From Branchiostoma floridae (taxonomy: Eukaryota > Chordata > Leptocardii > Amphioxiformes > Branchiostomatidae): a stretch of DNA of 64,000 bases. Made by a program: the position numbers and the translations under genes. Shown one piece after another: positions 1-64,000 of the stretch; position 1 is the stretch's first letter; every line of letters starts with the position of its first letter. Below the pieces are notes generated by a model. It was not told where the DNA came from, made no database searches, and worked only from the letters and a program-made list of their open reading frames with translations. Location of the stretch: NCBI RefSeq assembly GCF_000003815.2, contig NC_049986.1:143398-207397 (forward strand). Direction: 5' to 3'.

Positions 1-631
1 AGGTAAAGGTCATGTTCAGGTCCAGAGGATCATTTTCAGGTCCGGACCTGAACCTGGACCTTGTTGTCTGTGGAAACTTGAGAACTGGCAATACTCAAAA
101 CAATGGTAATTGGTCAATTTTGCTACAAAGGAATCTGTTCGGTTGATTATCCGACTCCCACTGGCATTTCGAAATCCTATCTCCATGTAATAAAGGCTAA
201 CTGTCTCTGTACCTTTGACTGTAGAAACTTGGTGAAATTGACTATTAACTCTACTTGACTTCGCTCTTGCTGTCTTCTTGGCCCCCAGTAAGACCCAAAA
301 TGCCTGATGACATAGTGTGTCCATTTCGTAATTGGCAAAACCGGTTCCTCTGATTTTTTTTTCAGGTCTGTTTCTTTTTCGGATTGGTCCAAGAAGAAAA
401 AAAAATGTTTTGCACCCGTATGATGTACTGGTCCCTACATCTAACTGTTGGTATACCATACTATGTGTGTTAAGTCCTATGTTCAACCTTCCTGGCCACT
501 TTGATTTCATACTGAAGGCAACTTTTTTGGGGGGGGCCAAACTTTTTTTTTTATTCGCTCGCTCGCATCAGTTTTGGAGTTCCCAGAGGATGTCATCCAT
601 ATAATCAAATCAACATGACCTTATGTTTTTT
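1..631. other. No gene seen; repeat debris
   Basis: I see no convincing coding sequence here. A perfect 18-base palindrome, TTCAGGTCCGGACCTGAA, lies at 35-52 among several AGGTC half-sites. Positions about 480-620 (key words CGCTCGCATCAGTTTTGG and GATGTCATCCATATAATC) recur at about 6770-6860 and, inverted, at about 42540-42640, so this is a third copy of the flank of the decayed zinc-finger fragment. Confidence 0.5.
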
Positions 632-771
632 AGTCATACTATGATAATATTAAATTTTTGATTTACTTATATCGTAAAATAATGTTATGTATTGATTATT
701 CCTAAGTTGCTATCATTTGGCTTGATTCGTATTGCGTTAAGGTTAATTTTCTCTTTCAATACTACCTATTA

Positions 772-978
772 TTCTGTTTAACATGTATGTACATGTTTGT
801 CTTGGGTTACCCCCCAGGGCACATTGAAAACCGCCAATACAATGGCGATTTGTCACCCCTGGTAAATTAAATAAAAACAAACAAACATGTTCACGATTTT
901 GGCATACATCACCTTGAATGATTTAATTTTGTGGTTTGGGGCCATTTTCAGACTACAAATGTAAATGTCCCGGCTTCC
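772..978 (+). mobile_element. Short insertion with AAAC-type tail
   Basis: Present in copy 1 of the 2.4 kb duplication and absent from copy 2, where the flanks join directly (about 34910). It contains GGGCACATTGAAAACCGCC and an A-rich AAATAAAAACAAACAAAC stretch near 870-887, like the tail of the LINE at 41.28 kb, so it is probably a LINE-derived or SINE-type insertion. Exact ends are uncertain. Confidence 0.5.
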
Positions 979-1829
979 ATGCCCTATCTTGATATCCTGA
1001 GAATCAGCCATGTTAGTTTACTGGGGCTCCCACGTGCACCCCCCCCCCGCCTTGCTACTATTGAAACCATATGTACTGAAAGTTCGAATGTGGATGCCTA
1101 TGACATATACCCACATGATGTACTTTATTCAACACTTTTGGATGCACTTCATCAAATGATTCATTTTGGAATATTCATTTTGTTTTAAACCAAAGTTATA
1201 TTGAATCTCACATGCCCAAAATGGGTATGAAAAGCAAAAGTCTCCAAATTTGTTATTTCAACCTTATTAAGGCATGTGACACCCATGTGTTGGCCACTCG
1301 AGCCACGTAACTTCTAATGTAACTATCTATTGACAACAAAATGTGGCTAGTTGATGAAAATCACACATATTCAAAAGATTGTAACAAGAAAAAATTTGAT
1401 TCTCTATGTTTTCGATAAAAAAAGTAAAATTAACAATGTTATTAGAAGGTCTTGTGCCCAGATTGAAGCAACCTTTTAACAGAGCAATACTTTTTGGATG
1501 TCTTGTGTAAGCAGTCTATATCAAGTGACAAGGCATAACTTTTGGGCAAATACATACTTTTCTGAAAATTACGAGCATTAGAGAAAATTGACAAATAACT
1601 CATAATCAGTTAGTATTATACGGTTATTAATCGCTGTACAATAATTTTTGGTTAGAAATAACCATTTGTAGAATATTACTTACAGCGAGCAGATTATTAT
1701 TGGACTGAGCATAGCACTTTGGACAAATTCTTGTAGCCCCTTACAGCTTAAACTTACATTGCTGATATTTTGTGAAAAACGTCTCTGGTACTCATTGGAT
1801 CCTTTCAACCACAGCGAGGGTCTAAGAGC

Positions 1830-1985
1830 CTCGTTGAAAATAAAAAAAATCTTTAGATTTCTTCCAAAAGTCTTGAGATTTTGTGGTAAATCTTGAGATG
1901 TATTGAGTCAATCTTGAGATTTTTCGTGAGAATCTTGAGATCATTTTAATAAGTCTCAAGATTCTTGAAAATGATCTCAACGCAA
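1830..1985. repeat. ATCTTGAGAT cluster with hairpin
   Basis: ATCTTGAGAT-like words recur about every 20-30 bases. The right part can fold: TTGAGATCATTTT pairs with AAAATGATCTCAA (about 1934-1980). The same structure is conserved in the second copy at about 35785-35920. Confidence 0.6.
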
Positions 1986-3060
1986 AATTAACATTTTTTT
2001 CCAGACGGTCAGACAGTGTAAGGGGTACAGAAAAACTTACAATGGCATGACTAATTGTTATCGGGACAGAAGACTCCTGGGCGGTACCTTAAACAGACTG
2101 TTGCAAGGATCAGGAAGGTTACACGTGCACAATGACACACGTATGTCAGACCAAGCCGCTTCACACATATCCGATATAAGTAGAAATAAAAACATCACAA
2201 ATTAAAATCTACTTTAATCGTCCTGTCTGTGAGCTTTGACTTGATTACAAAACCATTCCGAGGACAAAATTTGTGAGTTTTCAGCAGGGTTTACATCAGC
2301 AAAAGAGCGTGGAAGGCCTCAATGGCCATAAATCATATGTTATATCGACCTGGACTGACAGGTCACAAGCCAATGTAGCTTACAATGTTGCTTTGGCTTG
2401 ATTTGGCTCTGTAGTGTTTTTACCACTTTGTGATCGTTAGTAAGTAGCCTGATGAGCTGATTAATTTTTTAACCGAATGATCACTATTCTTAAATATTTT
2501 TTTTTCATTCCAATGAGCTTCAATACACACTGTGTAACTCCCCAAGGCGCCAGTTCCCTCCCCCTTTCACAATTATACAAAGTTTCCTCCTCCAGAGTGT
2601 TTGGCCAACAGGCAAGCAAAGAACAGACTGTTAGTCTTCACTAGGCCTTCCTAAGGGGACATGCATGGATCTTAGAATTTGGTAAAAAAAAGGCATATTA
2701 GGCCAGGAGAGTCAGTCTGCGGAAATGGAAACACTCACCCTCCTGGCCGCTCAAACACTTCGGTGGCCACACTTTCCTAGCAATTGCAAATTTATCTTAT
2801 AGTCAGCGTACTTAGACTGGTAGAGACCAACAGAACGTCTAGCTTACCTTGGTTGATTGCCCGTAGTGAATTGTAACACGTTTGTTGGCTGCTTGAGTTA
2901 AAACTGGTCTGCAGGAGTAAACAATTTAACGTACAGATATCTGTGCTGTAGACAGAGTATAGACAGGGTGTAACCCAACTTGCGCAGTCACGCTACGCCA
3001 AACGATAGCCTACGGCGAAATATCTTTTGGGCCAACCGTCCTTGACATTGCCTCTGTGCG

Positions 3061-3184
3061 TCACAAACAGACACACATACACATATATACACAAACACAC
3101 ACACACACACACACATACACACACACACACACACGCCCATACACGCACACAAATATGTATATACACAAACACACACACATGCAC
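3061..3184. repeat. CA/TG microsatellite
   Basis: Interrupted ACACAC runs with AT interruptions. All long reading frames through here are Thr-His or Cys-Val repeats from the microsatellite, not genes. Confidence 0.95.
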
Positions 3185-3291
3185 ACTGTGTCACAGAAAA
3201 ATACACATATACAATTTATATACCCAACAGCACAATACCCAACAGCGCAAAAATCTCTTGGGACCAAAATTTCTTGCAACACTGGACGTAA

Positions 3292-3652
3292 GGCGCCCTC
3301 TGGCAACTTGAAGGTGAAGTGTTTCAGGAGGAAAGAAACGAGGCAGCTGCTCATCGAGGCAGACACGGTGACCTGTAGAATAGGTAATAAGAAAGAATGA
3401 AACGAAATAACAGACAAGACATTTTGATGACATCAATAACTTGTTTGAATATCTTGATATTTTAAGGTTCAAAACATTCGTTGTGGTTTTGTTGGACTTT
3501 GGGTTGAAGCCGCTTACCAGTAGAAATGACATGAAGGATTCCGGTCTACAGACCACCTTGCCGTCAGAGTCAATGAACCTACAGAGGTCAAACTTATCTG
3601 GGTCCGGCCAGAACTCCGAGTCCATGTTAGCTGACCACAGGTTAGGAAGAAT
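3292..3652 (-). pseudogene. Cytochrome P450 (clan 2) pseudogene, exons 6-7
   Basis: This is a broken relative of the intact P450 gene at 20.4-25.5 kb. The exon 6 equivalent starts at 3652 after a CAAAG acceptor and encodes ILPNLWSANMDSEFWPDPDK, then a PERF-type FDLCRF segment. Near its end one base is missing relative to the intact copies, which shifts the frame just before the donor (GTAAGC here, GCAAGT in the other copies). The exon 7 equivalent starts at 3372 after TTCTACAG and encodes GHRVCLDEQL: the heme-ligand Cys remains, but the last Gly of FxxGxRxCxG is Asp. About 28 bp after EQL are deleted, and the exon stops at 3292, where the 2.4 kb repeat begins. Frameshift, deletion and truncation make it non-functional. 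No upstream exons were seen. Confidence 0.9.
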
Positions 3653-3799
3653 CTTTGAAGAGAATGTACAGTAAACACATTTCGTTATAACTTTCGGTGT
3701 CTGAGCCGTAATGGTATGACCGTGAAAACATCATTTTGCGATTGAAACCCATAAAGAGCTGATTTGTTTATGATTACTCAATTGAAACATGAAGAAATC

Positions 3800-4640
3800 C
3801 TCACATCTACCTCTCTTATCTACGACACATATCTAGCCCTAACCCCAATAGTAACCCAAACCCTAACACTACCCATAACACCAACCCTAAGCACTTTCAG
3901 AGCAATGGTCAAAATTTGCATGTTTTCTATCCATTTTAATCGAAATATGGCCAAAAAACACAATGCCTCGGAAAGAATTTTTCTACCCCGAACCCCTTAT
4001 CCCATATCTAGCCCTAACCCTAGCCGTAACCCTAACCCTAACACTAACCATAACACCAACCCTAAGCACTCTCAGAAAACTGGTCAAAATTTGCATGTTT
4101 TCTATCCATTTTAGATCGAAATATGGCCAAAAAACACAATGCCTCGGAAACAATTTTTCTACCACGAACACCTTACCCTAACCCTAGCCCTAACCCTAAC
4201 AGTACCCTAACCCTAATATTAACCCTAAGCATTCTAAGAAAATTGGTCAAAATTTGCATGTTTTCTATCCATTTCAGATCGAAATATGGCCAAAAAACAC
4301 AATGCCTCGGAAACAATTTTTCTACCACGAACCCCTTACCTTAACCCTAGCCCTAACCCTAACAGTAACCCTAACCCTACCACTAACCCTAAGACCAACC
4401 CTAAGCATTCTCAGAAAAATGGTCAAAATTTGCATGTTTTGTATCCATTTTAGATCGAAATATGGCCAAAAAACATAATGCCTCGGAAAGAATTTTTCTA
4501 CCCCGAACCCCTTACCCCATATTTAGCCCTAACCCTAATAGTAACCATAACCCTAACACTAACCATAACACCAACCCTAAGCACTCTCAGAAAAACGGTC
4601 AAAATTTTGCATGTTTTCTATCCATTTTAGATCGAACTAG
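3800..4640. repeat. Satellite of ~175 bp units with telomere-like CCCTAA arrays
   Basis: Five tandem units; the landmark AAAATTTGCATGTTTT begins at 3911, 4086, 4249, 4425 and (with one extra T) 4601, giving periods of 175, 163, 176 and 176. Each unit joins a unique part (GAAATATGGCCAAAAAACA, AATGCCTCGGAAA) to 40-70 bases of degenerate CCCTAA repeat, with variants such as CCGTAA, CACTAA and CCATAA. The repeats in the reading frames crossing this block reflect the array and are not coding. Confidence 0.95.
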
Positions 4641-6400
4641 AGTTCCACGAACACATACCTTTGCCAAATAAACCAGGTTTGTTATGTAGAATGATGTCTG
4701 TAGACAAATGCGTTACTCATTTCATTTTCTTTATAATTAAATGCTTGGAGTTGGTTTATAAAATTTCGGCATTTATTATGCAAATTAGATCCCAATTTAC
4801 AATTAATTGTATCAAGCATTACTTAAGCTATTAGCATACCAAAAATCATGATGATCCTTTGATCAATTCTTGACTTATTCTCTTTCAAAGTCTTTAAATA
4901 CACCTCTTACTCTCTTCCCTCTTTCTCAGTTACATATGTGACAACTTTGATGAAAGTACTATAATGGAATGCAGTGGATTTATGAACTTTTCCTAATCAA
5001 TTATGCAAATTAGCTGTTAACTTGCATAATAAGTATCACATTATATAAGTCTTCATTTAGGCTATCTACATGCCGAAAATCATGACGATCCGTCAACACG
5101 TTACTATTTTCTCATTAATTATGCAAATGAGATCATCATTTGCATGATACATATGTATTGACATTTCTCTCCTTTCCAGCTACATATGTNNNNNNNNNNN
5201 NNNNNNNNNNNNNNNNNNNNNNNNNNNNNNNNNNNNNNNNNNNNNNNNNNNNNNNNNNNNNNNNNNNNNNNNNNNNNNNNNNNNNNNNNCTCAATGTGCC
5301 AGGAAGGTAACTACATTCCAGAACAGCTGTTGGAGATGAACTCTGCGATAAGGTTTTGTCAACAACTCGGGAATAAGCAGACACTAACGTGAACACACAA
5401 TTTTAACCCAGTAAAGCTAGGCTCCCTCAGGTGTCTGCACCCTATGCAGACGCAGACTTAGCGACAAGGGGCCAGAATATGTAAGAGGACAGAGGCGGTT
5501 ATGGGTACAGGTCTCAAGTCCGGCTCTATCCAAGCAGATATAGAGTGGTGACATTGTGACGATCTCCAAGCAAACGTTTTGAATAAAATCATTTGTAGCA
5601 CCACCACGGAACAGGTACATACACTAGCACATACCATATCAACGGCTCGTTTCTACACATGACGCCCACTGGTCATGATATTCAATACACCGAGTCACAC
5701 ACCACAGAAAACATAACAACCAACATAAGCCATATTTAGGTCACAGAGTATGTTACCTACGGTCACTTGTTTACATTGGAGTCATACAGTATTGCAGCTA
5801 ATTAATAGGGGTCGCTTGTGATCCATGTAAAGATTCCAGTAGGATAAAATATGCCAGCCCATACTGCAATGACACCACAATTCTCTGCGTGACTTCAACA
5901 GCACCCCATTAAGTAAATTGCTTCTAATTCCATATGATTGAATCTAACAGTTCATGTAGTTAAACAATGGAAGGGACTGCCAGAAAAGCCTGTAACGCAG
6001 GAAGGATTACGATCCTTCACCCAACATCTGCTTTGAGAGCTCATACGATTTCGAATGACAACTTTTACTTGACTGTTCATCCACTTACATAATCAATAAG
6101 AGTCCGTAGCTCTTGTTCTTCAACTTGAGCCTCAGCCGAACCACCTAAATACATTTGTACTAGGAATCAATTATGGATAAAGCGCCCCAGCTGTCTGCTT
6201 TCTAAATCCGCCTTTTCTTTTGCTGAGAGTCTAGAATAAACGGTTGACTATGGAGCTTTCTTGTCACTTTTGAGTTCACTAACGTTTCATACATAGGTTT
6301 ATTATCGGTGAATATATAATGTATTATCGACTTGTAATACTGACAGAAGGCTCTGCCATTACATGTTATTTCACAACTTCCCGTTAGATGGTCACCAATC
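4641..6400. other. No gene seen; AT-rich repeats and a gap
   Basis: Contains an assembly gap (5190-5289). The left part carries ATGCAAAT words inside short inverted stretches (for example ATGCAAATGAG with CATTTGCAT near 5120-5145), resembling sequence at 57.75-58.35 and 62.2-62.4 kb. At about 5775-5828 there is a half copy of the palindromic MITE found complete at 43337-43457. No coding sequence recognised. Confidence 0.5.
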
Positions 6401-6605
6401 CCTTGGTAGATTAAATGGAAAGTAAAGAAGAATCAGAAACACACAATACATTTCCTTTGTTACTTTATTTCTTTTCTATTCTACTGCTTACAGCAAAAAA
6501 TACGTTTGCAAGAAATGATTTTACATCTGAGAAAAGCATGTCACTAACTTGCCTCGTGTCTAAACCTACTGACTCAGCAGATATAATACTTTTAGGTCTG
6601 GATAC

Positions 6606-6720
6606 CGGTAAGAAACCCTACCGGTGTACAGAATGTAGTAGGAACTTCCGTAACTCAAGTGTTCTACGTATACGGAGCCACATGCGAAACCACAGCGATG
6701 TTCGACACAGAGTTTTTCGG
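6606..6720 (+). pseudogene. Single degenerate C2H2 zinc finger
   Basis: A short stretch reads as linker plus one finger, GKKPYRCTECSRNFRNSS followed by RIRSHMRNH. The Cys pair and His pair are present, but 14 rather than 12 residues separate the second Cys from the first His. It resembles the last, interrupted finger of zinc-finger gene 1 (10957-11040). The open frame continues to 6753 and starts at 6415, but the upstream part is hydrophobic, unrelated and probably not translated. I read it as the 3' remnant of a third zinc-finger paralogue; the sequence just after it (6740-7470) is duplicated at 41.9-42.6 kb. Confidence 0.7.
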
Positions 6721-6739
6721 TATTCAATGTATTTTGGTC

Positions 6740-7470
6740 ATTTAAACCACTAAGGCTTCATAATGAATGCACCTGTTTTTGTCAACCTTTTTTCGCACGC
6801 TCGCATCAGTTTTGGGATTCCCATAAGATGTCATCCATATAATCAAATCAACGTGGCCTATTAACTGAAACGCAACAGAATAGCAAACAACTTCCAGCTT
6901 TTTACAATATTTCTACCAGGTCACTGTTGTTAACCCAGGTATTAACGTTGAAAAGTCAACAACAACTGGCATCTAAAAAGAGATTAAGAGTTTGGGCCAA
7001 AAATAAGATGTCGCCTTCACATACCTTCAGACGATAGAAACATTCTTGTCAGTGTGTATTAAGCAAGCACGATTGTCTGAAATAACAGAAGCCATCACGT
7101 GAGTGTGTCAGAGAGCGAGTCCTGATTGGCCAGAGCATTTTAGATTTGCATAACAGTCAAACGTGTCTGTCTGGAATGTCTGGAGCTTTCGGAGCAGACA
7201 CGTACACACTTCTGCTGCCGAGGCCATGTAAAATAGTTACATCTATCTCTTCGGGAAAGGGACTCGTTACCGCCAGTATTCACAAGGTAAGACTGTTGTC
7301 TTTGTTTCTATCCTCCAGCCTGTCGACTGTCCTTGTTTGGTGGCAGTTCATTCTGACCGAGGACAATAGTGTACCAACCCGTTTCGTTCCGCACATTCAC
7401 ACTCGCACACAAAGGAATAGCCACTACCAGGCTTCACATGTCACTGGAAAATAGCACTGAAAATTGGCCA
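6740..7470 (+). repeat. Inverted duplication, copy 1 (partner 41880-42640)
   Basis: About 730 bp matches the minus strand of 41880-42640 with small indels. Shared landmarks include GGAATGTCTGGAGCTTTCGG, GCAGACACGTACACACTTCT, the octamer ATTTGCAT at 7144-7151 and a splice-donor-like GTAAGA at 7287. It may be a duplicated promoter/first-exon cassette of the zinc-finger family. Confidence 0.8.
7121..7292 (+). promoter_or_regulatory. Putative promoter and first exon with octamer box
   Basis: ATTGG (CCAAT-type) at 7125-7129 and octamer ATTTGCAT at 7144-7151 lie upstream of sequence ending in CACAAG/GTAAGA at 7286/7287, a good splice donor. The octamer and donor are both kept in the inverted paralogue (42258-42265 and 42117), whereas the CCAAT word is not. 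There is no ATG in a coding context, so any exon would be untranslated. Zinc-finger gene 1 lies 2.5 kb downstream in the same orientation and is a possible target. Confidence 0.35.
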
Positions 7471-7766
7471 AATAGACAGATAACTGAACATATATCTCAT
7501 ATGTCACTAACTTTAGGTTTGGGCCGTCTGGGGTAGTTGTCTTATTGTTTAATTTGAATTCCTAGTAATTCCAGTGACACGTGGAGTCTGGTCGAGGCTA
7601 ACAAAGGGAAACTGTGTATTTGCCTCAGTGAGATGTATATAGGGTCGACCTTTCAAAATCTCTGACCGATAAAATATCTGTAATCTCCGAGCAGATCTAC
7701 GTAGATCAGACGTAAGTCAGTATCAAACGGGCCAAACACTAGTGACCGACTCGTCCCGGGGAATTC

Positions 7767-7947
7767 TAGCCTCCATAGCAGGCTCTCTAGGGCCTTTTTT
7801 GGCTCATATTACACTTTTGCTGGCCATTTCGGGACAGGGCCGGCAGTCAGTAAAGGCCAGCAATCAGCGACCCAGTACAAAAAGAAATGGCCAGCAAAAG
7901 TGTATTATGAGCCAAAAAAGGCCATAGAGAGTCTGCTATGGAGGCTA
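7767..7947. mobile_element. Palindromic MITE, short form (181 bp)
   Basis: Starts TAGCCTCCATAGCAGGCTCT and ends with the near-perfect inverse, GTCTGCTATGGAGGCTA. The arms extend inward through AAAAAAGGCC and GGCCAGCAAAAGTG. The flanking TA is consistent with a TA target site. It appears to be a deletion derivative of the 459 bp element at 13834-14292. Confidence 0.85.
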
Positions 7948-9589
7948 CGGAAATCAAACTATCCATACATTCCATGTTGCAACTATGTAGTATCCTGGGG
8001 ACCATGGTTAACAGTCAGTGGTTACTACGGATAATAGCAGCCATGCTAGCAATGCAGGGTCATGTAGTGTTTGTATGCCAGACCGTAACCTCTGCTTGCA
8101 AAAAAAATTTTACGGTCGGTATTACGTGTTAGTCCTAGGCGCAACAGTGTGCGGAAAAGCTTGTAATGTGTATGTAGGCCACTGCAGAACTGTTAATGAC
8201 TTCCCTGGATGCAATTTGTACAAAGACTTGCCATATGCTACAAAGCGCCATTGTCTGAAGTATGCAAATGCCTCTTCCCTTGGCTAAGTAAACAAAGGAA
8301 CCGGGTAACTATTGGACCGGGCATACATTGTCTTGATAGGGGGAAAGCGAAAAAAGAAAAACAAGGACCACTAGCAAGACGAATAGATAGCCTCAACCCC
8401 ACCCGGGCCCCATCCCCATAAGAGAGGGTTTCACTTTGTGTGCCTTTTTCCGTGAGGCGTAGCGAGCTATTTTGATTCACCGTTCAACAAGGCTATTATA
8501 TAACGTCCTTGCATTCATTAAGTGTAGATTTGTCATTTTAGATTCTACATAGCGCGTAACCAGTTTAAACTTCACCCTTGAACATTATTGACAAATTCGT
8601 CAAATTGGCATCGTGTAGTCAGATCCCCTTACCCTAAAGTCGTAACGCAGGGACCAGTTGTGTCGCAGACAATTGATGTACCCGAACCTAGCGCCGTTCG
8701 TAAGAAAACTGTTAGTCTCGGTTCGAAATCTCTACTTGTTATTCAAAATTCATCATGTTTCATTTACAAATTCTGCAACTTAGTTTCGCGAGGTCAAATG
8801 CAAGAGCACAAGACAGCGTCCAGTTTTGCCTAGGACGTCATTAAATATACTAGTAACTTTAAAGACATCATTTGGTTTTACCAATACCGTACATAAACGA
8901 TGTTCGTCAACTTACCGCTAATCGTTGTCGACCTTTCTGAATTTACCGTTATGCATTACATACTGCCTGTTAAGCGTTGTCTGCCCTTCCTTATTTTATT
9001 TTGAAAGAAATGTTATGCCCTCTTTGAAATGGGGTCATGCGGGGCCATGCGGAACTGCAACCGACTCACCAAGGCAATCAGCCGTAAAGGTCACGCGCAT
9101 TGATACACAGAATGGGCATACATCACTCATGTATACGATCTGAGAGTCAAGTCATTTCTGTCATATAACAAAGTTTATGCCCCCGATGTCTTTCACTTTA
9201 GGGTGTTTCATGCTTCCAGATTACGGCGGCACTACTTTTTTTTACCCCTACGCATAGACCGCGTTACAAGTACGCAGACCCTCCTAAAACTTTATGTCTT
9301 ATCAAATCTCCAAGCAGATGTTGGGGTGGAGGATTGTAATATTTTATGACGGCCGGGCTAGGATCTTTGGCATTCGAGATTCTCACAATCTCGGAATCTA
9401 AATCTAATATTGTTATCTAATTATTCTCTAATGAAAAATTTGAAAAAAAAAATGGAAAAATCTCTTTGAAAACCACGAAAGAAAAAAATTACCTCGCCAT
9501 CCTGTAAAGATATACAATGTGTTAGAAATTGCCGAGTAGCCAGACTTGTAGCAGCATTGGAGGTATTCTCTTGGGTTTAGAGAACTTTG
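7948..9589. other. No gene seen
   Basis: Short reading frames here have no recognisable domain or paralogue support. I see no strong repeat apart from the MITE at the left edge. Confidence 0.4.
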
Positions 9590-9777
9590 GGCCATGATGA
9601 AAATCGCGAACCAGCGCTCCCCAAAAATAAAAGCTAGTGCTGCTAAAAGTCTACGAATGAGGCTAATTGTAAGGAGGTTTCAAACTGAAGATTACTGTTA
9701 AAGGCCTTGTCGTCTGGAAGGAAGCAGACATAAAAAACAACTCAAAGCTACTTGTGCTTAACAGCTGAGTCGTTTGA

Positions 9778-10956
9778 GTGGACTGCTTCAAGAAATCAAC
9801 CGTTTCTTTCCTAAATGTCAGGATTCGTTTCCATCCCTGCAGTGTCAGAGACCTACTCAACCTGGCAACCCCGACTGTATCTCATCTGGAAAAAGAGAAG
9901 GGAAGTAATGGACGTGGAGAGGATCTTCCGCGTACACACAAGTGTGGCGAGTGCGACAAGGAGTTTCGTCGACTGAGTGACATGAAGAGACATACGTGTA
10001 CTCACACTGACAAGAAACCCTTTAGGTGCGAGGATTGCAACAAACAGTTTAGTGGGTTGAGTCAGCTGAAGATACACATGCGGACACATACCGGTGAGAA
10101 GCCCTATAGGTGTGATGAATGCAGCAAACAATTTAGTAAGCTGTGTCATCTAAAGCAGCACATGAAGAATCATACTGGTGAAAAACCTTACAAGTGTGAG
10201 GAATGCAACAGGCAGTTTAGTCAGCTCGGTTCTCTGAAGAGTCACATACGGACTCACACCGGTGAGAAACCTTACAGATGTAAGGAGTGCGGCAGACAGT
10301 TCAGTCAGCTTTGTGATCTGAAAAGACACATGCGGACTCATACCGGTGAGAAGCCTTACAGGTGTGATGAATGCAGCAAACAGTTTCGTGTGCTGTGTCA
10401 TCTAAAGAAGCATATGCGGACTCATACTGGAGAGAAGCCCTATAGGTGCGAAGAATGCAGCAAACAGTTTAGTCAGCTGTGTCATCTGAAGCAGCATATA
10501 AAGACTCACACAGGAGAGACACAATACAAATGTGAGGAGTGTGGCAAACAGTTTCGTGAGCTAAGTAAGTTGAAGATACATATTCGGACTCACACGGGTG
10601 AGAAACCTTACAAATGTGAGGAGTGCGGCAAACAGTTCAGCCAGCTTGGCGATTTGAAGAGTCATAGGAGGACTCATACTGGAGAGAAGCCCTATAAGTG
10701 CGAAGAATGCAGCAAGCAGTTTAGTACGCTGAGTAATCTGAAGAGACACATGCGGACTCATACCGGTGAGAAGCCATATAGGTGCGATGAATGCAGTAAA
10801 CAGTTCAGTGTGCTGTATAGTCTAAAGCAGCATATGAAGACTCACACTGGTGAGAAACCTTACAAATGTGAGGAGTGCAGCAGACAGTTCAGCAGGTGGG
10901 GGCATCTGAAGAAGCATATGAGGACTCATACCGGCGAGAAACTCTACTGGTGTTAA
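9778..10956 (+). CDS. C2H2 zinc-finger protein 1 (12 fingers)
   Basis: The reading frame encodes 392 residues: a short N-terminal part (about 1-55) and then 12 consecutive C2H2 fingers joined by TGEKPY-type linkers, as in sequence-specific nuclear DNA-binding proteins. Fingers follow CxxC-12-HxxxH with a nearly fixed scaffold (ECSKQF...LKxHMRTHTGEKPY); variation concentrates at helix positions -1, 2, 3 and 6. No KRAB, SCAN, BTB or SET domain is visible. The start is uncertain. The paralogue has a good ATG (MATPAVSHLE) just after a CTGCAG acceptor, but the equivalent codon here is CTG in ...CAACCTGGCAACC. Translation would have to begin at the upstream in-frame ATG (9778) or in an unseen exon. 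The frame ends at TAA inside the 13th finger: a full finger (ECSRSFSQSNRVQSHKRTH) continues in the same frame to about 11043. Either the protein is slightly truncated or the gene is starting to decay. Confidence 0.85.
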   Translation: MDCFKKSTVSFLNVRIRFHPCSVRDLLNLATPTVSHLEKEKGSNGRGEDLPRTHKCGECDKEFRRLSDMKRHTCTHTDKKPFRCEDCNKQFSGLSQLKIHMRTHTGEKPYRCDECSKQFSKLCHLKQHMKNHTGEKPYKCEECNRQFSQLGSLKSHIRTHTGEKPYRCKECGRQFSQLCDLKRHMRTHTGEKPYRCDECSKQFRVLCHLKKHMRTHTGEKPYRCEECSKQFSQLCHLKQHIKTHTGETQYKCEECGKQFRELSKLKIHIRTHTGEKPYKCEECGKQFSQLGDLKSHRRTHTGEKPYKCEECSKQFSTLSNLKRHMRTHTGEKPYRCDECSKQFSVLYSLKQHMKTHTGEKPYKCEECSRQFSRWGHLKKHMRTHTGEKLYWC

Positions 10957-11043
10957 GAATGCAGTAGGAGCTTTAGTCAGTCGAACCGTGTACAGAGCCA
11001 CAAGAGAACCCACAGAGATGCTAGTTCACAGCTACCTGTGTGA
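10957..11043 (+). pseudogene. 13th zinc finger beyond an in-frame stop
   Basis: Directly after the TAA the same frame reads ECSRSFSQSNRVQSHKRTH then RDASSQLPV and a natural stop. The TAA occupies the residue between the two finger Cys (usually Lys or Asp), so one codon change separates this from an intact terminal finger. Confidence 0.8.
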
Positions 11044-13700
11044 AGGTTACAGGCAAGTTCTGCGCCAGTGTAGATCCAGAGAGACAAATAGCGAACAGAA
11101 GCCACGAACCAAAGTTTACTTGTTTATAGGATTTAGTCACTGACGCAAGCTCGATGCTTTGTCAACGAATTTGCTGACTGGCTGTTCACAGATACATTTA
11201 TGTATACTGGTGATCTGATTGATCTCATTATCTTAACCAATGTGGGGGCTAGAACTTCAATCTGCTCTTTATGTTGAAACTTTCGGCGTTGGGAAGATTT
11301 CTGCCAAATCAACCTATTGAAAAACCATTGAGAATTTCGTGTATTTTCATATATTTTGTATTGTATTGAATGCTAGATCATTGTACTTAGTTGGGTAGAA
11401 TAATGTAGGCGTGGCCCTGGATTTTAGATATTTCATATTTGAGTGTGGATGACATAGCTACATGGTATGGACTGGATCTGTTTATTGTTTTTTTAGAGTA
11501 GGTAACATGTACGCCTGTCTGTCATATACTTATAATTAACCTTCTTTAAAAGATATTGATGTCAAAATCGCAAGTGTGTTAGTACTGTAATGTTAGATTA
11601 GATTGACCCCCCTCTATATGTATGTAGCTAACACGTGTACATCTCTAGAGGCTGTTGAGACCGTTAATCAGTATGTAAACACGACACGTTTTTGTCGACC
11701 TTAAAGGAAACAGACAGGGTCATTTGAGAGGTTGCGGACGGTACGCATGCATTGAACGTTAGAATACAAGTCTTTGTCGTTGAATTAATCAACATTCCGC
11801 ATGGCGATATCAACCATTTTCGGCAGAGTTAACGTTAACTTTAACAGGGTTAGTTGAGGCATTTGAGAGAATGTTTCTTGGCGGAAAACGCGGGAAAATT
11901 GGCCAGTTTGCGTTTAGTTTTGATACGTAGGTTTGACAGTGGCGAATCAGTATTCCGTCATAATTATTTGAACTGTAAATCTAAACAATTGGTTTACATG
12001 TGCACTTTTTATATGAATAAAGATCAATGGGTACTAAAAGTATGTGTAACTTATTGCTCTTTGTACATAGTACTGGAAAGAAAAGTGATGTATTTTTTCC
12101 GAGCAAAGGTACTTCTAGTGTTGTTGTTGTTTTTTATTACATAAACCTTGTACATTCAAATTGTAAGTAACTTTAAACTTCCAGAGTTTTAGCCCAATAA
12201 AACACTCACAGTACCAGGGTATCACCACTGACCCCCGAAAAGAAACCCTAGAACAAGGTAGAAACTTCTATCCTCCGGGTCTCGCACACAACGAGCAGGA
12301 AAGNNNNNNNNNNNNNNNNNNNNNNNNNNNNNNNNNNNNNNNNNNNNNNNNNNNNNNNNNNNNNNNNNNNNNNNNNNNNNNNNNNNNNNNNNNNNNNNNN
12401 NNNCTATTTAATCATTTTTCTGAAAGATCTGTGTAACACAAACTCCGCTGTCCAGGGCTGTAACTGGCCCCTCCCCGCGGAGTTTGTGCTCCAACAGCTA
12501 TAAGCTGGGGGAACTGTTGTAGAAAATAACAACACCAATGGCAGGCCAGGATTTTGGTCAAGCCCCCATTACCGTGGAAACCGGTTAATTAGCATGTCTC
12601 CAAAGCCCAGACGGTGGGCGGGCAAGATGCCTCTCCATTGTCTGTGCAGGCTATGGTTTTCTGTGTGAAGGTCCCATGGGAGCAGAAGCATGGTTGTGTT
12701 GGAAAAACAACATCTTGTGTGTGTGTGGGGGGGGGGGGGGGGGTCAAGAAACTTGAAGGAGTCTTGAAGCGCAGACGCTGCTTCCTGGAACTATTATTTT
12801 GCCTGGTTGTGAGATTATTATATTGTCCCATCAAAAGTTCTGCCACATGCACATTTATCTAAAAGAATGCCATTCTATGTAGAGCAATTTTCACATTCCT
12901 TCTTCGGTGTAACGGTTAGTTAACAATCAGAAAGACAATAGAACTGTGTATACATAGTTGGCTGTTCCCACCATCAGCACTGGTCAGCACACAACATGTG
13001 TACAGATAAGAGGTGTGATGCTGTCAATCACCACATAGCAACCCAACCCAGTCCCTAGCAACCAAAAGCCAGGCTGTGGTGGGCTGTGATGACAATTACA
13101 TACATTATCCATATATGGAAAACCCAGTTCCCCTGTCTCGTGGCCATTCTCCATCAAGCTAATAGTTGGCCGGCGGATGTTGGGCGGGCTGCTATAAGCG
13201 AGATTTAATCAGGCTACTCAGCCAGTAGGTTATGACACAGTAAGATATTAAAAAAAAATAGAAAGCCCGATAAAAACGACTAAAAAAACGTTAAGAAAAC
13301 GGCCGGAGCCTACCCTCAGCTTGGAGAGTACACAGTACTTGCACCTGCTTGATAATTATTAAAACGCATGCCATACTTGAATAAAATTAAAGTTCACTGC
13401 AATAATAAATGTACCCACATCACTAGGAGCTGATAACGGTACTTAGTTATTTTACTGGAAATTGTTGAATGGCTTCATGTAATTTCATGATGAAAATCTT
13501 CGGAATAGAAGATGCGGTGTTTTTTTTTTTCACTTTCGGAAAAATAGGAGCTGCCGCGATTCTAAAAAACAATTAGTTATGCATAGGGGCTCCTGTGGAA
13601 GATTATATTCTTCCATATGGGCCCGGGGCATATTGAGCAAGCTCTGTTTTGACCTGGAATCAATTCACAATATTAGTTCTCTTTTGGGGATAACTTACAG
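11044..13700. other. No gene seen; gap at 12304-12403
   Basis: The left part (to 11700) is the 3' flank shared with the second zinc-finger locus. After it come AT-rich sequence, the gap, and a G-run at about 12725-12743. Reading frames at 11854-12144 and 12589-12862 lack any domain and overlap low-complexity sequence. Confidence 0.4.
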
Positions 13701-13704
13701 TCAA

Positions 13705-13815
13705 AATGTTCCATTATTGCGCAGGGGTGACTTGGAACAGACAATGTTGCGTGGGAATGGGTATGGCTGAAATATGTTGTATTTGCACCCAAGCAAATGT
13801 CGGCCTTTCTAGTTG
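13705..13815 (+). repeat. Dispersed repeat (partner 62020-62185)
   Basis: Words such as TTGCGCAGGGGTGACTTGGA and AAGCAAATGTCGGCCTTTCT recur at 62030-62185, where an assembly gap interrupts the second copy. Confidence 0.7.
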
Positions 13816-13833
13816 TGTGTGTTTGTGTATGTA

Positions 13834-14292
13834 TAGCCTCCATAACAGGCTCTCTATGGCCTTTTTTGGCACTTTTGCTGGCCATTCCTTTTTGTACTGG
13901 GTCGCTGATTGCTGGCCTGTTCTGATAGCCGGCCATGTAGAGCCTGCATGGAAACGCTGCTACAAAGGGATATTAAAAAAAAACGATTAGGGCGATAACA
14001 AGGAGGTGCGATTTCTTCCTGCGGGGGCGGCTTATAACTGGGGTCGCCGAGTGGTAAAATGCTGCAGCCGACATGGGAATGCTTTCACAAATTGGGAATT
14101 TTTCCTAACGTATGTGTTAATAGGGCAGATGAATGGCTAATCTTTTTTTTTAATATCCCTTTGTAGCAGCTTTTCCATGCAGGCTCTACATGGCCGGCTA
14201 TCAGAACAGGCCAGCAATCAGCGACCCAGTACAAAAAGAAATGGCCAGCAAAAGTGCCAAATAAGGCCATAGAGAGCCTGCTATGGAGGCTA
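13834..14292. mobile_element. Long-TIR MITE, 459 bp
   Basis: Arms of about 155 bp (13834-13987 and 14137-14292) are inverted copies: TAGCCTCCATAACAGGCTCT at the left, GAGCCTGCTATGGAGGCTA at the right. Arms include CAGCAATCAGCGACCCAGTA and AATATCCCTTTGTAGC. The centre is about 150 bp with no reading frame. It sits in a TG-rich tract with TA at both ends. The element at 7767-7947 shares the outer arms. Confidence 0.85.
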
Positions 14293-14394
14293 GTGTATGC
14301 ATGTGTATGTGTATGTGTGTGTTTGTGTATATATGTGTATGTGTATGTGTGTGTGTTTGTGACGCACAGGGACAATGTCAAGGACGTGCTAGGA

Positions 14395-15233
14395 CGTGCT
14401 AGGACGGCGAAACTTGATGACTTTTCTTAAAATATTGTTAGCAACGATTCTGTGAAAAAAAAATTTAGTTTGTGATCTTTCGTGTTGCCATGGCAACGGG
14501 TTTCTGACAGGCATATTTTACCAAATTTACTAATTTCAGTTTGAATTATGGGATTTCATCGTTTGATTGCTAAACAAAACTTGTTTATCCATATCATTAG
14601 GATCCTGTGTAATTTTAAGTTACATTCATAATTAATTATTCATAATTTATGCTAATTTGATGACGTCATGGGTCAAAATCAAAGATGGCGGACAATGCCA
14701 TTTTCAACGATAAATACATGTTTTTTTACTCAAATTCCGCCAAAATCTTTTATTTTCTTACAAAACACAATCATTTGAACCTTTTAAGTCCACTTTCATT
14801 GGTTTTTTTGGGTTATATGTGGAAAAATTCGTATTTTAGAAAATTAAAGCTTGTCGATCCAAGATGGCGGACAAATGACGTCATTTTCTGACGTCATATT
14901 GGCGTCAGTGTCGTCGTAATTTGCAACAAAAGACTTGGCAGGCAAAAACCAATATGATAACCAGTATAGTCATTTTCTTTAATACCTTTAAGTATAGTGG
15001 AAATTTCATATGTAGACGATTTTAGCCTAAAATATGACATTATGACGTCATAATTACGTCAAATTACGTTATAACCATACTTAACTTACAGTAAATATAA
15101 AACTTCACTAGTAAATCATCCCCTCTGAATTTGGTGATCGTAACCTAAGCCGTTTTGAAATTACGAAGGGGGGGGGTCAAAAGAGCCCCCCCCCCCCAGG
15201 TATCCCACAAAAGCCCCGTCTGGATAGGGTTAA
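14395..15233 (+). mobile_element. piggyBac-like MITE, left end missing
   Basis: The right end is GTCTGGATAGGGTTAA (TTAA at 15230-15233), the terminus family also seen at 33322-34168 and 27985-28000. The interior shares GTTGCCATGGCAAC, TGATGACGTCA and AAGATGGCGGAC with the complete copy. I cannot find a matching TTAACCC left end, so this copy is probably truncated. Sequence right of the TTAA is P450 intron 3 and matches the paralogue, which shows an unoccupied TTAAGTTCCTG. Confidence 0.75.
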
Positions 15234-15503
15234 GTTCCTGATCATGAATTTGTATAATTTTAATATGTAGGTTTTGATGAAACATGACAATTTGGGACAC
15301 CCTAGCAGCTGTAACACCACCGATGGTACAACGGTAAAGTCCATAGTCGAAATGCACACGTATGTCCAAGATCGATGACCTCAATTTGAGTCAACCGGCT
15401 TGTGTTTTTGCGTGTTTGTTTGACAATGACGCGGCAATGTTGTTGTTCACATTAAGCAATTGTTTTCTGCACGGTATCAAATTGAATTTTGCTTTCTTCA
15501 CAG

Positions 15504-17281
15504 TTAATTCATCAAACAGGATTTTTGTCGAATGCCTAAACGAGGTTCATGCATACCTTCGACATGAAATTACAAAGCATCGCGAGAACCTGGACAACGA
15601 CAATCCACGAGACTTCATCGACCTCCTCCTCATCGAACTACAGACCCAAGAGAAGACCGACTGCTTTACCGAGGAGAACATTTTGTTCATAATTGAAGAC
15701 CTGTTTTTTGGTGGAGTCGAGACCACAGTCACCACCTTGCGATGGGGTCTTCCCTACATGGTTCTGTGTCCAGAGGAGCAGCAAAAGGTACATCTCAGTG
15801 AGCATGTGCTAGAAATGGTCCAAGTTCAAGATCTTTCACCTCGACTAGGAAACACTTGTCTAGACGTTTATGCAAAGTTCTGCTGCCTTACAGCGGGTTA
15901 CAGTCGATTTCAGTGACTTTGTTCATAGTTAAGAACCATTTAGTGTTGCAAAAATGTCCATTTCGTGTATACATGCACAGAAACAAGAATCGTGAGTATT
16001 GTGTTAAAATAAAGGCCCCCGAGACAAAAACAAAACACGTCTGGACAATTTATGCAAATCAAGACAAAGGTCGAGTCTAGAACAATTGAAACGTCAGGGG
16101 CTTACACTATTGACAAATTACCCACTATTCCTTTCGCTGCGCATGCGTGATCCTAATTGTACAGGAGCTGATCGTATACAAGCCAAATGATCTTTAATAT
16201 ATAAAGTTTGACCCATAACACAATTCATAACTCACATATGCGCACTTGGAACCCCAGAAAGCTCATTTAAAGTAAAAACGACTATTTAAACTAATGGACA
16301 CATGATTTATATAAGAAAACTCTGTAACAGGTCCAAGCTGAGCTGGACAGTATCCTGGGAACAGACCATGACGTGCCCACCCTGGCCCACAGGTCCCAGC
16401 TCCCGTATACCGAGGCTACTATCATGGAGATCCAGCGAATCAGGGCCCTCGTTCCCCTTGGTGGTCCTCACGCTCCAAACGAGGACACAACTTTTCTAGG
16501 CTATGACATCCCATCAGGAACGCAGGTGAGAGATTTATAAACAGCATCGTTATCTTCGTTACGTCTTGCTGAACTTTGACATCGACCACAATGCATTACT
16601 CACACATGAGCACTCGGATCTTTGGGGGTCGTGCATGGGACGTACTAAACGCGAGGCAAATATAGAGATTTCTTGTTCACGTTTCAGTTGAGTGATTATA
16701 TGTCAAATTAAACTCTTTATATTTAACTTGAATTGCAGAATGATGTTTCTATATATATATAGCCCCACGCTACATGGCATGTTACTACGGTATTGATACA
16801 GACATTGTACAATCTATTCGTTTTGAAGGTTCTTCCCATCCTGTGGTCAGCTCATATGGACCCGGAGTTCTGGCCGGACCCAGAGAAGTTTGACCCCTGT
16901 AGATTCCTGGACGCTGACGGCAAGGTGGTTACCAGGCCGGAATCCTTCATGCCCTTTTCTACAGGCAAGTTTTTTTCCAAAGACCAACAAAAGCAAAAGT
17001 GTGTTTTAGAACCTTAAAGTATTCCGTCATAAACCAGTATTTGGTGTAATTAAAAATGATTTGCTTGTTCTTTTAATTCTTTCTCGTTATCCTATACTAC
17101 AGGCCGCCGTGTCTGCCTTGGTAAGCAGCTGGCTAAGATGGAGCTCTTTCTGCTCTTTTCTTCCCTCCTGAAACACTTCAACTTCAAGTTGCCAGAGGGC
17201 GCCGCTGCACCTTCGACAGATGGCTGCCTGGGTTTAACTTTGGCCCCACCAACAGTGAATATGTGTATAATTCAGCGCTAG
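15504..17281 (+). pseudogene. Truncated cytochrome P450 (clan 2), exons 4-7 only
   Basis: Four exons, 15504-15787, 16331-16525, 16829-16964 and 17103-17281, match exons 4-7 of the intact gene in length (284, 195, 136, 179 nt), phase and splice sites, and stay open to TAG. They encode the I helix (GGVETT; usually AGxET), the K-helix ExxR (EIQR), a PERF-type FDPCRF and the heme-binding PFSTG/RRVCLG. Intron 6 begins GC (ACAG/GCAAGT), as in the paralogue. Exons 1-3, encoding the membrane anchor and B-F helices, are absent: upstream is a piggyBac-like MITE end at 15233 and then unrelated sequence. By hand count about 31 of 264 residues differ from the intact copy, including Ala-to-Gly in the I helix and Leu-to-Pro in WGLPYM, suggesting relaxed constraint. 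The frame is open upstream to ATGs at 15362 and 15440, so a short transcript is possible but not an active P450. Confidence 0.88.
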
Positions 17282-17350
17282 GATACTCGTTTCAAAGCAA
17301 ATTGCGACAATGATTGATAATACACAAGTAAACATGTACCCAACAAGTAT

Positions 17351-17356
<6 letters not shown>

Positions 17357-17416
<60 letters not shown>
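17357..17416. repeat. TA microsatellite
   Basis: About 60 bases of uninterrupted TA downstream of the truncated P450. Confidence 0.95.
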
Positions 17417-17418
<2 letters not shown>

Positions 17419-17573
17419 CCATAACCTCTGAAGCTTTGACATATGCGCACTATTCAGCGGAATCTATCATACTTTGTTTCTGATAGATCGTGTAGCGCCT
17501 AATATGTTATCACTCATTTTACGACATCGCAGATATTGCTGGTCAAATTGACGTTTACATTTATGAGATGATA

Positions 17574-17900
17574 ACTGACTGAACTTTATTGCTCGACAAT
17601 TGTACAAGATAAAACGTATGGCAACAACTACTAATTTTATACAGATATCTAGTTACAGAACAACAGAATAATAGCATCAATAACATTATAAAGTTTATAG
17701 TACAGTCACGTGTGAATGATCTGGTCTCACATTTAGAATAATATACAGACACTATAACCTTGTTATGCGGATGTGTGCGCAACAATTCTATAGGTGACAA
17801 TGTATGGTAATGTACAGGTAACAAAAGTGAAAGGTACTATATAACAACAATACTAATTACTACATTAATAATGGACAACATCAAGTGGGGTGTGCATTAA
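17574..17900 (-). mobile_element. LINE 3'-end remnant (tentative)
   Basis: On the minus strand the sequence ends ...ACAATTGTCGAGCAATAAAG, like the ...GCGCAATAAACGT end at 37855-37870. This suggests the 3' untranslated end of an old non-LTR retrotransposon. No coding remnant identified. Confidence 0.4.
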
Positions 17901-20382
17901 TTACTTAAGTGAACTATCGCGAACATGATATTGTGTATGTCTATGCTACTTTGCGGCATTAATCAAATATTATTTAGGAATGGTGCAGTTTCTTTTTTTG
18001 TATTGCGATGTAGATGTATTAACCTATGTGAATATCTGTAGATATAAGAGTAAATTGAATATATCGCTACTTGTGTGAGGCAATGTTGTATTGGGTTTAC
18101 ATGTGCTCAATTGTGTTAACTTTTGCTTGAAGTAATAAAGTTTTAAAAATTGTATAAGCAAGTAGTATGGATATTGAAGGTAATACAAGCCGTACAATAT
18201 TAGGACGGGGTAAAATCCTGGTGTCATTATTATCTGACTGAAGCTTGTTGAAGCACCGAAGTTGACCTCCCACTTTTGAACCAAAACGATAAAGCGTTAA
18301 CGTTCTGCTAGTGATGACATACTACAGACTAATGTGTATTTTGAAAATCTGGCAAAAAATTGTGACCTTTGTCAAGCTTTGATCTGCAGTTGACCTGCAA
18401 AAGGCTAATGGTGGACTGGACTGGCCCATTATTAATTATTATCATATAGCCAGGCGCCGCGGACCAAGCAGAAGGCCCCGTTTCATGTTGGTTATGACGC
18501 CGTAACGCATAGATTCCGGCCAGCCCAGTGTGTAATGCTCCTTCTGATTGGTCAGATTGAATCGACACTGACACCGTTATCGATGCAAATTGACACTTAT
18601 GTCGTTGTCTATTCATTCTGACCAATCAGAAGGAGCGATACACAGGAAAGTAAGAGATATGCAGGCATTGGCCAATCTAAAGGAGCGAAACATATGCCAG
18701 AGCATAGGGAATAAGTACTTGCTCCCTCGGTTGTTTTATTCGGTGGTTATAGCAAAGGCCTAGGCGTTATGACACCATATACACCTCGAGGCGGGTCATT
18801 AACCCTTAATTGATAGGAAAGGAGGTGATAAACAATTGAGGTAACGTCACACTTTTCGAACGAAACCATAGATTAAAACATGTGGTTAAATCAACCATTA
18901 CGACATTTGGGCAATGGGTATCGAATGGGGTTGGAGGTAAAATACCATATCTACTATGTGTTTCATTTATATGTTGTCATAATTTTTTTGTTATAAAAAA
19001 TCAGTTTCCCTATGTTAGCATATAATCTTGTGTTACAGTTTTGATTTTATATAATTCTGATCAGGATTATTTCTGTATTTCTGCTTGTTTATTTGTATTT
19101 ACTACGCCTATTGATTTGTATTCATAAGTATTACTCCATTCACTTTTTTTTACTTGCTTTATCATTATCGCAGGATCCGTAGTATTTCATTTGTATTTGT
19201 TTGTTTTTGTTGGAAAATGATAAAATTTATTTTAAAAAAACATATTCATGTCCTAATATCTCAAGTTTACAATAGTGTTTTTATGAATTTATGGAATATA
19301 GCAAAATATCAAATTGACATTGAGAATGTTGACGCCTTCGTCTATCTACTTTATTTATTTATTTAAAGAGATTTTCACATATAGCTGACTGAGACAACCT
19401 TTGAGGAGAAATTTCAAAGCAAAAAGTACAAAATTATCACTTTGTAAGATGCTCGTTTCAACCTCAGAGTTTATCAGAAATCCTTCATTCCAGTTCCAGA
19501 TTTACAGGTAGGTAATAAGTTAATGACAGAGATGGGCACTAGTACAGTCTCAACCACAAGTCTTATGAAAATCTCAGTATGTACTAAATTGAGTTAAGAA
19601 TAAACAATAATCGTTGAATTTCTAATCAATGACTTCTACACACATCTTAGTGCACTCGTAACCCACTCAATCAGATCAATTCATTTTCTTCTCCATTTCA
19701 TATGTAATAGAAGTATACTAACTGGCATCGCATTACTCTGAAATTGACTTTATTACTTGTGGTACGTTTTAACAGCGAATGAAGTTTTCATGGCCACTAA
19801 CTGCTTAATGTAATTTTGCAATGTATGTCTTTAAAAATGCTTAAAAAACATTTACCTTTGGCCTCCCTATTAATATTATTAAGCTAAAAGTATCCGTACT
19901 TGCACCGAGGTGCAGTTAACATCTAAAAGTAGCCAAATCTATTACGGACACTCATTTGTCGTATGTCATCCTACGACTTCAATACAGTCATATACTTTTT
20001 TCAACAGGCTAACCAAACAAACCACTGACCAGGATCTAGGACAATATTCTCCGTAGTAAGACAATTGAAATTTATACGATATAATGCACGAGTATCCCAA
20101 GTATTCCCGCATTTATTGTATATATGTAGCTACGATCTACGTAATGGGTCTTTAGAGATGGTTCTCCGTAGTAGGTCAAGGTTGTACAATATGACAAATA
20201 TATGTACTGGAAAAATATATAAAGATATATGTTTGTTGATGGATATAAATATACATATATTCATCATTTACTTTTCAGTTGGCATTATGTCAATATCTAA
20301 AATATCTAAACAAGGTAACTCAGTCACCTTTTAGAATATAGGTATTGTGAGCCAATATCACAATTATGTCGACATTGTATCC
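17901..20382. other. No gene seen between convergent P450 copies
   Basis: AT-rich spacer between the 3' ends of the two convergent P450 copies. The only clear structure is a palindromic element at 18537-18636. I saw no canonical AATAAA close to either P450 stop. Confidence 0.5.
18537..18636. mobile_element. 100 bp palindromic MITE-like element
   Basis: Left end GCTCCTTCTGATTGGTCAGA is mirrored at the right by TCTGACCAATCAGAAGGAGC, an exact 20 bp inverted repeat around about 60 bp. Each arm contains a CCAAT box in opposite orientation. A weak third half-copy follows near 18668-18690. Confidence 0.8.
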
Positions 20383-22385
20383 CTAGCGTTTGGTTATGCA
20401 CATATTAACTGTTGGTGGGACATAGGTTAAACCCAAGCAGCCAACTGTCGAAGGTGCAGCGGCGCCCTCTGGCAACTTGAAGGTGAAGTGTCTCAGGAGG
20501 GAAGAAAAGAGCAGAAAGAGCTCCATCTTAGCCAGCTGCTCACCGATGCAGGCACGACGTCCTGTTTAAAAAGGATGATGCGAAAATGTAAGAAAAAAAT
20601 AATAACGACACCAATGACTTTATAACTTCATAGTGCATTGTTAAAAAGAGACAAAATTTGACAACAAAGCACAGAAAGCGTTTACATTTATCAGCTACCT
20701 CGTACGAAGAAAAAAAATACTTATGGAGATTTCGGCGGAATTTGGGTTTCAAACCATTGGAAAAAAAAAACTTGCCTGTAGAAAAAGGCATGAAGGATTC
20801 CTGCCTACGGACCACATTGCCATCAGAGTCCAAGAATCTACGGGGGTCAAATTTCTCTGGGTCCGGCCAGAACTCCGGGTCCATATGAGCTGACCACAGG
20901 TTGGGAAGAACCTTCAAAACGAATAGATAGTAAAAACATTCTTTAACTGTCGGTATCAATACCATAGTGACATGTCATGTAGCGTGGGGCTGTATATATA
21001 ATAACATAATTCTGCAATTCAAGTTCAATACAAAGAGTTTATTTGACATATAATTACACGATTAAAACGTGAAAAAGAAATATCCATATTTGCCTCGCGT
21101 TCAGTACGTCCCATGCACGACCCCAAAAGATCCGAGTGCGCATGTGTGAGTTATGCATTGTGGTCGAGGTCAAAGTTCAGCGAGACGTAACAAGATAACA
21201 ACGCTGTTGATAATCTCTCACCTGCGTTCCTGATGGGATGTCGTAGCCTCGGAAAGCCGTGTCCTCGTTTGGAGCGTGAGGACCACCAAGGGGACCGATG
21301 GCCCTGATTCGCTGGATCTCCATGATAGTAGCCTCAGTATACGGGAGCTGGGACCTGTGGGCCAGGGTGGGCACGTCATGGTCTGTTCCCAGGATACTGT
21401 CCAGCTCAGCTTGGACCTGTTACAGAGTTTTCTTATATAAATCATGTGTCCATTAGTTTAAATAGTCGTTTTTACTTCAAATAAGCTACCTGGAGTTCCA
21501 AGTGCGCATATGTGAGTTATGAATTGTGTTATGGGTAAAACTTTATATATTGAAAATTCCTTGGCTTGTATACAATCAGCTCCTTCACAATTCCGATTAC
21601 GCATGCGCAGCGACAGGAATTTGGGGTAATATGTCAAAAGTGTAGGCCCCTGAAGTTTCAATACTTCTAGTCTCGACTACTGTCTTGATTTGTATTAAAA
21701 TGTCCAGACGTGTTTTGTTTTTGTCTCGGGGACTTTCGTTTTGACACATTACTCAGGATTCTTGTTTTCGGCGACGCCTCAGGGGCGAGCCAAATGGTAT
21801 ATATTAGGTTCAGTCTGCAAAAATTCTAGGAATTGCACAGACATGTTTTTACAGGCATGCTAGGCATGTTAGCCTCAATGAATGTGAAATGGAATTTGGG
21901 TCATGTCCCATGAAGCTGTGATCAGGGGGATGGTTAGGTCAGCTGAGGTCAACTGATAGGGATAGCCAAATACCATATGTAGAAAGGAAATGTTACAAGG
22001 ACATAATTTTGTTTTGAATGAGGCAAATTGTAATTACATTCAGAGCCCTAATGTATTTTCATGGCATATACTAAAAGTATATTAAGTTCACACACTGGTA
22101 ATTTTCATGGCATATACTTTAGGTAATATCAAGGGCCCCCCGCCCCCCCCCCCCCCCATTAACCCCACACCCCGCCCACACACTCCAAAACGGCACCCAA
22201 AAAAAAAAAAATTAAAAAAAAACAAAAGGAAACCAAAAAGAAAAAAAAAAAGAAGAAAAAATAAAAAAGAAAAAAAAAAAAAAACATAAAAAAATCAAGT
22301 GACAGACCGGTCCTAGGACTTCTGCCTAGCACCCGAGAGCTCCATAGAAGTGATCTCGATCGATTAAGGTATATCAAGGCACACA

Positions 22386-22440
<55 letters not shown>

Positions 22441-24135
22441 GCGCTCAAAATCCTTTTTTTGGTTACACCCAAAATTGCAAGCACAAGGACATGTATGATA
22501 CAGCCAAATAAATCAAATCAATCAAATAAAAACAAGTGTTTCCTAGTTGAGGTGAAAGGTCATGAACTTGGACGTACACCATAATCCATTACTAGCACAT
22601 ACGCACTGTGATGTACCTTTTGCTGCTCCTCTGGACACAGAACCATGTACAGAAGACCCCATCGCAAGGTAGTGGCCGTGGTCTCGACTCCAGCAGTAAA
22701 CAGGTCTTGGATTATAAACACAATGTTCTCCTCTGTTAAGCAGTCGGTCTTCTCTTGGGTCTGTAGTTCGGTGAGGAGGAGGTCGATGAAGTCTCGTGGA
22801 TTCTCGTTGTCCAGGTTCTCGCGATGCTTTGTAATTTCATGTCGAAGGTATGCCTGGACCTCGTTTAGGCATTCGACAATAATCCTGTTTGATGAATTAA
22901 CTGTAAAGAAAATGCAATATGATATCGTGCAGAAAACAATTGCTTAATGTGAGCAACAACATTGCCGCGTCATTGTCAAACAAACACGCAAAAAGACAAG
23001 CCGGTTGTCTCAAATTGAGGTCATCGATCTTAGACATACGTGTGCTATTGGACTATGGACTTAACCGTTCTACTATCGGTAAGGCGGTGTAAAAGCTGCT
23101 AGGGTGTCATGTTTTATCAAAACCTACATATTAAAATTATAGAAATGTATCAACAGGAACTTAAGATGGTACAAACAAAAGCAAAAACGGTACCCCGTCG
23201 CATCGGAACATCCTTCCTGGACCTAAAAATGTTTTTGTGTGTCAGCCATAATAAAGTAGTTGTTTTTGATGCTAACATTACTAATCGATGAAGGTAGGAA
23301 CCGAACATACCATATTGTTACGGTCAGTGAACACGTTATAAACACTAACTCAAGATAATGATTAAGTGCTTAAACTTAAAGTAATTCATGAACAAACCGT
23401 CTTTACATATCTAATATCATAGCCTGGGTACCATCCGACTACTACGGGGCATGCGAGGGTATCGGTATCAAAGGGGCCTCGGTAGTAATCGGATGGTACC
23501 CAGGCTATTAGTATATCCTACCTCCCGGTACGAATCGCAGAAATGGAAATACGGTCATCAGCTGACTCGATCCAAGTTCGGCGAACAGTTTGTTGATGCT
23601 TTTGGTCAGTTCCACAAACGTGACGTCATCATAGTCGTAGCGTTTCCCGAACACCATGGAGCAGGTGATGTTGGCGACTGACACAGTCAGGTTGTCGGCG
23701 ATGTCACGTGGATTTGCGTCCCCTTGTTCCGACAACTATTAAAAAATACACACCACATGGCTCAGATTGTCCATCTTCTCATGTCATGGTTGTATCTACT
23801 ATACTTATTAAGAACAACAAAGGCCATGTTCATTTGGAAATGACAAAGACTGAGATGTACTCACAACTCAAACAGCTATCAGCTAATCGGAATTACTTGT
23901 TAGCTGTGTTGTGACGTTATCGAAGACTTATTTTGTGCCTTTCAAGGGCTTAAAGTGAGAATGTTCGCAAAAATACCAGACAGAGCTGACGACCCTCTTC
24001 TCTGATGTTTTCTTCCATACTGCCCGGTCCCATTCTCATTCCCAGGTTTCTCAGCGCACTGTAGGCAAACTTGCGTTTTTCTTTGTAGGCTTCGTTGAAT
24101 TTTGAGAACCCGAGGTCTGTGAGATATATGATATC

Positions 24136-24176
<41 letters not shown>

Positions 24177-25484
24177 NNNNNNNNNNNNNNNNNNNNNNNN
24201 NNNNNNNNNNNNNNNNNNNNNNNNNNNNNNNNNNNNNNNNNNNNNNNNNNNNNNNNNNNNNNNNNNNNNNNNNNNNNNNNNNNNNNNNNNNNNNNNNNNN
24301 NNNNNNNNNNNNNNNNNNNNNNNNNNNNNNNNNNNNNNNNNNNNNNNNNNNNNNNNNNNNNNNNNNNNNNNNNNNNNNNNNNNNNNNNNNNNNNNNNNNN
24401 NNNNNNNNNNNNNNNNNNNNNNNNNNNNNNNNNNNNNNNNNNNNNNNNNNNNNNNNNNNNNNNNNNNNNNNNNNNNNNNNNNNNNNNNNNNNNNNNNNNN
24501 NNNNNNNNNNNNNNNNNNNNNNNNNNNNNNNNNNNNNNNNNNNNNNNNNNNNNNNNNNNNNNNNNNNNNNNNNNNNNNNNNNNNNNNNNNNNNNNNNNNN
24601 NNNNNNNNNNNNNNNNNNNNNNNNNNNNNNNNNNNNNNNNNNNNNNNNNNNNNNNNNNNNNNNNNNNNNNNNNNNNNNNNNNNNNNNNNNNNNCCAGCTG
24701 GGGTACATGGTCGGCGTTTTCCAAAGATCCCTGGGGGGAAACCCCGTACATACATAACAATAATCAATGACAATACAAAATTAAATAAATTGTAACTTAG
24801 CAAGAATCGATAAAGAATAACGCAATTTAACTAAGACAAGATAAGGCAAATCAATTTTACAACGTTAATCCTAATATAACTCCAAATCATAAGTGAAATC
24901 AAATAAGTAATGGATAATTTGCATACCAATGTGAACAGAAAAAGACATGACGGATTACATTTCATACCATTATCATCATGTTAAAAATTTACCTTTACAA
25001 TCGTCATGTTAAAAATAATGCAACTGTTACACCAAATGTTACATATAACGATGTAAAATCGTTCACTATCAGGATATCGTCATTTCAAAACCATACATAG
25101 TGGCATGCGAAATTTGAAGAGAAGAACGTACGCACTTTTTCCAAACCCAGAAAACAGATTCAGCACATACACGCTTGGCCTGCTGGAGAAAGCATCCTTG
25201 TAGTCCACAAGCGCCTCTTTGATGGCCCGGCAGCCGTTCAGAACCACCACGTCTTCCATCCCCATTCTAACAGTGTACACGTCGCCATACTGCTTCCTCC
25301 ACTCCGTAAGCTTCAGGTGGGGCGCTCGGCCGAGGGACAACAGGTGGCCGACAACAGGCCAGCTCCCACTCGGTGACGGTGGGAGGTTCTTACGCCGTTT
25401 GAAGAAGACGAGAAGGGTGAGGAAGACGACCAAAAACACCGCGATGGTGCAAATCGAGACTTCTGACAACAACGCAGAAAACAT
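20383..25484 (-). CDS. Cytochrome P450, clan 2 (complete, 7 exons)
   Basis: A microsomal heme-thiolate monooxygenase of the CYP1/CYP2-like clan; substrate unknown. Exons (minus): 25136-25484, 23977-24116, 23522-23735, 22617-22900, 21222-21416, 20776-20911, 20383-20561. They total 1497 nt and join in frame to 498 residues, the usual P450 length. Phases agree at each junction, so the 24177-24693 gap lies wholly in intron 1. Visible: N-terminal anchor (residues 1-28, ending KRRK), proline hinge PPSPSGSWPVVGH, clan signature FGKRYDYDD in exon 3, I helix AGVETT, K-helix EIQR, PERF-type FDPRRF, heme loop PFSTGRRACIG with the Cys ligand, stop TAG. The ATG follows GAACA with A at -3. Introns are GT-AG except intron 6, which starts GC (ACAG/GCAAGT). 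A truncated copy lies convergently at 15.5-17.3 kb and a decayed one at 3.3 kb. Family-level name (for example CYP1-like or CYP2-like) is not assignable by eye. Confidence 0.93.
22130..22510. repeat. Low-complexity insertion in P450 intron 4
   Basis: C-run, purine-rich A/AAG tract (about 22200-22290), a short unique part with GACCGGTCCTAGGACTT, then a CA run (about 22381-22438), and A-rich CAAATAAATCAAATCAATC. Intron 4 is about 650 bp longer here than in the truncated paralogue, so the block was probably inserted after duplication. The A-rich end suggests a SINE-like unit. Confidence 0.6.
23420..23508. mobile_element. 88 bp palindromic MITE in P450 intron 3
   Basis: TAGCCTGGGTACCATCCGA at the left is mirrored by TCGGATGGTACCCAGGCTA at the right; the TA at each end fits a TA target. 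It lies only 13 bp from the exon 3 splice donor (23521 on the minus strand). Confidence 0.9.
24134..24176. repeat. TA microsatellite next to a gap
   Basis: TA run in P450 intron 1, adjoining the 517 bp gap 24177-24693. The long reading frames crossing it consist of gap and Ile-Tyr repeats only. Confidence 0.95.
24177..24693. other. Assembly gap (517 N)
   Basis: Unknown bases within P450 intron 1. Flanking exons join in frame, so no coding exon needs to be placed here. Confidence 0.95.
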
Positions 25485-27775
25485 TGTTCTGTGTTCGAAA
25501 AAAAAGGAGAGGGTTTGTACTTACAAGAAATGCAACATCTACAAGAAATGAACAAATACAGCATATTTCCATCCCTTTGCCCATGTAGAAATGGACGGAT
25601 GTGAATAATACTTTTGACTTATGCCCGTGCATGGGCTAATTCAACATCCCTCCCCTTCCGACTGGTTCACAATTTGGATCCCTTCTCGCATACACAGGGC
25701 ACTATTGTGTATCACTGTTGACGTCACACACCATGTACCAGTCACTAACTTTGTTTACTGATGCGAGAAGTTTGTTGCCACTGCGCCATGGCATTCGTCA
25801 GGTGGGAAGCAGTTAGCTCTAAAAAGTGATAAAAAGGACGATGTTTCGTCTGAAAATATTCAAGAAGGCTCAGAGTGTCAGTTCATTGGGAAGATGTGCC
25901 AGCAACGTCAGAAATACTGTTTCGATGCATCAGTTTTGTATCCTTCTTCATTCGCCTTGCACATCCCTTAATGTAGGGTTTACAAAAAAGCTGGGCTGAC
26001 TAACTGGGCTGTCTATTCGTGTTATCTAACGCGCCTGGCTATCACGTCAGGCTACTCAGATCCGTTCATATCCGCAGAAATGGTCACACCAATGTAGTTG
26101 CGTCCTTTAATCTAACGGAATGCATGAAAATTACATACATTACAATGGGCATAGTATTCTGGGTAATAGAGGAAGCGAATTGAATAAAACTAAACCGCCC
26201 TACACCCCCAAGTTCAGGTAAATGTCACATCCCACACTTCAATGAACAAAAATGCAACGTCTTTTAACAGATACCTTACTAAATCAATGCGTATATCTAT
26301 TATATCGTACACGATGAAAAAAGGCTCCTTATGGGGCTTACCAGGACGAACATATAATAAAACATGTTTGAACAGAATTACGCTGTACAGTACTGCAGCA
26401 CAAGAAGAATTCTAAACTTTACTTTGTGTAACAATGACAAGTGAGCTGCACGGCAATTTATACATGCTATGGTCTGTGGCAGTTACGACCGATGCACACA
26501 TATTCATGGCACGGCTGTTTGTTTATCAGGTCATTATCAGTGCAGGAGAACTCACCTACAGGCATATCTGTTGGATCTTGACATTCAAAACAAAGCAAGG
26601 AGTCAATTATCATGCAAGTTCATTCAGTGCTACGCATACTATCTCATCTATAACAAATAAAGACGATATTACCCCTTGAAATAGCTTCTAATCCATTATC
26701 AATATCATAAATGTAACCAAGTATGATGAAAAAACTGTTAGAATCATTTAGAAGAAATAAAGACGATCTTACACTTTTAAACAACTGCTACTTCATAATC
26801 AATATCATAAAGGTAACTAAGTATGATAGTGTTAAAATTGAACCAGAGGCAGATCTAATGGAAATGTGTTGCTATCGTGTATCAAAACTCGATACCCTAT
26901 GGCTAGCCAGAGGCCCCCTTTTTGCATATATACTAGGATTCCTTAAAGTTCCGTTCGAGACGTGATAAAAAGTTCGAGGTCATGTGCCGTCATGGTGTCC
27001 GGCTTGTGATCAGTAAGGGTCCCGGCGTGTACTATGATATCGTTTCAACCGCGAACTTAAAACACCGCGAAACAATCCTTTCCGCTCCTACCGTGAAATT
27101 TTATCCCCGTGAAAATAAAAGAATTTACAGTAAGACGAGACAAATCAGGGTATTTAATGGATTTGGGAGGTTCGGGACCATGATAAGTCAGGTAGTGATG
27201 TTTCAGTATGGAGGTAAATTAAGGAGCCTTTTTGTGTAGCTGTGAGCCTGTGTGAAAACCACACATAACTGTCATAAAACTACAATAAATTATATGCATT
27301 GATTTGGATTTGTACATGGGGTATATAAGGACATTTGAAAAGGAATTAAGTTGGTTTGGCACATGTTATCGTTTTTTTTTACATGGAGGGGTTTGTTACT
27401 TACTAAACCATTGTGCAAACTTAATCTGTTCAATAATGAGACGGGCTCTGTATGGACAATCAAAATACAGAACACATAGAACTACTTCATATTGATAATC
27501 CATTTAGAAAGACCAAACTTGAGGTAACAAAAGGAAATTCTTATAACTTAAAAGAAAAAAAATTGAGCACACATCCTGATCAATTAGAATATACTGCCAG
27601 TGTGATGGTCTATTTTGTGTTCGCCTTGCACTCGAGCTCGTTAGGGTGTGAGTTAATTCTCAGACCGTGTCATACCAAAGACATTTTAAAAATGGGACCC
27701 GCTGCTTTCTCTGCTTAGCACTCATCATTCAGGAAACAATATGTAAATTTAACCATATCCAGACTGTTTTTTTTT
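25485..27775. other. No gene seen; P450 upstream region
   Basis: Presumed promoter side of the minus-strand P450, with no element I can call confidently. A direct duplication lies at 26651-26727 and 26752-26828 (shared words AATAAAGACGAT and ATCAATATCATAAA). At about 27040-27125 spaced ACCGCGAA / CCCCGTGAAAATAAAAG words suggest a small dispersed repeat. Confidence 0.45.
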
Positions 27776-27904
27776 TACATTCGACCCCCCCCCCCCCTTC
27801 CTTCGTGTTTATTACTGTACGGTCACATAATTTGCAGGGGGTGATGGGCTTGTTGAGTTTTATAATTCCTGAAATTTTTATATCATTATGTCTAATGATT
27901 TTAT

Positions 27905-28000
27905 GTCATTAATTGTCAGTAACCCGTTGCCATGGCTATATGACGTCAAAGTTGCCGTGGGCACTTTTAGCCCCCCCTCCCCCAGTCTGGATAGGGTTAA
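27905..28000 (+). mobile_element. piggyBac-like MITE, right-end fragment
   Basis: Ends CAGTCTGGATAGGGTTAA, preceded by C-rich sequence and GTTGCCATGG, as in the two larger members (14.4-15.2 and 33.3-34.2 kb). The left end is not identifiable. Confidence 0.6.
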
Positions 28001-28245
28001 TACATAAACAAACACACGCTACTGACATCAGACTAGCCCCCACTGAAATAATTTGCACAATTGTGTGGCCTAAGGGATAAGGAATGATAATGGGCGCTAC
28101 CGATTAGTGATTCGCGGAGGACTTACTCACAACGATAGCCATTGTCTGTGAACGATGGACTGAGGTAGACAATACTAGTAGTATTTCTGAAGTTCAAAAG
28201 ATCTGTAAATAGTTTCATCATGTTGGTACGAGAACGTCACTGAAT

Positions 28246-28345
28246 AAAGATCCTTTTTTCACAACCCTTGTTTTATTTTCATCACGTTTCAGTGATCTTA
28301 TGTCACCATCCTCAGGGCAATCCTGGCTGGTGCACATTGTACTGC
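28246..28345 (-). mobile_element. Penelope-like terminal remnant with degenerate hammerhead-like core
   Basis: On the minus strand 28315-28284 reads CUGAGGA, a short helix (GGUGA with UCACU, loop CAUAAGA), then GAAACGU. This order, CUGANGA / helix II / GAAAC, matches the hammerhead-like block in the better preserved element at 51.2-52.3 kb. No GUC cleavage triplet follows, so it is probably inactive. No reading frame remains. Confidence 0.5.
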
Positions 28346-30590
28346 AGCTATAGGTGTCGTTACTTACAGATGCATATACGTCAGTGGAAATAAAGCAAGG
28401 GCTCTGAAAAGTTCTTTATAGTACAAAGGATCTTTATTAAAGTAAGTACAGAGGCTGTTTGAGAAGGAGGGCCTCCTCACAGAGGAACACAAGCGTCGAC
28501 TATGTTTTAGTTTTGATTACATGTATTCAGCCCTTAAGTTAGAAGTCCCATTTGCTATGAGTAGCAAGCCAAGATTTTGCCAAACAGTCATCTTTGCGGA
28601 GGCTAGATAAGCAATTGGCTTTCGTAGTTATGGACTGGGCATGGAATTCTTCTCATTAATGTACAGACAGCAGATGGCAGACTTTTTTGAGCTGACACGA
28701 GGCTGCAGTAATCACACAAAGGGGGCGATGCCACGTATGATGTGGGATGTTTTGTCCACATTTGCAACAAATTTCATAAGAATTGGTCAGCTATCTGTGC
28801 CATTCTTCAAATTGTGCTTTAGACCTTCAAGCCCCAGAATCCTTCACTAACAAAAGCAGTGCTAGAAATTATAACCTTTTTCAAATCAGCTACATATCCA
28901 TTATCTTTTCTTCCAGTCACTGCTTATATTTATCTTATCAAGAAATATATACAAAACAAAGCTTATGCATAAACGAATTTGGCTGTGATACCAATTGCTT
29001 CGATTCTTGTTACAATGTTTATGGTGTCTATTTTGAAAATTTAGCCATCTTCTTTATTAACGAAAAGTGTTTTTAGATGGGTCAATGCCGGACGCTGTAC
29101 TGATTTTGTCTCTGCGAGCGATCGGTCAGAAAAATAGCAGTCCAATGCTGTGATTTGCCTTCTTAGACCGTCAGGCAGGTAATAAGGGCATTTGTGACCG
29201 CAAGATAGCATCCACATATAAGTAAGATGGTATGTCAATGAAAAACATAACTTTGCATGCAGTCACATGGAGGCATAAGGGCTGTATAATAGCACAAATA
29301 GGTAAAACAAGGCAAGACAAACAGGTAATGCAAGACAAATATAGGAAGACGTCAAGTCATGGAACAATTTCTTTTGCAACTGATGAAGACATGCGAGTCT
29401 GGAAGTGGAAAGCCTTTGGCGTTGGGGTCAGAGAAGTTGTGACCTTTACCACAGTGCCACGACACACTTCCAACAGTTTGGTACTGGTCCCCTTGGTCAC
29501 ACACAAGTCACATCATAATAGTAACTCTACGGTTCCCTCCTCCTTTCTGACAGAAGAAACACGCCCATCTTCTTACATTGTATAAAATATATTTATGAAC
29601 ATGCATGTCTTGATGAACATTCCCTCTGACCAGTATGTCAGACATGCCCAACGTTGAAACAAAGGAAGTCACTACTTGTGACTTCCACTCGCAACTCAAA
29701 ATATCAGTTGCTTCCGACCAAGGACGTTATGTCCATGCATGGAGGTGATAGAGGAGGAAGGCGAGTGACAGGCGAGGCAAAGGACGGTGTATACTAGTAT
29801 AATGACTACAGTCATTCTGTCATGTTTGAAGACTTCAATTTGTGTAAACTGGCAAAAACCAAAGGCCTCAAATAAAACGCAACTAAAACGCTTATCAGAA
29901 CATTTTCATATGCCATTACAGGCTCAATGACAAAGAAAATTCCTTTCCTATAGGTATTGGAGTCCATCCTAGGCCTAGGCACATGCACATGTGGAAATTT
30001 GTAAGTTGTAAGCTTTGTAGTTTAGTTTTTACAACTTTGTAAAAAAAAGACATGTACATGTATGTCAAGTTTTAAGCCTGTTAGAACCTGCTAGCAATTA
30101 CAATTAATTACGTTTTACACATCGTTATGTAATTGGGATATAAAATGATACGTTGATCATTTGCTAAATTAGTATCACAAAAATGCAGAACACGTTGCAG
30201 TATTTTGGTTATGAATGTTAACGTAACGTTAAATATACTAAAGATATACATGTACTATCATACAAACAAGTGTTTTTAAAAAAGCTGGCATTTTGCCAAT
30301 GTTTGCGTGTGCGAACGTTTTTTTCTAGTTATTAGAATGTCATATAAATAGAACAGATTAACTAAACCTGATATTGGCGCATGGAGAGATTCACATATGT
30401 GCCTGAACTGCAGCAGATCTAAACGCCACCTGTTAAATTTGCGTGAACTGCAGCAAATTTCACTACACATTGCCTGTTAGATTTTGCCTACTCCATGAGT
30501 GACTGTCCAACCTTAAACTACCCTCTTAAATAAGACGTTATCTCACCTTGCTATAAGGACATGTGTAGCCGGGATACACGTACAGGAAGA
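28346..30590. other. No gene seen
   Basis: No paralogue, domain or strong repeat recognised. Several short frames (for example 28641-28850 and 29232-29585) lack supporting features. Confidence 0.4.
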
Positions 30591-30597
30591 TGTGTAA

Positions 30598-31277
30598 TCT
30601 TGAAGAGACACTCAAGTAGCTTCGCGAAAGGATCCTACGTCTTTCTTACTGCTTGACTGACACCGGTTCACAATGGTGTCAAGTCATCGCGTTGTACGTG
30701 ACAGTGACCAAAATACAAAGGCCTGGGAATGTGTTGAAAACAGTTGGGAAGATACTTGATACGCATATTGCGCCTTGATTCTTTGTCATGCTGGCATGTT
30801 GGGAGAAGGCCAACGACACCTGTCTTGTGCAGTCGAGCAGAATGTAGGTAGCTTTTGGGCTGAATAAATTTTCCCTGCCTTGCCCTTCGTGGTAAATATA
30901 ACATTTAGTGATGTCAGTGAGCAAAGTCTTTGTCAAGGATGGGGTTTCAAATAGAACAGAGGTTCAGGTAAATGTCGTGTCTCTCAATGAACAACAAATC
31001 TAGAGCCACTCTGATATGGTCAAATTGTCCGAACTTTGTAGACTCTACCGATTACTCCACATGTTGTCCGGGACGGCAGAAAATGGTCAATTAGACGGAC
31101 AGCACAATAAAGGAGTTAGCCGGCCCAAACTACAGTTTTTGACATGGAAAAAAACTGCCCCTAAAGTGCATGTTATCTGTCTAGGTGGCCGATTGCTACT
31201 ATTTTCACCTTTCTGTTGATGACCTGCAACTTGTGTCAAAGGGTGATCTATTGTCAAAAGCCGTTGTATGAAGAGTA
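30598..31277. repeat. ~690 bp tandem repeat, unit A
   Basis: First of three head-to-tail units (A, B 32058-32743, C 32744-33003 partial). Shared words include CACTCAAGTAGCTTCGCGAA, GACAGTGACCAAAATACAAA and GTGCAGTCGAGCA. No coding potential is conserved between units. Confidence 0.9.
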
Positions 31278-32055
31278 CGAGGGGTGATCAATAAGTTCTT
31301 GACCAGGCATTCGTTTTTTCTAAATTAGAAGGTAAGTGGCGAGAAAAAGAAGGGTGAAGTGTGATCAGACAATTTGACCCGCACACCTCAGGTTGCAGAT
31401 CAATTGTCCACTTTTTTTTTCGTTATCCCTTACCTAACGTTACTGGGTGTCGCCTGCAACGTAATGATCACAATAATTTAAAATTTGGTACACATTTATA
31501 TAAGACTTTATACATGTACGTGAAGTTATCAATAAGTCCTCGGCTGTACCGAGAAATAATAAGCACAGCTCAGATTTCGATGGAAAGATGTCAAGTATAA
31601 AGTCTTATACAAATATGTACCAAAATTCAAATTATTGTGATCATTACTTTGCAGGCGACATCCAGTAATGTTAGGTAAGGGAGAAGGAAAAAAACGGGGA
31701 CAATTGACCTGACCTGATTTGGCGGGTCATTTTGCGCTGCTGGAAGCCAGACACCCAATTTTTTTGTTGCTTGAAATAGGAAGAGAATCATTATCAAACA
31801 TTTTGACAATGTCTTCTGTTAATTTACGGCATGGGGAACTCGACCCACACATGTCTGATCACAATTCACACCACTTTTTTTCTCGCCACTTACCTTCTGA
31901 TTTGCAAAAAAACGAATGCCTGTAAAGTAATGACTCCAATGATTTGAAATTTGGAGGATATGGATAAAAGGCTCCATACTATGAAGTTGTGCGTCAAAAT
32001 TTGTGTTGTGCTTATCATTTCTAGGTGGAGCCGAGAACTTATTGATCACCCCTCG
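31278..32055. mobile_element. Mariner-like non-autonomous element with nested palindrome
   Basis: Begins ACGAGGGGTGATCAATAAGT and ends with the inverse (ACTTATTGATCACCCCTCGT), flanked by TA on both sides (31276-31277, 32056-32057); termini of this type are typical of mariner. It splits units A and B of the ~690 bp tandem array. The B/C junction, GAAGAGTAATCTT, shows the unoccupied TA site. Inside is a second palindrome: about 31395-31520 is the inverse of 31590-31720 (ATAAGACTTTATAC, TTGCAGGCGACA-type words). No transposase frame. Confidence 0.85.
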
Positions 32056-32057
32056 TA

Positions 32058-32743
32058 ATCTTGAGCAATCTTGAAGAAACACTCAAGTAGCTTCGCGAAA
32101 TGATTCTGCGTCTTTCTTACTGCTTGGCTGACACCGGTTCACAAAGGTGTCAAGTCATCGCGTTGTACTTGACAGTGACCAAAATACAAAGGCCTGAGAA
32201 TGTTTTGAAAACAGTTGGGATGATACTTGATACGCATATAGCGCCTTAATTCTTTGTCATGCTAGCATGTTGGGAGAAGGTCAAGGACACCGTTTTGTGC
32301 AGTCGAGCAAAATGTAGGTAGCTTTTGGGCTGAATACATTTTTCTGCCTTGCCCTTCATGGTAAATATAACATTTAGTGATGTCAGTGAGCAAAGTCTTT
32401 GTTAAGGATGGGGTTTCAAATACAACAGAGGTTCAGGTAAATGTCGTGTCTGTCAATGAACAACAGATCTAGAGCCACTCTGATATGGTCTAATTGTCCG
32501 ACCCTTGTAGACTCTATGAATTACTCCACATGTTGTTCTGGGACGGCAGAAAATGGCCAATTAGACGGACAACACAATAAACGAGTTAGCCGGCCCAAAG
32601 TACAGTTTTCGAAAGGGAAAAAAATCCCCTCTAGTGTGCATCTGTCTAGGTGGCCAATTGCTACTATTTTCACCTTTCTTTTTGGGACCTGCAACTGTTG
32701 TCAAAGGGTGATCTATTGTCAAAGGCCATTGTATGAAGAGTAA
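32058..32743. repeat. ~690 bp tandem repeat, unit B
   Basis: Full-length unit matching unit A. Its right junction with unit C preserves the TA site that the mariner-like element occupies between A and B. Confidence 0.9.
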
Positions 32744-33003
32744 TCTTCAGTTATCTTGAAGAAACACTCATGTAGCTTCTCGAAAGGATCCTGCGTCTTT
32801 ACCGATTGACTGACACCGGTTCACAAAGGTGTCAGGTCATCGCGTTGTACGTGACAGTGACCAAAATACAAAGGCCTGAGAATATTTTGAAAACAGTTGG
32901 AAAGATACTTGATATGCATAGCGCCTTGATTCTTTGCCACGCTTGCATGTTGGGAAAAGGTCAAAGATAGCCATCTTGTGCAGTCGAGCAGAATAAATTT
33001 GAC
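32744..33003. repeat. ~690 bp tandem repeat, unit C (partial)
   Basis: Matches the first ~260 bp of units A and B, then diverges after GTGCAGTCGAGCAGAATAAA. Confidence 0.85.
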
Positions 33004-33321
33004 CTTGAACTTTATGATAGCACAACTTTTCAGGCAACAGCCTAAATTATGTGGGCGTGTACACATCACACGTACAGCAGATCGTTAGAAGTATCGTTAT
33101 TAAAATGGGCATTGTTTAACACTTATTACAAATATTTCAAAACATATTCAAAATTACATAATAGTTTTACCTAAATTTACAAGTACAGACATTGAATGTG
33201 CACATTTATAATAGTTATACCTCAATAACAGTTGACATTAGTGCGTCATTACTGATACATTAGAGAGAGAGCTTTGTGAATGAATGATTGACGTTGTCTT
33301 TCAGTCCAGCTCAGTGGGATC

Positions 33322-34168
33322 TTAACCCTATTCAGACCGGGCTTTTTTGGTCATCCCTGGACCGGGGGGGTGCTTTTGAGGCCCTCCACTCCTAAGTCCT
33401 ATAACTCTTGAACGACGTGTCTTAGGGACACCAAATTTTAAGGACATAATGTCGACATAATATCTGACAAGTCTTTGACGTTTTACGTTACGTTGACGTA
33501 AGATGACGTAATTATGACGTCATCAATTTGATTATATTGGCCGGAAAAAGGGTATTCTCAGCAAAATTCAAGTTATGCTACGTCATGCACATCTAAGATA
33601 CGAGTTAGGCTCCGCCATATTATATCCACCACCTTGAATTTTTAAAACTACTTTTTTTGCAACAAGTAATCATAAAGAGCAATGGAAATAGACTAAATTT
33701 ATTCATTTAGATGGTTTTTGATGAAAAAATACCAGGTAGTTACAAATTTGAAGGGATAATTAGCTTGTTATTCTTGATCTGGCCATACGGTCCGCCATCT
33801 GGGATTTTGGGCTGATGACGTCATCAAATTTGCATAATTTATGCATATATAATTAGGAAAGATATGCTAAATAATACAAGATTTTGTTTATGCAATAAAA
33901 TAGCAGTAATATAGCAAATAAATGTGAAAAATACATTGTTAGAACCAAAAATAGTGATTTTTGGCAAAACTGCCTGTCAGCAAACGGTTGCCATGGCAAC
34001 ACGAAAAAATGGAAAATTTGTCAAACTTCGTAAAAATTTTGCCAACAATATTTTAGGAAAACTCACCAAATTTGGTGGCTTTAACGTAAGGCGTTCTGGC
34101 GTTATAGGACATCGAAGTTGGCGCAGGCCTCAAATGCCCCCCCCCCCCCTCGGTCTGAATAGGGTTAA
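33322..34168. mobile_element. piggyBac-like MITE, complete (847 bp)
   Basis: TTAA at both ends (33322-33325 and 34165-34168); terminal inverted repeats CCCTATTCAGACCG and CGGTCTGAATAGGG; then C/G-run subterminal sequence. The TTAA site and CCC start fit piggyBac. Interior words GATGACGTCAT, GTTGCCATGGCAAC and CCGCCAT are shared with the truncated member at 14.4-15.2 kb. No transposase frame is visible. Confidence 0.85.
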
Positions 34169-34762
34169 AACTGGGGGCTTGACGCCGTAGTTGGTAGTGT
34201 TTTTTCCAGCCGGCTGAAGGAACTGTATGCAGGGATGATTTATACCTCGCCAAAGCAGAAGGAAAGCAAATCCAGTTTTATGTACCCTTTCATGCACCAT
34301 ACCATTATGCATCCACCTCTTTGGATGGATTAGGTAATGCCGCTATCTTGGATTTGAAGGTACCATTGTATGTAATACGTGGCAGATCTTGCATCGTCAT
34401 GTGGCTACTGAGAGTAACTTTAATTAATGGTCAATGGAGATACTCAGGACATATGGCCCCAGGACGTATGCACACTTTTGACATAGACCAATTCAAAATT
34501 GTTAAGTTTGGGATTTATTTTTCCTCTCTTCGGAAATCAAGGCGAAAATTTAAGAATCTGGACACTTGTGCCTTGGTATACTAAAAGAATAATGTTTAAT
34601 TTCATCTCGGGGTGTTGAAAGCCCATGTTCACAGGACGTGTTCTCAGGACATGTACACAATATTGTTTGAACTGTTTGAGTATCCATTCAGTCTTTTTAT
34701 GTCGCATTTCATATTGGTGCAAATTCATTTCCCCTATCATTTCTTTCTACTTTCTACTTTCT
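34169..34762. other. No gene seen
   Basis: Unique-looking spacer between the piggyBac-like MITE and copy 2 of the 2.4 kb duplication. Confidence 0.4.
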
Positions 34763-36994
34763 TTTAGTCATATTATGTTGATATTAAATTTTTGATTTAC
34801 TTATATCGTAAAATGATAGTATGTATTGATTATTCCTAAGTTGCTATTGTTTGTATTGATTTGTATTGCGTTAAGGTTAACGTTAATATTCTCTTTCAGT
34901 GCTACTTTTTATCCTATGCCCTATCTTAATATCCTGAGAATCAGCCATCATGTTAGTTTACTGGGGCTCCTACCCCCCCCCCTCCCCCCGACTACTATTG
35001 AAACCATATGTCCTGAAAGTTCGTATGTGGATGCCTATGACACATGCCCACATGATGTAATTTATTCAACACTTTTGGTATGCACTTCATCAAATGATTC
35101 ATTTTGGAATTTTCATTTTGTTTTACACCAAAGTTATATTTAATCTCACATGCCCAAAATGGGTATGAAAAGCAAAAGTCTCCAAATTTGTCATTTCAAC
35201 CTTATTAAGGCATGTGACACCCATGTGTTGGCCACTCGAGCCACGTAACTTCTAATGTAACTATCTGTTGACAACAAAATGTGGCTAGTTGATGAAAATC
35301 ACACATATTCAAAAGATTGTAACAAGAAAAATTTTGATTCTCTATGTTTTCGATAAAAAAAGTAAAATTAACAATGTTATTAGAAGGTCTTGTGCCCAGA
35401 TTGAAGCAACCTTTTAACAGAGCAATACTTTCTGGATGTCTTGTGTGAGCAGTCTATATAAAGTGACAAGGCATAACTTTTGGGCAAATACATACTTTTC
35501 TGAAAATTACGAGCATTAAAGAAAATTGACAAATAACTCATAATCAGTTAGTATTATACGGTTATTAATCGTTGTACAATAATTTTTGGTTAGAAATAAC
35601 CATTTGTAGAATATTGCTTACAGCGATCAGATTATTATTGGACTGAGCATAGCACTTTGGACAAATGCTTGTAGCCCCTGACAGCTTAAACTTACATTGC
35701 TGATATTTTGTGAAAAACTTCTCTGGTACTCATTGGATCCTTTCAACCACAGCGAGGGTCTAAGAGCCTCGTTGAAAATCAAAAAAATCTTTAGATTTCT
35801 TCCAAAAGTATTGAGATTTTGTGGTAAATCTTGAGATGTATTGAGTCAATCTTGAGATTTTTCGTAAGAATCTTGAGATCATTTTATTAAGTCTCAAGAT
35901 TCTTGAAAATGATCTCAACGCAAAGTGAACATTTTTTTTCTTGACGGTCAGATAGTGTAGAGGGTACAGAAAAAGTATCAAAGGCATGACTCATTGTTAT
36001 CGGGACAGAAGACTCCTGGGCGGTACCTTAAACAGATTGTCGCAAGGATCAGTTACATGTGCACAATGACACACCTATGTCAGACCAAGCCGCTTCACAC
36101 ATCTCCGATATAATTAGAAAGAAAAACATCACAAATAAAAATCTACTTTAATCGTCTTGTCCGTGAGCGTTGGCTTGATTACAAAACCATTCCGAGGACA
36201 AAATTTGTGAGTTTTCAGCCGGGTTTACACCAGCAAAAGAGTCTGGAAGGCCTCAATGGCCATAAATCATAAGTTATATAGACCCAGACTGACAGGTCAC
36301 TGAGTCAATGTAGCTTACAATCGGCTTTGGCTTGATTTGGCTCTGTAGTGTTTTTACCACTTTGTGATAAGTAGCCTGATGAGCTGATCAATTTTTTTAA
36401 CCGAATGATCGCTATTCTTAAATATTTTTCACATTCCAATGAACTTCAATACACACTGTTGTAACTCCCCAAGGCGCCAGTTCCCTCCCCCTTTCACAAT
36501 TATACAAAGTTTCCTCCTCCAGAGTGTTTGGCCAACAGGTAAGCAAAGAACAGACCGTTAGCCTTCTCCAGGCCTTCCTAAGGGGACATGTATGGATCTT
36601 AGAATTTGACAAAAAAGGGCATATTAGGCCAGGCGAGTCAGTCCGCGGAAAGGGAAACATTCACCCTCCTGGCCGATCAAACCCTTCGGTGGCCAAACTC
36701 CCATGGCAATTGCAAATTTATCTTATAGTCAGCGTACTTAGACTGGTAGAGACCAACAGAACGTCTATCTTACCTTGTTTGATTGCCCGTAGTGAATTGT
36801 AACACGTTTGTTGGCTGCTTGAGTCAAAACTGGTCTGCAGGAGTAAATAATTTAACTGTACAGATATCTGTGCTGTAGACAGAGTATAGACAGGGTGTAA
36901 CCCAACTTGCGCAGTCACGCTACTCTAAACGATAGCCTACGGCGAAATACTTTAGTGTTTTTTGGCCAACCGGTAACATTTTCCTTGCGCATAA

Positions 36995-37083
<89 letters not shown>

Positions 37084-37160
37084 ACACATACGCACACACA
37101 CACAACAGCGCAATACCCAACAGCGCAAAATTCTCATGGGACCGGCAGCACAGGACGTAA
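34763..37160 (+). repeat. 2.4 kb dispersed duplication, copy 2
   Basis: Second copy of 632-3290, without the short insertion of copy 1 and with a longer, purer CA tract (about 36999-37105). Small indels and substitutions throughout show the copies are not very recent. Confidence 0.85.
36999..37105. repeat. CA microsatellite
   Basis: Nearly pure CA run, source of spurious Thr-His and Cys-Val reading frames on both strands. Confidence 0.97.
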
Positions 37161-37737
37161 GACTTAGATTTTTCACCCAAATGTGCACCAAAAAACACGT
37201 CACTGCTTACTAAAGTACCCTTTTCAGCCATGCTAATATCTAATGTCATGTTGCAGTAGATTATTAGAAGTGTGAACTCGAATTTGGACCCTTGATACCC
37301 CCTTTGTACATTGATATCATACTGAACTTTTTTTTCTATTTTCAAACAGTATGAACTGATTCTTAATTTCACATATGAAATAGGAATAGATTATATGTGA
37401 TAGTTTTTACACTAAAGATGGAAAAGAAGAACCAATGCAAATTATAGATCCGGTGCGTATTGCATTAAATGAACATTAAATCTGTGTTTCCCCCCCCTAA
37501 AATCAGCCCCATTCATTATGCTGTAAAACGCAACATGTTTTTTTTTACAGATGAAACGATTTAACTCAATTTTAAAGACTGTATAATGTCCTAAGCCAAT
37601 CGTTGCTATGGAGGTATATTGTCATGACAAAAATTGCCATAGAAACATGCCAGGCACTTTCAAGGTTTAAAAAATTAACACAATGACTTTCTTCAAGTGT
37701 GATGTCATGTGAATAAGTATTACAAAGTGACATGGAT
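37161..37737. other. No gene seen
   Basis: AT-rich, with homopolymer runs near 37491 and 37540. No feature recognised. Confidence 0.4.
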
Positions 37738-38026
37738 GTATGAATGAATGAATGAATGAATGAATGAATGAATGAATGAATGAATGAATGAATGGATGAA
37801 TGGATGAATGAATGAATGAATGAATGAATGAATGAATGAATGAATGAATGAATGACGTTTATTGCGCAACATTTGTACATGATACAATGTAAGGCAACGG
37901 TAAAAGATCAATTTATACCATGATACAACTTATTACAATAACTACATGATGCGTTATTTTCGGCAAATTTTCAGAAATCCATCCCCAATGCGTCATAGAT
38001 ATGGTGCATACAATTGCCATATGGTG
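37738..38026 (-). mobile_element. LINE 3' end with tetranucleotide tail
   Basis: On the minus strand the sequence ends ...TTGCGCAATAAACGT (to 37855) and continues as an ATTC repeat (37738-37853), the microsatellite-like tail typical of CR1/L2-type non-LTR elements. The (GAAT)n run yields spurious Ile-His-Ser-Phe frames. It lies head to head with the LINE starting about 38027. Confidence 0.7.
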
Positions 38027-40865
38027 CCACTTTGAGGAACTCAATGAATATCTATGCACTCTGAATCATAGTTTTTCTGCCATTGCTATTACCGAGACTT
38101 GGCTTACTGAAATTACTTGTCAAAATTATAATATTCCTGGATATAAAAGCATTCATCACTGTAGACATGACAGGATAGGAGGAGGGGTTTCTCTATACAT
38201 AAGAAATGACTTATCATATATAGAACGTAAAGACCTGGAGTTCGAAACCAATGAGTCAGGCTCACAGTGCATCTTTATTGAAATTTGCTCAAGTGGCGAT
38301 GAGGGGAAAAAAGTCATCATTAGCTGTGTATACCGGCCTCCTAATACAGATATCCTACAATTTAATGATCAATTGACAGAGTGTATGACTAAGATTAACA
38401 AAGAAAAGAATGTCTGTTATATATTAGGGGACTTCAATATTGACTTACTCAAAACCTCACATTCTCCTACTTCAGATCATGTAAATAATCTCTTCTCTTC
38501 CTCATTCTTCCCTCTTGTGCATAAACCTACCAGAATTACCCCTCATTCTGCTACTTTGATTGACAATATTTATACAAACACACTTGACTCAAACGTAAAG
38601 GCTGGAATCATGGTCACAGACATTTCCGATCACTTCCCAATTTTCTTGATATCTGGATCAGAGGAAAATGGAAATGAACCTTTGAAAAATGTCAATTGTT
38701 ATTCCTATCGTCAGATAAACGAGACGAACAAAGAAAAATTCATTGACTCCCTAACAAACACATCTTGGGATCCCGTCTTGGTAGAAACAGACACAGAATT
38801 GGCTTACGATAAATTTCTTAATACTTTCACTTTACTCTTTGACGAATCATTTCCAATGAAAACAGCAAAAATCGGCCAACGTTCCCACAGAAAACCCTGG
38901 TTGACCCGTGGCCTGCTCAAATCAATTAAGAAGAAAAACAAACTCTATATGAAATACGTCAAAAACCGAACCCCCCTGAGCGAAAGTACATACAAAGAAT
39001 ACAAAAATAAACTAACTCATTTATTAAGAATTGCTAAAAAGAATTATTACCACGGAAAATTTACGGAAGCGTCGAAAAATGTTAAGCAAACTTGGAATTT
39101 AATTAACAACTTATTAAATCGCTGTGATACATCTAAAGCAGCCCCACACAAAATACAAACCGGTGCCCGTACTATCACAGATAAAAATAAGATGTGCGAA
39201 GAATTTAATGATTTTTTTGTTAATGTCGGCCCTACCCTAGAGAGCAAAATACCCATCGTAGCGAAAGATCCCCTCGATTTCATCAAAACTCATCTGAATA
39301 GGCAACTAACGTCATTTGAACCCCCGTCCACTGCTGAAATTTTAGATATAGTACGAAACCTGAAAGATTCCGCTGCTGGACACGATGGAATCAGCGCAAA
39401 AATACTCAAAATATCCCTACCTTATATTATTTGTCCTCTTATACATATCCTAACATTATCCATTCAGAGCGGTGTGGTCCCTAAATCAACCAAAATTGCC
39501 AAAGTGATTCCTATATTTAAAAGTAATGATTCTACCTCGGTAAGTAATTACCGCCCTATTTCAGTTCTACCGTGCATCTCCAAAATTCTCGAAAAATTAA
39601 TATACAATCGTCTTTTAAAGCATTTAGATCAAAATGACATTCTATACAAACATCAATATGGTTTCAGAAGGGGATACTCTACTTCCATGGCACTTATTCA
39701 ATTAATCGAGAAAATTACTACAGCTATTGACAACAATGAATTCACCATAGGGATATTTTTAGATCTAAGCAAAGCATTCGACACGGTAAACCATTCTATT
39801 CTTCTCAAAAAGCTAAATAAATATGGCATTAATGACACAGCACTCAAGTGGTTTAAGAGCTATCTATCAGATAGAAAACAATACGTCACCCTCAATGGCT
39901 ATACATCTTCATGCAAACTGATAAATTGTGGAGTTCCCCAGGGATCAATTCTGGGACCCTTATTGTTTTTAATATATGTTAACGATCTTGCTGAAGCATC
40001 CAAAATATTCTGTTTTATCCTATTTGCTGATGATACAAATCTCTTCCTCTCACATGCAGACTATGATTCGTTAATACGTCTAACCAATCAGGAATTAGAA
40101 AAAGTCATCACATGGTTCGAAACCAACAAGCTATCAGTTAATATCAAAAAGACGTACTATCTTATCTTTTGTAGTAAAAACAAGACATATAATAAGAAAA
40201 ATGCCAATATCTTCCTAAAGAACCTTCCTCTATCCCAAGAATGCCAGGCTAAATTTCTAGGAGTACTCATTGACGATCGACTAACATGGAAGCCCCACAT
40301 TGCTATGTTATTAAATAAAATTTCAAAAACTATCGGGATCATAGGGAAAATTAGACATCTTTTATCCCAGAGAACCTTTATAACCATATATAACAGTCTA
40401 ATCTATCCATATCTCATGTATTGTAATATTGTTTGGGGAAACGCCTACAAAACTTCTCTACACCCTTTATTAATTCTACAGAAAAAATTTCTACGCATTG
40501 CGACATGTTCGAGTTTCTATACTCACTCTTCACCACTATTTGAGAAACTTAGAATTTTGAATATCTATGACGTCAACAGATTTCAACTTGCTCTTTTTAC
40601 AGCCCAACACATAAACCATACTCTCCCCGATACCTTTGACAGCTTTCTTAATTTTCGCTCGCAGTTTCACAATTATCAAACTCGCCAAAGCACAAATCTA
40701 CACATCCCCCTATTCAGAACCTCTCTTGCCCAAATGTCTGTCAAATACAAGTGTGTTAAAATATGGAATGATCTCCCCCCCTCCCTTAAGAATCTAACTT
40801 CCTCTCTCCCGACTTTTAAACGTAATCTGAAAATCCATCTGTTAATCCATCCGAGCCCCCTGTAG
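38001..40865 (+). CDS. Non-LTR retrotransposon polyprotein (endonuclease + reverse transcriptase)
   Basis: An uninterrupted 954-residue frame. Residues about 15-220 are an APE-type endonuclease (ETWL with the catalytic Glu, YRPP, GDFNID near 143, SDHFP near 209). Residues about 430-760 are a reverse transcriptase (YRPISVLP near 516, LDLSKAFDTVNH, GVPQGSILGP near 643, catalytic FADD near 674). The tail ends in the usual WNDLPP...FKRNLK region. Element proteins of this kind nick target DNA and copy their RNA into it. The clade looks CR1/jockey-like. The annotated start is not native: MVHTIAIWC precedes the family-like HFEELNEYL, so the element is 5'-truncated at about 38027, losing the first endonuclease strand. 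No stop or frameshift over nearly 3 kb suggests recent insertion. Confidence 0.92.
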   Translation: MVHTIAIWCHFEELNEYLCTLNHSFSAIAITETWLTEITCQNYNIPGYKSIHHCRHDRIGGGVSLYIRNDLSYIERKDLEFETNESGSQCIFIEICSSGDEGKKVIISCVYRPPNTDILQFNDQLTECMTKINKEKNVCYILGDFNIDLLKTSHSPTSDHVNNLFSSSFFPLVHKPTRITPHSATLIDNIYTNTLDSNVKAGIMVTDISDHFPIFLISGSEENGNEPLKNVNCYSYRQINETNKEKFIDSLTNTSWDPVLVETDTELAYDKFLNTFTLLFDESFPMKTAKIGQRSHRKPWLTRGLLKSIKKKNKLYMKYVKNRTPLSESTYKEYKNKLTHLLRIAKKNYYHGKFTEASKNVKQTWNLINNLLNRCDTSKAAPHKIQTGARTITDKNKMCEEFNDFFVNVGPTLESKIPIVAKDPLDFIKTHLNRQLTSFEPPSTAEILDIVRNLKDSAAGHDGISAKILKISLPYIICPLIHILTLSIQSGVVPKSTKIAKVIPIFKSNDSTSVSNYRPISVLPCISKILEKLIYNRLLKHLDQNDILYKHQYGFRRGYSTSMALIQLIEKITTAIDNNEFTIGIFLDLSKAFDTVNHSILLKKLNKYGINDTALKWFKSYLSDRKQYVTLNGYTSSCKLINCGVPQGSILGPLLFLIYVNDLAEASKIFCFILFADDTNLFLSHADYDSLIRLTNQELEKVITWFETNKLSVNIKKTYYLIFCSKNKTYNKKNANIFLKNLPLSQECQAKFLGVLIDDRLTWKPHIAMLLNKISKTIGIIGKIRHLLSQRTFITIYNSLIYPYLMYCNIVWGNAYKTSLHPLLILQKKFLRIATCSSFYTHSSPLFEKLRILNIYDVNRFQLALFTAQHINHTLPDTFDSFLNFRSQFHNYQTRQSTNLHIPLFRTSLAQMSVKYKCVKIWNDLPPSLKNLTSSLPTFKRNLKIHLLIHPSPL

Positions 40866-41296
40866 TAGCCACATTTTTTCTTTCTTTTTAAATCATATTA
40901 TCTTAATTCATTCCATTATTTGACTATCCTTATTGCATTATTATCATTTTTTAAGTATTATGTTGATTTATTATTTATTGTTAAGCCAAACCATTAATTA
41001 CTTGTTTATCCTTATTACATCATTACCATTTTCGTTGTATTACGTTACTTTATCAATCATTGTTAATTCATACCATTAATTACTTGTTTACCCTCATTGT
41101 ATCATTATTATTCTATGTATTACTTTACTTTATTATTATATATGATAATCAACTTTGTTTAGTTTAAAGGAGGAGGGCTAAGTATAAGCTTCTCAAGCTT
41201 TTTTCCTCCTCCTGCACCTGTTTTATCCATTGTTTTCGTTTTTTTGTTTTAATGTAATATTTTGTGTGCGAATAAATAAACAAACAAACAAACAAT
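38027..41296 (+). mobile_element. 5'-truncated LINE (CR1/jockey-like)
   Basis: Spans the endonuclease/reverse transcriptase frame and a ~430 bp AT-rich 3' untranslated region, ending in a hairpin, then AATAAATAAACAAACAAAC at about 41270-41292. A 5' leader, a possible first ORF and the first codons of the endonuclease are missing. Confidence 0.85.
41167..41212 (+). other. 3'-UTR stem-loop of the LINE
   Basis: GGAGGAGG pairs with CCTCCTCC, with an inner AAGCTT / AAGCTT stem around TCTC. Its position about 60 bp before the A-rich tail suggests a recognition structure for reverse-transcriptase priming, as in other LINEs; that role is inferred. Confidence 0.55.
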
Positions 41297-41879
41297 ACAT
41301 CATGGGTAAATCAAATCAAATTAGTTTTGAGTTTTATTGAAAATTAGTCAAAATTACTCTTGCTGTGAAATACAACTGCTTCATGAACTAATGACTTTAT
41401 CATACTTGATTAAGGTAAGTGTACAAAGCTATTTACCATTGCTATTTACGTATCTTTTCCTTAGCAACGGTTGCCATGGAAACACGCTAGGCACTTCTAA
41501 AGTTTAGATTAGAAAATGAAACTCTCCTGCTGTATACTTGTAACTTTCACTGTAAGGTTCATGATTTTGCCTTTATTTAAGAATTTTAACGCCAATGGAA
41601 ACGAACCCTAAACATAGACATTATTGGTAAAAATTGGCCAAATCCTCAACTTTTCTCAAAACATAGTAGTATTGCCGACATTTTAGTATTGTGCTATGAT
41701 AAGATTGCGTTTGCATAATTTTACCAAGTAACAGCCTAAGCGCAAAAGCCAAAAATGTACACTTTTTAATAATAAAAAGTGCATAAAAGGGCGATAAAAT
41801 AGATTTCGGAAGATGTACTGTTGAAAGGACTGTCGAAATTTTAAAGAAATTGGTTTTTAATAGTATACCAACCTCCACA
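41297..41879. other. No gene seen
   Basis: AT-rich spacer, including a GGTTGCCATGGAAAC word near 41467 also found in the piggyBac-like MITEs. Confidence 0.4.
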
Positions 41880-42640
41880 GGTCACTAGAAAATACCAGAA
41901 ATTCTAATAAACTGACAACACACCAGACGGTCAAAACCTACAGTTCGAGGCATATGATATGTGTTATCTGTCTATCTAGCCAGCTATTTCTTTGTGTGCG
42001 AGTGTGAATGTAGTGAACGAAACGGATTGGCACAATATTGTCCTTGGTCAGAATAAACAGTCACAAAACAAGGACAGTCGACAGGCTAGAGGATTGAAAC
42101 AAAGACAACAATCTTACCTTCTGAATACTGGCGGTAACGAGTCGCTTTTCTAAGACAAAGAGACGGATGTAACTCTCTTGCTTGGACTTGGACGCAGAAG
42201 TGTGTACGTGTCTGCTCCGAAAGCTCCAGACATTCCTGATAGACACGTTTGACTGTTATGCAAATTCAAATTGCTCTGACCTATCAGTGTTCGTTTCTGA
42301 CACACTCACATGGAGGCCTCCTTTTATTTCAGACAATCGTGCTTGCAAATACGTTATACACATTGGTAAGAATAATGGCAGTTTTCATGCATTTTCTGTC
42401 GTCTATTCTATAAGTAACTGAAGGCGACATCTCTCTTTTTCCAAAACTCTTAATTTCTTTTTAGATGTCAGTTGTTGTGACCTGGTAGAAATACAGTAAT
42501 AAGCTACAAGTTGCTTGCTATTCTGACGCGTCTCAGTAGTTCACGTTGATTTAATTATAAGGATGACATCCTCTGGGAACCCCAAAAAAAGTTTGTCAAA
42601 AAAGTTGTTTTCATTATGAAACCTAAGTGGTTTGGAAGGT
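41880..42640 (-). repeat. Inverted duplication, copy 2 (partner 6740-7470)
   Basis: Minus-strand copy of the cassette at 6740-7470. It keeps the octamer (ATGCAAAT on plus, 42258-42265) and the splice-donor-like GTAAGA (minus, 42117). Downstream on the minus strand there is no zinc-finger exon before the LINE at 41.3 kb, so it is probably an orphan promoter-like fragment. Confidence 0.8.
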
Positions 42641-43336
42641 TGTTTGTACAAATGACCAAACACAGAGTACTGAATACCAAACAATATAGATTCTTCATTT
42701 TATTGTTTTATCTACTTTTTTTACCACGGTCTTTCGATATATCTTTTTTATCTGCAGCATATATTCTCTCATTTGCACCTACTATGTACGATTTAAAGCA
42801 TAGTTGAAAGCTCCTTTTTTGGAAACGACCGAAATTTGATGCACGCGCAAATGTCAACCATATAATCTACATGGCTTTATTTTTAATTATGGATTTGATA
42901 TGTTTACACAGAACCTTACGCGATCTGCAGGTGCGCGTAAGGGTGAACATTCTTACGGTCAAATCAGATTATGAGGTAAGCGTAATGCCAGGTGCCTGCA
43001 AGGGTGAACGTCCGCACGGTCGTCGGGATTTATGCCAAAAATTTTACTTGGATCCTTTGACCAAATATCCATTTTATATCTAGACGAAATTTCAACAACG
43101 TTACGTCATTTGGTCTCAATACCAGGGCCAAAATATACAGTTGGAAAAAAAAAAAAAACGGCTCAGGGTAGTGACCCATTCTACCTTGTTTCTTTTCTGG
43201 CAGTTCTCTGTCTCCGCTGAGGTTCACAACTGTTAGATTAAAAAATATAAAAATAGGAGAAATTAATTAAATGGGGTGTTGTAGAAGTCACGGCGTCCTT
43301 GCATGCAGTATGGTCTGGGATCCTAGTTTGTCCTAG
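42641..43336. other. No gene seen
   Basis: Short frames only. A duplicated phrase, AGGTGCGCGTAAGGGTGAAC / AGGTGCCTGCAAGGGTGAAC, lies at about 42930 and 42990. Confidence 0.4.
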
Positions 43337-43457
43337 TGGAATTTTTACATGGATCACAAGCGACCCCTATTAATTAGTTGCAGTACTGCACGACCCCAAT
43401 GTGAATGATACTGCAGTACTGCAACCGATTAATAGGTGTCGCTTACGATCCATGTAC
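43337..43457. mobile_element. 121 bp palindromic MITE
   Basis: ACATGGATCACAAGCGACCC at the left is mirrored by GGTGTCGCTTACGATCCATGT at the right with small mismatches. Inner arms are TTGCAGTACTGCA and TGCAGTACTGCAA. A half copy is at about 5775-5828. Confidence 0.85.
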
Positions 43458-44508
43458 CGACTTCAAATGGTTAGGTCGAGTTGTTTTCATGACATACCCC
43501 AGTCTTTATCGTCTTCAGTCTCATGCCATACAAAGTAAAGAAAGAAATTGTAAATATGACTTTATGACAGTAGAAATAGGGGAACTCAAATGCACGAATT
43601 ATTTTAAATAAATTTGTTTTTGTGTTAAAGGAGACAAATTGAATGGAATGTGTAAAACACTTAATCACACCTGTCCATCGTCTGTGGATTACTGTAATTG
43701 AATTAAATCAGCTGTAAAATATGTAAAGCTAAATCTTTCAGTCTTTGTAAAAAGAGTAAGAAACAAAGAAAGCTTCACTCAGAATGTTTTGAAATGTTGC
43801 ACTTGTCATATATTGCTCCAAATGAGTCACAGCAATATTTACATGTACATGTGATTGAAACGTTGTTTCTCTGAAATATAAGAATACTTACTTCCCTTTC
43901 TATTATTCAACTTCAGGAGTATAAGATACAAAATGTTCCCTTAAACATGTATAGGACAATTTGTCATTCAACAGGCTAGTAATATGTCAAAGACATACTG
44001 AACTAGAAACTAATGTGCTGTGGAAAAATCAACACAAGACACTGTCAATGGTGCAGAACTGAGAAGTTTTTACTTGTAAACCACAAGATTACACAGCCTA
44101 AACAGAAGATTTTGACATTTCAAAAGCTATAGCCAATTATTTGCACCAAAATACACACGTGCATAATAACTGCACAATATAAATGTGTCTCACATGAAAT
44201 ATACCTAACGTTATTTGGTAAACTATGACAGTGACGTCTATAAGAAGAAGAAGACTACATTCATATGAATAAATTATGATAATAACTGTGTGCTAACATT
44301 TAATCAAAATCAGTCTCTAGTTTCTGTCATATAACATAACATAACGTTATCTTTATCCGTCACTTTGCGTTTATTGTTTAGCTACATTCATATTTAACAC
44401 TTATCTGAAATGTGAAAATAATACACATCTATCATACCAACGAGTATACCTTCATTCTGTGCACGTCTTTTGGCAAATGCTATGCTGAAATACTTGTTAT
44501 CATTTTAG
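43458..44508. other. No gene seen
   Basis: AT-rich sequence with no domain-bearing frame and no obvious repeat. Confidence 0.4.
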
Positions 44509-45387
44509 TTGAAATTTATTTCATCTTGAGGTAGGTTGTATTGTTTCAGAACGCATTAAAACAAACTAACTACACTTACACGGCACGAAAAACGGTATTT
44601 AAGCATGCTTAAATGATGCTTAACGTTGACGTATTTTCCTTCTTTACGGATCTATAAACCTCTTATACGGGTACGTAAAGATTGGCGTTACGTAGTCTTT
44701 ACGTGGGTGCTGATAGGTCCGTATTTTCCGTTTTTTTTAAGTCGCCTTTAAGCAGCTTAAAAGTGTTTTAAATTATTATTAAAACACATTTAAATTGCAT
44801 TTAAATGTTACGTTTATAAAACTTTAAGCATCGTTACAGCTTATTTACGTGTGCGTAAAGATGATCATTAGGTGGCTTATAGGTGCGGATAGGTCCGTAT
44901 TTTCCGGCTTTTTAAGTTGCCTTTCAGCAGCTTAAAGATGTTTTAAATGATTATTAAAACTCATTTAAATTGCATTTAAATATTACGTATTTCAAAACTT
45001 TAAGCATCGTTACGGCTTATTTACGTGCGTAAAGATTATCATTAGGTGCTTATAGATCCGTATTTTCCGTTTTTTAAGTTGCCTTTCAGTAGCTGAAATG
45101 TTTCGTAAATGATTATCAAAACGCCCTTAATATATGTTTAAAGTTCACGTTAATTTCAACTGAAGCCTTTATACGTGGCATATACGTGTGCATTAAGATG
45201 TTTATAAGATGCGTATTGTTGCCCTTTTAGCAGCTTAAAGTTCTCATAAACACTTACAAAAACATCATTGATACATGTATAAAGTTTCCTTTTATTTTCT
45301 CTGAAGCCTCATTTTAGTTCAAATTTACTTCATCTTGAGGTAGGTTGTATTGTTTCAGAACGCAAAAAAACAAACTAACTACACTTA
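44509..45387. repeat. Satellite cassette bracketed by 73 bp direct repeats
   Basis: Outer direct repeats (44509-44580 and 45315-45387) share CATCTTGAGGTAGGTTGTAT and TGTTTCAGAACGCA. Between them are about three diverged ~165-176 bp units, each with a GTCCGTATTTTCCG-type word (44716, 44892, 45057), TTTAAGxxGCCTTT, and TTTACGTGCGTAAAG. It lies within 90 bp of the stop of the secreted-peptide gene, so it was probably inserted in that gene's 3' region. Confidence 0.8.
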
Positions 45388-45473
45388 TAAATTAGTCTCG
45401 TTCCACCAGCCCGGAACACATCAAACTCCCCTGGCCCTAAAGGTTGCTATCTATGTACGGACTTCATATCTAC

Positions 45474-46078
45474 TTATCCACTTATGCAACAAGGATAATT
45501 TCTTCTTTTTCTATATTCTTCCTGATCCACGAGTATATTCTCCACTTCCTCGTTCTCTAGTTCCCGTGTATTAAAATATTCACTGGCCTCATCAAGTTCC
45601 TCCAGGAGCGACCTCGCCTCTTCCACAACCTCCCTCAACTCTGAGTCAGCTGGACGGGTAAAGGAAAGACAGATATCAAGAGAAAGCCAGTGACAAATTA
45701 TGATAGCACGTCGACTTGGGATGGCACTGGTTCTATGTGTAGTGCAGACATTTATTCGTTAAGAAATTTCTAATATTGTAGACACTGAAACAGCAATGTT
45801 TGTGTAGCAGAATGCATCTGTTCAAACGATCCCTTTTTTGCCTTGTGCTATCGAATTATCAATATTTTTCTACTTATCCGCGGCAAAATTAAACAAAGTC
45901 TGATTAAAACTAAATGCCCGTCTGGATATGTGTTATAACCAAACGTACCATCTGCATTGACATCCAGACTTCCACCTTTCCTTCTGCGCCTGCGCCGACG
46001 CCTCCATCCCGCGGAGTCGTCTATCAGCGTTGCCATGACAACCATCGTCACCAGCATCATGCAGACAAACAGCTTCAT
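45474..46078 (-). CDS. Secreted Arg-rich peptide precursor (2 exons, 101 aa)
   Basis: I do not recognise a named family. Exon 1 (45949-46078) begins MKLFVCMMLVTMVVMATL, a clear signal peptide, with cleavage likely near DDSAG. Next is W, eight Arg, Lys, then GGSLDVNAD. The eight Arg use AGG, CGT, CGG, CGC and AGA codons, so the run is not a trinucleotide expansion. Exon 1 ends GATG/GTACGT. After a 299 bp intron with a pyrimidine tract and CCAG, exon 2 (45474-45649) joins in the same phase and encodes an acidic, helix-prone stretch (SLLEELDEAS, ELENEEVENI) ending YRKRR-NYPCCISG and TAA. RKRR is a furin-type site; the final Gly could serve as an amide donor. Signal, short cationic Trp-led peptide and acidic propiece resemble tunicate styelin/clavanin-type antimicrobial precursors, but this is an analogy. 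ACC precedes the ATG. Frame, donor and acceptor agree, supporting a real gene. Confidence 0.75.
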
Positions 46079-46227
46079 GGTGTAGCTTCAGCTGATGTAT
46101 AGGGAGGGGAAGAAAATGATCACGGTTATTCGGTGGAAATGTACATGTATAACTCGGTTTTATCGTTGTGGTGAGCTTTAAGTCTACGAGCTTTAAGTCT
46201 TCATATCTGCAACAAAATACAGGGATT

Positions 46228-46690
46228 AATAATAATAAAGTTTATTGCAAATTCATGCCCATTGGGCTAATTGCAAGAAAAGAATGACTAATTACATGAG
46301 ATGAATAAATGTGGTCTGAATACATGTAGATAAACTAAATTCTAGCATACACATATTAAGTGGATGAATATACATACTATACATAATGGGGTACTAAGTC
46401 TACGTAACTATTACAGGGTTTGACTTCTTTCTTGAAGACATTTGAAAATGAAATGCCCCATGTGTTCTATAATAGATTGAACCCTTGATGTTAGTAGGAA
46501 GAGAATCTTTTGTGGCGTTTTTAACAATGAAAATGTTGGTGTGATTTCGGTCACTCTATCAAATAGCCTTTTTCTTTCGGCTTCGAATTGGGGGCATTCA
46601 CAAATAAAATGTGTTTCATTTTCAACTGCATTCATTGTGCACTGCTTACAAATTCTTTCTTGAACAGGAAATCAACCATGAATCAACCAT
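46228..46690 (-). mobile_element. LINE 3' remnant with C-terminal Cys-His motif
   Basis: On the minus strand the frame 46635-46411 continues upstream as ERICKQCTMNAVENETHFIC then ECPQFEAERKRLFDRV: the CxxC...H...C knuckle typical of the C-terminus of LINE reverse transcriptase proteins. It is followed by ~180 bp of 3' UTR ending TTGCAATAAACTTTATTATT. The rest of the element is missing. Confidence 0.8.
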
Positions 46691-48214
46691 TCGACGAGGA
46701 ACTACATGTATAAGATTTAACATATACATAAACCATTCCATCTCTATTCCAGACCCAACGTTTAGGGTACGTACAGAAACAAGGTAAAAGCGATTGAGAA
46801 TACTAAATAAACAAGAAATCTTTTAAAGAAAAGCTGTGCATTGCCGCGTATTTTATGACTGAACTGCTGAGAGCGACACCTAGCTTCTTCAGTAGGAAAT
46901 GCAGCAAAAGGGGGATATTGGAAATTTACCTCATTATCATAATTTATGTCACATGAATTATTGGCACATTAAACAGGTTTTGTAAAACTTTTTGACCCAC
47001 AATGAATATGCATTATTTTTCATTACAAAATAAGTTCCTTCTGATGCAATTTGTGATATATCTTTATATAAACATGGTGAGTTAAAGCGTAGATTTATTA
47101 CGCTGGACCACATACAGTAACATGCGTCTAGAAGAGCGTTTTAATACTCGCCTGGAATGTACCATTGTCTAACTAAGCCATGAAACTCGGCAAGGAAAGA
47201 AGGGCCTTTGGAAGCACGGCGGTCGGTTGCTAGGGTATTCTTTCCCGTTTCTATGCGCGTTCGACGGAGTATCGGGTTACATGAGGTCTACTATTGGCTA
47301 ACCGTAAAATATTTGAAGATAAATAAAGTGTTATGACAGTGAAAATGACTTTTAAAAAAGATCAAATTAGCAATTTTACATACTTTGAATCTTGTCATAT
47401 GAATTTAAATAGCTATTTTGTATAGATTTTGCTTCCAAAGACGGTTATTTCCTGTTTTCAGGAAGGCCTTTAATTTGACCAAACTCTTGATAAGATGGGC
47501 CGCATGTGTCATCGAAAGTTCTCAATTTTTATATTTTTCGTCATCTATAAGTAAAATAAAACTTTCTGTTTTTGGGATTTTTTTATTTTTAATTTTAAGC
47601 AAAGTTACAGTCGAAAATGTGCGTAAAAATGGCATTATTCGCACTTAATTTCCAATAATTCAAAATCGGAGCCATTTTTAAAAAATCCCAAAAACAGAAA
47701 TCTCGGCAAAACCGTTGCGGTCATTTTGAGCCGTCAATGACTTAATTTGGACTCTTCTTGGTCGAGATCTTAAACGATGTTTGCACGCATGTCATGCCGC
47801 ACGGAGAGCGGGAGGGTGTAATTGATACCGGTGTAAACAACACTAATAATGCACAAGGTCACCAACAAAAACGTCAGTAGCTTTGTTACATATTACAGAA
47901 CCCAAAAAAAGTGACAGCGTAGATGTACTTTCCAGAAAATTGTTTATATTGGTGAAAATTTATATTTTTTGCTTGATTCAAGGTAGCTGGGGGAAAAGGG
48001 GCCAGAAAGCACTGTTTTACCCGCAATGACCGCAGATGACCTAAATAGAACACGGGTTCGGTTCGAATTACGTCAGATGGAACTTCATGGAAGAACGTTC
48101 GAATTCGGCTGGACATGGGAGGTTTTGAGCCCGAATTTGACCACCGTGAAGGGGCTTTGGAAGGGCTGGGTTAAAAGGTCCGTCCATGGATCCATGGAAG
48201 AAAGCTTGCATAAG

Positions 48215-48238
48215 GCATTGCCGCTAGCGCGGCAATGC
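48215..48238. repeat. Hairpin GCATTGCCGC / GCGGCAATGC
   Basis: Ten-base perfect stem with TAGC loop inside the fold-back element. Confidence 0.9.
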
Positions 48239-48464
48239 AAAAATCAAAAAACATGTTGGTAAGAGAGTTTGATACTTACAGAAATCCTGGACACGTAGAT
48301 CACGGCACGATGTCACTTTGAGGTCACAGCTGGCGGGAAGGAATGAGGAGGGCTCACGTGGACGGACATATTTACCCCAAGGTGTAAGACAAGTATGCAA
48401 ATGTTTCATTGTTACTTGTTTTCTGAATGGGAAAGTTAATATAAAAGTCCTAAAACGATTTTTT

Positions 48465-48492
48465 ACCTTGCCGGGCCTTAGCCCGGCAAGGT
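48465..48492. repeat. Hairpin ACCTTGCCGGGC / GCCCGGCAAGGT
   Basis: Twelve-base perfect GC-rich stem with a CTTA loop. It resembles a bacterial terminator stem, but the context is eukaryotic mobile DNA. CCCGGCAAGGTAC recurs singly near 49204. Confidence 0.9.
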
Positions 48493-48895
48493 AATGAGGC
48501 CCGATCTTTACATGGTTCAATCAATGGTTCAATGTTAACCCAGCCCTTCCAAAGGCCCTTCAAAAGGCCCTTTTCTCTTTGCCCAATTTTATGGCTTAGT
48601 TGGACAAGGGTACATTGCAGGCCAGTATTAAAACTGTATTTTAGACGTATGTGGTCCAGCGTAAATAAATCTACGCTTTAACCCATGTTTATCATAAAGA
48701 TATATCAAAAATTGCATCAGAAGGAATTTATTTTGTAATAAAGAATAATACATACTCATTGTGGGTCAAAAAGTTTTACAATACCGGTTTATTGTGCCAA
48801 TAATTTATCTGACATAGATTATGTTAATGAGGTAAATTTCCCTACACTTGGGGATTTTTGCTGCATTTCATACTACAGTTGCTAGGTGTCGCTTT

Positions 48896-50394
48896 GTACA
48901 TTGCAACAACATGAAACAAAAAAATAGCCGCAAACTTCGGGACTAGTCGCCAGGTAAGTACATTTTAAAGACATTTGTGACTATGAATGTCCTTGATAGA
49001 GTTTGTATTGTGTGAAAAATAGATTTGAGACTGGATTGGCAGCTGGAGAAGTCACTAAAGCTTTCCCGTACAAGAATTGGGGTGGGAGGGGGGCGATATG
49101 TGGAACTCTGTGGTTGTCTCTGATTATTTTGATGTGATCCTCATGTTAACTGATGAACACTGGTGAAGCGCCGAGGTACCTTTTCCTGACGAAATCCCTA
49201 CTACCCGGCAAGGTACAGCTTTTTTTAAAGCACTTGTTTTTAATGCTGGCTCTGTTAATGTGAAACATCATGCTTTTGATTGTATACTTCCTTCCCAATG
49301 TGACCTCTGGTGCACTGTTATCAATAAGCAGTATGCTCGCTATACGAATTGATCATCGCTTGCGGTTGGTTGTAATAAACAATGCTTACTTTATAGTGTA
49401 GCGTTGGTACATGTTCCATATTCCGTTGGTGAACCAGAAGTAGTGTGGAGATGCGAATGTTTGAGATGGTTAGACAACGTCCATTGAAAATAAAATAGGG
49501 CTTATAGATTAGTCATAGCTGTGTTTTCAGTTGCTTATTGTAACGTTATATTTGACTAAGGACTGTAAATGTACCTGAGTATGTGGTATCAGTTGGAGCA
49601 TGTCAGTTGAGTCCGCATCAAGATGTTCCTAAAGTTACATGTTCCACTACTTAGTACACTGTAGTGTGCCAGAGTTTGTAGAATTTCCATAATCCAGTGT
49701 CGTCAGTAAACTAAAACACGATATTGCTTTTAACCCTTTGTGTCATTGATGCCAAGTCATTCCTTTTCTATAGAATATCTGATTTCTCCTGTACAGATTA
49801 GCACATGTAACTCCCTACCAGGATTCACTTGCCTAGAAAAATAGTACATGTTGGCAAAATAAATAAATAACATGTCAGACCAGTTAACCGGGCGTGCAGT
49901 TCGACCGGCCTTTTCCAAGTTAGGGGTGGGTTGGGTACCGGTGTCACAGCGATACCCCCCCCCCCCCGCCGGAGCGAAATCGCGAAAAAATTATGAAAGG
50001 AAAAGGTCACGATTGTTCCCACCAGCCTCTGTTTGGAGAGTTCAGTTAGCGAAAATATGCTATGTCAGTATGCTGTAGTCGGCCTTTAATCTTTACTGGA
50101 ACTATCAGGTATGTAATCTTTGACCTTTCCCCGCCGAAGGTCTGACCATTGAATCAGCATGCCCGCCATTTTCAACAGCGACAGGAAGATTATTTCTCTT
50201 TATCTAAGACGATTTTGAAGACGATTCAACGCATTATTGATCCAACAACTATAGCCACACATTGGTTATATCTGTATTAAATATTGACGTGTCTCATGTT
50301 GTCTGCTTATCCCTTATGCAAAACAGAACAATTTTAACCTGGTGCTTTCCTTTGTTAACTGACCTACCAAACCGGTTTTAACCACCCACTCAGT
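48896..50394. other. No gene seen
   Basis: Contains a C-run with GCCGG near 49955-49972 and otherwise unremarkable AT-rich sequence. No domain-bearing frame. Confidence 0.4.
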
Positions 50395-50512
50395 CACGAT
50401 ATAAACCCGTCTTGGCCGATCTGTTTCTATCAGTACCGACCCTGAAGCCGTGAGGACCTGTGTTGACTTCATAACATCGTGCAGTGCTTTGGAGCATCAG
50501 CGTATCTCGGTA
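50395..50512 (+). promoter_or_regulatory. Putative TATA promoter with short first exon
   Basis: GATATAAACCC at about 50398 is followed ~30 bp later by a TCTATCAGTACC initiator-like word, then sequence ending TATCTCG/GTAAGTGC, a consensus donor at about 50510. No ATG lies in a coding context. The next plausible acceptor in the same orientation is the CTGCAG before zinc-finger gene 2 at 53031. The link is speculative. Confidence 0.3.
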
Positions 50513-50689
50513 AGTGCTGACTTTGGTTCGGGCTTCCTGTGTTTATGACTATGACTGTGTTACCAGTGTGCGGAAGAATTTGTAAATACTGTGTATATAA
50601 AGTAGTGGAAGACAAAGCACATTTTATTTCCAAGTGTTCATTTGTCATCTGTCTGCCCAGCCAGTTCGAAACCTTGGAGTCATGTATGT

Positions 50690-51085
50690 GTGTTAGATTA
50701 TGTAGCATGTAAGGTTGTGTAGTTTGTAGTGTAATACTTTGATTATGGAGTCAGGTATGTGAACGTGTTAGATAGACTGTAGCATGTAAGGCTGTGTAGT
50801 TTGTAGTGTAATACTTTGATTATGGAGTCAGGTATGTGAACGTGTTAGATAGTCCCTCTGTAGCATGTAAGGTTGTGTAGTTTGTAGTGTAATACTTTGA
50901 TTATGGAGTCAGGTATGTGAACGTGTTAGATAGACTGTAGCATGTAAGGCTGTGTAGTTTGTAGTGTAATACTTTGATTATGGAGTCAGGTATGTGAACG
51001 TGTTAGATAGTCCCTCTGTAGCATGCAAGGTTGTGTAATTAGTAGATGCTAATTAGTAGTGTAATAATTTGATTATCCGCTATCT
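50690..51085 (+). repeat. 77/81 bp higher-order tandem repeat
   Basis: The landmark GTAGCATGTAAGG starts at 50702, 50779, 50860 and 50937, and as GTAGCATGCAAGG at 51018: spacings 77, 81, 77, 81. The long form carries TAGTCCCTCTG, the short form TAGACTG, so the true period is a 158 bp dimer. Confidence 0.95.
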
Positions 51086-51316
51086 CTGTTTTGTTACTAG
51101 ACATGGTAACTCAGACAGATTGTATCCGCAGACCTGTATCTGTAATTGTAAACCTGGTGTAAACTGTGTTGAAATAATTATGTGCTTGAGTATAGCGTGG
51201 GTGGATAAAACACGGCTCACAAATAGTAATCGAACTGCGTCGATGTAGGTTAGACATCCAGGTAATAAGATACGCCAAAAATAGTTACTCAAGCAACTGG
51301 ATATGGTTTTGAAACG

Positions 51317-51358
51317 GTCAGACGTTTCGGAAAGAATCCACTTTCCTTCGTCAGTGAC
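51317..51358 (-). ncRNA. Hammerhead-like ribozyme motif, left arm
   Basis: Inverted copy of the motif in the right arm: GUCA, CUGACGA, helix II (GGAAAG/CUUUCC, loop UGGAUU), GAAACGUC, UGAC. See the right-arm copy for the structural argument. Confidence 0.6.
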
Positions 51359-51583
51359 ACTGAAGTGATCTGCAAGAAACAGGTCTTTTATACTCTAACT
51401 ATGAATAAAGACAATTTCAGATGTCCAATAGGAAAGGTTGTCAGACAATTCAGACTGCAGACAATTTGGATTCCAAAGAAAACAAAGCTAAGCCAAAGTC
51501 AAGCTGAAGACAATTTGGATTTCAAAGGATATCAAGGCTAAGACACAGTTAATGCAAATGAGTCAATTAGCTCCTGCCTCCGA

Positions 51584-52006
51584 CACAAACTGGTACATCC
51601 AAAAGACAAACCACAGAAAGGTACTAAGGCCAATGTAATCTACAGACTCAAATGCGAGGAACCCAACTGTAACAACACATACATTGGTGAGACTAGTCGT
51701 CCACTAAAAGCAAGATACCAAGAACATTGCAAACCGAAGGCCAACGGCAACTCTTCTGCTATTTTCAACCACCTACAACACAACCAAGGACATTCCTTCA
51801 ACCTCCAATCTACCGACATCCTAGACCGCGAAACCCGCTGGTTTGAACGGGGAGTTAGAGAGGCCATATATGAGAGAATATACAATCCCACGCTCAACAG
51901 AAAAGGGGGGCTACGTATGGAACTTTCCGGCACTTGGGACATAGCACCCCCCCCCCCGCCAACAAAACTTTTAGCTCCTGTAACTAAAACAACAGGAGCT
52001 AATTGA
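51584..52006 (+). CDS. Penelope-like GIY-YIG endonuclease fragment (~140 aa)
   Basis: Open from CAC at 51584 (no start codon; 5' truncated) to TGA at 52006. Early residues give the GIY-YIG core: NVIYRLKCEEPNC then TYIGETSRPLKARYQEH. A later segment, DILDRETRWFERGVREAIYE, supplies the conserved Arg/Glu region typical of Penelope C-terminal endonucleases. The enzyme nicks target DNA for element integration. No stop or frameshift occurs inside. The last codons run into the right inverted arm, and a proline run (PPPPP) comes from a C-homopolymer. Without a reverse transcriptase this copy is not autonomous. Confidence 0.85.
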   Translation, partial: HKLVHPKDKPQKGTKANVIYRLKCEEPNCNNTYIGETSRPLKARYQEHCKPKANGNSSAIFNHLQHNQGHSFNLQSTDILDRETRWFERGVREAIYERIYNPTLNRKGGLRMELSGTWDIAPPPPPTKLLAPVTKTTGAN

Positions 52007-52210
52007 CTCATTTGCATTAACTGTGTCTTAGCCTTGATATCCTTTGAAATCCAAATTGTCTTCAGCTTGACTTTGGCTTAGCTTTGTTTTCTTTGGAATC
52101 CAAATTGTCTGCAGTCTGAATTGTCTTACAACCTTTCCTATTGGACATCTGAAATTGTCTTTATTCATAGTTAGAGTATAAAAGACCTGTTTCTTGCAGA
52201 TCACTTCAGT

Positions 52211-52252
52211 GTCACTGACGAAGGAAAGTGGATTCTTTCCGAAACGTCTGAC
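52211..52252 (+). ncRNA. Hammerhead-like ribozyme motif, right arm
   Basis: The plus strand reads GUCA (stem I), CUGACGA (fits CUGANGA), one extra A, GGAAAG-UGGAUU-CUUUCC (helix II), GAAA, CGUC, UGAC. UGAC pairs with the leading GUCA, placing a GUC cleavage triplet (ending at 52248) next to stem I. Helix III is only the self-complementary ACGU, as in the minimal hammerheads of Penelope-like elements, which are thought to act as dimers. The unpaired A between CUGACGA and helix II departs from consensus. Confidence 0.65.
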
Positions 52253-52307
52253 CGTTTCAAAACCATATCCAGTTGCTTGAGTAACTATTTTTGGAGTAAT
52301 CGAACTG

Positions 52308-52789
52308 GTATGGCTTATTGAATATTAAAATTAAAACCATACCCGCATTGGTACATTCCACAATTTCAGCAATGTGATGTACGGTTGTTATGCCCGACCG
52401 CAGCCTGTACGTAGATGCCATATGAACAAAACCTTGCCATACCAAGCATCAAACTTTTATTGTCTGAAACAAGCCACCTCAGAGATCAGATTGTAGGTAA
52501 TATGTCAACGGCTTCAAGACAAAGAAAACTAAACCCGTATTGACGTTGTTATGCAAATCGAAAGCATGACCGAGACAAGGATTTTTTTTCGTTTTCGAGG
52601 CCATAACGTTAGACATGCCGCACTTGTGTTCTGATGGGGGAGCTTATACGCAGGTGGCTCTCCCTTCAAGTTGGCTGAATGACGCTTTATCAAATTCGCG
52701 GGCAAACATTATCTCCAGGCAGATTTAGGGTTCAGAAAAGTTTGAAGCGTTTTTGACGCCTCTTTACATGTATTTCTGAGTTAACATGG
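52308..52789. other. No gene seen
   Basis: Spacer between the Penelope-like insertion and the second zinc-finger locus. Confidence 0.4.
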
Positions 52790-53050
52790 GGAGGCGAAAA
52801 GGCTCCCCGAAAGATAAAAGCCAACGCCGCTAGAGGTCTGCGAAAGAGACTAATAATTGCAAGGCGGTTTCAACCATGCAGAACACCATAACAGACCCTG
52901 TCGTTTGTAAGAAGGCAGCAATAATCTTCATAAATCAACTTAACGTTGCTTGTGATTGTCAGCTCAGTCGTTTGAGTCAAGAAATCAACCGATTCTTTTT
53001 TGTATGTTGACATTCATTTTAATTCCTGCAGTGTCAGAGACTTACTCAAC

Positions 53051-54166
53051 ATGGCGACCCCGGCTGTATCTCATCTGGAAAAAGAGAAGGGAAGTAATGG
53101 ACGTGGAGAGGATATTACGCGTACACACAAGTGTGGCGAGTACGGCAAGGAGTTTCATCATCTGAATGACTTGAAGAGTCATATGCATGCCCACAATGGC
53201 GAGACACCGTTAATGTGTGACGATTGCGGCAAACAGTTTGGTAACGTGAGTCAGCTGAAGATACACATGCGGACTCATACCGGTGAGAAACCCTATAAGT
53301 GCGAAGAATGCAGCAAACAGTTCAGTCGGCTTGGTAATCTGAAGATACACATACAGACTCATACCGGTGAGAAGCCCTATAGATGTGATGAATGCAGCAA
53401 ACGTTTTAGTCAGCTGGGTTATCTGAAGAAGCATATGAGGATCCATACTGGAGAGAAACCTTACAAATGTGAGGAGTGCAGCAGACAGTTCAGTGAGCAG
53501 GGTTCTCTGAAGAGGCATATGAGGACTCACACAGGTGAGCAGCCGTACAAATGTGAAGAGTGCAGCAAACAATTCAGTGTCCTGCGTAATCTGAAGAGCC
53601 ATATGAGGACTCATACCGGTGAGAAACCTTACAAATGTGAGGACTGCGGCAGACAGTTCAGTCAGCTTGGTGATCTGAAGAGACATATGCGGACTCATAC
53701 CGGTGAAAAGCCATACAAGTGTGATGAATGCAGCAAACAGTTCAGTGTGCTGTGTAATCTAAAAAGTCACATGCGGACTCACACTGGGGAGAAGCCCTAT
53801 AAGTGCGAAGAATGCAGCAAACAATTCATTGACCTGAGTCAACTAAAGAGTCACATGCGAACTCACACTGGTGAAAGGCCCTACAGTTGTGAGGATTGCA
53901 GCAAACAGTTCAGTGTGCTGAATAATCTGAAGACACATATGCGGACTCACACAGGTGACAAGCCATACAAGTGCGAAGAATGCAGCAAACAGTTTAGTCA
54001 GCTGTATAACTTGAAGAGACACATGCGGACCCATATCGGTGAGAAACTTTATAAGTGTGATGATTGCAGCAAACAGTTTAGTCAGCTGTGTAATCTGAAG
54101 AAGCATATAAAGACTCATACTGGTGAGAAACCAGTGAAGAGTGAGGCAGGCAGTTTTGTGTGCTAG
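53051..54166 (+). CDS. C2H2 zinc-finger protein 2 (12 fingers)
   Basis: Starts at ATG 53051 (MATPAVSHLEKEKGSNGRGE), just after a TTAATTCCTGCAG acceptor-like site and an ACTCAAC leader; in-frame ATG 53000 lies upstream of that acceptor and is less likely. The 371-residue product has 12 C2H2 units with TGEKPYKC linkers. The first (HKCGEYGKEF) has lost its second Cys and is likely non-zinc-binding; the other 11 are intact. As in gene 1, helix positions -1, 2, 3 and 6 vary on a near-constant scaffold, pointing to sequence-specific DNA binding in the nucleus. No effector domain is visible. The frame ends abnormally: in the 13th finger a deletion removes the Cys-Cys knuckle (GEKPVKSEAGSFVC then TAG), and finger remnants continue out of frame to about 54480. 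The shared N-terminus and flanks mark it as a paralogue of the 9.8-11.0 kb gene. Confidence 0.87.
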   Translation: MATPAVSHLEKEKGSNGRGEDITRTHKCGEYGKEFHHLNDLKSHMHAHNGETPLMCDDCGKQFGNVSQLKIHMRTHTGEKPYKCEECSKQFSRLGNLKIHIQTHTGEKPYRCDECSKRFSQLGYLKKHMRIHTGEKPYKCEECSRQFSEQGSLKRHMRTHTGEQPYKCEECSKQFSVLRNLKSHMRTHTGEKPYKCEDCGRQFSQLGDLKRHMRTHTGEKPYKCDECSKQFSVLCNLKSHMRTHTGEKPYKCEECSKQFIDLSQLKSHMRTHTGERPYSCEDCSKQFSVLNNLKTHMRTHTGDKPYKCEECSKQFSQLYNLKRHMRTHIGEKLYKCDDCSKQFSQLCNLKKHIKTHTGEKPVKSEAGSFVC

Positions 54167-54480
54167 AGAATCTAAAGATACACATGCGGACTCATACCGG
54201 TGAGAAGCCACATAGGCGTGATGATTGCAGCAAGCAGTTTGGTCAGCATAGTACTCTGGAGAGGCATATGACTATGAGGAACCACGCTGCCATACAGATG
54301 TGAGGAATGCAGCTGTCAGATCTGTAAGCTGGGTAATCTAATTATTATAAAGAGCCATATGCGGACTTACATCGGCGAGAAACCTTACAAGTGTGAGGAG
54401 TGCAGCAGGCAGTTCAGTTGGTTTGGGTCATTTGAAGATCCACATACGGGATTTAAATGATGCAGTATGAGCTTCCGTCA
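54167..54480 (+). pseudogene. Frameshifted zinc-finger tail of gene 2
   Basis: In other frames one reads ENLKIHMRTHTGEKPHRRDD, CSKQFGQHSTLERHM and, further on, GEKPYKCEECSRQFSWFGS. Two or more former fingers were lost through indels; the second has insertions (LIIIKSHMRT). The ancestral protein was longer. Confidence 0.85.
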
Positions 54481-55142
54481 GTCAAACCATCTGTAGAGTC
54501 ACATGGTAACCCAAAAGCAATGAAAGTTCTCAGCTACCGATGTGAAAGTTACTATCAAGTTCCGCATATGGGTAATAGAAAGATACAAGTAGCGAGCAAA
54601 AGCCACGAACCAACGTTTGTACGTGTATATGTATCAGTCACTGATGCAAAATTGATGCTTCGCTGTAGAATTTGATGACTGGACTGACTTTACTTTACTA
54701 AATGTAAAGCTATACTGGCGATCTGACTTTTTAAGACAATTACGTATAGCCGAAATCTGTCTGCATGCAGATTCTCTTAGCCAATGTGAACACTAGAGAG
54801 TTCAATTTGCTGTCTAATAGAGTTTGTGTTTATGAAAAGTGGTTAATTTGACATTTGAAAGATTTCTGCCAAATTAACTACTGAAAAACCATTGAAAATT
54901 TGTTGTAGTTTCGTATTTTGTTTACATTGTATAGCATTTAGTAATGCTAGATCGCATTTAGTTAGTAAGTTAAAATAATGTAGGCGTCTCTCTAGATTTT
55001 AGATTTTTGGGTAGCTACATGTACATGGTATGGACCGGAACTGTTTATAACGTTAAGTTCTTTGGAGAGTATGTAAAATGCACGCTTGTAGAATTGCAGG
55101 TGATCTTCCTTGCAATATGTTCTCGTTGAAACCGCAAGACTT

Positions 55143-55220
55143 GAGAATGGAGTTCAATGAAATCTAACATTACAGTACCAATAAGTACTGTAATGTTAGA
55201 TTCCATTGAACTCCATTCTC
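55143..55220. repeat. 78 bp near-perfect hairpin
   Basis: Two 36-base arms with one mismatch around CAATAA: GAGAATGGAGTTCAATG... mirrored by ...CATTGAACTCCATTCTC. Part of one arm (TACTGTAATGTTAGATT) is single-copy in the paralogous locus at 11.58 kb, so the inverted duplication arose here. Confidence 0.9.
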
Positions 55221-55318
55221 TCTCCCTCTGTACACAAGTCTGTTTACAAGTCTACATAAAAGAGGCAGTTGAGACCGTTAATCAGTATGTAAACACGACA
55301 CCTTCTGTCTGGCAGATC

Positions 55319-55505
55319 TTCTAACAGCATCGACTTCTGTCGATGTTAGAATTTAGCTGTAGCATGAAGATGTGCTGTATTATCAACAAAATATCTGACA
55401 TATCTCCAATAAAAGGCAATATGCCTCAAAGATATGGTTTGCTTGGTATATTTCTTGATCTCAGTGATGCACATGTAATAAATTTAGTATTTGACCTAGT
55501 TGACA
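55319..55505 (+). repeat. Hairpin and inverted repeat copy (partner 57505-57650, minus)
   Basis: TTCTAACAGCATCGAC / GTCGATGTTAGAA folds at 55319-55351. The following 150 bp (ATATCTGACATATCTCCAAT, GATCTCAGTGATGCACATGT) match the minus strand of 57505-57650. Confidence 0.75.
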
Positions 55506-56354
55506 GACTTAGTTTTTATAGGAGATCTAGAGCAAACAGACAAACTTAAGGTCATTTTCACATATTTTTTAGATTCCACCCTGAACTGACATTTTCAATT
55601 CAAACTACTTTGCACCCTGCTTTAAACTTTGAGGCGTCGAACCTCCTCACTTCGAGTAAACAAAGTAAATCCCCATAGGCGAGAAACGGTGTTCTGCTAC
55701 CTCATTGCAGACCAAATCGGCCAGGTCGTTGACTCCATTTCGCGAGTTTGGCGCATTCCATTATGCGTTTAGGGTACATGGTTTAAAGAAGTCTCTGAGT
55801 ATGAGGCTACAAAGTCGGTGTGCTGTAACAGCTAGATATCATACATACAGATAAAGTAGTACAAAACCTTGACAGAAGGGAATTCCTAACTAATGGTATT
55901 TGAAATAAAATGCACGTTTGATGGGTAATCGGGCGTACAATGTGAACTTTGACCCATTTTTATGTATCCGCGCCCCGATAATAGATAAGACGGAGGGACA
56001 AAGCTCAAGCTGCCAGAATCGTCGTCCCACTTTACGTGTAGAAACACAGGTAAGACCTTAAAGTATTTATGTGTTTTTTTTTTTTTAAATGAAGACCTTT
56101 GACTTTGACCACAGTATTACGGTGATATTTTGTAGGTGTATTCTAATATAAACTCCATGCGGAGCATTTGGGACAATTCGTTACACAAAAATGGACTGAA
56201 GAAGGATACTTCTATTTTTCGTTGACCTAAATACTAGTAATCTTTTTGTGTGATTGTCTCGCCAAGTAGGTTATTGTGTGTCCAGGGACACTTGAAAACT
56301 GGCCACAACCTGATAATATTGTTAAGAGAATAATAAGATGAAACAAATCAAGGA
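55506..56354. other. No gene seen
   Basis: AT-rich spacer. GATGGGTAATCGGGCGTACA and a T-run near 56074 are the only notable points. Confidence 0.4.
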
Positions 56355-56815
56355 ATAAATAGAGAAATCTTTATTGACACGACAAAAGTACAGCGACCTT
56401 CGTAAGGTCTATAACAACGTTTTCCCAGTACAGCTAAACATATATATATGAATATCTACAGGTATGAATAAGGCAACATATTGGGTCTAGCATATCATTT
56501 GCACTATTGGTTCTACGTTATAAACATTCGTAGATATATTTGTCTGTTTCTACGCAATCAAGGTTATCGCCTCCCAGAATGTTGTTGAATTCATCCAACA
56601 AACAGAGTGTAGCAAATTCTTTCAAGCAAGCAGACAGAAATGCATGTGAACAGCTTAATGCGTTTATCATTATATTGCAAACAATCCATAACAAAGTGTC
56701 TCTTGTCTTCGATCCCATTTGGGCAGAATGGACAAAAGCTCTGGTCACGGGTAATTTTAGTATCCTAGCAAAACCAGATCCACTTGCTTGAGTATCTACT
56801 TTTTGGTACATCGCC
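56355..56815 (-). mobile_element. LINE 3' remnant, frameshifted C-terminus
   Basis: On the minus strand one frame reads TRDQSFCPFCPNGIEDKRHF then VMDCLQYNDKRIKLF: the CxxC...H...C knuckle of a LINE protein C-terminus. A frameshift then moves the reading to ACLKEFATLCLLDEFNNILG and GGDNLDC, ending ...YIYECL and TAA (56518). The 3' UTR ends in AATAAAGATTTC-like sequence near 56365. Distinct in sequence from the other LINEs in the window. Confidence 0.75.
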
Positions 56816-57299
56816 TGATTATCCTCATAGTAGCAGCATATCAGTGGTCGGTGCTTGCCTTCTGTAGGCTACTTTCTCCATTTCTTTCCGCGATTTAAGT
56901 AGCTCTAACCTTCTTCTACTTTTAGCGTACATACGTGTAACGTCCGGTGGGCTTTAAAAGCATACTCATGGTCGAAATAGTGGGAAAAGTAGGAGCCAAC
57001 CGCCTTGTGCGACTGAATGGTGTTCGGGAACCATTTGCGTCCGCCCGCCCGCCTCGTACGCGAACACCGCTGTTGGCGCACTGATCTGTGACAGTGCTTT
57101 TGTTCTGTAATTAAAATTGTAATGTGTTTTTTTTTTCTTCCACCCACCTTGACGAAGTTTCGAGTGACTTAAGTAATGGAAAAGAAAAAGAGGAAGCATC
57201 GAAAAAGAGCCAGGCTCCCAAGCACGCGGTCACCGATCTCTGATGCGTTCATACGGTGTAGTTGAGTCATCCTATATTTCCCGACCTGACCTGACCTGT
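56816..57299. other. No gene seen; GC-rich patch
   Basis: CpG-containing patch at about 57035-57075 (CGTCCGCCCGCCCGCCTCG). Frames here lack domains. Confidence 0.4.
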
Positions 57300-57301
57300 G
57301 C

Positions 57302-57441
57302 CCAGGCGTGGCGCTCGCCAATCGGTCAGTTCATTTGATGAGATTTGGAAGGGAAGGTCCCGCGGCAGGTGTGCGCTCGCCCATTGGTCAGCCCATTTAA
57401 TGAGATTAGGAAGGGAAGGTCCCGCGGCAGGAGTGCAGGCA
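57302..57441. repeat. Two-copy ~73 bp tandem repeat
   Basis: GCGCTCGCC, ATTGGTCAG-like, and GGAAGGGAAGGTCCCGCGGC occur twice with about 73 bp spacing. Each copy holds an ATTGG/ATCGG word. Confidence 0.8.
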
Positions 57442-57504
57442 AGAGTAGCCTTGTTTCCGCAAACCGCAGCCCCTTCAAGAAAAACGTCTGTATGATGCGA
57501 TATA

Positions 57505-57650
57505 ATGTCAACCAGGGTACATACATGTACAACACTGAGATCGAGAAACATACCAATCCAACCATACTTTTGAGGCATGATGCATTTTATTAAAGACATA
57601 TCAGATATTCCGTTGATCAATATCATCTTACATTTTCTATTACAGCTCGT
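57505..57650 (-). repeat. Inverted repeat copy (partner 55355-55505)
   Basis: Minus strand shares AATATCTGATATGTCT, ATGCCTCAAAAGTATGGTT and GATCTCAGTGTTGTACATGT with the partner. Confidence 0.75.
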
Positions 57651-57729
57651 AAAAACATTGGCAGAGATCAGTTTAATTTGAAGGTACGGCGGGTTTACAA
57701 ATAAAAAAAATCTCTTGAGGAATTCCATT

Positions 57730-58354
57730 TATTAAAAGGTCGACAAAAACATGACAGTTGATAGACATATATTATGCAAAATAAAGACCAAATTTGCATA
57801 ATTGATGAGAAAATGCGATAATGTCATTGTGGTAAATGACGGGAATTTCTTACTTTTAGCATTTGGAAGTTATCTACAGGTGAACATCGTTGAAAATTAT
57901 GCAAATGAGCTCCTAATTTACATAAATTATCAGAAAAAGTGACAAAAGTCTCCTTTCTTAACATATATTGCGCACGTCTGTTTGGTGGAGGAGATGATCA
58001 AGTTATATGATTTATGCAAATGAGAGTCTTATTTACTTTATTAATGACAAACAGAATTAAGACAGCAGTTGTAAAAGATCGAATCATTTGGCGAAGGTAT
58101 TGGGTCGTGAAACTCGTTCAACATGTGTGGCTCGCTCTATGTGGTGCGCCGCATCCGGACCATGAAAAACGGCCGCGTAAGTGCATGCGCGTATGACTCT
58201 ACATCAGTTATCAATTCATAGCCGCGTAATAGGGCACTCCGTCAAACATGTGGCATATATAATTAAAAAACAGAGAAATATTGATAGACATAAAATGATA
58301 CAAATTGTTATCTAATTTGCATAATCATTGAGAAATTGTTATAATATCAAACTG
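57730..58354. other. No gene seen; ATGCAAAT-rich repeats
   Basis: Repeated AATTATGCAAATGAGCTCC- and AATTTGCATAAT-type phrases, related to 4.7-5.2 kb and 62.2-62.4 kb, mark a decayed repeat family. No coding sequence recognised. Confidence 0.5.
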
Positions 58355-58570
58355 GTTAATTATATTTCAGCCATACATAGTATGGTGAAATATATTGTAT
58401 TCGTAATTATATTTCAGCCATACATAGTATGGTGAAATATATTGTATTCGTAATGTTTCTTCTTTCTTTCTTCTTTCTCCTGTCAAATCGTCAAAGTGAT
58501 TTATCTCCGCCGTTCCTGGACCGAATGACCTGAAATTTGGCACAGGGGTAGAATGGGCCAATACCTTGAT
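58355..58570. repeat. Tandem 47 bp hairpins plus repeat-family body, copy 1
   Basis: A 47 bp unit occurs twice; each contains ATATTTCAGCCATAC-ATA-GTATGGTGAAATAT, a 14 bp stem with one bulged G. Then comes a CTTT-rich tract and TCCTGGACCGAATGACCTGA, shared with 60585-60695, where a different perfect hairpin precedes it. Confidence 0.85.
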
Positions 58571-58879
58571 GCCTTTTTCTCAGTTTTTTCATATCTGACT
58601 CTAAAATGATTTTATTGAGGTTTCAATGTCATGTTTTGACCAAAATAAAATATATTGTCCCCCTGTACCCTGGTCTTACAATGTAATGGCCTGAAATTTG
58701 GTGTAGATAGGCATTAGATAGTTGGTAAAATGATCCAAGTAAAAGTTTTGACATAAACTACTTTAAAATAATTAATTTTGGCACTTTTCTGAGGGGTAAC
58801 TTGTTTTCTTTTGGCCTCCTGGCGTGACCTTCCGTGACCCCGCACGGAGTCCACACCTGTGCGCGAAGAGCGAAGGCTA
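58571..58879. other. No gene seen
   Basis: Continuation of the repeat body; CTGAAATTTGGTGTAGA-like phrases recur. No frame of interest. Confidence 0.4.
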
Positions 58880-59340
58880 ATTAATATTCATAAGCGGGGC
58901 CCCACGATTCCGTTACGGAACTCCTTATTTGGGGAGCGTGGTTGATGTAAACAAAGGCTCTTACTAGTAGTTGCGTCATTTCTTTTTCTGTGAGGAAAAT
59001 ACAATCAATTCTTTCTGACACATTTCTAGAGCAAGAACGGGTCGCGTTCCCAAATTTCCTGTTCTAAATTTTGCGTGTGCCGCCCTGCTTTCGCGCCAAA
59101 AAATGTAAAAAGTGTAGCGAGTGTGCCTTGCCGCGAGTTATCAGTGTGGTGGGATCCCTCCCCGGACCAGCCAGTTCCCGGGGAATGTCCCGTATTTGGG
59201 GATCGGGGTTGACCAACAGGCAGTTACTAGTAGTTGCGTAATTTTTATTTCAGCGCGGGAAATAGAATCAATTCTTTCCGACATAATTTTGGAACAATAG
59301 CGGGTCGCGTTCCCAAAATTCCTGTTCTAAATTTGAAGCT
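58880..59340. repeat. Diverged tandem duplication (~265 bp spacing)
   Basis: Blocks at about 58910-59085 and 59178-59338 share CTTACTAGTAGTTGCGT, CAATCAATTCTTTC, and ACGGGTCGCGTTCCCAAA-like words. CpG content is higher than in most of the window, so a nearby promoter is possible, but I find no coding exon. Confidence 0.7.
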
Positions 59341-60454
59341 CTTTGGCTCGGCAACGTAAGTTACAAACCATCGTAAGTTTGTATGTAAAACCCGGGCGTC
59401 AGGCAAGCCTCGCAAAGTGACCCCGCCCACAAACCGCCAGGGCAGTGTCGGCAGTGTTAGTGGGATCCTTCGCCGACTTTGTCAAAGGGCCGCCGGCTAT
59501 CAATCAAACGCGGATGTTGATTAGAGTTTCAAACAGTCATGGTGCCGTACAGCGAAATTCATGCTTCGTGAATACATTCCTTGGACTTTGTTTCCCACAG
59601 CGGTGCTTCTACAAAATATTTATTAGACTGTAACACTGAGTCCCACATGTTTTAAAGAATAGAATCTGACGCGAAACAGCGGTTTTTGCCCGGTATTTTT
59701 CTTGAAACATGTCCGTGGGAATATCGTCTGACGGCGAGGCGGCGACGCAGGGATATCAAACCGTCAACATTACATAAGTCGCACGGTGGCTAACAACGCT
59801 GCGAAGATAACGTTAGTAGCGCTCTAACTTAGTAAGCACTTCAACTCTGGGTGTCAGCTATGACCATATTTATCAAGTACTGTTGAGTCGACGTAAAGTT
59901 TGTTGTTTATGAGTTTTTAGCTTGTCTTTGCAGCCTTTTATCCGAAATATTGCTACGTCAAACTGCCTGCAGAAAAAGTTAAGTGACTGCTACGATGATC
60001 GTAGATATGGCCCTAAAAAGTGANNNNNNNNNNNNNNNNNNNNNNNNNNNNNNNNNNNNNNNNNNNNNNNNNNNNNNNNNNNNNNNNNNNNNNNNNNNNN
60101 NNNNNNNNNNNNNNNNNNNNNNNCATATATTCCTTTCCCGGCATATTCCCCGTTAAAAATCGCGAATCGACCTACCGCCCCCCCCCCCCAAAAAAAATTG
60201 CCAAGCTTCCCAGACAGGCCGGTGAAGGAGGCTAATTCAGAAGGCTTATTGTATCAGTTTTTAGGGGCATTTCTGTAATAATCACAGCAGTCACTTAACT
60301 TCTCTGCAGGAGTTTAGCGTAACAGTATTTCAGGTCAAACCGTCAAAGGCAAATAAAAACAAACTTGAACGTTAATGACTTCAATAGTACTTATAACTTT
60401 TGTCCGGTTTGCCATCCGAAGTTGAATCGCTATCGATGGTATTTTCGCTGCACT
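59341..60454. other. No gene seen; gap at 60024-60123
   Basis: Includes CpG-bearing sequence to about 59460 and a C-run at 60178-60189 after the gap. No coding exon recognised. Confidence 0.4.
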
Positions 60455-60510
60455 CGGAACCTTCTAAAAACGTACGGAGCTAACGCTCCGTACGTTTTTA
60501 GAAGGTTCCG
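60455..60510. repeat. Perfect 26 bp-stem hairpin
   Basis: CGGAACCTTCTAAAAACGTA...GGAGC, loop TAAC, then the exact inverse to 60510. It lies just upstream of the second copy of the CCTGGACCGAATGACCTG repeat body. Confidence 0.95.
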
Positions 60511-60584
60511 TTTATCACGGAATTGCTGTTGTTTCAGAAATCTCACGGACTTATGCTTACAAACATTCCTTACTTGTGTTTCTT

Positions 60585-60695
60585 CTTCTTTCTTTCTTTC
60601 TCCTGTCAAATTTTCAAAGCGAATCATCTCCGTCGTTCCTGGACCGAATGACCTGAAATTTTGCACAATGCATAAGGTAGAGTGGACCAATACCT
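60585..60695. repeat. Repeat-family body, copy 2
   Basis: CTTTCTTTCTCCTGTCAAAT, GTCGTTCCTGGACCGAATG and AGTGGACCAATACC match 58458-58570. Confidence 0.85.
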
Positions 60696-61737
60696 AAAAG
60701 TTTGGTACAGGCGTGCATGGAGTATTTATTTAAAGAACCCAATTTTCATTTTTGGCGTATATCACTTCAAAATGACCCATTTCGGGGTTTTACGGGAGGT
60801 GTTTTGGCCATTCTCGACGTTTAGTGCGTTCCATATATGGCAAACAAAGCAATAACTCCCGCCCTGGGCGACAGGTGACAGGTGTCAGTCTGCTAATTAA
60901 TTGATTGTGCCGCCAGCCAANNNNNNNNNNNNNNNNNNNNNNNNNNNNNNNNNNNNNNNNNNNNNNNNNNNNNNNNNNNNNNNNNNNNNNNNNNNNNNNN
61001 NNNNNNNNNNNNNNNNNNNNNNATGTTACTCCATAAAAGGTTACTGCAAAGAAAATAGGAATATAATATGTGACCATTATTTTGAAAACAGCAATTACAA
61101 ATATACACAAAATATATATACGGAAAGAAACTTTTAGGTTTGAGATTTTTATGCAGACCTTCTTGAAGATACCACCCCAGACTCGTTCATTTTTAATTTT
61201 ACATTTACGTCACAGACTCCCGCAGCAACTGCATTTAGTCTGCAGTTTTCTGCGCATTTTACGTCAGCTTCTACCCAGTTTCGGTTGTCATCGGTAGCAG
61301 AACATCTTTAGGTGAGAAATGGCTAGCCTTACATTGTTCACTCCGTTGTTAATGTACATTGAAAGGTGTTTTCGTTTGTGAAATTCGTCAAAACAACGTT
61401 ATATGAGAACTGTGGAACGCTGGTACCGCAGGCAAGTGCTGACAAGCCACTGCCGTCGTTGTGTATCTCCGTTTGTTGTCAAAAACATGCATGAACTGAT
61501 AACGTTAGTAGGCGAAATCAGTTTTCCTTGGGAAAGGGCAAAAGATACTTCCACACGAGATGTCATGGTGTTTTCTGCATCATTGCTGTTTTTTGACGGT
61601 AACTAGTTATCTTTATTTTGATCGTGACGACGTCCACATACTAGTATTTTTCTGTGGGGAGGGGGGGGGGGGTCAAATATATTATGCTGCTTATTGTGTA
61701 ACAGTGGGGTTTAAGCGCTGCCAAACTGACCACGTCA
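60696..61737. other. No gene seen; gap at 60921-61022
   Basis: Short frames only. A G-run lies at about 61657-61672. Confidence 0.4.
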
Positions 61738-61754
61738 GTTGCTCTAGAGCTTTT

Positions 61755-61822
61755 GGTGTTGTGGTTTGCACGTTCGATTTGTAATCCGCCGACCCGGGGT
61801 CGATCCCCGTTATCGGCATGTT
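61755..61822 (+). tRNA. Degenerate tRNA-like sequence (Thr-like or tRNA-derived SINE)
   Basis: Box A-like TGGTGTTGTGGTTTGCACG, a TTTGTAA loop that would give anticodon UGU, and box B-like GGGTCGATCCC are correctly ordered and spaced. The 3' side, TATCGGC, has no matching 5' acceptor strand, and the anticodon stem is poor. More likely a tRNA pseudogene or SINE head than a working tRNA. Confidence 0.3.
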
Positions 61823-64000
61823 TGTTTCTTTCTGTTTTTTAATTTATAATTTTGTTAATATTAATATTAATTCATCCTTTGGACTGTGATTTGTGTAGAT
61901 GTTATACCAAATGTCACTCGTTTGACTTCTATATGATGGCTTTAATTTCATTCATGTCAATCCTTTTTGATCCTTGATGTCGGCCTTGGTAGTAGTTCAT
62001 TTCGAGAAGTTACTGTTAGAATGTTCAATTTTTGCGCAGGAGTGATTTGGAAAAGNNNNNNNNNNNNNNNNNNNNNNNNNNNNNNNNNNNNNNNNNNNNN
62101 NNNNNNNNNNNNNNNNNNNNNNNNNNNNNNNNNNNNNNNNNNNNNNNNNNNNNNNAAGCAAATGTCGGCCTTTCTAGTGTTGATAATTTCATTCTGTCAA
62201 CATTTGGCAACTACGATATTTGAACGTTATCAGACGCATGGATCAAGTAAATTATGGCCTCATTTACATTAATTATTAGAAAATACTTCAATAGCTTTCT
62301 TTGCTAAGACTTTAATATTTTAGCATATCGTTATTTAGCTAGAGAAGAAGATCAGCTGATATGATTTATGTAAATGAGGGTCTGATTTGTAAAATCAATG
62401 AGAAGCATTTACATTACTTCACCCTTCACTCACAAGAGACCCCCTTTTGACAGCAATGCTCTCTGAACATTCATCGCCAGGCGAATGGAATACGACTATT
62501 AAAACCCATTAACAACAATAATCTTTAATACTTATAAACAATAAAACCGTCGCCATGGCAATAATTTTTATTGCCACACTTTTTTCCGAAGGAATTGAAA
62601 GAAATTGTAGCATAATCTATGCCAAATGGCAAACTGCTTAATGATAAATGTTGGGAATTTGATACTTATGACATGAGTAAGTTAATCCATGATGAACATC
62701 GCCATGCATAATTTATGTAAATGTGCCACGTCCGTTTGAAATCCCTGAAATTTAGCTTACGCGCACTACGTCAAATGTTGCCAATGGAAAAGTCACATTT
62801 GCGAGAAACCTATGTGGCTAAGACATCTTATCTAAAGCACACAAGAAGTAAAGGAAACGACAGTGACAATAACAGCAATATTTCCACTGAAAGAAGCATT
62901 TTATTGCATCTAAGAAGGGTGTTTAAAAAGGACAAATATAGGTGTCATTAATTTTATAATAGTCATATCTGTTATTATAAACCTGATTGGCGCACATAAG
63001 AAAGTACTTCAATTTATAAGAAATATGTCATTTGCAATAGGTTGCCAACAAGACGGTCTGTCAGGAAATCTAATGCAACGGACGTGATTTTAATGCAACG
63101 TTGACCAAAGATCCAGTAATAGCTAGTTAAACTTAATTGCTGTTAACAAACAGACGTGGTGCAAGGTACATCTACAAAGTTGTTCACGGTGGTATGAGGT
63201 CGCCGAACTCTAGTTTGAAAATGATTTATCCTGTGAATAGAGTTAATTCCAGTTGTGGCGGACATGTTGGATTTCTGGGGTCATCCGGGGTCATGGCACC
63301 AGAACGAGACTGCAGGTGGTGCCAGCTGGGCATTCTACTATATAGGCTGTATTGCAGACATAAATATGCCATCTTCGGGAGTGCATTTCACCCCTCTAAA
63401 GGTTAACAACTGCACAATATATGCCTCTTCTCCATAGAAAATATTGTTTGGGACATTTGAATTTGATTTTGGTGATATCTTTTTATCATTTTTTACCTTT
63501 TTTTTTTGGTGACCTGAGAACAATTAATGCCAGTGTTTATATCATCCATGAGTGCTTTGTATTGGTAACTGTGATATGGTATGTTTACTATTGGGATTAA
63601 ACCCTACAAATACACAAAATATGGGGATGACATCTTTGCGGGTAGAAGTTAAAAGACATTTGGCAGTTGTTCTGATGATTTATTGATGCCAAGATCCGTT
63701 CTGCAAACTACGCTCCATGGGAATGTCATGCCGGGTGTGCTCCTTTACTTTCTTCCCAATTCATGTTTTCATTGTTTTATTCTTAGACTAGTTTAAACAA
63801 CATAACCCTACACAAAAAGTCCACATGTTGGGTCCATAAAATTGTGGGATGAAATGTAGCAGATTTTTTCTGTTATGGATTTTTCAATGCCAACGTGGAG
63901 AAAAACGTAAATTTTATCGTCAGTGGAAGAGTTGAATTGGTGATATAACTTATTAATACGTAGTTTTATGAACAGATGTTCGCAGCATCTGTGAAAATTC
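61823..64000. other. No gene seen; gap at 62056-62155
   Basis: Contains the second copy (62020-62185) of the 13.7 kb repeat and more ATGCAAAT/TTATGTAAATGAG repeat debris (62220-62420, 62700). No domain-bearing frame up to the end of the window. Confidence 0.45.

Follow-up and report, generated by a model that had tools for sequence, protein, structure and literature searches.

A gene encoding a Trp-Arg8 precursor lies on the minus strand of a 64,000-nucleotide stretch of Branchiostoma floridae DNA (NCBI RefSeq assembly GCF_000003815.2, contig NC_049986.1, positions 143,398 to 207,397; the whole of this stretch is here called the window). Comparison with its relatives in the same genome indicates that it belongs to a genuine lancelet family of precursors with an Arg run, apparently secreted, for which a role in defence is plausible. 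Among close copies, the Trp and the Arg run are the most conserved segment of the gene. Our best reading, to which we give about an even chance, is that the product would be a host-defence precursor built like the mussel myticalins, with the opposite pattern of variability.

Structure of the Arg8 gene

The two coding exons proposed in a preliminary description of the window, 45949-46078 and 45474-45649 (minus strand), were confirmed, and splicing them gives the 101-aa protein reported there, MKLFVCMM...GWRRRRRRRRKGG...RKRRNYPCCISG. The junction is in phase, as claimed (phase 1, donor GATG/GTACGT, acceptor ...TACCCGTCCAG/CTGA, the slash marking the exon boundary), and the Arg run does use five different codons (AGG CGT CGG CGC AGG CGC AGA AGG). 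It is the only run of at least six Arg in the six frames of the window; one other run of at least five is present, with five Arg. The frame and splice sites of the window copy are intact. Its differences from the nearest paralogue, L009 (C8:1751721), number 2 synonymous and 6 nonsynonymous, too few to prove constraint on the window copy itself. A chance open reading frame is ruled out by the paralogues, since many loci of the same genome have homologous exon pairs with the corresponding frames and splice sites. The features of the gene are listed from 5′ to 3′.

48395..48402, minus strand: octamer-like motif ATTTGCAT with a putative promoter role, in a block conserved in the 14-paralogue alignment
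48374-48368, minus strand: degenerate TATA-like TAAATAT of the same promoter block, read in the window
48280..48345, minus strand: predicted 5′-noncoding exon 1, from conservation, presumably transcribed; 5′ end approximate, placed from the TATA-like position
48280/48279, minus strand: exon 1 donor TTTCT/GTAAGTATC, from conservation among paralogues
46092..48279, minus strand: intron 1, 2188 nt, ending CCTCCCTATACATCAG just before the ATG
45949..46091, minus strand: exon 2, with 13 nt of 5′UTR, the signal peptide (46078-46007), Trp and Arg8 (46006-45980), then the linker
45980..46006, minus strand: Trp and Arg8 segment, used for conservation counts among paralogues
45650..45948, minus strand: intron 2, phase 1, 299 nt, its phase and junction pattern common to close copies
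45474..45649, minus strand: coding part of exon 3, with a conserved acidic helix (residues 44-67), a fast-evolving acidic stretch, RKRR, the NYPCCISG tail and the stop
45291..45296, minus strand: AATAAA, a candidate polyadenylation signal found by eye

Conservation suggests that the gene probably has three exons, the third being 5′-noncoding and lying with its promoter at about 48402-48280. This likely far-upstream exon and promoter, like the gene family, had been missed in the preliminary description. An alignment of 14 close copies contains three conserved islands: the signal and Arg segment with its donor, the acceptor with the helix, and an upstream block. In the close copies the last of these spans 560-430 bases before the ATG and holds ATTTGCAT, TATATA, a short exon-like stretch and the GTAAGTATC donor; blastn places it at 48412-48254 in the window. 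A CAG stands shortly before the ATG in 13/14 close copies (L032 reads CGG) and in 13/13 distant copies. L010 and L011 are without the GTAAGT donor of the first exon, and the TATA-like box is degenerate in both the window copy and L009.

Relative to L009, intron 1 of the window copy carries insertions at about 48238-46812 and about 46662-46223, which have swollen it to about 2.2 kb. The promoter block thus lies 2.2 kb from the ATG, beyond the insertions, and this counts against our best explanation. The segment at 46223-46662, absent from L009, looks by eye like a non-LTR retrotransposon 3′ tail that finishes in ATT repeats. The insertions at 46812-48238 and 48465-49225 (both relative to L009) lie on either side of the promoter block and have common inverted arms (148 nt at 91% and 95 nt at 83%), so that the promoter sits within an inverted repeat about 2 kb wide.

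Elsewhere in the window, a 971-codon open frame at 37950-40865 corresponds to a non-LTR retrotransposon: it has a reverse transcriptase domain and, below cut-off, a match to an endonuclease. Two arrays of C2H2 zinc fingers whose N-terminal parts are alike (9778-10956 and 52976-54166) lie about 43 kb apart. Cytochrome P450 pieces occur on both strands at 15347-15916, 22560-22943 and 25080-25520, perhaps a local P450 cluster, and a weak GIY-YIG match below the Pfam cut-off (51542-52006) is flanked on either side by a short array of tandem repeats of about 49 bases.

A gene family dispersed over the genome

In a protein search, the source genome (431 contigs, 513 Mb) yielded 75 matches at E<=10. 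Under the stricter limit of E<=1e-3, the signal-peptide exon was found at no fewer than 40 loci including the window's, and at least 2 more loci have the acidic exon only; these counts were made by hand from the match listing and are lower bounds. The loci are dispersed over many contigs. Thirty-nine of the 40 signal-exon loci, window included, were read (C5:103886 was left out), and 28 of these 39 have a GW head. It is followed by a run of 6-10 Arg in 27 (eight Arg in 21, seven in 4, six in 1 and ten in 1), the 28th being the broken copy L013. Other basic heads are present at the remaining 11/39 loci, for example HRRRRSSRRRW, FARRRYSRRRY, FLWGRRRRRGK, FIVFARRRR, FWGSRRRRRRK and one KKKK head, so the Arg run is not universal in the family; L048, of group D, carries six Arg in a head of another kind. 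In divergent members a basic head still precedes the acidic stretch.

The phase-1 intron GATG/GTA(C/T)G ... CAG/CTGA is present in 22/22 spliced close copies, all of which matched a search pattern modelled on the window gene. A phase-1 donor candidate stands at the matching place in each of five distant copies that have a GW or FW head (L037, L038, L041, L042 and L048); L037, L042 and L048 have other GT sites too, and the phase-1 site at the matching place was taken. Second exons were found for L037, L042, L048 and L041, and none was found for L038. Eight members (L026, L031, L036, L039, L040, L043, L044 and L047) read straight through without the phase-1 intron. These eight have a CAG acceptor-like site before the ATG, which points to selective loss of the intron, or to its gain in the others.

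The same protein is encoded by L044, L045 and L046, and likewise by L022 and L023. Broken copies comprise L013 (stop, lost ATG), L011 (lost ATG), L015 (frameshift) and L019 (without the signal exon). L032-L034 (G000:C162) form an array of three copies with an SSGSSGG insert after the Arg run; in the first copy, in L032, the intron-1 acceptor reads GG.

The suggestion that the C-terminal octapeptide is a second, amidated product fared poorly, because NYPCCISG is confined to some chromosome-8 copies rather than conserved across the family. Only the window copy, L009, L010, L011 and L012 have a last exon that finishes in NYPCCISG or NHPCCISG; L010 and L011 have KRS, not KRR, ahead of it, and the broken L013 contains a displaced fragment. 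Other close copies end RRTLEQGI, RRNIE, RRTYE, RRSLQ or otherwise. Among the distant sequences, 8/9 aligned have KK near the end, followed by tails that are unlike across subfamilies.

Conservation of the Trp-Arg segment

dN/dS was computed over 14 of the 22 spliced close copies, window included, and the same set served for four-fold counts. L011 (lost ATG), L013 (broken), L015 (frameshift) and L029, L030 and L035 (altered C-terminal part) were left out, as were the near-duplicates L023 and L034; L022 was kept despite its altered C-terminus. Over these 14 paralogues dN/dS was 0.12 for the signal, 0.47 for the linker, 0.18 for the helix and 1.05 for the acidic stretch. Trp and the Arg run had 0 nonsynonymous differences, a count favoured by the omission of L013 and L015, which drops two Arg replacements and a two-Arg loss.

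Changes were also counted on a tree made from the introns of 12 copies (the window copy and L017 are absent from the non-coding alignment, and L011 and L029 were dropped). Trp and Arg (9 codons) had 0 amino-acid changes and 1 base change. The corresponding counts were 4 amino-acid and 15 base changes for the signal (24 codons), 6 and 13 for the helix (24 codons), and 70 and 102 for the acidic stretch (26 codons).

Predicted secretion and release of the cationic head

The product is almost certainly a secreted precursor with cationic and acidic parts, as had been proposed. Residue 22 is S or T and residue 24 is G, A or S in 20/20 members compared, a −3/−1 signal-peptidase pattern that supports secretion and makes cleavage after residue 24 likely. 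The positive-inside rule could favour a membrane anchor, which the conservation of the −3/−1 pattern disfavours. The A1 signal consensus is MKLFVCMLLVTMVVxAMLIDDSEG. The proposed layout of signal, short cationic segment and acidic helical stretch is likewise borne out: the head, WRRRRRRRRK (W25-K34), has a net charge of +9, residues 35-93 have −13 and the tail 0. As weak evidence, a single-sequence AF2 model of exon 3 consists of one helix over residues 2-49 of 57 (mean pLDDT 80.8, pTM 0.40).

We propose that signal peptidase would cut after residue 24 and leave an N-terminal W-R8. The acidic part (residues 35-93) would neutralise and store the W-R8-K head in the secretory pathway until a furin-type convertase freed it, with the Arg run itself as a cleavage site, and a second basic site, RKRR, would serve to trim the short tail, which has no conserved sequence. 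The freed head might then target microbial membranes or polyanions through guanidinium-phosphate binding and Trp insertion, both of which are known for synthetic WR8-type peptides. Several considerations weigh against this proposal. Among them are the different basic heads at 11/39 loci, the small number of differences between the window copy and L009, which leaves constraint on that copy unproven, and Pfam scores that all fall short of cut-off. Carboxypeptidases would trim a C-terminal Arg run following convertase cleavage, which counts against a released head, and the freezing of the head in close copies counts against the defence reading because an arms-race effector would not predict it. 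On a host-defence role with a released cationic head, as predicted from these patterns, our judgement is evenly balanced.

Alternative readings of the Arg run

Foremost among the rivals, the Arg run would be no more than an over-built proprotein-convertase site, and the product would be the acidic helical peptide lying between it and the second basic site. The acidic stretch is indeed flanked by basic sites in most of the members inspected, and residues 44-67 are also conserved (dN/dS 0.18) and predicted to be helical. A furin site needs only about four residues, however, and in close copies Trp and the entire run are frozen beyond that need; Trp and 7-8 Arg are also kept in four distant members, and the acidic stretch itself, at residues 68-90, has a dN/dS of 1.05. 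We regard this reading as unlikely.

Alternatively, the protein may remain uncleaved as a secreted polyampholyte, its Arg8 head binding polyanions (mucus, DNA, heparan sulphate or mineral) and its helix self-associating. This would account for head and helix being the parts of the secreted chain that are conserved as protein; the net charge of that chain over residues 25-101 is only −4. The many overlapping convertase sites at the junction of head and helix speak against it, as does the free variation of the linker and acidic stretch in length and sequence, and we consider it unlikely.

A third reading takes conservation at the nucleotide level in the signal-Arg segment (through gene conversion, or an RNA or DNA element) as primary and the Arg run as its by-product. 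Synonymous sites are slow too wherever the protein is conserved: four-fold site differences amounted to 83/1430 comparisons (5.8%) in the signal, Trp and R8 and 24/690 (3.5%) in the helix. Mean intron distances are much larger, at 0.275 and 0.294; both were taken from 14 copies with L011 and L029 and without the window copy and L017, a set only partly the same as the four-fold set. On the tree, the 22 four-fold sites show 11 changes where the intron rate would predict 33.9 (Poisson P about 5e-6), an expectation raised by error in the intron alignment; the pairwise counts are non-independent. The slow synonymous sites could reflect gene conversion or nucleotide constraint, between which one genome cannot tell. 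Between subfamilies A, B, G and H, signal four-fold differences (4-15%) fall below amino-acid differences (25-43%). Subfamily C is mixed (four-fold 13-36% vs amino-acid 29-36%), with four-fold differences exceeding amino-acid differences against A, and for E and F the values, taken over few sites, run from 15% to 82%. The number of AGGCGC hexamers also favours this third reading: it is one more in L017 and one fewer in L015, so slippage does occur.

Several observations run the other way. The zones of low synonymous change stop with protein conservation and not at exon ends, and the RNA fold of the window exon is ordinary (z −0.44), which led us to reject RNA structure as the cause of codon freezing. 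Overlapping frames were rejected as well; in L027, exon 2 can also be read through in a further sense frame and in one antisense frame, to which no weight was given. Comparisons with D are the most diverged at signal four-fold sites (44-82%), yet 2/3 members of that group keep GW-R8.

The preliminary description had taken the five different Arg codons as a sign of selection on the protein over repeat slippage. Codon diversity is insufficient for this on its own, because close copies repeat these codons with almost no base change. Protein-level selection on the run is instead shown by the distant paralogues L037, L038, L041 and L042, which have GW-R7/8 despite different Arg codons. Among these four and the window copy, the Arg runs differ by 3-12 bases per pair (5-10 for the window against each of the four) and by no amino acid over the common length, which argues for selection on Arg itself. 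L048, also in group D, counts against such selection, since its head differs and has six Arg. Nucleotide-level conservation as the primary cause is improbable in our view.

Decayed or transposon-carried sequence without function is very improbable, and already unlikely for the family: broken copies exist (L013, L011, L015 and L019) and insertions crowd the window copy, but the selection pattern in both dN/dS by segment and tree counts opposes it, as do the matches listed for the upstream flank of L027, 22/23 of which lie in or beside family loci. Transposon cargo was rejected on the same matches, the remaining one being C208:96124, since a unit whose flank matches adjoin or fall in family loci is unlike a generic repeat. 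In an informal look at how far pairwise matches extend for 7 reference loci, no end common to many copies was seen.

Comparison with known peptide systems

Neither the window protein nor any of 6 relatives reached a Pfam cut-off (best E values 0.026 and 0.014), PDB sequences gave no convincing relative (best E 0.47), and no relative was found in viral_contigs. Family sequence strings were absent from open-licence PubMed Central text, where GWRRRRRRR had only an unrelated match, in mammalian PTPRJ. In the titles and abstract openings read from open-licence PubMed Central, no such lancelet family is mentioned, though its members may be annotated elsewhere as uncharacterised proteins.

Styelin and clavanin precursors have a signal, cationic peptide and acidic propiece and come from a chordate; their mature peptides reach 32 residues. 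The preliminary description had likened the Arg8 precursor to them, and the parallel stands for the order of signal, cationic and acidic parts and for the chordate host. The closer parallel found, however, is mussel myticalin C. Clavanins and styelins, from Styela clava, are described in the available excerpts as 23-residue His-rich and 3.7 kDa Phe-rich alpha-helical peptides, respectively (PMC2866484, PMC10608444). Unlike these, the lancelet protein has a bare oligo-Arg head in place of a mature amphipathic alpha-helix some 23-32 residues long.

Myticalins and modiocalins are antimicrobial peptides of Mytilus and Modiolus. According to the available excerpts of two reports, their genes have three exons, the first 5′UTR only, with intron 1 right before the ATG and a second, phase-1 intron soon after the cationic part, where the anionic part begins (PMC5577615, PMC12294457). 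In the same excerpts, the myticalin precursor runs in the order signal, cationic, anionic; the genes are multigene with pseudogenes; seven myticalins are proven antimicrobial; myticalin C10 starts GRRRRYRYWRRG; and the mature region is hypervariable, at 17-47 aa. They are restricted to Mytiloida according to the 2017 abstract, and clustered in Mytilus (PMC5577615, PMC12294457). As far as these excerpts describe it, myticalin C resembles the lancelet precursor in a signal ending EG, an Arg-rich head that has Arg in succession as well as aromatic residues, and an anionic C-terminal part; myticalin genes likewise resemble it in a 5′UTR-only exon 1 (here predicted from conservation), an intron before the ATG and a phase-1 intron 2, which is nevertheless absent from 8 distant lancelet members. 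The lancelet head, in contrast, is about 10 aa long and frozen in close copies, while the myticalin mature region is described as hypervariable. The published signal consensus, MKGXXLLLLTIXXALCMIXECEG, shares little with the A1 consensus by eye beyond MK and the final EG, and the lancelet loci are dispersed over many contigs, unlike the reported Mytilus clusters. The likeness noted here is one of architecture, drawn from published descriptions. The lancelet protein may work like a myticalin and is not filed as one, because it lacks the myticalin signal consensus and hypervariable mature part.

A peptide from the same animal group, BjAMP1 of Branchiostoma japonicum, is excerpted as a 97-aa precursor with a 24-aa signal, an anionic region and a dibasic site (PMC4683396). 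Signal, anionic region and basic site are thus in common, but the order there is reversed, an anionic region preceding a cationic Cys-containing C-terminus. The lancelet tails (NYPCCISG, TLEQGI, NIE, TYE and SLQ), unlike that cationic two-Cys peptide, have no net positive charge. The source genome encodes the mBjAMP1 peptide as published, at 21/21 residues (PMC4683396), and its mature-peptide exon lies on a separate contig (G000:C11) and is not among the matches listed for the family queries. At L049:1366-1566 the mBjAMP1 open frame is followed by a diverged second one at 1638-1811 ending RRNMCRNNPKARKMPQCRRFRVGRR, perhaps a second BjAMP peptide or exon.

Two further systems bear comparison. 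The predicted head has the W and R8 composition of synthetic octa-arginine and Trp-Arg cell-penetrating peptides, which are designed rather than genome-encoded secreted products. Conopeptide-type precursors, in which conserved segments undergo low synonymous change, are similar in their conserved signal, and the N-terminal part of the lancelet protein has a weak match to Pfam Conotoxin PF02950 (E 0.67 and 0.16; 11.4 and 13.3 bits, under the gathering score of 25.1 bits); unlike conopeptides, the lancelet proteins have no Cys framework.

Implications

In its fullest form, which we put forward only tentatively, our reading is of a large dispersed chordate family, many members of which would make a natural secreted W-R8 cell-penetrating or antimicrobial peptide, frozen almost base for base in close paralogues and accompanied by a diversifying, self-neutralising acidic chaperone. 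Its three-exon, phase-1 plan, like that of the myticalins, would have been reached convergently or inherited from an ancient shared precursor. Should the head be released, a basal chordate would have oligo-arginine among its natural secreted effectors, and the peptide would not be a laboratory design alone. The presumed effector being frozen to its synonymous sites in close copies, with the propiece free to vary, is a puzzle, the reverse of the reported myticalin pattern. The gene plan in common with myticalins opens the question of deep homology versus convergence.
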